20,672 nucleotides of DNA from the IMG/VR virus record IMGVR_UViG_3300031841_003465, positions 1 to 20,672 of that record, one strand, 5' to 3'. This document shows, piece by piece, positions 1-20,672 of this stretch. The notes under the pieces were generated by a model, which did not search any database, had not been told where the DNA came from, and worked only from the letters and a program-made list of their open reading frames with translations. This DNA is from a virus. The translations under genes were made by a program, and so were the position numbers. Each line of letters starts with the position of its first letter. The first letter of the stretch is position 1.

Positions 1-204
1 TCTCTGGCGACAGCAGCAAGCATATCTGCTCTGAACGACTTCGACCCGACAACTCAAACAGTGACTACAGACTCAGCGAGTAGAACAGCGAGTCAAGCTG
101 ATGTCTCGGCGTTGGCTACAGCGGCGAGTATTTCTGCACTCAATGACTTCGACCCGACAACTCAAACAGTGACCACAGACTCAGCGAGTAGGACGGCGAG
201 TCAA
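1..204 (+). repeat. 108-bp coding tandem repeat, first block
   Basis: Two units of a 108-bp (36-codon) direct repeat are seen. The first is cut by the window edge and the second spans 97-204. The conserved GTGACYACAGACTCAGCGAG core recurs at 61 and 169, exactly 108 bp apart. A further partial unit starts at 205 and diverges after about 32 bases. Confidence 0.85.
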
Positions 205-1848
205 GCTGATGTTTCGGCGTTGGCTACAGCGGCCAATCTCGCAACAGTAGACACGGTAGTTGATGATATCAAAGCCGTTACAGACAACCTGCCAGACTCA
301 GGTGCTCTGTCGTCTCTGGCGACAGCGTCAAGCGTCTCTACTGTCGACACTGTTGTAGATGCAATCAAAATCAGCACGGACAAACTTGACGATACGCTTG
401 AACTGGACGGCAGCGAGTATCGATTCACGACGAACGCGCTGGAGCAAGCACCAACGGGTGGCGGGTCAGCACCAACTGAAGCGGAAATTTACACTTATTT
501 CACCGCCTCCAGCAGGGAGGATGCGTTTAAGGCTGATGTATCTGCTCTCGCTACAGCGTCCAGCATCGCTGCACTCAATGACTTCGACCCGACAACTCAA
601 ACAGTGACTACAGACTCAGCGAGCAGAACGGCGAGTCAGGCTGATGTGTCTTCTCTGGCGACAGCAGCAAGCATATCTGCTCTGAACGACTTCGACCCGA
701 CAACTCAAACAGTGACTACAGACTCAGCGAGTAGAACAGCGAGTCAAGCTGATGTTTCGGCGTTGGCTACAGCGGCGAGTATTTCTGCACTCAATGACTT
801 CGACCCTGCAACTCAAACAGTTACTACAGACTCAGCGAGTAGGACGGCGAGTCAGGCCGATGTTTCCGCTCTCGCTACAGCGGCGAGTATTTCTGCTCTG
901 AACGACCTTTCTTCTGCGGATGTTACGGCGGCAGTGCCGACAGCAGCAGCGATTTATACCGAGTTCACGAACGGCAGCAATGAGGACGTGTTCAAAGCAG
1001 ATGTTTCTGCTCTCGCGACCTCAGCTAGCATCGCCGCACTGAACGACCTGTCATCAGCAGACGTGACGGCAGCAGTGCCGACTGTGGGGGAGACTGCAGA
1101 TGCTGTTTGGGATGAAGCACTGTCTGGCCACAACGTAGCAGGCTCGACTGGCAAGGCAATTCGCCAAGTCAAGGAAGGCACGATCACAATCGAAGCATCG
1201 ATTGACGACACCAGTGCAACGACGACCTCTTTTGTCACTAACCTGACGGAAAGCACGACCAGTTTCTACAGCAACAAAATCATGGTGTTCATTTCCGGCA
1301 GCCTGAGCGGTCAGGCTCGGATCATCACAAACTATAATGGCACGACTAAAGCCATTACGCTCGAAGAGGCACTGACCTCAGCACCTGCTGACGGCGATGA
1401 GTTTTTGATTCTTGCTACTCACGAGAACTCAATCGAGGAGATTCAAAGCGGGCTGGCAACGGCGGCAGCATTGGCGACAGTCGACACGAACGTCGATGCG
1501 ATCTTGGTTGACACTGGCACAACACTGCCAGCAACCCTGACCTCCATTGAAGGTAAGGTCGACACTGTTGACACGGTTATTGATGCGGTCAAGCTTAAGA
1601 CGGATCTGATTCCAGCGGACTTTACGAACCAGTGGGGTGCTGTCTATGACGTACAGATTACCGGTATTACCACTACAGTGGAGGGTGTTGCCGGTAAGCA
1701 CTCTGTCGCTGGGACTGTCATGATGAGCACAAACGCATCGCTGTCTAGTGGGATCCTGACGGCCAAGAAGCCAAGTGACGACACGACGTTCCAAACTTAC
1801 ACTGTCACAACTTCAGAATCTGCTGACAACATTACTGGAGTTTCCTGA
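1..1848 (+). CDS. Repeat-rich phage structural protein, probably tail or head fibre (5' end outside window)
   Basis: The reading frame is open from base 1, so the gene starts upstream; 615 residues are visible. The GTG at 61 lies inside a repeat and is not a credible start. The N-terminal half consists of near-identical 36-residue units (ADVSALATAASISALNDFDP followed by a T/S-rich stretch), interrupted by a segment with VDTVVDAIK and YRFTTNALEQAPTG. Next comes a second repeat family (PTxAxIYTxFT...EDxFK, then ADVSALAT) and an AVWDEALSGHNVAGSTGKAI motif near residues 365-385. The last 200 residues are non-repetitive and beta-rich (ITIEASIDDTSATTTSF onward). From memory, the AVWDEA-L-GH-GTTG and NALEQAPTG motifs recur in large repeat-bearing virion proteins of tailed phages. 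The role as fibre or baseplate component is inferred. It has no visible membrane segment. It overlaps the next gene by one base (TGATG). Confidence 0.7.
   Translation, partial: SLATAASISALNDFDPTTQTVTTDSASRTASQADVSALATAASISALNDFDPTTQTVTTDSASRTASQADVSALATAANLATVDTVVDDIKAVTDNLPDSGALSSLATASSVSTVDTVVDAIKISTDKLDDTLELDGSEYRFTTNALEQAPTGGGSAPTEAEIYTYFTASSREDAFKADVSALATASSIAALNDFDPTTQTVTTDSASRTASQADVSSLATAASISALNDFDPTTQTVTTDSASRTASQADVSALATAASISALNDFDPATQTVTTDSASRTASQADVSALATAASISALNDLSSADVTAAVPTAAAIYTEFTNGSNEDVFKADVSALATSASIAALNDLSSADVTAAVPTVGETADAVWDEALSGHNVAGSTGKAIRQVKEGTITIEASIDDTSATTTSFVTNLTESTTSFYSNKIMVFISGSLSGQARIITNYNGTTKAITLEEALTSAPADGDEFLILATHENSIEEIQSGLATAAALATVDTNVDAILVDTGTTLPATLTSIEGKVDTVDTVIDAVKLKTDLIPADFTNQWGAVYDVQITGITTTVEGVAGKHSVAGTVMMSTNASLSSGILTAKKPSDDTTFQTYTVTTSESADNITGVS
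532..855 (+). repeat. 108-bp coding tandem repeat, second block
   Basis: Three complete units lie at 532-639, 640-747 and 748-855, with a partial unit from 856. The ACTACAGACTCAGCGAG core recurs at 604, 712 and 820 with exact 108-bp spacing. Bases 652-806 match bases 1-155 with a single difference (C105 versus T756), an offset of 651 bp that keeps the reading frame. Confidence 0.85.
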
Positions 1849-2060
1849 TGTGGGTGTGGTGGCATTACTCGGCATTCGGTCCCGCGAGGGGGAAAATCGG
1901 CCACGTGGATGCCTTTGCCCTGTATTCTAACCAGACGGTAGCCGGGGCTTCCCCGACCGGCAACACGAGCGCTGTTGTGATGCACACGAACCGGACAGTT
2001 GCTGAGGTGGTCCAGCCCGGAAGAGCAGTCGACTTTTATAAGAACGGAGATAAACAGTGA
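1848..2060 (+). CDS. Small phage protein of unknown function
   Basis: This 70-residue protein starts at an ATG that overlaps the previous stop (TGATG) and ends in a GTGA overlap with the next gene, so it is probably translationally coupled to both. The N-terminus is tryptophan-rich (MWVWWHYSAFGPARG), and the middle has two similar short segments, LYSNQTVAG and MHTNRTVAE, that look like a small internal duplication. No signal peptide or membrane helix is evident. I do not recognise the family. Its position between a fibre-like gene and the terminase suggests a minor virion or fibre accessory protein, but that is inference from context only. Confidence 0.6.
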   Translation: MWVWWHYSAFGPARGKIGHVDAFALYSNQTVAGASPTGNTSAVVMHTNRTVAEVVQPGRAVDFYKNGDKQ

Positions 2061-2434
2061 GTTGTTTAGAGGTATTTCGAGTCAATGAGGCGTCCAGCTT
2101 CTCCCTGATGTACCGCGTGTATGTCGATGGGGTAGCCATGGTGCAGTCGGACGTTTCGACGATTGAATATGCGGTCATCAATGAGGGAACAAAAGAGGTC
2201 ATCTCTTCCCTCTCTTCTCTGGTGGTTGCGGACGTTGTCTACGATACGTTGCAGACAGATGTCCGATGGACCAAGGACAATGTGGGCTACAACTTCAAAC
2301 ACGATGTAGGCCACACAATTACAACTGATCCCGACATCAGTTATCGCCTAGAGTACAAGGTTACTCTGGCAAGTGGATCAGAGTTCTGGCTGGACTCTGT
2401 GGTCGTCAACCTGAACGAAGTATACGGGAACTAA
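2057..2434 (+). CDS. Phage protein with beta-sandwich-like sequence, possible upper baseplate/fibre accessory protein
   Basis: 125 residues from a GTG start that overlaps the previous stop by four bases (GTGA). The sequence alternates short beta-like segments: SSFSLMYRVYVDGV, STIEYAVINE, VVYDTLQTDVRWTKDNVGYNF, YRLEYKVTLASGSEFWLDSV. The stretch with DTLQTD-RWTKD--GYNF followed by a Y-x-E-Y-x-V strand is, from memory, typical of a family of phage proteins encoded next to fibre and baseplate genes, reminiscent of Ig-like baseplate upper-protein domains. The assignment to an Ig-like fold is inference. Two bases separate its stop from the next ATG. Confidence 0.6.
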   Translation: MSCLEVFRVNEASSFSLMYRVYVDGVAMVQSDVSTIEYAVINEGTKEVISSLSSLVVADVVYDTLQTDVRWTKDNVGYNFKHDVGHTITTDPDISYRLEYKVTLASGSEFWLDSVVVNLNEVYGN

Positions 2435-2436
2435 TC

Positions 2437-2622
2437 ATGAAGATTGAAGAAGCTGTTAAGTGTCTGATCAACGCTGCAGAGGGACGCAAGGCGAACCGAC
2501 GCGAGATCAAGGCTGCCTGTCGCCTGCTGGAAGAGCAGGTTGCAAAGCTGGAGTGTGAGCATTGTGAGAAGAAATGCTCCAAGAAGAAACCCGCCAAGAA
2601 GGTAGAGCGTAAAGAACTGTGA
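2437..2622 (+). CDS. Small Cys/Lys-rich helical protein just upstream of the terminase
   Basis: 61 residues. The first 40 are predicted helical (EEAVKCLINAAEGRKANRRE, then IKAACRLLEEQVAKLE). A CEHCEKKC cysteine cluster and a lysine-rich tail (SKKKPAKKVERKEL) follow. It overlaps the terminase start through GTGA, which implies coupled expression. In lambda-type phages the small terminase subunit sits at this place, but this protein is far shorter than the usual 150-180 residues and shows no obvious winged helix. I would not call it a small terminase without structural support. The cysteines could bind a metal. Confidence 0.55.
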   Translation: MKIEEAVKCLINAAEGRKANRREIKAACRLLEEQVAKLECEHCEKKCSKKKPAKKVERKEL

Positions 2623-4706
2623 GCACCCCTTCCGCTGGGGTATACTCCGCGCAGCAGAAATACCAGAGTCGGAAGATTGAGGAAGCCTCAACCGTCTCTG
2701 GTATTCCAAAGCCTAAAGACCCGACTAGGCGAGCCGCGTGTGAGAGAGACCTGTCTCTGTTTCTGCGAACGTACTTCCCCCATTCAACGGGGTTGAAGCC
2801 GTTCAGCAGTGACCACGAGATGGCCATCCTCAGAATGCAATATGCAATCATTGAGGGTGGTGGTACGGTTCTTACGTGTTTCCCCCGGGGGTTTGGTAAG
2901 ACAACGATCTCTGAGAACACCGCGATTTGGGCATCCCTGTATGGGCATAAGAAGTTTATCCCGATTATCGGGGCGGACAAAGGTGCCGCTACAGACACGA
3001 TTGCCAGTCTGAAGTTTGAACTCACAGAGAATGACCTGATTGCTGAGGACTTCCCTGAAGTCGTTGTGCCCTTCAAGCATCTCGACAATAAGTCCCAGCG
3101 GTGTGCAACCCAGAAGCTCGGCGGCGAGCTCACTTACGTTAAGTGGTCCGCCGAGGAGCTAGGGTTTGCGTGGGTCAAGGGTGATGATGGCCAGTACCTG
3201 AATAACAGCGGGGCGATGTTCCGCTGTTTGGGTATCACCGGTCGTATCCGTGGTATGAGTGTGAAGACGCCGGACGGAGAGAAGAAGCGTCCGGACTTCT
3301 TCATTCTCGACGACCCTCAGACTGACGAATCGGCAATGAGTCCGACGCAGTGTGCAAAGCGGATGTCAATCTATCAGAAGTCAGTGCTCCGCCTCGGTGG
3401 ACACAACAAGCTTCTGAGTGGTGTGATCAACGCGACCGTGATTGAGCCGGATGATATGGTTGACCAACTTCTGAGTCAGGAGAAGCACCCCGAGGTTGAG
3501 GGTGTGCGGATCCCGATGCTGAAGACGATGTCTGACAACCATGAAGATCTGTGGATGGACAGTTATGCTGAGTTGAGACGAACGTACAATCCAGAGGATC
3601 CTGGGGACCGCCGGAGGGCAATCAAAGACGCTAACGAGTTCTATGACCGAAACCGGGAGGAGATGGACAAGGGTGCTGAGGCGACGTGGGAGCATTGCTA
3701 CGCGGAACTCGACGGCGAGGTATCTGCCATTCAGCATGCATACAACATCCTGATCGATGATGGTCCATACGTATTCGCTTCCGAGTGTCAGAATGAGCCT
3801 GTGTCTCGGAATCCAATGGGTATGGATTTCATGACGCCGGAGGAGATCTGCGAGCATCGGGTAGGACGGCACAAGAAGCTACCGAACAAAGTGGATGTGC
3901 TGGCGTTCCACATCGACGTTCAGAAGCGTGCGCTGTACTACTGCATCAGCGGGGTCTCAGAGGACTTCTCCATGTACCCGATTGAGTATGGGATGTACCC
4001 GGAGCAGAAGGGTGGCAAACTCGGGTATGCGAATGTCCGGTCTACCCTGCAACGCCGGTACAAGGGAATGAGCGACGAGATGGTCATCGAACGTGGTGTC
4101 GGTGATTTGGTCAAGATGCTGAAGACGAAGCGATTCGCGAGAGAGGACGGGGTTGTATTGACGGCAGATGTGGGTCTGGTCGACGGGGGTTACCAGTCGG
4201 ACGCGGTCCACAATGGCGTGCTTCAATCCGGTCAGACTGGCGTCTACGTCGCCTACGGTCGTGGTGTGAAGGCTGCGGATACTCCAATGATGCTGCTGAA
4301 GCGGGCGTCGGGGGAGAAGCGTAGCAAGGATATGTTTATTCCGTGGAGGATGATGGCCGATGCGAACCGAAGAGGAACCCGGTATGTGCTGTTCTGTTCT
4401 AACTCAGTTAAGACGTTCGTGCATCGTCGAATCCGAACGGATATCGGCGAGAAGGGGTCCTTCCTCCTGCCAGCAGGCATCCATAAGGAATTTGCCGCAC
4501 ACATCAGCGGAAGTGAATCACCCACGGAAACTGAAGGACCATACGGAAAACTGATTGAGTGGGCACCCGTTCCGGGCCGCCCCGACAACCACCTATTTGA
4601 CTGTCTGGTGGGATCCGCCGTTGCGGCGTCCATCACCGGTCGTGTTCGGTTCGGGGAGCCGATTGAAAAACCCGTCAAGAACCAGAAGAAGGTCTCGTAC
4701 TTATGA
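2619..4706 (+). CDS. terL: Terminase large subunit (DNA-packaging ATPase/nuclease)
   Basis: This is the motor that pumps phage DNA into the prohead and cuts it. The 695-residue protein has an N-terminal ATPase with a Walker A-type loop FPRGFGKTT (residues 88-96) and Walker B FFILDD (227-232) whose second acidic residue fits the catalytic carboxylate. The C-terminal nuclease domain shows acidic positions expected for an RNase H-like fold: HIDVQ (D433), ADVGLVDGGY (D517/D522) and PDNHLFDCLVG (D661). The length is near that of lambda gpA-type terminases. It starts at a GTG overlapping the preceding stop. No ATG occurs before residue 68, and starting there would leave only 20 residues ahead of the Walker A loop. 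It overlaps the next gene by four bases (ATGA). The gpW-portal-protease order downstream also points to the lambda-type family. Confidence 0.93.
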   Translation: MSTPSAGVYSAQQKYQSRKIEEASTVSGIPKPKDPTRRAACERDLSLFLRTYFPHSTGLKPFSSDHEMAILRMQYAIIEGGGTVLTCFPRGFGKTTISENTAIWASLYGHKKFIPIIGADKGAATDTIASLKFELTENDLIAEDFPEVVVPFKHLDNKSQRCATQKLGGELTYVKWSAEELGFAWVKGDDGQYLNNSGAMFRCLGITGRIRGMSVKTPDGEKKRPDFFILDDPQTDESAMSPTQCAKRMSIYQKSVLRLGGHNKLLSGVINATVIEPDDMVDQLLSQEKHPEVEGVRIPMLKTMSDNHEDLWMDSYAELRRTYNPEDPGDRRRAIKDANEFYDRNREEMDKGAEATWEHCYAELDGEVSAIQHAYNILIDDGPYVFASECQNEPVSRNPMGMDFMTPEEICEHRVGRHKKLPNKVDVLAFHIDVQKRALYYCISGVSEDFSMYPIEYGMYPEQKGGKLGYANVRSTLQRRYKGMSDEMVIERGVGDLVKMLKTKRFAREDGVVLTADVGLVDGGYQSDAVHNGVLQSGQTGVYVAYGRGVKAADTPMMLLKRASGEKRSKDMFIPWRMMADANRRGTRYVLFCSNSVKTFVHRRIRTDIGEKGSFLLPAGIHKEFAAHISGSESPTETEGPYGKLIEWAPVPGRPDNHLFDCLVGSAVAASITGRVRFGEPIEKPVKNQKKVSYL

Positions 4707-5008
4707 GCAAGAAGAAAGCCACCAAGAAGAAAGCCACCAAGAAGAAAGCCACCAAGAAGAAAGCTGTAAAAGAGGCAGTACCCTGCGTCAGCACGGTCCC
4801 GATCCACTGCCCCAGGTGCGGATGTTCAGACAGATCCCGCAAAACAGGCACGATTCGGAGGACTCTGAGCGGGTCGACATCTGACGGATTTGACTACACG
4901 GAGGTGGCGTGGAGCTACGTAACTTGCTTGGGGTGCGAGAAGAATTACAGAATTATCGAGTATTTGGCCCCTACATCCCGCGACTGCGGGTTGAAGTCTG
5001 ACCAATAG
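4703..5008 (+). CDS. Zinc-ribbon protein with lysine-repeat N-terminus
   Basis: 101 residues. The N-terminus is a perfect pentapeptide repeat (KKKAT three times, then KKKAV) encoded by a 15-bp tandem repeat. The rest is a compact domain with two CxxC knuckles, CPRC (about residues 34-37) and CLGC (about 74-77), about 36 residues apart, as in a zinc ribbon. Small zinc-ribbon proteins between terminase and portal are common in tailed phages, and their role is not established. The polylysine arm suggests binding to DNA or another polyanion, which is inference. The ATG overlaps the terminase stop (ATGA). Confidence 0.7.
   Translation: MSKKKATKKKATKKKATKKKAVKEAVPCVSTVPIHCPRCGCSDRSRKTGTIRRTLSGSTSDGFDYTEVAWSYVTCLGCEKNYRIIEYLAPTSRDCGLKSDQ
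4709..4768 (+). repeat. 15-bp tandem repeat encoding KKKAT
   Basis: Three exact copies of AAGAAGAAAGCCACC (4709-4753) and a fourth that diverges after ten or so bases. It is in frame with the zinc-ribbon gene, so loss or gain of a unit changes only the length of the lysine arm. Confidence 0.9.
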
Positions 5009-5033
5009 CCCAATTTCCGGAGTAGACTGCGTT

Positions 5034-5258
5034 ATGAGTGACTCAATTTCACAGCTGGAAGCTGATCTATCTGCCCTGAATTCTGCGATTCGATCCGGGT
5101 TGCTGATGGTGCAGGTAGGCGGACAGCTGACTCAGTATCAATCCCTGAAGCAGATGCGTTCGGTCGCTTCCGACCTCGAGCGACAGATTGCCGATTGCAA
5201 GGGCATAGCGAGTCAGAAGCCTCGCGTGTCTTCCTTCAACATCAGTAGGGGCGTGTGA
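5034..5258 (+). CDS. gpW-like head-tail joining protein
   Basis: 74 residues, close to lambda gpW (68). It has the expected layout: a helix with leucine/alanine spacing (SQLEADLSALNSAIRSG), a short hairpin (VQVGGQLTQYQS), a second helix (LKQMRSVASDLERQIADCKG) and a basic tail. gpW-type proteins sit in the portal channel and are needed to stabilise packaged DNA and attach the tail. The gene lies between terminase and portal, as W lies between A and B in lambda. A GGAG ribosome-binding site lies at 5019-5022. Its stop overlaps the portal ATG (TGATG). Confidence 0.75.
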   Translation: MSDSISQLEADLSALNSAIRSGLLMVQVGGQLTQYQSLKQMRSVASDLERQIADCKGIASQKPRVSSFNISRGV

Positions 5259-6691
5259 TGGCTAAGAAGCGAGCCAAAAAGAAGTCCGCCTCAAAGAAAG
5301 CGTTCACAAGCGGTTATGACGCCGCGAACGGATCAAACAAGCGACGGGCATCCTCCTCAATCCTGAAGCGGGAAGAGGATGTTCTGAAGGAAAGAGCTCG
5401 CCGGAGCCTGATCGGCACCGGACAGTACCTCTATCGCAATTTCAGCGTTGTATCGTGGGCTGTGAAGAAGCACCTCGATTACAACACGATGTTCGATTTT
5501 CAGGCCCAGACGGACTATCCTGAACTGAACGAACAACTGGAATCGCTGATGAGCGAATGGTCTCTGCCATTCAACTGCGATGCATCGGCCCGTTTCACCT
5601 TCCAGCAGCTTCTCAGAGCCTCTGAGATGCGACGAGTCCTAGACGGCGACATCTTCTGGATCAAACGCCGAGACGGGCGTCTGGGGGCCATTGAGGGCGA
5701 TCTGATGCGAACTCCGGGAGAGGTCTCGGATGGGGAGCGATGGTTCAACGGAGCCCGCGTGAATGTGGACGGTCGTCCAATCGCGTGGGGACTCCACCGG
5801 CGTGAGGATTACGGGAACGTAGAGTTCCTGCGGAAGATCCCTGCACAGAACGTGATTCAGTTGTGCCAGTTCGACCGGTTCGACCAGATCCGTGGTGTCT
5901 CACCGATGGCGGGTGCGTTCAATGCGTTCCAGGACTGCTACGAAGGTGTTGACTACGCTCTGGCCAAAATGAAGGTCGAGCAGTTGTTCGCGATGGTCAT
6001 CTACAGTTCCAATAGCAGCGGGACTGGTGACCACCTGCGAAATGGCGACGGATCCTACGATGTCGACTTCGGGAAGGGTCCGGTTAAACTGGAGATGGAT
6101 GCCGACGACGATGCCAAGTTCCTGCACGCTGACGGGCCAGGTTATGCAACCCAAGAGTTCGTAAACTTGGTTATCGGGATGGCCATTAAGAGTCTGGGAC
6201 TTCCGTTCAGCTTCTTCGATGAGGCACACACCAACTTCTTTGGTAGCCGTGCAGCGTTCCTGCACTATGACCGAAGCTGTAAGGCAAACCGTTCGGTTCT
6301 GCTCGAGGCTCTTCGCCGTGTAACGGTTTGGAAGATGCGACAGTGGATCTTGGAGGGCCGACTGACCCTCCCATCCGGAATGACTGTTCTGGATGTTGCA
6401 TATGAGTGGGTACACGCTGGTATGCCTTGGTGGGATCCATCGAAGGAAATTGATGGCGACATGAAGGCTATCTCTGCCGGACTCGACAACCCATACCGGG
6501 TATGTCAGCGAGTCGGCACAGACTTCGAAGCCAACATCAAGAAGATTGCACAAGCCCGCGAGTTCGCTGAATCTCATAACGTTCCCCTCACTTTTGGTGA
6601 GGTTGCTGAACCGGTTGAATACGAAGAGGACGAGCCGGTTGAGGAAGAAGGGAACGAGGAAGAAGCTATAGGAAACGAGGATGAAGAATGA
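5258..6691 (+). CDS. Portal protein, lambda gpB family
   Basis: This protein forms the dodecameric ring at the capsid vertex through which DNA enters and leaves. It has 477 residues from the ATG at 5258, chosen over the GTG three bases earlier because it forms a TGATG junction with gpW. Family features include the early RNFSVVSWAVKKHLDYN segment (also seen as YxxNxWaxxav in relatives), DGDIFWIKRR, the HREDYGN and VIQLCQFDRFDQIRGVSPMA segment, and the FFGSRAAFLHYDRS stretch. RxDQxRGVSPMAGA is characteristic of lambda-type portals. The N-terminus is lysine-rich (AKKRAKKKSASKK) and the C-terminal 35 residues are almost all acidic. It overlaps the protease gene by four bases (ATGA). Confidence 0.9.
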   Translation: MAKKRAKKKSASKKAFTSGYDAANGSNKRRASSSILKREEDVLKERARRSLIGTGQYLYRNFSVVSWAVKKHLDYNTMFDFQAQTDYPELNEQLESLMSEWSLPFNCDASARFTFQQLLRASEMRRVLDGDIFWIKRRDGRLGAIEGDLMRTPGEVSDGERWFNGARVNVDGRPIAWGLHRREDYGNVEFLRKIPAQNVIQLCQFDRFDQIRGVSPMAGAFNAFQDCYEGVDYALAKMKVEQLFAMVIYSSNSSGTGDHLRNGDGSYDVDFGKGPVKLEMDADDDAKFLHADGPGYATQEFVNLVIGMAIKSLGLPFSFFDEAHTNFFGSRAAFLHYDRSCKANRSVLLEALRRVTVWKMRQWILEGRLTLPSGMTVLDVAYEWVHAGMPWWDPSKEIDGDMKAISAGLDNPYRVCQRVGTDFEANIKKIAQAREFAESHNVPLTFGEVAEPVEYEEDEPVEEEGNEEEAIGNEDEE

Positions 6692-7794
6692 GTGTTGACG
6701 CTCCCCCGAAAAGGTTCCGTGCTACGATCTCCCGCAACCCTGCCGGCCCCAAGGTCGAACGTGAGGGCGGGATGTTCGATGCCGGTCTGATCCGAGATGT
6801 ATCTCTGATCACTGTTGGTGAGGCTCTCGGCCACGAGATGTGGTGTGATGAGGATTTCATTGAGTCTGTGGCCTTGGAGGTCAACCGATCTCCTCGAGGC
6901 ATCAAGGCACGGTTCACACACCCGGGCCTGAGCAGCGACGGAGTAGGCACGAAGCTTGGCAAGTTCGACAACGCACGTGTTGTTGGGAACCAGGTCATTG
7001 CTGACATGCACTTCCAGAGGGCTGCATCTAAGACCCCTGACGGCGGCGATCTCGCTGACTACGTCATGACTCTTGCAGAAGAAACACCAGAGGACTTCGG
7101 TCTCTCTATCGTCTTTGATCACGACTTCGAAGCTTCAGAAGACTTCGCCAGTGAATGGGAGGACGGCAAGTCCCCAGACAAAGACAATGAATACAACTAC
7201 ATGCACGCACGGTTGTGGAAGCTGTACGCTGCAGATGTTGTTGACTCGCCAGCGGCCAACCCGAGTGGGTTGTTCAAGGCGGGACAGGAAGCTGCCATCG
7301 AAGCTGATGGTTTGCTGTCGTATGCGTTGGGCATTTCGGACGTGAAGCCCTCGCAGTCGCTGTTCAACGTGGATAGTGATAGAGCGAAGCAGTTCTTCGC
7401 GAGGTTTTTATCACGTCATGGTCTATCCTTAGTTAATGAGGAGGTTGCTGAAATGAGTGAAGAAATCACTCCAGTTGAAGCTCCCGAGGTACAGGCTCCA
7501 GAAGGTCTGACGCGGGAAGATTTCAACGCCGAACTGGGTCGATACGTTGAGGCGTTCGGCTCTGAGCGTGGAACTGATTGGTTCCTTGGTGGTGTTGAGT
7601 TTGCTGCTGCACAGGCTCTGTGCATCGAAGCTTTGAACGCCGAACTCTCTGAAGCTCGCGATCAGATCGCTGAACTGAACGAGAAAATTGAGTCTATCGC
7701 ACTGGGCGAAGAAGACAGCGGAGTTGCCACTCCGGAAGTTCTCGAAGCTGAATCCGAAGTACGTGGATTCGCTGGCAAAATCAACATTAAGTAA
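6688..7794 (+). CDS. Prohead protease fused to scaffold domain
   Basis: 368 residues. Residues 1-200 resemble phage prohead serine proteases, which cut scaffold and capsid precursors during maturation. The likely catalytic positions are His78 (RFTHPG), Ser140 (EDFGLS) and the ADVVDSPAANP segment (183-192), which matches the conserved region near the end of such protease domains. Residues 256-368 are acidic and helical with a coiled coil (about 305-340), as expected of a scaffold. An internal start at codon 256 would make the scaffold alone, the arrangement of lambda C/Nu3. The His/Ser layout seems closer to the HK97-type protease than to the lambda SppA-like one, but I cannot settle this without a structural comparison. 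It precedes the capsid gene. Confidence 0.85.
   Translation: MSVDAPPKRFRATISRNPAGPKVEREGGMFDAGLIRDVSLITVGEALGHEMWCDEDFIESVALEVNRSPRGIKARFTHPGLSSDGVGTKLGKFDNARVVGNQVIADMHFQRAASKTPDGGDLADYVMTLAEETPEDFGLSIVFDHDFEASEDFASEWEDGKSPDKDNEYNYMHARLWKLYAADVVDSPAANPSGLFKAGQEAAIEADGLLSYALGISDVKPSQSLFNVDSDRAKQFFARFLSRHGLSLVNEEVAEMSEEITPVEAPEVQAPEGLTREDFNAELGRYVEAFGSERGTDWFLGGVEFAAAQALCIEALNAELSEARDQIAELNEKIESIALGEEDSGVATPEVLEAESEVRGFAGKINIK
7438..7455 (+). promoter_or_regulatory. Internal ribosome-binding site for scaffold
   Basis: GAGGAGG (7438-7444), eight-base spacer, ATG (7453-7455). This is the strongest Shine-Dalgarno I saw in the head block and it lies well inside a reading frame, at the boundary of the protease and scaffold domains. 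Confidence 0.75.
7453..7794 (+). CDS. Internally started scaffold protein (nested in protease gene, same frame)
   Basis: The ATG at 7453 is in frame with the protease start (255 codons downstream) and is preceded by GAGGAGG at 7438-7444 with 8 bases between, a near-ideal Shine-Dalgarno. The product would be 113 residues, beginning MSEEITPVEAPEVQAPEG, acidic, with a heptad-like helix (IEALNAELSEARDQIAELNE). Lambda makes its scaffold Nu3 from the same kind of in-frame internal start within gene C. Translation from this site is inferred from the sequence and that parallel. Confidence 0.7.
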   Translation: MSEEITPVEAPEVQAPEGLTREDFNAELGRYVEAFGSERGTDWFLGGVEFAAAQALCIEALNAELSEARDQIAELNEKIESIALGEEDSGVATPEVLEAESEVRGFAGKINIK

Positions 7795-7808
7795 AGGGGT
7801 TTTGAACA

Positions 7809-8747
7809 ATGGCTAATGATCTTCTTGCAGTAGCTGATTTCCTGGCTGATGCACTGGACGTAGACAAGACGGCAACGACAGAAGTACTGAACTCTGCACC
7901 GCTGGTATCTCGTCTGCCCATCAGTGACACTGCCGATGGAAGTAGCACTCACAAGTACACGAAGTACACTCAGGCACCAGTAGTTGGCTTCCGTTCAGAA
8001 AACGCGGGACGAGACTACTCACATTCTGTCGACACGATTGTAAGTGTCAACTGCTCCATCCTCGACTGGTCATGGCGTGTAGACCACGCTATCGCTCAGT
8101 CATGGCGACAGGGTCCACAGGACCTGATCGCTCGTGAAGGTCTGCGTCACCTTGGTGCTGCACTCTACAAGCTGGAACAGCAGATCATCTACGGTACAGA
8201 TGCTACCCTTGGTGACTCTTCTGGTTTCGCTGGATTCCTGCAGTCTACAGATCTGGATGCTGTTGCTGATGCAATGGTCATCAATGCTGGTGGAACAACC
8301 GCTAGTTCTCAGAACTCTGTCTACGCTGTTAAGGCTGGCTTCAACGACGTTCGTCTGGTTTCTCCTGCTGCCAACGGTCTGGTAGTCGGTGACACGATTG
8401 TGACAGAGGCAAACGACGGGAACTACCCCGTGTTTTACACTCCGGGCAACATGCTTGCTGGTCTGCAGTTGGGTGGTAAGTACAGCATCGGTCGTATCTG
8501 CAACCTGAACGCCAGCGACTCTGGTGCTCAGCTTGATGACGACAAGATCTCTGACCTCCTGAGTGCATTCCCAAGTGGAATGGCTCCAGACTTCCTGGTC
8601 ATGAACCGAGATCGCCTGAAGGAATTGCAGCAGTCACGTACTGCCACCAATCCTACTGGTGCTCCCAGCCCATTCCCGAGCTCTGCTTTTGGTGTACCTA
8701 TCATCGTTACAGAAGCTCTGGTTAACACTGAAGCTGTTGAATCGTAA
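7809..8747 (+). CDS. Major capsid protein
   Basis: 312 residues, directly after the protease/scaffold gene, with its own ribosome-binding site (AGGGG at 7795-7799). The N-terminal region (DFLADALDVDKTATTEVLNSAPLVSRLP) and the middle (LIAREGLRHLGAALYKLEQQIIYG, then SVYAVKAGFNDVRLVSPAAN, then FLVMNRDRLKELQQSR, FGVPIIVTEAL) fit HK97-fold capsid subunits. Hundreds of copies would form the icosahedral shell. Codon choice looks more uniform here than in neighbouring genes, with CTG or CTT for almost every leucine, consistent with high expression. No separate decoration-protein gene lies beside it. Confidence 0.87.
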   Translation: MANDLLAVADFLADALDVDKTATTEVLNSAPLVSRLPISDTADGSSTHKYTKYTQAPVVGFRSENAGRDYSHSVDTIVSVNCSILDWSWRVDHAIAQSWRQGPQDLIAREGLRHLGAALYKLEQQIIYGTDATLGDSSGFAGFLQSTDLDAVADAMVINAGGTTASSQNSVYAVKAGFNDVRLVSPAANGLVVGDTIVTEANDGNYPVFYTPGNMLAGLQLGGKYSIGRICNLNASDSGAQLDDDKISDLLSAFPSGMAPDFLVMNRDRLKELQQSRTATNPTGAPSPFPSSAFGVPIIVTEALVNTEAVES

Positions 8748-8749
8748 GC

Positions 8750-9190
8750 ATGTCTGACGATCTTTCTCCTCACGAACGTGCAGTCCGCACAGGTCTCAAC
8801 ACAGCACGCCGCTACGGTGGTGTGCCTGTGACCTACTCTCGCGGAGCCACTACACTCACGATCAACAATGCTCTCCAGTCTACGACTGTTAAGGCGAACA
8901 TTGAGGTCGGAGGTGAGGAGCAAGTCGTTGAGACTCAGCTTTGGTTGATTGCCGTAAACGATCTCGCCAGCCTCGGTACTCCCGAGGTTGGCGATATCAT
9001 TGCCCGGAACATTCAGGGCACTGTGTACTCGTTTACAGTGGAGACGTTGGACTTCGGCGATGTCGCCTGGGATTGGACCGATACCGGTAAGACTCAGTTC
9101 GCCATCAACACCCGTAAGGACGGGGCTTCTGCCTACGAGGTATCGGAACCGAACGGATTCGATCTTCAGGGCAACGAGTTGCGTTACTAA
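8750..9190 (+). CDS. Head-completion protein, lambda gpFII-like
   Basis: 146 residues. The motif PVTYSRGATTLTINNALQSTTVKA near residues 25-50, followed by beta-strand-rich sequence (VVETQLWLIAVNDLASLG, then VGDIIARNIQGTVYSFTV), resembles small beta-barrel head-tail joiners of the gpFII type, which cap the portal/gpW tunnel and receive the tail. The position immediately downstream of the capsid gene and before a gp10-like gene matches lambda order. Two bases follow the capsid stop, and its own stop overlaps the next start (TAATG). The family call rests on motif memory and synteny. Confidence 0.65.
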   Translation: MSDDLSPHERAVRTGLNTARRYGGVPVTYSRGATTLTINNALQSTTVKANIEVGGEEQVVETQLWLIAVNDLASLGTPEVGDIIARNIQGTVYSFTVETLDFGDVAWDWTDTGKTQFAINTRKDGASAYEVSEPNGFDLQGNELRY

Positions 9191-9831
9191 TGTTTGGTAA
9201 GAATAACCTCAAGGGGTTCCTTAAAGGGTCTAAGTATGTCACGCGGAAGTTCCGCAAACTGACTAAGACCCAGTCGAACCGTGCCCTCTCCAAGGCTTTG
9301 CTGGCGGGGAGTAGAGTCGTTCGCGACGACGCACGTAAGAGAGTGCCCGCTAAGTGGAAACATATATCCAAAGCCATTGGGTCCGCACAAGGGAAGCAGG
9401 ATATCCCCGGGGTTGCGAAGTCTCTCCGACCTTCAAAGGTTGGGTGGTCAGTAGGGAAGAAGAAAGGCGTCTGGTCAAAGAAGTCCAAAGCCGCTACCGG
9501 CGAAGGTCGTAAAGGTGGCTATGGCAAGGGTGTCGGGATTGGACCACGAAATATCAAATGGTTTATCCTCGGGACCAAACCACGCTTTACCGGGTTCCAC
9601 CGGCAGAGTGCAGAAGAGAAAAGAACCGGTACCGTTCGTCGCAAGAAGAACAAAATCGGTGTTCGATATACAGGGCGGATCAAACCGAAATGGGGACGGG
9701 CACTGCGACCCATTTTCCGGGATGCCCTGAAGGCAACACGCAAAGAAGTGTTGAAGGCAATCAAGAAATCCGCAGTCAAAGATTATAAGAAAATCCTCGC
9801 TAAACAGCGAGCTAAGAAAAAGGGTAAATAG
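9190..9831 (+). CDS. HK97 gp10/lambda Z-like minor tail or connector protein
   Basis: 213 residues, strongly basic throughout (runs such as GKKKGVWSKKSKAA and the C-terminal AKQRAKKKGK). The N-terminal helix with NRALSKALLAGSRVVRDDARKRVP resembles gp10/Z-type proteins, in which an early helix with A-R-K-x-x-P precedes a beta region; the WFILGTKPRFTGFHRQ stretch matches their conserved middle. These proteins sit at the head-tail interface or tail end. Its place between the FII-like and tail-tube genes agrees. The extreme positive charge is higher than I would expect for the family. No separate tail-terminator (lambda U-like) gene is present between this and the tube gene. Confidence 0.65.
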   Translation: MFGKNNLKGFLKGSKYVTRKFRKLTKTQSNRALSKALLAGSRVVRDDARKRVPAKWKHISKAIGSAQGKQDIPGVAKSLRPSKVGWSVGKKKGVWSKKSKAATGEGRKGGYGKGVGIGPRNIKWFILGTKPRFTGFHRQSAEEKRTGTVRRKKNKIGVRYTGRIKPKWGRALRPIFRDALKATRKEVLKAIKKSAVKDYKKILAKQRAKKKGK

Positions 9832-9833
9832 CA

Positions 9834-10247
9834 ATGGCACAGATCAAAGGGAAAGGCACCATCTTTCAGGTAGATGTTGCAACTGTCCTAACAGCCGTCG
9901 CACAGCTCACTGATGTTTCAATGAGCGGGGCTGAAATCGAAACATTCGATGCGACAACTCTGGACCAGTCTGGTGCGGGTAAGACCCTCGGCCAAACTGG
10001 TTACTCTGAGTCTGGTGAACTGAGCATCTCTGGCTTCTTCGATCCAGACAATGCACAGCAGGCTCAGCTGCTGGCGTACATTGAAACGCCTGCGGAATTC
10101 GACGCTGCGATCACTTTCACAGACGCCACTCCTGCAACATGGAACTTTGTCTGTGGTGGATGTTCATTCGACGTAACAGTATCCATGAACGATGCTGTTA
10201 AATTCTCAAGCACGATGCCACTGTCTGGTATCTCAACTGACTGGTAG
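9834..10247 (+). CDS. Major tail tube protein
   Basis: 137 residues, beta-rich with alternating hydrophobic residues (AQIKGKGTIFQVDVA, then LTDVSMSGAEIETFDATTLD, then SGELSISGFFDPDNAQQAQL). The opening G-T-x-F-x-V pattern, the IETFDATTLDQSG segment and the C-terminal VSMNDAVKFSSTMPLSG strands are typical of siphovirus tube proteins, which stack as hexameric rings to build the tail. It is shorter than lambda gpV (about 246) because the extra C-terminal Ig domain is absent. The position before the chaperone and tape-measure genes agrees. Confidence 0.8.
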   Translation: MAQIKGKGTIFQVDVATVLTAVAQLTDVSMSGAEIETFDATTLDQSGAGKTLGQTGYSESGELSISGFFDPDNAQQAQLLAYIETPAEFDAAITFTDATPATWNFVCGGCSFDVTVSMNDAVKFSSTMPLSGISTDW

Positions 10248-10256
10248 GAGTAACCT

Positions 10257-10568
10257 ATGAAAGCCCGACTGCTTCATACCGTTCCTGCCTCCCCAAAAGC
10301 TGACCCTGCGTTGGTTATTGAGGAGAACGGAATCAAGTACATTCCTGAAGGGACGATCATCGATCACCCTGATGCGTACCGACTGGTACATGGTGGACAT
10401 GCTGAGGCGGCAGACGATGAGTGTGCCGCCGCAGCCGCCGAGCTCAATCCTAAATCTAAGGGACTGATGCGTAAGGCACATGACCAACTCATGCAACAGC
10501 ACAAGGACGCACAGGAAGAACTGCTGAACGAAATCTACGAAGAAGAACTGGAGGAAGGTGATGAGTAG
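10257..10568 (+). CDS. Small acidic tail-module protein of unknown function
   Basis: 103 residues with a clear AGGAG site at 10246-10250. The N-terminal half contains GIKYIPEGTIIDHPDAYRLVHGGHAEAADDECAAA in consecutive pieces, which reads like a small domain with an alanine-rich helix. The C-terminal 35 residues form an acidic helix (QEELLNEIYEEELEEGDE). It sits between tail tube and the G-like chaperone and overlaps the latter by eight bases. I do not recognise the function. An assembly factor or tail accessory role is inferred from position. Confidence 0.6.
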   Translation: MKARLLHTVPASPKADPALVIEENGIKYIPEGTIIDHPDAYRLVHGGHAEAADDECAAAAAELNPKSKGLMRKAHDQLMQQHKDAQEELLNEIYEEELEEGDE

Positions 10569-10944
10569 TTTATCTCGCGAAGCCTTCCTCCGACCTGCTA
10601 AGGTAAACGTTGTAGAGGTTCCCGTGCCGGAGTTGGGAGGCTCTGTCTACGTCAAGGGCATGACAGCCAAAGACCGATCACGTTTCGAGACTCAGTTCCA
10701 GTTGAGCTCTGGTAAGAGCAACACGCGAAAGCTGAAGGAGATCCGAGAGCGTCTGGTTGTTGCATGTCTGTGCGACGAAGAAGGCGTCCTGTTGCTGCAA
10801 GACTCAGACGTAGATGCCGTAGGTGCTCAGCCTGCTGCCGTCGTCGAACGCATTGTTGATGCTGCCCAGAAGGTCTGTGGCATGAGCAACAATGATGTTG
10901 AGGGTCTGGCAAAAAACTCCGAAGAGACCCTCGCCGACTCTTAG
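10561..10944 (+). CDS. Tail assembly chaperone, lambda gpG-like
   Basis: 127 residues from the ATG at 10561, chosen over the in-frame GTG at 10558 because the GGAGG at 10550-10554 is six bases from the ATG. The opening LSREAFLRPAKVNVVEVPVPELGG and VYVKGMTAKDRSRFE match the N-terminal pattern of G-type chaperones, which coat the tape-measure protein and recruit tube subunits. Eight codons before the stop is an A AAA AAC slippery site in phase, giving a longer G-T form. The gene precedes the tape measure, as expected. Confidence 0.8.
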   Translation: MSSLSREAFLRPAKVNVVEVPVPELGGSVYVKGMTAKDRSRFETQFQLSSGKSNTRKLKEIRERLVVACLCDEEGVLLLQDSDVDAVGAQPAAVVERIVDAAQKVCGMSNNDVEGLAKNSEETLADS

Positions 10945-11225
10945 CGTTCCGTCTCGCACGTATGACTGGTTCACTCGATGTCGATGCTGTTCTGGATTCA
11001 ATGACTCCAGAGCAGTTCGACGAGTGGCAGGCCTACGATCTGGTAGAGCCTCTGATGCACTCAGAGCGAGTGTTGGCTCTCCTGACCGTAATGGTTAACC
11101 AGTTCATGGGTGGGGACTACGACTCAATTGCTGACGCGGTCCATCCCTGGGATGTCCAGGATGGACGTAAAATGACAGCAGCAGACTTTAAGAAACAGGT
11201 GGGTGGTCATGGCAAGCATGAATGA
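10561..11225 (+). CDS. G-T frameshift fusion tail chaperone (join 10561-10917, 10917-11225)
   Basis: A -1 slip at 10911-10917 would continue translation for 102 more codons, giving about 221 residues. The joined sequence reads LAKK then LRRDPRRLLAFRLARM and GSLDVDAVLDSMTPEQFDEW, closely matching T-type chaperone domains, in which an arginine/leucine-rich lead-in precedes M-x-x-E-x-x-x-W-x-A-Y-x-x-x-E-P. The T part has no ribosome-binding site before its first ATG at 10962, and the 15 codons upstream in that frame belong to the conserved lead-in, so a separate gene is unlikely. The fusion end overlaps the tape-measure start, as T and H adjoin in lambda. Confidence 0.82.
10911..10917 (+). promoter_or_regulatory. 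Programmed -1 ribosomal frameshift site
   Basis: The heptamer A AAA AAC lies in the codon phase required for tandem slippage (gcA AAA AAC). Zero frame ends at a TAG at 10942-10944, while the -1 frame stays open to 11225. Weak candidate stems follow, AAGAG 10922-10926 with CTCTT 10938-10942 or GAGAC 10924-10928 with GTCTC 10951-10955. Neither is compelling as a stimulator. Confidence 0.8.
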
Positions 11226-13116
11226 TCTGGTAGTCAGCATCGGTGCTGATATTGCCAATCTCCGCAAAGACATGGGGAAGATGGAACGTACCGTCTCCCA
11301 GTCCAGCGGGCGTATGGGCAAGATCTTCGGGGCAGCGTTCAAGTTGAGTAACTTGACGAACGCGGCGCGCGGTATCAAAGCTATCTTCGACACGCTGTAC
11401 CGATCGATATCCGGCCCAATCATGCTCTTCGCGCAGTTCGACGAGACGATGCGGTTCGTGAAAGCCCGCAGTGGTGCGACCGCTGAACAACTCAAAGCAT
11501 TGACGGAGCAGGCCAGCGACCTCGGACGGGCGACCTCCTTCACACGGGGTGAAGTGGCTGAAGGTATGAAGGCTCTTGCCACCGTCGGTGTGGGGGCGGA
11601 TGAGATTCAGAAGATCACTCCCGGGATGCTCAGTCTTGCCAAAGCGACGGGGACGGATCTGCCCTTGGCTGCCCAGACTGCTTCGGTGTTATTGAAGCAG
11701 TTCAACTTAAAGGGTAGGGATACTGGCCACGTTATGGATGTTATGACGTTCGCGGCCAACAACAGTCAATTGACCGTGGAGAAGTTGGCGGAGTCGTTCC
11801 GTATCTTCGCACCTTCCGCCAAGAAGTTCCAAACCAGCATCGAGGATGCTACGGCTGCCGCTATGGTCCTGTCAAATAAAGGGGTCGCCGCGTCGACTAT
11901 TGGTACTGGGTTACGGCGTATCCTCGCCACCACAGCCACTGAGGCGGAGGAGCTCAAGAAGGTCTTTGGTGTATCATTCATCGATCCTAAAACCAAGGAG
12001 TTTGTTGGCCTAGCTGAGGCGATGCGGAGGATGGATACCCAGATGAATAAGATGGGTAAGAACCAGACCGAACGTGCGAACATGATGCGTGAAGCGTTCG
12101 AGCTGTTGGGCATGAATACCGGAATTATCCTTACGGATGCGTCAGACAAATTGAAAGATTTCACCGACCAGATGAAGGGAACCGAAATCGATGGCCTCGC
12201 TGAACGTTCGCGAAAGTTCATCGAGGGAGGCATGATGGGTGCAATCAAGCGTGTTGAATCTGCGTGGGATGATTTCAAGATGAACATCGTCGCAGGACTG
12301 GAAGAGCCTCTACTCGACATCTTCAAACAGGTTACTTCATGGATCAAATACCTGTCGTCGTTCGTTGGTGACTTCACAGAGCCCATCAAGGATTTCATCA
12401 ACTGGGTTGGTGATAAGATTCGTATCCTGCAGGAGTCTTCCACTTGGTCCGAGGGTTTTAAAAACCTCGCCGCGTCCTTTGCGGATGAAATTATTATGGT
12501 CAGGGAAGGTCTGATGATTTTGGTCAAAGATCTGGGGGAGGCATTTGCTAATGCTATGATGGGTGTCATGACCGGCCCTCGCCCCGAAAAAGCCATGGCC
12601 CATGTGTTGAAGGCGAGCGGCGTAACATCGGGAGCAAGTACGCTCATAGAGATGACATCCGATGTAGTTCGCGGTCCCGAGGAGGGGAAGACGTGGGATG
12701 ACTACGTAAATGATATGAAAAAGAGGAAGAAAGACCTAGAGGACGCCGCAGAGGGACGAAGGCGTCAGCGCGAAGCATTCATCAAGCGGCAAGAGGAAGA
12801 GCAGCGTATCAAAGCTGCGGCCAAACTGGCACAGCAGGCCAACCGGGAAGCCGCACGTAAAGCCGCATTTGGGACTATGGCTGACCCAACCGCGAAGAAG
12901 AAAGAGGTCGCACCTTCAGAGGTACACGGCTTCGGTGGTGGTGCCGGCGAGCAACTCGGATCCGCTGCGGCATACAGGAAGATCTTTGATTACTTCACCA
13001 GTCAGAAGAAGAACAAAGCGGATCAGGAACGAAACAAGATCCTGAAACAGATCGAAGCAAACACGAAGGCCTTCGGGGGTGATGACCTCATCGCGGGGTT
13101 TGAGGGGGAAATATAG
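11209..13116 (+). CDS. Tail tape measure protein
   Basis: 635 residues. The start is taken at the ATG at 11209 (AGGTGGG upstream); GTG 11203 and ATG 11218 are alternatives. Residues about 85-290 hold the TP901-type core: RSGATAEQLKALTEQASDLG, RATSFTRGEVAEGMKALATV, LSLAKATGTDLPLAAQTASV and the NNSQLTVEKLAESF and NKGVAASTIGTGLRRIL segments. The C-terminal third is helical and charged with an E/K/R-rich coiled coil (about 505-560). Tape-measure proteins set tail length and are ejected with the DNA. At about 1.5 angstrom per residue this predicts a tail near 95 nm, which is an estimate from the family rule. No peptidase domain is visible. Confidence 0.85.
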   Translation: MASMNDLVVSIGADIANLRKDMGKMERTVSQSSGRMGKIFGAAFKLSNLTNAARGIKAIFDTLYRSISGPIMLFAQFDETMRFVKARSGATAEQLKALTEQASDLGRATSFTRGEVAEGMKALATVGVGADEIQKITPGMLSLAKATGTDLPLAAQTASVLLKQFNLKGRDTGHVMDVMTFAANNSQLTVEKLAESFRIFAPSAKKFQTSIEDATAAAMVLSNKGVAASTIGTGLRRILATTATEAEELKKVFGVSFIDPKTKEFVGLAEAMRRMDTQMNKMGKNQTERANMMREAFELLGMNTGIILTDASDKLKDFTDQMKGTEIDGLAERSRKFIEGGMMGAIKRVESAWDDFKMNIVAGLEEPLLDIFKQVTSWIKYLSSFVGDFTEPIKDFINWVGDKIRILQESSTWSEGFKNLAASFADEIIMVREGLMILVKDLGEAFANAMMGVMTGPRPEKAMAHVLKASGVTSGASTLIEMTSDVVRGPEEGKTWDDYVNDMKKRKKDLEDAAEGRRRQREAFIKRQEEEQRIKAAAKLAQQANREAARKAAFGTMADPTAKKKEVAPSEVHGFGGGAGEQLGSAAAYRKIFDYFTSQKKNKADQERNKILKQIEANTKAFGGDDLIAGFEGEI

Positions 13117-14090
13117 TGGCTGTTACATTCCACGGTGTTACTGATAGGTCTGCCCAGAACAACGCAGGGCAAAGGACGTATAGTGTGTCGTTCCGTCTGT
13201 CTACGAACGATAAAGCTGATGGCCCGTTCGCTGTTGGTAGTCACCCGGATTTGCCCGTGATCGGGTCCCCTTGGCCGGAGGACTCGTCTGCCTTCTGTAA
13301 CTCTCTGTCGGTTCAGAACTCTGATCCTTGGCGGGGTTGGACTGTCACGGCGACCTATTCAGACGAACGCACCTTCGGTTCGCTGAGTGGGTCTAATCCA
13401 GGGTCAGGCAGTGCTAACAATCCATATAAAGCTGAGGGCGGATCCACCAACCCCGAAGATGATGAGGTCAAATTCTCTTGGTCAGGGCATACTTATGAGG
13501 AGGTTGTTCGATATGATGCAGTCTCAGGTAAGTCCATACTGAACTCTGCGGGGGATCCATTCTCTGAGCCCGCCACCCGAGAGGTGACGGACGCAGTCTG
13601 CACCGTCAACTATCGGGCATTGAGTGTCCCTTCGGAGGTACTCGCCCTCCAGAATACGGTTAATGAAGCCGCAATAACTGTGGATGGGAGATCTTTCCCT
13701 AAACGTTCGGTTAGAATGCAGAATCTCACTGTGGGTCAGCGTGAATACCGCAACGGTGTAGCGTTCCGGAATGTGAGTTATCAACTGATGTTTCGCTCTG
13801 GTCGCACAACAACGGACGTTTCCGGCTTAACCTATTTCAATGAATCCGCAGGGTGGGACTGGATAGCACTGTCTACTGGGTACCAAGAGTTAGACCGCAG
13901 CGGACCTACCACCAAGAAAAGGGATTGTCTTAATGAGGATGGGACGCGGGTAACAGAACCGGCACTGCTGGACGTTGACGGAGAACAGATCACAGGCGAT
14001 GACCTCAACCAAATCCAGTTGCAGTCCTATTACCTGAATTATCGCCTCTATGAGGGGGGAGACTTCACACTGCTGCGGGGGGTCTCTTGA
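13116..14090 (+). CDS. Conserved siphovirus tail protein after tape measure, possible distal-tail component
   Basis: 324 residues from a GTG that overlaps the tape-measure stop by one base (TAGTG), with a purine-rich site upstream. Recognisable pieces are an opening strand TYSVSFRLST, WTVTATYSDE (75-84), a V-x-W-S type strand (VKFSWSG), then YDAVSGKSILNSAGDPFSEP (133-152) and a late PALLDVDGEQI. From memory this D-x-x-G-x-x-I-x-NSAG-x-PF pattern marks a family of tail proteins of unknown function encoded near tape-measure genes. Its position matches that of Dit or hub proteins, but I see no sequence proof of that. No collagen-like or enzymatic segment is present. Confidence 0.65.
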   Translation: MAVTFHGVTDRSAQNNAGQRTYSVSFRLSTNDKADGPFAVGSHPDLPVIGSPWPEDSSAFCNSLSVQNSDPWRGWTVTATYSDERTFGSLSGSNPGSGSANNPYKAEGGSTNPEDDEVKFSWSGHTYEEVVRYDAVSGKSILNSAGDPFSEPATREVTDAVCTVNYRALSVPSEVLALQNTVNEAAITVDGRSFPKRSVRMQNLTVGQREYRNGVAFRNVSYQLMFRSGRTTTDVSGLTYFNESAGWDWIALSTGYQELDRSGPTTKKRDCLNEDGTRVTEPALLDVDGEQITGDDLNQIQLQSYYLNYRLYEGGDFTLLRGVS

Positions 14091-14824
14091 TGGAAGGATA
14101 TAAACTCAGTGCCGAGATGGTCAAGGCTGTCCGTGCGGTTATCCGCGAGTACCAGAATGGTTCACAACACCCATCCGCAAAGAAGGGTTTCAAACGCGAA
14201 CGTGTACAGCGGGAAGACATCGTACAGGTTAAGTGTACTGTGGCCATCCCTGCTGCCGAGGATTCATTCGCAACGCCGAGTACATCCGGTAAGGCTAAGT
14301 TCCAGGTCTCAGACAGCAGCGGCGTTCTGAGCGATTACGCCCCTGAGATCGAAGTCGATGTGATCAACCATTCCGAATCGGACTCATGGGACATAGGGGA
14401 TTATCTTAAGATCCATTTCATTGATGGGAAGTGGCACCCGTACTCTGGTGGGGGTTCTGGCGGAGGTGGCGGCGGGGGTTCTTGCTCCTGCGTGCATCTC
14501 GAACAGACCCCGTTTCAGCACCCTCATCTGCCCTCAGGCGAGGATGACTGTGCTCAGGTATGGGAGATAACTGCCATCGGTGAGATCACCGGCCCCACGT
14601 CGGACGGCAACGGAGAGGTCCGCCTCCCCGTGACCAACAACCTCCAAATTCAGTGGGAGGATGACCAGACATCCATATACGCAGATGTCACAGACCTACT
14701 GGAGGTCTATGACAATTCAGGAACGGACGTTACCGGATCCTCGACGCCTACTGGGTATATCGAGATGAGGTTCGATGTTTCTCCCCCTCACATTCACCTA
14801 TCAATTGATGCGACGATACCATAA
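14090..14824 (+). CDS. Two-domain tail protein with glycine hinge, unknown function
   Basis: 244 residues from the ATG at 14090 that overlaps the previous stop (TGATG). An N-terminal domain (1-118) ends in DYLKIHFIDGKWHPYSG. A glycine linker follows (about 120-131, GGGSGGGGGGGS), then a SCSC cysteine pair and a C-terminal beta-rich domain with histidines (FQHPHLPSG, PPHIHLSIDA). The layout of two domains on a flexible hinge fits a baseplate or fibre-attachment protein, but this is inference. I do not recognise the family. The glycine-coding tract is G-rich DNA on the plus strand. Its stop overlaps the next start (TAATG). Confidence 0.6.
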   Translation: MEGYKLSAEMVKAVRAVIREYQNGSQHPSAKKGFKRERVQREDIVQVKCTVAIPAAEDSFATPSTSGKAKFQVSDSSGVLSDYAPEIEVDVINHSESDSWDIGDYLKIHFIDGKWHPYSGGGSGGGGGGGSCSCVHLEQTPFQHPHLPSGEDDCAQVWEITAIGEITGPTSDGNGEVRLPVTNNLQIQWEDDQTSIYADVTDLLEVYDNSGTDVTGSSTPTGYIEMRFDVSPPHIHLSIDATIP

Positions 14825-15798
14825 TGCCTGACTTCTACTGGGAACGTCCTGTTGGTGTAACTCCTCGATCTTCCATGTCATTCATGGCGAGAGGTACACC
14901 CAACAACACAGTTCAACCTAACTGCAGTCTGTGTGTAGACCCGCAGGATGCTGCTCGCATGGTTGTCCAGCCGTGCTTGGCGATAGGGGACGTTCCGATC
15001 CCGAACGTAGCTACACTGATCTTCGAGAACCCTGCAGCGGACGATACTCGCAGTTCGAGTGAGTACCTTACACACTACAGGGACACAACGTCCGTAACTT
15101 ACCTCGGTACAGCAGGTACGCAGCACAGGGATACTGCGGTTTTGAACCTCCGACCAAACCTGGATTATGGTACGGGCACGACAGAGATCAACATCCCTCT
15201 TTCTGACCCGTCTTGGTATAATCCATGCTCTGGGCAGAAGGTGATTCTCGAACGGTGGTACTCAATAAAAACTGGGTGGTCATATGAGTCACTAGCCAAC
15301 CCCAATGGAGGTTGGCTACCGGACACGGGTAATTCGATCCCAGACTTCGAACTCGAGGAGGGCTATACCCCAGTTAACCCGGATTACTCCTTCACTCCGT
15401 CATGGCACAGCTGGACGGACCCATATCCCGAGGTTTCCGGGTACTACCGCATATCTACAGGGTACTACATGACCACCAACACTCTGACACTGAGTATGCA
15501 ATGGTACAGGAGTCTGGTTAACATCCCAGATCAGGCAAGCACTTACCCTGCCTCTCGAACGTTGGCTAACGGTAAGAACTGGGCAATCACTAAGAATGCG
15601 TTTATTGGTACTGCGGACCCCACCTATCGTGTCATGCAGACCGGGTCCAGCAACCCTGCGAGCCTCAACACCACCGGATCCAATACCTTCACAATCACGG
15701 CAAATATCGGCATAGATGGAACGGGCACTGCGACCGGCGTAACAACCAGCGTGGCTGGAGGGACTTGCACATCTGTAGATGCGAGGTTAGGGAAATGA
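14824..15798 (+). CDS. Unknown virion protein, probable distal tail/baseplate component
   Basis: 324 residues starting at ATG (TAATG overlap). It is rich in tyrosine, tryptophan, serine and threonine and poor in lysine, typical of extracellular beta-rich phage proteins: NCSLCVDPQDAARMVV near the start, then LIFENPAADD, ILERWYSIKTGWSYE, FTPSWHSWTDPYPEVSGYYR, and a threonine/glycine-rich C-terminus. Six cysteines are present, including an NCSLC pair. I recognise no catalytic motif. Context between two other unknown tail-type genes suggests tail tip or receptor-binding apparatus. It overlaps the next gene by four bases (ATGA). Confidence 0.6.
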   Translation: MPDFYWERPVGVTPRSSMSFMARGTPNNTVQPNCSLCVDPQDAARMVVQPCLAIGDVPIPNVATLIFENPAADDTRSSSEYLTHYRDTTSVTYLGTAGTQHRDTAVLNLRPNLDYGTGTTEINIPLSDPSWYNPCSGQKVILERWYSIKTGWSYESLANPNGGWLPDTGNSIPDFELEEGYTPVNPDYSFTPSWHSWTDPYPEVSGYYRISTGYYMTTNTLTLSMQWYRSLVNIPDQASTYPASRTLANGKNWAITKNAFIGTADPTYRVMQTGSSNPASLNTTGSNTFTITANIGIDGTGTATGVTTSVAGGTCTSVDARLGK

Positions 15799-16760
15799 AT
15801 TTCATAGATGGTGAGACTTATACTATCGCGTCAGAGTCGGTACTCCTCCCGACTCCGGGAGCTACATACAAGACCGTGAAGTCGTTCTCCGGTGGGACGT
15901 GGGCCGACAGTAACATCGCTGTTAATGCAACTGTTGGTGATGTCTGGTTCATCCGAAATAACAGGACTGTACCCCAGATCCTGTATGTCCAAGAGGGGCA
16001 GACGATGAACGGTACCACAGATGATATCTTCGTCATCCGCAAAGTTGAGACCGTGGAAGTTGAAGTTGTCTCTGGGGGATATACGGTGACCCGAAAATCG
16101 GGTTATGGGATGGAGACGTTCGAGTCATCAGACGGAACGTTGGCTGACTGTGAGGCCCAGGCCCCCCTTAACCAGTTCAGCGGCGGGGATCGCGTGGAGT
16201 TCCTCGGAATGACAGATTCTTCGCTGGACGGAATCTATCGGAGGGACGTAGGCACTCCCGGGACAGAGCAGATCAGCGTAGGTTCGTGGACCCAGATTAA
16301 GAGCTACTCTGGGGACTCGATATCCCCACACATCTCACAGATCGTCGGCACCACCACCCTCAACCTGACATCTGGCTTCGCGAACGTACAACTCACCGCA
16401 ACGGACCTCGACGGCAGCGGATCCGATTACACGATCACGCTCGCCAGTGACAGGATCGAGTTTGACAATACAGACGGAACGAAGAGCTACAAAGTCACGT
16501 ACTCCATGGACGTTACATCGGGTATGACGACCCAGCCGATCGAATTGCGTGCGGAACTGGACAACGTCCTAGTCTCCCGGAGTGGAGCGTCGATCGAACT
16601 GGCAGAATATCAAGAGGCAACGATCACGAAATCGTTTATCGTGACTCCCCCGACCAGTGCCTCAAACAATAACTACCTTGACTTCCTTGCCCGGCAGAAT
16701 GATGCTTTACCGGATGGGGCGGTTGTTGAGATACTCGTACTGATTGAGAGGGTAGCGTAA
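15795..16760 (+). CDS. Probable tail fibre/receptor-binding protein
   Basis: 321 residues. The ATG at 15795 overlaps the previous stop (ATGA) and has AGGGA just upstream, so it is preferred to a TTG thirty bases earlier. The N-terminal 90 residues (GETYTIASESVLLPTPG, then VGDVWFIRNNRTVPQILYVQ) look like an attachment domain. The C-terminal 140 residues (TLNLTSGFANVQLTATDLDG, YKVTYSMDVTSGMTTQPIEL, then VLVSRSGASIELAEYQ) alternate strands in a way that suggests a jelly-roll or TNF-like head. Such C-terminal heads occur in receptor-binding proteins. This is fold inference from strand pattern and position at the end of the structural block. Confidence 0.55.
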   Translation: MNFIDGETYTIASESVLLPTPGATYKTVKSFSGGTWADSNIAVNATVGDVWFIRNNRTVPQILYVQEGQTMNGTTDDIFVIRKVETVEVEVVSGGYTVTRKSGYGMETFESSDGTLADCEAQAPLNQFSGGDRVEFLGMTDSSLDGIYRRDVGTPGTEQISVGSWTQIKSYSGDSISPHISQIVGTTTLNLTSGFANVQLTATDLDGSGSDYTITLASDRIEFDNTDGTKSYKVTYSMDVTSGMTTQPIELRAELDNVLVSRSGASIELAEYQEATITKSFIVTPPTSASNNNYLDFLARQNDALPDGAVVEILVLIERVA

Positions 16761-17077
16761 TGGAGGGGATAATAATTGAATTGTCGCGGCAGGTTCCCGC
16801 TCTGTTGATCTTCGGTGGAGTCACCTTAAAGGCCATGCAGTTCCTTCGTGCGGAACGGGAGAGCAGGTCAAAAATCGAAGGGGCAAGGATGGAGGCACTA
16901 CGTGACATCAACGATATCTGCCATGCCCACGCCAACCGTCTCACTTTGAGGTGCGAGGACGCTTTTGAGAAGTCTGACGCGGTGATAAGCGAGAACACTC
17001 GGGCACTGGGGAAGATTCAAGTTACTTTGGAGAGAGTAATCGACGTAATCGATTGTCACCACCCTCCCGAAGTCTAA
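16760..17077 (+). CDS. Small protein with N-terminal hydrophobic helix and coiled coil (holin-like candidate)
   Basis: 105 residues, ATG overlapping the previous stop (TAATG). Residues 11-28 (QVPALLIFGGVTLKAMQF) form one moderately hydrophobic helix that contains a lysine. The remainder is a long charged helix (RAERESRSKIEGARMEALRD, then ENTRALGKIQVTLERVIDVI) ending CHHPPEV. A single N-terminal helix plus soluble coiled coil is compatible with a type III holin-like, spanin-like or membrane-anchor protein. It is the last gene before the terminator, where lysis genes often lie, but no endolysin is beside it. The function is unproven. Confidence 0.5.
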   Translation: MEGIIIELSRQVPALLIFGGVTLKAMQFLRAERESRSKIEGARMEALRDINDICHAHANRLTLRCEDAFEKSDAVISENTRALGKIQVTLERVIDVIDCHHPPEV

Positions 17078-17079
17078 TA

Positions 17080-17140
17080 GCTTTCCACGGAAAGCGAGAG
17101 ACCCCCGTAGGCGAGTCGGGCCGCCTCGGGGGTCTTCTTC
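17080..17140. terminator. Tandem hairpins at convergent gene junction, likely bidirectional terminator
   Basis: The first hairpin is GCTTTC-CACG-GAAAGC (17080-17095). The second pairs AGACCCCCG (17099-17107) with CGGGGGTCT (17127-17135), continues inward past a bulged T as AGGCG with CGCCT, and has an eight-base loop. A T-rich run (TCTTCTTCGTTT) follows on the plus strand, and CTCTCGCTTTCC follows in the minus direction. It lies between the last plus gene and the end of the minus operon. Confidence 0.8.
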
Positions 17141-17142
17141 GT

Positions 17143-17361
17143 TTACGGTCGTGGACGTTCCGGATGTCGGGGGGTGCCCCCTTGGTTGTAGTAGCTCACC
17201 AACCATTCGTTGTCCAGCTTCAGTTCCTGCACTTCGGCCTGCAGTGCCTCCACTTCGTCCCGCAGTTCCTTCTCAACCCTAGTTACCTCAGCCAGGAGCT
17301 CCCGGAGGTATTCGGGATCTCGTTCGGCTCGCTCCAAGATAGTTTCTGTGAAGTCTTTCAT
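17143..17361 (-). CDS. Small coiled-coil protein, unknown function
   Basis: 72 residues, with GGGAG nine bases before the ATG. It is highly charged and helical with heptad spacing (RVEKELRDEVEALQAEVQEL), ending in a flexible PRHPERPRP tail. The first 25 residues (MKDFTETILERAERDPEYLR then ELLAEV) resemble the N-terminal segment of some small addiction-module antidotes that begin T-x-DFxETIxARAxRDPEF. However, the helix-turn-helix that should follow is replaced by the coiled coil. It is the last gene of the minus-strand operon, four bases after the neighbour's stop. Function unknown. Confidence 0.6.
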   Translation of the reverse strand: MKDFTETILERAERDPEYLRELLAEVTRVEKELRDEVEALQAEVQELKLDNEWLVSYYNQGGTPRHPERPRP

Positions 17362-17365
17362 CTGA

Positions 17366-17764
17366 TTAACTCCCGTAAAAGTTGGTCATGAAATTGAACC
17401 ACTCCTCCACCGGGTGAACCTTCTCCCACCGGTGAGGTCCCCAGTCAAGGACTGGCATACCTGTCGACCCATCAATGCAAAACAGGTTGAGGAAACCAAA
17501 CATCCCCAGTTGAAATACGAACGTAAGGATGATCAACCAGCGGTACTTCGTTCGACTGAGACCTAACAGGACCCCTACCAAGAGCAGGGTAGCGGCAGCC
17601 TTCACTGTAATGAACAGTGAGACTCCACCCTGCTCTAGCAGCCACACACCAACGGGGTTCTTCTCTAGTTCGACGATGGTGTCGGCGTAGATCCAAGTCA
17701 TGGTGTTGTCGTAGGCTGATACTGCCCCAATGAGCAGTATCATTGCGTGGTAGAGGTATCGCAT
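17366..17764 (-). CDS. Three-helix integral membrane protein, unknown function
   Basis: 132 residues from the ATG at 17764, which forms a TGATG junction with the upstream stop; a start 57 bases earlier would overlap the neighbour heavily and is less likely. Three hydrophobic segments are visible: residues about 5-20 (YHAMILLIGAVSAYDN), 48-70 (GVSLFITVKAAATLLLVGVL) and 77-98 (WLIILTFVFQLGMFGFLNLF). Between the first two lies an AYDNTMTWIY...ELEKNPVG loop. An acidic residue and threonine after helix 1, an E-x-NP motif and a lysine in helix 2 recall small DUF5658-type membrane proteins; that is a resemblance, not an assignment. The C-terminus (DWGPHRWEKVHPVEEWFNF) is soluble and aromatic. Confidence 0.65.
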   Translation of the reverse strand: MRYLYHAMILLIGAVSAYDNTMTWIYADTIVELEKNPVGVWLLEQGGVSLFITVKAAATLLLVGVLLGLSRTKYRWLIILTFVFQLGMFGFLNLFCIDGSTGMPVLDWGPHRWEKVHPVEEWFNFMTNFYGS

Positions 17765-18294
17765 CAGAACTCCAATTCCGAAAGATCTTCGAACCACACC
17801 GGAACGCGCCGTTTGGTCCATCGCATATCAATGGTCTTGGACTTGCCAAGGGCGTAGTACTGGCGGTAGGCCTTGACCGCGTCGTTGCCGGGGGCAACGA
17901 CACCGTGCACCTGAAACTCCTCAGGCATACACTGCGGCGGGGGCGTCATATCTTCCTCGGGCAGGGCGGCGGGCTCGTTATCAATGCAACGCTCAATGAT
18001 ATCCTGCGACTTGTGACGCTTGCCATATCGGTGGGTGTACTCACGACACAGTTCCATGGCGTGGGAACACAACCACGACCAGTTGCCACCGGTCGACCGG
18101 GCCCACACGGCGGACGGGTGGTTGGTATGGGTACGCTTGTACAGGCCGAGCTGGTCTGCCGAATCGTCGCCCTCAAGCTCGCGGTGGGTCGTACACAGCA
18201 GCTGTGCGGACTCTAAAATCATTTTGACCACGTGCTTGTCACACTGCTGTCGGGCTGAGATCTGCGGGGACGGGCTGAGGAAGAATACGTTCAT
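17764..18294 (-). CDS. Phage DKHVVKM-family protein, possible pyrimidine-dimer DNA glycosylase relative
   Basis: 176 residues. The opening MNVFFLSPSPQISARQQCDK then HVVKMILESAQLL is, from memory, a signature shared by many uncharacterised phage proteins that also carry THxNHPxAxW (here 56-64), a W-LCSHAMELCREYTHRYGK block (74-92) and a late AYRQYYALGK then W-T-KRRVPVWF. The order of an early conserved helix and a C-terminal K-x-Y-x-x-YY segment recalls the T4 endonuclease V fold, and I believe relatives have been annotated this way. If correct, it would repair UV lesions in phage DNA. The catalytic N-terminus cannot be judged from sequence alone. It has TGATG junctions with both neighbours. 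Confidence 0.5.
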   Translation of the reverse strand: MNVFFLSPSPQISARQQCDKHVVKMILESAQLLCTTHRELEGDDSADQLGLYKRTHTNHPSAVWARSTGGNWSWLCSHAMELCREYTHRYGKRHKSQDIIERCIDNEPAALPEEDMTPPPQCMPEEFQVHGVVAPGNDAVKAYRQYYALGKSKTIDMRWTKRRVPVWFEDLSELEF

Positions 18295-18509
18295 CAGAAT
18301 CCCAATTCTTTCTGTTTTGGTTTATCGGCTTTGATGTGTCGGTTACGCACGTCAAGGGTAACAAACATGTCGCACGAAGTACAGATACATTTCAGTCCTT
18401 CAGCCTGATTTACCGGATTGTCAAACTCCCACCGTTCGATTGTCGGTCGGTAGGAGTAGTCCTCGGTAGCCTCGAAGACGGCATCAGTGCCACAGTGGGG
18501 ACAGTTCAT
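18294..18509 (-). CDS. Small zinc-ribbon protein
   Basis: 71 residues with CPHCG at the N-terminus (positions 3-7) and CICTSC at about 41-46, the spacing of a single zinc ribbon. The middle is aromatic and charged (DYSYRPTIERWEFDNP), and the tail is basic (KADKPKQKELGF). The start lies inside the upstream kinase gene (26-base overlap), and the stop forms a TGATG junction with the next gene. Small zinc ribbons of this kind are common in phage early regions, and their targets are generally unknown. Confidence 0.7.
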   Translation of the reverse strand: MNCPHCGTDAVFEATEDYSYRPTIERWEFDNPVNQAEGLKCICTSCDMFVTLDVRNRHIKADKPKQKELGF

Positions 18510-19080
18510 TGCTCAACCCTAAAAATTTTGAGATGACGTGAGCGAGAGCATGCTTCGTCGTGAGCAGATGCTCGTTGTGCAGATTAGCGCTGTGGGTGAA
18601 CATGTCTCGCGGGAGGTAGCTCCGGCTGTCACCCTCAAACGAACAACCGTTCCGAGAGAGCTGTACCAGCAGGACGTTGTCCAGACCCACAGCGTTCAGG
18701 AGAGGGATTGCCTCCTCTACGAAACCACCATCTGAGAAGATGTTCAACGCACCCTGCTCGAGGTTGTTGGCGGCATACCGTCCGAAGTAGTCACTACCGA
18801 ACGCCGGTTTGACAACGTCCTCGCTGACGTAGATAAGAGACTGTCGCGGTGAGCGACCACCCAACTGGCCCATGGGGACCTCTTTGCGGTCTCGGTCTGC
18901 ACAGACCTCTCGGAACCATTCTCGGTCAACCAGCAGCAGATCTGCAGTCAGGTCAATCAGACCATCCTTCATTGCCCTGCGTTCGACCTGAGCTCCTGTG
19001 TAGTCGTGCCACATTGCGTCGGCGAGAGTATCCTTGCCGCAATTCGGTGGCCCATTGAGGATTACGACTTTCGTGTTCAT
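18484..19080 (-). CDS. Deoxynucleoside monophosphate kinase
   Basis: 198 residues. A P-loop GPPNCGKDT (10-18) opens a nucleotide-kinase fold. GGRSPRQSLIYVSEDVVKPA followed by FGSDYFGRYAANNL is the substrate-binding and lid region characteristic of phage dNMP kinases (T4 gp1 group), and FSDGGFVEEAIPL is the conserved later motif. These enzymes phosphorylate dNMPs to supply dNTPs for phage DNA synthesis. The ATG overlaps the sigma-factor stop (ATGA), so the two are co-expressed. Neighbouring replication ATPase and repair-like genes support a DNA-metabolism module. Confidence 0.85.
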   Translation of the reverse strand: MNTKVVILNGPPNCGKDTLADAMWHDYTGAQVERRAMKDGLIDLTADLLLVDREWFREVCADRDRKEVPMGQLGGRSPRQSLIYVSEDVVKPAFGSDYFGRYAANNLEQGALNIFSDGGFVEEAIPLLNAVGLDNVLLVQLSRNGCSFEGDSRSYLPRDMFTHSANLHNEHLLTTKHALAHVISKFLGLSNELSPLWH

Positions 19081-19625
19081 GCTTCTTCTCCCATCATGTT
19101 GCTGAGTTCACGAACGCCGCGTCGATATGCGGTGTTCACAGCCTGCTTCGACACTCCCAAGTCGTCAGCAATCTCCCAGAAACGTTTACCCTGGAGGACC
19201 CCGTGGATGGCTGTTCGTTGAGGTTCTGACAGTCTGGGGAGCAGATCAATGACTTCTCCGCGACGTGCATCGAACCAGTCCAGACGTTCGACATCATCCG
19301 CCGGGTTCACCTCATCACTGGTCAGGCAGCTTGTTTGTGGTCCGGAAGGCTGTCCATCTCGGGGGGTGGTATCCAGTTGAGCCATGCTGGAGTAGAACTC
19401 CTCCCTTCGGTTTCGGTCCCGTCGGAGGTTGTTGATCCTCCAGCGAGCCTTCGTTTGTGCATAGCCGGCGAATTCCCCCTGATCGGGGTCGAACGTCTGG
19501 GACGCTTCCCAGATGCCTATCAGAGCCTCAGCATACTCCTCGGTATCCTCAACAATAGCATTGTCGGGGAGGTACAAGCGGGCAACGTAGCTTGCCAGTC
19601 CGATGTGGTCTTCAACCTTCTCCAT
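19077..19625 (-). CDS. RNA polymerase sigma factor, sigma-70 family, phage-encoded
   Basis: 182 residues with an AGGAG site seven bases before the ATG, located inside the end of the upstream ATPase gene. Region 2 is at about 31-72 (EALIGIWEASQTFDPDQGEF, then AGYAQTKARWRINNLRRDRN), matching core binding and -10 recognition. A linker of about 50 residues rich in acidic, Pro and Ser follows. Region 4 is at about 127-175 with a helix-turn-helix (FWEIADDLGVSKQAVNTAYR). Regions 1 and 3 are absent, as in small group 3/4 sigma factors. It would redirect host RNA polymerase to phage promoters, plausibly the late block on the other strand; that target is inference. Confidence 0.87.
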   Translation of the reverse strand: MEKVEDHIGLASYVARLYLPDNAIVEDTEEYAEALIGIWEASQTFDPDQGEFAGYAQTKARWRINNLRRDRNRREEFYSSMAQLDTTPRDGQPSGPQTSCLTSDEVNPADDVERLDWFDARRGEVIDLLPRLSEPQRTAIHGVLQGKRFWEIADDLGVSKQAVNTAYRRGVRELSNMMGEEA

Positions 19626-19627
19626 GA

Positions 19628-20672
19628 TTATTCTCCTGCTTTTCGGTACTTAGTGAAACGACCCTCCTGGAACGACTCCAGTTCGCCTGATGCTACCATC
19701 TGTTCGAGAAGATCTTTCGACCTGCCTGATTTATCGTATCGGTTGCTGCTGAATGATCCGACAGTAGAAGCATACTCGAGGATAAGATTTTTCCGATGTT
19801 CTGCTTTCATCTCCTCGTCGGCCTTCTTCTCCATCTCCTCAGCATCCTTGTTGGCCGCCTGCCACTCACGCAGATCAGTCAGTTTCGCCTCCCATTTGTG
19901 TTCGTCGAACGCGAGGTGCCACCTCGCGAACTGATCGTCTCGACCACCAAGAGCGACAGCGAGCTCATGTTTGCCATCCCCGGCGTACTTAGCCAGTCGA
20001 CCCATCAACCAGTAGTTCCCGGCAAACTCGGCGATACCCGCCTGAGACAGGTCAGAGAGTTCAGGAACATCTTCATAGCTTGATGACTTCTTCAGGTGAT
20101 GGCTGAGAATGAGTTCACAGGAGTCCCTGCAGCACTGCTTCAGGTTCCTCAGAGCAAACCCAACCTCAAACACGTTCGACGTGTTGATGCCGGCCATCGC
20201 CATATAGAGAGGGTCGAGAACCAGTACCTCAGTTTTGTACTTCTCAACGATCCGCGAGATGGCATCGAGATCCTCTTTGCTGGAGATGGACGGGAAGTCC
20301 ACGGTCTCAATTCGCAGCCTGTCACCGAGATCCTCCGGTTTGAGGTCCCGCGATTCCATCGCCAACCGGATCCGCTTCATGGCACCTCGACCACTGGACT
20401 CACCGGTCAGAAACACAACCCGTTTCTGCTCGTTGATCTTCATCAGGTCCAACCACTTTGAGGCGTCAGCCAGAGCGACAACCAGATCAGACAGTAGAGT
20501 GGTCTTCAGTGACTTCTGACGGGCACCAAACACTGTCGGCTGCCCCTTGGCGAACGTCTCCTCGACGTACCAGTCCACATCCTGCGTGGAGAGATCCCAG
20601 AGCTCGGATACCGTTCGACCAGAGAACCGATCTCTGTGCTCCTCGGTGGCCGCCTGTTCGACGTAGGGAGCC
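19628..20672 (-). CDS. RecA/RepA-like (AAA_25-type) replication ATPase, N-terminus outside window
   Basis: The frame stays open to the window edge, so 347 C-terminal residues are visible; a GTG at 20578 is possible but lies inside conserved-looking sequence (SELWDLSTQDVDWYVEETFA), so the true start is probably upstream. A divergent Walker A (FGARQKSLKTT, visible residues 48-58), an FLTGES strand, Walker B VLVLDP (149-154) and ILSHHLKKS (188-195) define a RecA-fold ATPase of the RepA/AAA_25 group, used as hexameric helicases or DNA-replication ATPases, often fused after a primase-polymerase domain. A helical acidic linker (DAEEMEKKADEEMKAEHRKN) leads to a C-terminal winged-helix-like domain (SKDLLEQMVASGELESFQEG). 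Confidence 0.78.
   Translation of the reverse strand, partial: APYVEQAATEEHRDRFSGRTVSELWDLSTQDVDWYVEETFAKGQPTVFGARQKSLKTTLLSDLVVALADASKWLDLMKINEQKRVVFLTGESSGRGAMKRIRLAMESRDLKPEDLGDRLRIETVDFPSISSKEDLDAISRIVEKYKTEVLVLDPLYMAMAGINTSNVFEVGFALRNLKQCCRDSCELILSHHLKKSSSYEDVPELSDLSQAGIAEFAGNYWLMGRLAKYAGDGKHELAVALGGRDDQFARWHLAFDEHKWEAKLTDLREWQAANKDAEEMEKKADEEMKAEHRKNLILEYASTVGSFSSNRYDKSGRSKDLLEQMVASGELESFQEGRFTKYRKAGE

Follow-up and report, generated by a model that had tools for sequence, protein, structure and literature searches.

Phage Mu encodes two proteins in a single reading frame: an in-frame start with its own Shine-Dalgarno sequence (SD) inside the protease gene I opens the scaffold gene Z, which shares the stop codon of I and is followed immediately by the capsid gene (annotation of AF083977). 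An excerpt of PMC4378225 describes the same internal scaffold start, with SD and spacer, in Mu-like phages of Pseudomonas. Lambda is organized in a similar manner, with the scaffold gene Nu3 nested in frame within the protease gene C and ending at a common stop (annotation of J02459), and the herpesvirus protease and scaffold genes UL26 and UL26.5 overlap in frame with identical 3' ends (excerpt of PMC4498786). In HK97, the scaffold is carried on the capsid protein as the delta domain of gp5 (excerpt of PMC10275583), while in P2 it is part of the protease protein gpO (excerpt of PMC6893505), for which no nested scaffold gene is annotated in AF063097.

The locus analyzed here lies in a 20,672-base linear viral record (IMGVR_UViG_3300031841_003465), which in its full length we refer to as the window. 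Its layout is of the Mu I/Z and lambda C/Nu3 kind: one open reading frame (ORF), in which a protease is followed by a helical C-terminal domain, precedes the capsid gene and contains a conserved internal in-frame start with an SD. This ORF, the protease-scaffold fusion gene (6688 to 7794; all features given here are on the plus strand), begins with ATG, encodes 368 amino acids (aa), and has relatives in viral and bacterial contigs. On its 5' side is a portal protein gene (5255 to 6691; PF05136, phrog_21), and on its 3' side is the gene for the major capsid protein (7809 to 8747; PF20911 and phrog_212), a 312-aa protein that begins MANDLLAVADF and has no N-terminal scaffold (delta) extension. 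As with HK97 gp4, the protease gene thus stands beside the capsid gene, but the scaffold is on the protease here and on the capsid protein in HK97. Residues 1 to 244 (6688 to 7419) form the protease domain. Beyond them are the SD, GAGGAGG (7438 to 7444; duplex energy of -13.0 kcal/mol with the anti-SD used), a spacer of 8 nucleotides (nt), and an in-frame ATG at residue 256, which would open a nested scaffold ORF of 113 aa (7453 to 7794) ending at the stop codon of the fusion. A linker directly after this start (residues 257 to 272; 7456 to 7503) has the lowest confidence in our structural model (pLDDT < 50), and the scaffold domain contains a long helix (residues 305 to 339; 7600 to 7704) assigned by DSSP on the model. 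An earlier reading made from the letters of the window (here, the sequence-only reading) had proposed this SD, its 8-nt spacing, the in-frame ATG, and products of 113 and 368 residues, all of which were borne out by our reading of the ORF. Elsewhere in the window, a 595-aa ORF near the contig start (61 to 1848) consists of repeats that are nearly identical, TQTVTTDSASRTASQADVSALATA being one example, and a Lys-rich repeat, KKKATKKKATKKKATKKKAVKE (4703 to 4770), opens a 101-aa ORF.

Within the window, GAGGAGG followed after 4 to 9 nt by ATG occurs twice, compared to 0.42 occurrences expected, with at least two also arising in 6 of 100 shuffles; the looser GGAGG form occurs at chance level. Because the motif is only mildly unusual in a single window, the window alone proves little, and it is conservation that decides. 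The internal SD (-13.0) is stronger than those of the fusion gene's own start (-5.9) and the capsid start (-7.3), and the RNA fold around the internal start is ordinary (local fold, z of -0.15). A hairpin upstream of the SD (7384 to 7400), in which one relative (L005) shows a paired double change, was rejected as a conserved element; it is not kept in 66 clusters (mean of 3.4 of 6 pairs).

Relatives from viral contigs span 99% to about 35% identity and came from several scans, one of which kept 80 of 95 relatives and a wider one 80 of 220. Together with the window, the 80 relatives from the former make up 81 ORFs in 42 clusters at 90%. Addition of 34 loci from the wider scan and of relative L014 brought the total to 116 ORFs in 67 clusters, among which L163 stops short of the junction between the two domains; another relative (L111) has a frame break in the C-terminal part. 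Set C consists of bacterial genomes, a collection independent of the viral sets A and B. A first scan of bacterial genome contigs found no relatives, and a second found 24 loci, 15 of them in Planctomycetota, 4 in Verrucomicrobia and kin, and the remainder in Lentisphaerae, Armatimonadota, Nitrospira, Chitinophaga, and Alphaproteobacteria. Based on the taxa of these 24 loci, the hosts of the family are likely planctomycetes and related bacteria; one relative (L176) is in the cultured planctomycete Rhodopirellula maiorica SM1. Among INPHARED phages, there was no match to the fusion gene, to its scaffold part, or to L083, a relative described below.

The sequence-only reading had named loss of the SD in close relatives as one outcome that would refute it; the SD is retained in L001 to L004. 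L001 is identical to the window at the SD and ATG, while L002 to L004 share a 3-nt deletion between them that keeps both and leaves a 5-nt spacer. In relatives of 60%, 55%, and 51% identity, the linker has diverged, yet the equivalent place still carries an SD followed by GTG or ATG. We scored each in-frame ATG, GTG, and TTG by computing the duplex energy between the anti-SD and the bases upstream, using a junction window of 17 codons and counting -5.5 kcal/mol or better as a match. A junction start with an SD was present in 34 of 41 cases in set A, 17 of 23 in set B, and 10 of 21 in set C, counts that are not independent, since the clusters are related by descent. In-frame windows of equal size, taken from other parts of these ORFs, matched in 9.4%, 7.8%, and 14.6% of cases, and out-of-frame junction windows in 4/82, 2/46, and 1/42, for sets A, B, and C, respectively. 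A scan along the whole alignment of viral clusters gave only two peaks, one at the junction (53/65) and one at the gene's own start (52/65), with the next-best position at 15/66. The Mu I/Z family, whose nested Z start is annotated, served as a positive control and scored 41/41, compared to 11% in control windows. The junction conservation in viral clusters supports the nested in-frame scaffold start that the sequence-only reading had put forward as a candidate. Four relatives (L081, L072, L117, and L154) have the scaffold but a junction start that misses a -4 threshold, and four others (L084, L085, L088, and L151) match only via a GTG upstream of the aligned site; dropping the latter four leaves 31/41 in set A and 16/23 in set B. 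Set C is weaker, with 6/21 missing the -4 threshold, partly through poor alignment of distant rows. Median SD energies (n = 56) are -7.15 for the internal start, -6.8 for the gene's own start, and -6.85 for the capsid start, so that the internal SD being stronger than the gene's own is true in the window and not a rule of the family.

Could the conserved letters at the junction reflect protein sequence only? The C-terminal part might be a targeting or structural tail with no free product, in which case the SD-like letters would reflect Lys, Gly, and Glu codons before a conserved Met or Val. Synonymous recoding gave a mixed result, with a mean of -7.53 observed versus -5.95 recoded (the paired Wilcoxon test, with a P of 1e-4, favors selection on codons, but the per-gene P values combined by Fisher's method, at 0.106, do not), which suggests that the SD is made by residue choice as well as codon choice. 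The weak per-gene signal, like the mildly unusual motif in one window, would fit a tail. The start codons, however, persist through switches between Met and Val: ATG and GTG have interchanged at least seven times on the protease-part tree, and Val at the aligned start column is encoded by GTG in 11/11 clusters, compared to 32% for the other Val codons in these ORFs. Considering also that out-of-frame and other windows score far lower than the junction and that unrelated proteases next to the same capsid protein also carry the C-terminal domain, we judge a mere tail to be very unlikely. The second residue after the aligned start is Ser or Ala in 28/39 cases.

The same codon choice bears on the proposal that the free scaffold arises by self-cleavage of the fusion, with the junction serving as a cleavage linker and the internal start being incidental. 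The linker is predicted to be disordered, the P2 scaffold likewise forms part of the protease protein, and some scaffold-bearing relatives (L081, L117, L154, and the group of L084) have no convincing junction start, all of which would fit cleavage. A cleavage site, however, requires neither GTG in preference to other Val codons nor an upstream SD. The two routes may coexist, and we consider self-cleavage with an incidental start unlikely. A separate, shorter transcript for the short protein has a precedent in herpesvirus UL26.5, which is described as a separate overlapping gene with its own promoter, whereas the window has an internal ribosome-binding site. A simple consensus scan limited to sigma-70-like promoters found none in 6600 to 7900, and the feature that is conserved is a ribosome-binding site; we regard a separate transcript as very unlikely.

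The reading we prefer, with a probability of about 0.87, is that one gene would give rise to two proteins with a common C-terminus, the fusion and a free scaffold produced from the internal start. Ribosomes starting at 6688 would make the protease-scaffold fusion, and those starting at 7453, guided by the internal SD, would make the scaffold alone. The free scaffold would direct assembly of the 312-residue capsid protein, itself without a built-in scaffold, and the fusion would co-assemble through the common scaffold domain, thereby bringing the protease into the prohead, where it would later destroy the scaffold. The analysis itself establishes how the sequence is arranged, that this arrangement is conserved, and what fold is predicted; initiation at 7453, the scaffold role, and the activity and targets of the protease are inferred.

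The sequence-only reading had also judged the protease domain to look more like the HK97-type His/Ser protease and suggested structure prediction of this part. A model built from a 42-row alignment (mean pLDDT of 81.5, >90 for the bulk of the protease) has a mixed alpha/beta arrangement to about residue 190, helices to residue 243, the disordered linker, and the helical C-terminal domain. With Foldseek, the only significant PDB matches were to the T4 protease gp21 (5jbl; for 5jbl_B, E of 1.5e-4 and TM by target of 0.62), and some of the predicted viral structures that matched carry the names prohead protease, COG3740, and HK97 family. VIA-align against T4 gp21 gave a Z of 10.2 with an rmsd of 3.9 over 149 aligned residues; the match to herpesvirus proteases was weak (Z of 4 to 5, which would not settle the question alone). 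The model thus predicts a capsid protease fold of the T4 gp21/herpesvirus type. His78 (codon at 6919 to 6921) and Ser140 (codon at 7105 to 7107) are invariant across the 42 rows and, judging from their position, are presumably catalytic.

Profile comparisons placed the protease less clearly. Among the best 25 of 29 Pfam families for the 42 members (the last of these at E of 0.078), neither PF04586 (Peptidase_S78) nor PF10123 (Mu-like I protein) was present. The P2 gpO model PF05929 matched 1 of the 42 members (E of 0.027), and apart from this one match, no protease family was listed for the fusion gene in Pfam or PHROGs. An hhalign comparison with the S78 profile gave a probability of 0.1%, equal to that of the reversed control; the motifs are nonetheless in register. 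Single-sequence profile comparisons with HK97 gp4, Mu I, P2 gpO, and lambda C were uninformative. Lambda C is a Peptidase_S49 protein, and there is no match to PF01343 (Peptidase_S49) in the whole window record. The assignment to an HK97 type stands insofar as the protease is not of the lambda C kind and has a gp21-like predicted fold, but the Pfam model of the HK97 protease is not among the families listed and the S78 comparison is at noise. In two relatives, L217 (1042 to 3150) and L218 (1 to 2226), the ORF that holds the family's protease domain has a second match, to "major head and protease protein" (phrog_4523), placing protease and capsid in one ORF. Four divergent relatives from planctomycete genomes (L219, L220, L228, and L229; ORFs of 411 to 778 aa) have a four-cysteine, zinc-ribbon-like insert between two protease motifs.

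Mu I, despite its similar gene arrangement, is a PF10123 protein and had no profile-comparison match to the window family. We modeled Mu I from a close relative, L260, found in viral contigs (41 rows; mean pLDDT of 69.5, better in the protease part). Foldseek returned no significant PDB match for this model, while VIA-align placed T4 gp21 first (Z of 11.0 over 129 residues), with herpesvirus proteases at a Z of 7.4 and lower. A gp21/herpesvirus-like protease with a nested in-frame scaffold thus most likely already exists in Mu, as far as the model indicates. The sequence-only reading had proposed a combination of an HK97-like protease with a lambda-style nested scaffold; given the gp21-like Mu I model, the annotated Z, and the gene logic of herpesvirus UL26/UL26.5, this combination is real but not new. 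What is new is a protease family for which neither Pfam nor PHROGs listed a protease match and whose members come mostly with planctomycetes, its breadth, and the apparent behavior of its scaffold as a module. In a search of the open-licence literature, where subscription journals are mostly absent, we found no paper that deals with this protease-scaffold family or with the exchange of scaffolds among types of protease.

Wherever a cluster has the C-terminal domain and its contig extends far enough downstream, the adjacent ORF is of capsid size (about 304 to 324 aa). Among the exceptions, the ORF in L089 begins 612 nt away on the downstream side and is only a candidate capsid gene, those of L071 and L077 extend past the contig ends, and no such ORF is visible in L113 or L143. 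Two relatives, L083 (3923 to 6277) and L014 (2941 to 5308), have a protease of the same family that ends at the junction, and the capsid proteins beside them, of 471 and 428 aa, belong to another family, PF05065. The PF05065 match starts at residue 169 in L083 and residue 139 in L014, leaving 168 and 138 residues before it that by eye look helical and charged, in keeping with an HK97 delta domain; PHROG 10 covers the two proteins from residues 4 and 1, respectively. Neither protein was among the matches listed for the profile of the window family's capsid protein. On the protease-part tree, L083 is sister to L103, L105, and L106, among nested-start relatives (SH-aLRT of 90), so its layout looks derived, while L014 sits on a very long branch and its placement is unsure. 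In these two relatives, the only ones with a delta-type layout, the scaffold has apparently moved from the protease to the capsid protein. Akkermansia phage Chantilly, which has a similar capsid protein, was set aside as a relative of the locus; its protease belongs to another PHROG (phrog_328).

In planctomycete genomes, the family profile also matches some ORFs through the scaffold part alone. A scaffold-only profile matched L223 (E of 1e-24), L198 (2.7e-16), L226 (1.6e-12), L225 (6.3e-10), and L227 (1.4e-8). Among reversed decoys, the best E was 4.3e-5, indicating that a coiled-coil bias exists and making L225 and L227 the least secure. The scaffold domain is joined to a phrog_3244 protease in L223 (793 to 1794), L226 (1405 to 2538), and L198 (1598 to 2647), and a scaffold-related C-terminal domain follows a ClpP-type protease (PF00574) in L225 (931 to 1902) and L227 (883 to 1857). 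The same capsid family comes next after the scaffold in all five loci (E of 1.9e-50 to 3.3e-136), which indicates that the scaffold tracks the capsid protein. Junction starts were ATG with -9.5 in L223, ATG with -7.4 in L198 and L230, TTG with -9.5 in L226, TTG with -5.4 in L227, and ATG with only -0.9 in L225. By these scores, three or four of the five swapped loci would combine a different protease with a scaffold that has a separate start. On the five such loci examined, we lean toward the view that the scaffold domain and its start form a module that keeps to the capsid protein while the protease is exchanged among unrelated types (gp21-like, phrog_3244, and ClpP), and that this module is lost when the capsid protein has a delta domain (L083 and L014).

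A scaffold start inside the protease gene, familiar from a handful of model phages, is deeply conserved in a large, unnamed family of uncultured phages, and gene prediction that outputs the long ORF alone would miss the free scaffold across the family. The family also offers a natural comparison between a scaffold on the protease and a scaffold on the capsid protein, and it points to the scaffold-capsid pair as the co-evolving unit, with the protease replaceable.

Follow-up and report, generated by a model that had tools for sequence, protein, structure and literature searches.

Gene organization at the G/T locus

The 20,672 bases analysed here (the window) form an IMG/VR virus record, in which two overlapping reading frames, referred to as G and T, lie between the genes for the tail tube and tape measure proteins (Table 1). 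The gene order of tube protein, G, T and tape measure protein is that of phage lambda, with one small gene between the tube gene and G. The tape measure gene starts at 11203 or shortly after. Elsewhere in the window, a long open frame upstream of the terminase (61-1848) carried numerous near-identical repeats of the DFDPTTQTVTTDSASRTASQADVSALATAASISALN type, and a KKATKKKATKKKATKKKA repeat was seen at 4703-4760, the start of a 101-aa open frame.

Table 1. Coordinates of the features at the G/T locus
Feature	Position	Strand	Remarks
Tail tube (major tail) protein	9834..10247	+	PF16461 lambda TTP, E 7.8e-5, below cut-off; PHROG 158 major tail protein, E 3.7e-11
Small gene, 103 aa	10257-10568		Between tail tube gene and G; without family match
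Shine-Dalgarno of G start, CTGGAGGA	10548..10555	+	-9.3 kcal/mol with anti-SD; 5 nt before ATG 10561
G-like tail assembly chaperone, zero-frame short product, 127 aa	10561..10944	+	PHROG 344; 2OB9 fold match
Predicted GT fusion, 119 + 102 = 221 aa	10561..11225	+	-1 frameshift; joined annotation in Dubu and phiSASD1
Slippery heptamer A AAA AAC	10911..10917	+	Tandem -1 phase; equivalent in-phase heptamers in relatives
-1 frame T-like extension, 102 aa after shift	10917..11225	+	Open frame; PHROG 337; PF06223 in relatives; pN/pS 0.40-0.42
Zero-frame stop TAG of short product	10942..10944	+	From sequence
ATG a gene caller would choose as independent T start	10962..10964	+	No SD; not conserved, e.g. 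in L008, L017, L021
Tape measure protein, next gene	11203..13116	+	PF10145, E 5.1e-34; start overlaps T end

The zero-frame G protein matched the PHROG 344 tail assembly chaperone family with an E-value of 2.6e-28, and Phage_TAC_13 was matched by 10 of 29 relatives. The AlphaFold model of G had a mean pLDDT of 87 and was confident across most of residues 1-110; in residues 119-127, the zero-frame tail after the heptamer, the pLDDT was below 50. The best solved structure for this model was the HK97 tail assembly chaperone 2OB9 (Foldseek E 9.9e-4; Z 8.8 and rmsd 5.3 over 101 residues). A fold like that of this chaperone is predicted for the short protein, although the sequence identity is only 16%.

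Inspection of the sequence in the frame of ATG 10561 gave the reading GCA AAA AAC at the heptamer, with eight sense codons between the heptamer and the zero-frame TAG. In a frame scan, the -1 frame had no stop codon between 10902 and 11222, and its stop was at 11223-11225. The heptamer was the only in-phase X XXY YYZ (Y = A/T) within the G gene, and when the codons of the window's G gene were shuffled, some in-phase heptamer arose in the final 45 nt with a probability of 0.014. The heptamer, its tandem-slippage phase and its distance from the stop thus all agree with what an earlier note on this DNA had claimed.

The same note had described a T-like domain that is open in the -1 frame, and this description was borne out through the relatives. 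The T segment of the window itself matched the PHROG 337 tail protein family (E 4.5e-5) from residue 7, ahead of the ATG at residue 16. Its match to PF06223 (Phage_tail_T; E 0.033, 15.1 bits) was below the gathering cut-off of 25.9, and the same family was matched by 21 of the 27 aligned relatives of the segment, the best with an E-value of 3e-18. A tblastn search of phages with the window's T alone found no relative. The AlphaFold model of T had a mean pLDDT of 75, and its first helix spanned residues 5-17.

Conservation of the slippery site and selection on the two frames

Relatives were taken from two viral-contig scans (44 loci, given L numbers) and from 20 phage records obtained by tblastn, eight of which were read; a scan of genome contigs with the G alignment yielded no relative. 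Heptamers were counted in the last 45 nt of the gene in 43 distinct sequences, the window included, and the expectation was obtained by codon shuffling within each gene. An in-phase slippery heptamer was present near the gene end in 40 of the 43 sequences compared with 1.22 expected, a count to which not every one of the 43 genes contributes independently and in which the Jflix2 heptamer (G GGT TTC, 40 nt before the stop) is possibly a chance one. The letters of the heptamer differed (A AAA AAC, G GGA AAC, G GGA AAG or C CCT TTN), and the phase was constant. Among the near relatives, A AAA AAC was found in L001-L004 and G GGA AAC in L005, L006, L008, L017 and L021, with both phase and stop distance unchanged; near relatives with G proteins 92%, 66% and 55% identical carried one or the other of these two sites at the same stop distance. 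A more distant group of relatives carried C CCT TTC or its TTA or TTT variants. Because the letters change and the phase is retained, the pattern is hard to explain except by selection for slippage.

We also looked for the outcome that the earlier note had named as contrary to its proposal, namely homologues that lack a slippery site and join the two domains differently. The strict heptamer was absent from three of the 43 sequences (L035, Rhodococcus phage REQ1 and Thermobifida phage P1312), and in all three T still lay in the -1 frame. In L035, its absence reflects a variant site or else a difference in the sequence. Just upstream of its zero-frame stop at 2894, L035 reads NPSDG, and its kin read NPFDG.

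The ratio pN/pS was calculated for eight relatives from a gap-free alignment around the site, together with bootstrap ranges. In the zero frame, the ratio was 0.45 before the heptamer and 1.05 from the heptamer to the stop, whereas in the -1 frame it was 1.42 before the heptamer, 0.40 from the heptamer to the stop, 0.42 from the stop to ATG 10962 and 0.41 after this ATG. In this alignment, purifying selection therefore leaves the zero frame at the heptamer and acts on the -1 frame from there on; the switch lies before ATG 10962, not at it. At the level of sequence comparison, a programmed -1 frameshift is very strongly supported.

Alternative explanations for the T frame

T could be a separate gene that is translated from ATG 10962, with ribosomes reinitiating 17 nt downstream of the G stop and no fusion made. 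Much of what is conserved in the frame does lie downstream of ATG 10962, and T is deposited as a gene of its own for Psychrobacter phage Psymv2 and Acinetobacter phage AbIPP1. However, purifying selection on the -1 frame was already found in the 15 codons ahead of this ATG, the ATG is not conserved, and the -1 segment of AbIPP1 is without any Met, as is that of L021 before residue 100. The first predicted helix of T begins before the ATG, so a start there would remove part of it. The ATG also has no Shine-Dalgarno sequence (0 kcal/mol of anti-SD pairing, compared with -9.3 kcal/mol at ATG 10561), and the earlier claim that a separate T start lacks a ribosome-binding site was therefore upheld. 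The conservation of in-phase heptamers likewise speaks against independent translation. We conclude that ATG 10962 is unlikely to be the main start of T, and a separate T gene with no fusion is very improbable.

A change of frame by the RNA polymerase rather than the ribosome would be conceivable from the six consecutive A residues in the window. In the same place, however, relatives have G GGA AAC or C CCT TTC, with runs of three only, a pattern that fits tandem tRNA slippage and does not fit slippage of the polymerase; we regard this explanation as even less probable than a separate T gene. A single assembled record cannot by itself exclude a sequencing error or a broken gene, but L001 and L002-L004, from other metagenome assemblies, have the same frame layout, as do more distant relatives whose heptamer letters differ, which leaves an artefact with a negligible probability, the lowest of the three. 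Ribosomal slippage on A AAA AAC is the explanation that we retain.

RNA structures around the slippery site

The earlier note had described the downstream stems next to the heptamer as weak, and our folding results agree: the 60 nt directly after the heptamer in the window folded more weakly than its shuffles (z +1.3), and the mean z of the same region across 32 sequences was -0.19 under synonymous shuffling, which is at chance. A Shine-Dalgarno-like upstream stimulator (GTTGAGGG, 6 nt before the heptamer) was considered and rejected, since its pairing was not above that of synonymous-codon shuffles in the window (p 0.58). The corresponding p-values were 0.105 for the 32 sequences, 0.45 for the set with A or G heptamers and 0.05 for the set with C heptamers. 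A stem AGAC/GUCU shared by near relatives at about +8 nt was also rejected; its register shifts between sequences. An Rfam search gave no match. The question of a stimulator had been left open in the earlier note; as far as sequence can show, neither downstream folding nor the SD-like test supports an adjacent one.

In the relatives with C CCT TTN (the L023-L043 group), a strong GGAGGG was often located about 12 nt upstream of the heptamer, at a marginal p of 0.05 against synonymous shuffling. This hints at most at an SD-type stimulator in those relatives.

A hairpin within the T coding region, at 10980-11021, begins 62 nt after the slippery site, which is too far for a usual stimulator. Its z-score under synonymous shuffling was -4.7 in the window and -3.7 in the closest relative, L002, where one compensatory pair and a single U-G to U-A change preserve it. 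L017 and L019 had a different strong hairpin at this place, and L005, L006, L008 and L020 had none at this position. About a dozen segments of the record are as strong as this hairpin, and it is improbable that it acts at a distance on frameshifting or on translation of the tape measure protein. Ranked by z-score, the top hairpin of the window (-6.4, with a 13-bp stem) was located at 8941-9005, in the head-tail joining gene (8750-9190).

Comparison with known G/GT systems

The lambda heptamer is G GGA AAG, and that of the window is A AAA AAC. In other respects the locus resembles lambda G/GT in its location between the tail tube and tape measure genes, its short chaperone with a predicted T fusion in the -1 frame and its tandem-slippage heptamer near the end of G, although the sequence similarity of the window's T to the lambda T family is weak. 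Many relatives of lambda use the same device. For lambda G/GT itself, the -1 frameshift has been described (Levin 1993; Xu 2004, 2013, 2014; as reviewed in PMC5009743). The predicted frameshift of the window is a further member of this kind, the device itself being already known.

Homologous G proteins occur in the Streptomyces phages Dubu (genes 13/14; 40% identity) and phiSASD1 (genes 35/35.1; 34% identity), which are among the nearest known counterparts. Both have an in-phase heptamer, G GGA AAC, but their zero-frame stop follows directly after it and not eight codons later as in the window. Psymv2 and AbIPP1 have an in-phase A AAA AAC and T in the -1 frame, as the window does. The earlier note was right that automatic annotation can overlook the fusion, as in these two phages, which were deposited as two separate genes with no fusion annotated. 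In Dubu and phiSASD1 the -1 fusion is joined in RefSeq, and in Jflix2 G and T are joined in GenBank.

Proposed synthesis of the GT fusion

Taken together, the locus very probably encodes a lambda-type G/GT pair of tail assembly chaperones, with GT made by ribosomal -1 frameshifting on A AAA AAC; heptamer, phase, fused domain and family all agree with the frameshifted G-T fusion that had been proposed for this DNA. The computed results cover heptamer, phase, conservation, -1 frame selection, family and fold; the shift itself, its rate and the binding partners are inferred, as follows. The majority of ribosomes would translate 10561-10944 into the short chaperone. On a small fraction, the tRNAs in the P and A sites, paired to AAA and AAC (10912-10917), would slip back by one base, and these ribosomes would resume with CTC at 10917 and terminate at 11223-11225, giving a fusion of 221 aa that carries the T domain at its C terminus. 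In tandem slippage, AAC has already been decoded by the A-site tRNA before the slip, so the expected junction is LAKN-LRRDP; the LAKK-LRRDP junction given earlier requires a shift before the A site is decoded. If the proteins act as in lambda, the G domain shared by both products may coat the tape measure protein encoded by the next gene, and the T domain may recruit the tail tube protein. In lambda, binding of the G domain to the tape measure protein and of the T domain to the tail tube protein is established (PMC5009743).

Both A AAA AAC and G GGA AAC have a low efficiency in E. coli, yet they are very likely used by insertion sequences (PMC4066793); the efficiency in the phage's own host, with its own tRNAs, may differ. 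Against the fusion stand this low efficiency of A AAA AAC, with no adjacent stimulator supported, the sub-threshold PF06223 score of the window's T and the three relatives that lack a strict heptamer. The G:GT ratio of lambda is about 30:1 (PMC5009743). By this analogy, a weak heptamer without a stimulator would suit a low fusion fraction in this phage.

The predicted fusion corrects the gene map of this phage and of related environmental phages, in which it would otherwise be overlooked. Furthermore, the relatives form a natural series of swapped heptamers (A AAA AAC, G GGA AAC and C CCT TTC) with the phase kept, which could serve to test how heptamer strength is tuned to the ratio of short to long protein.
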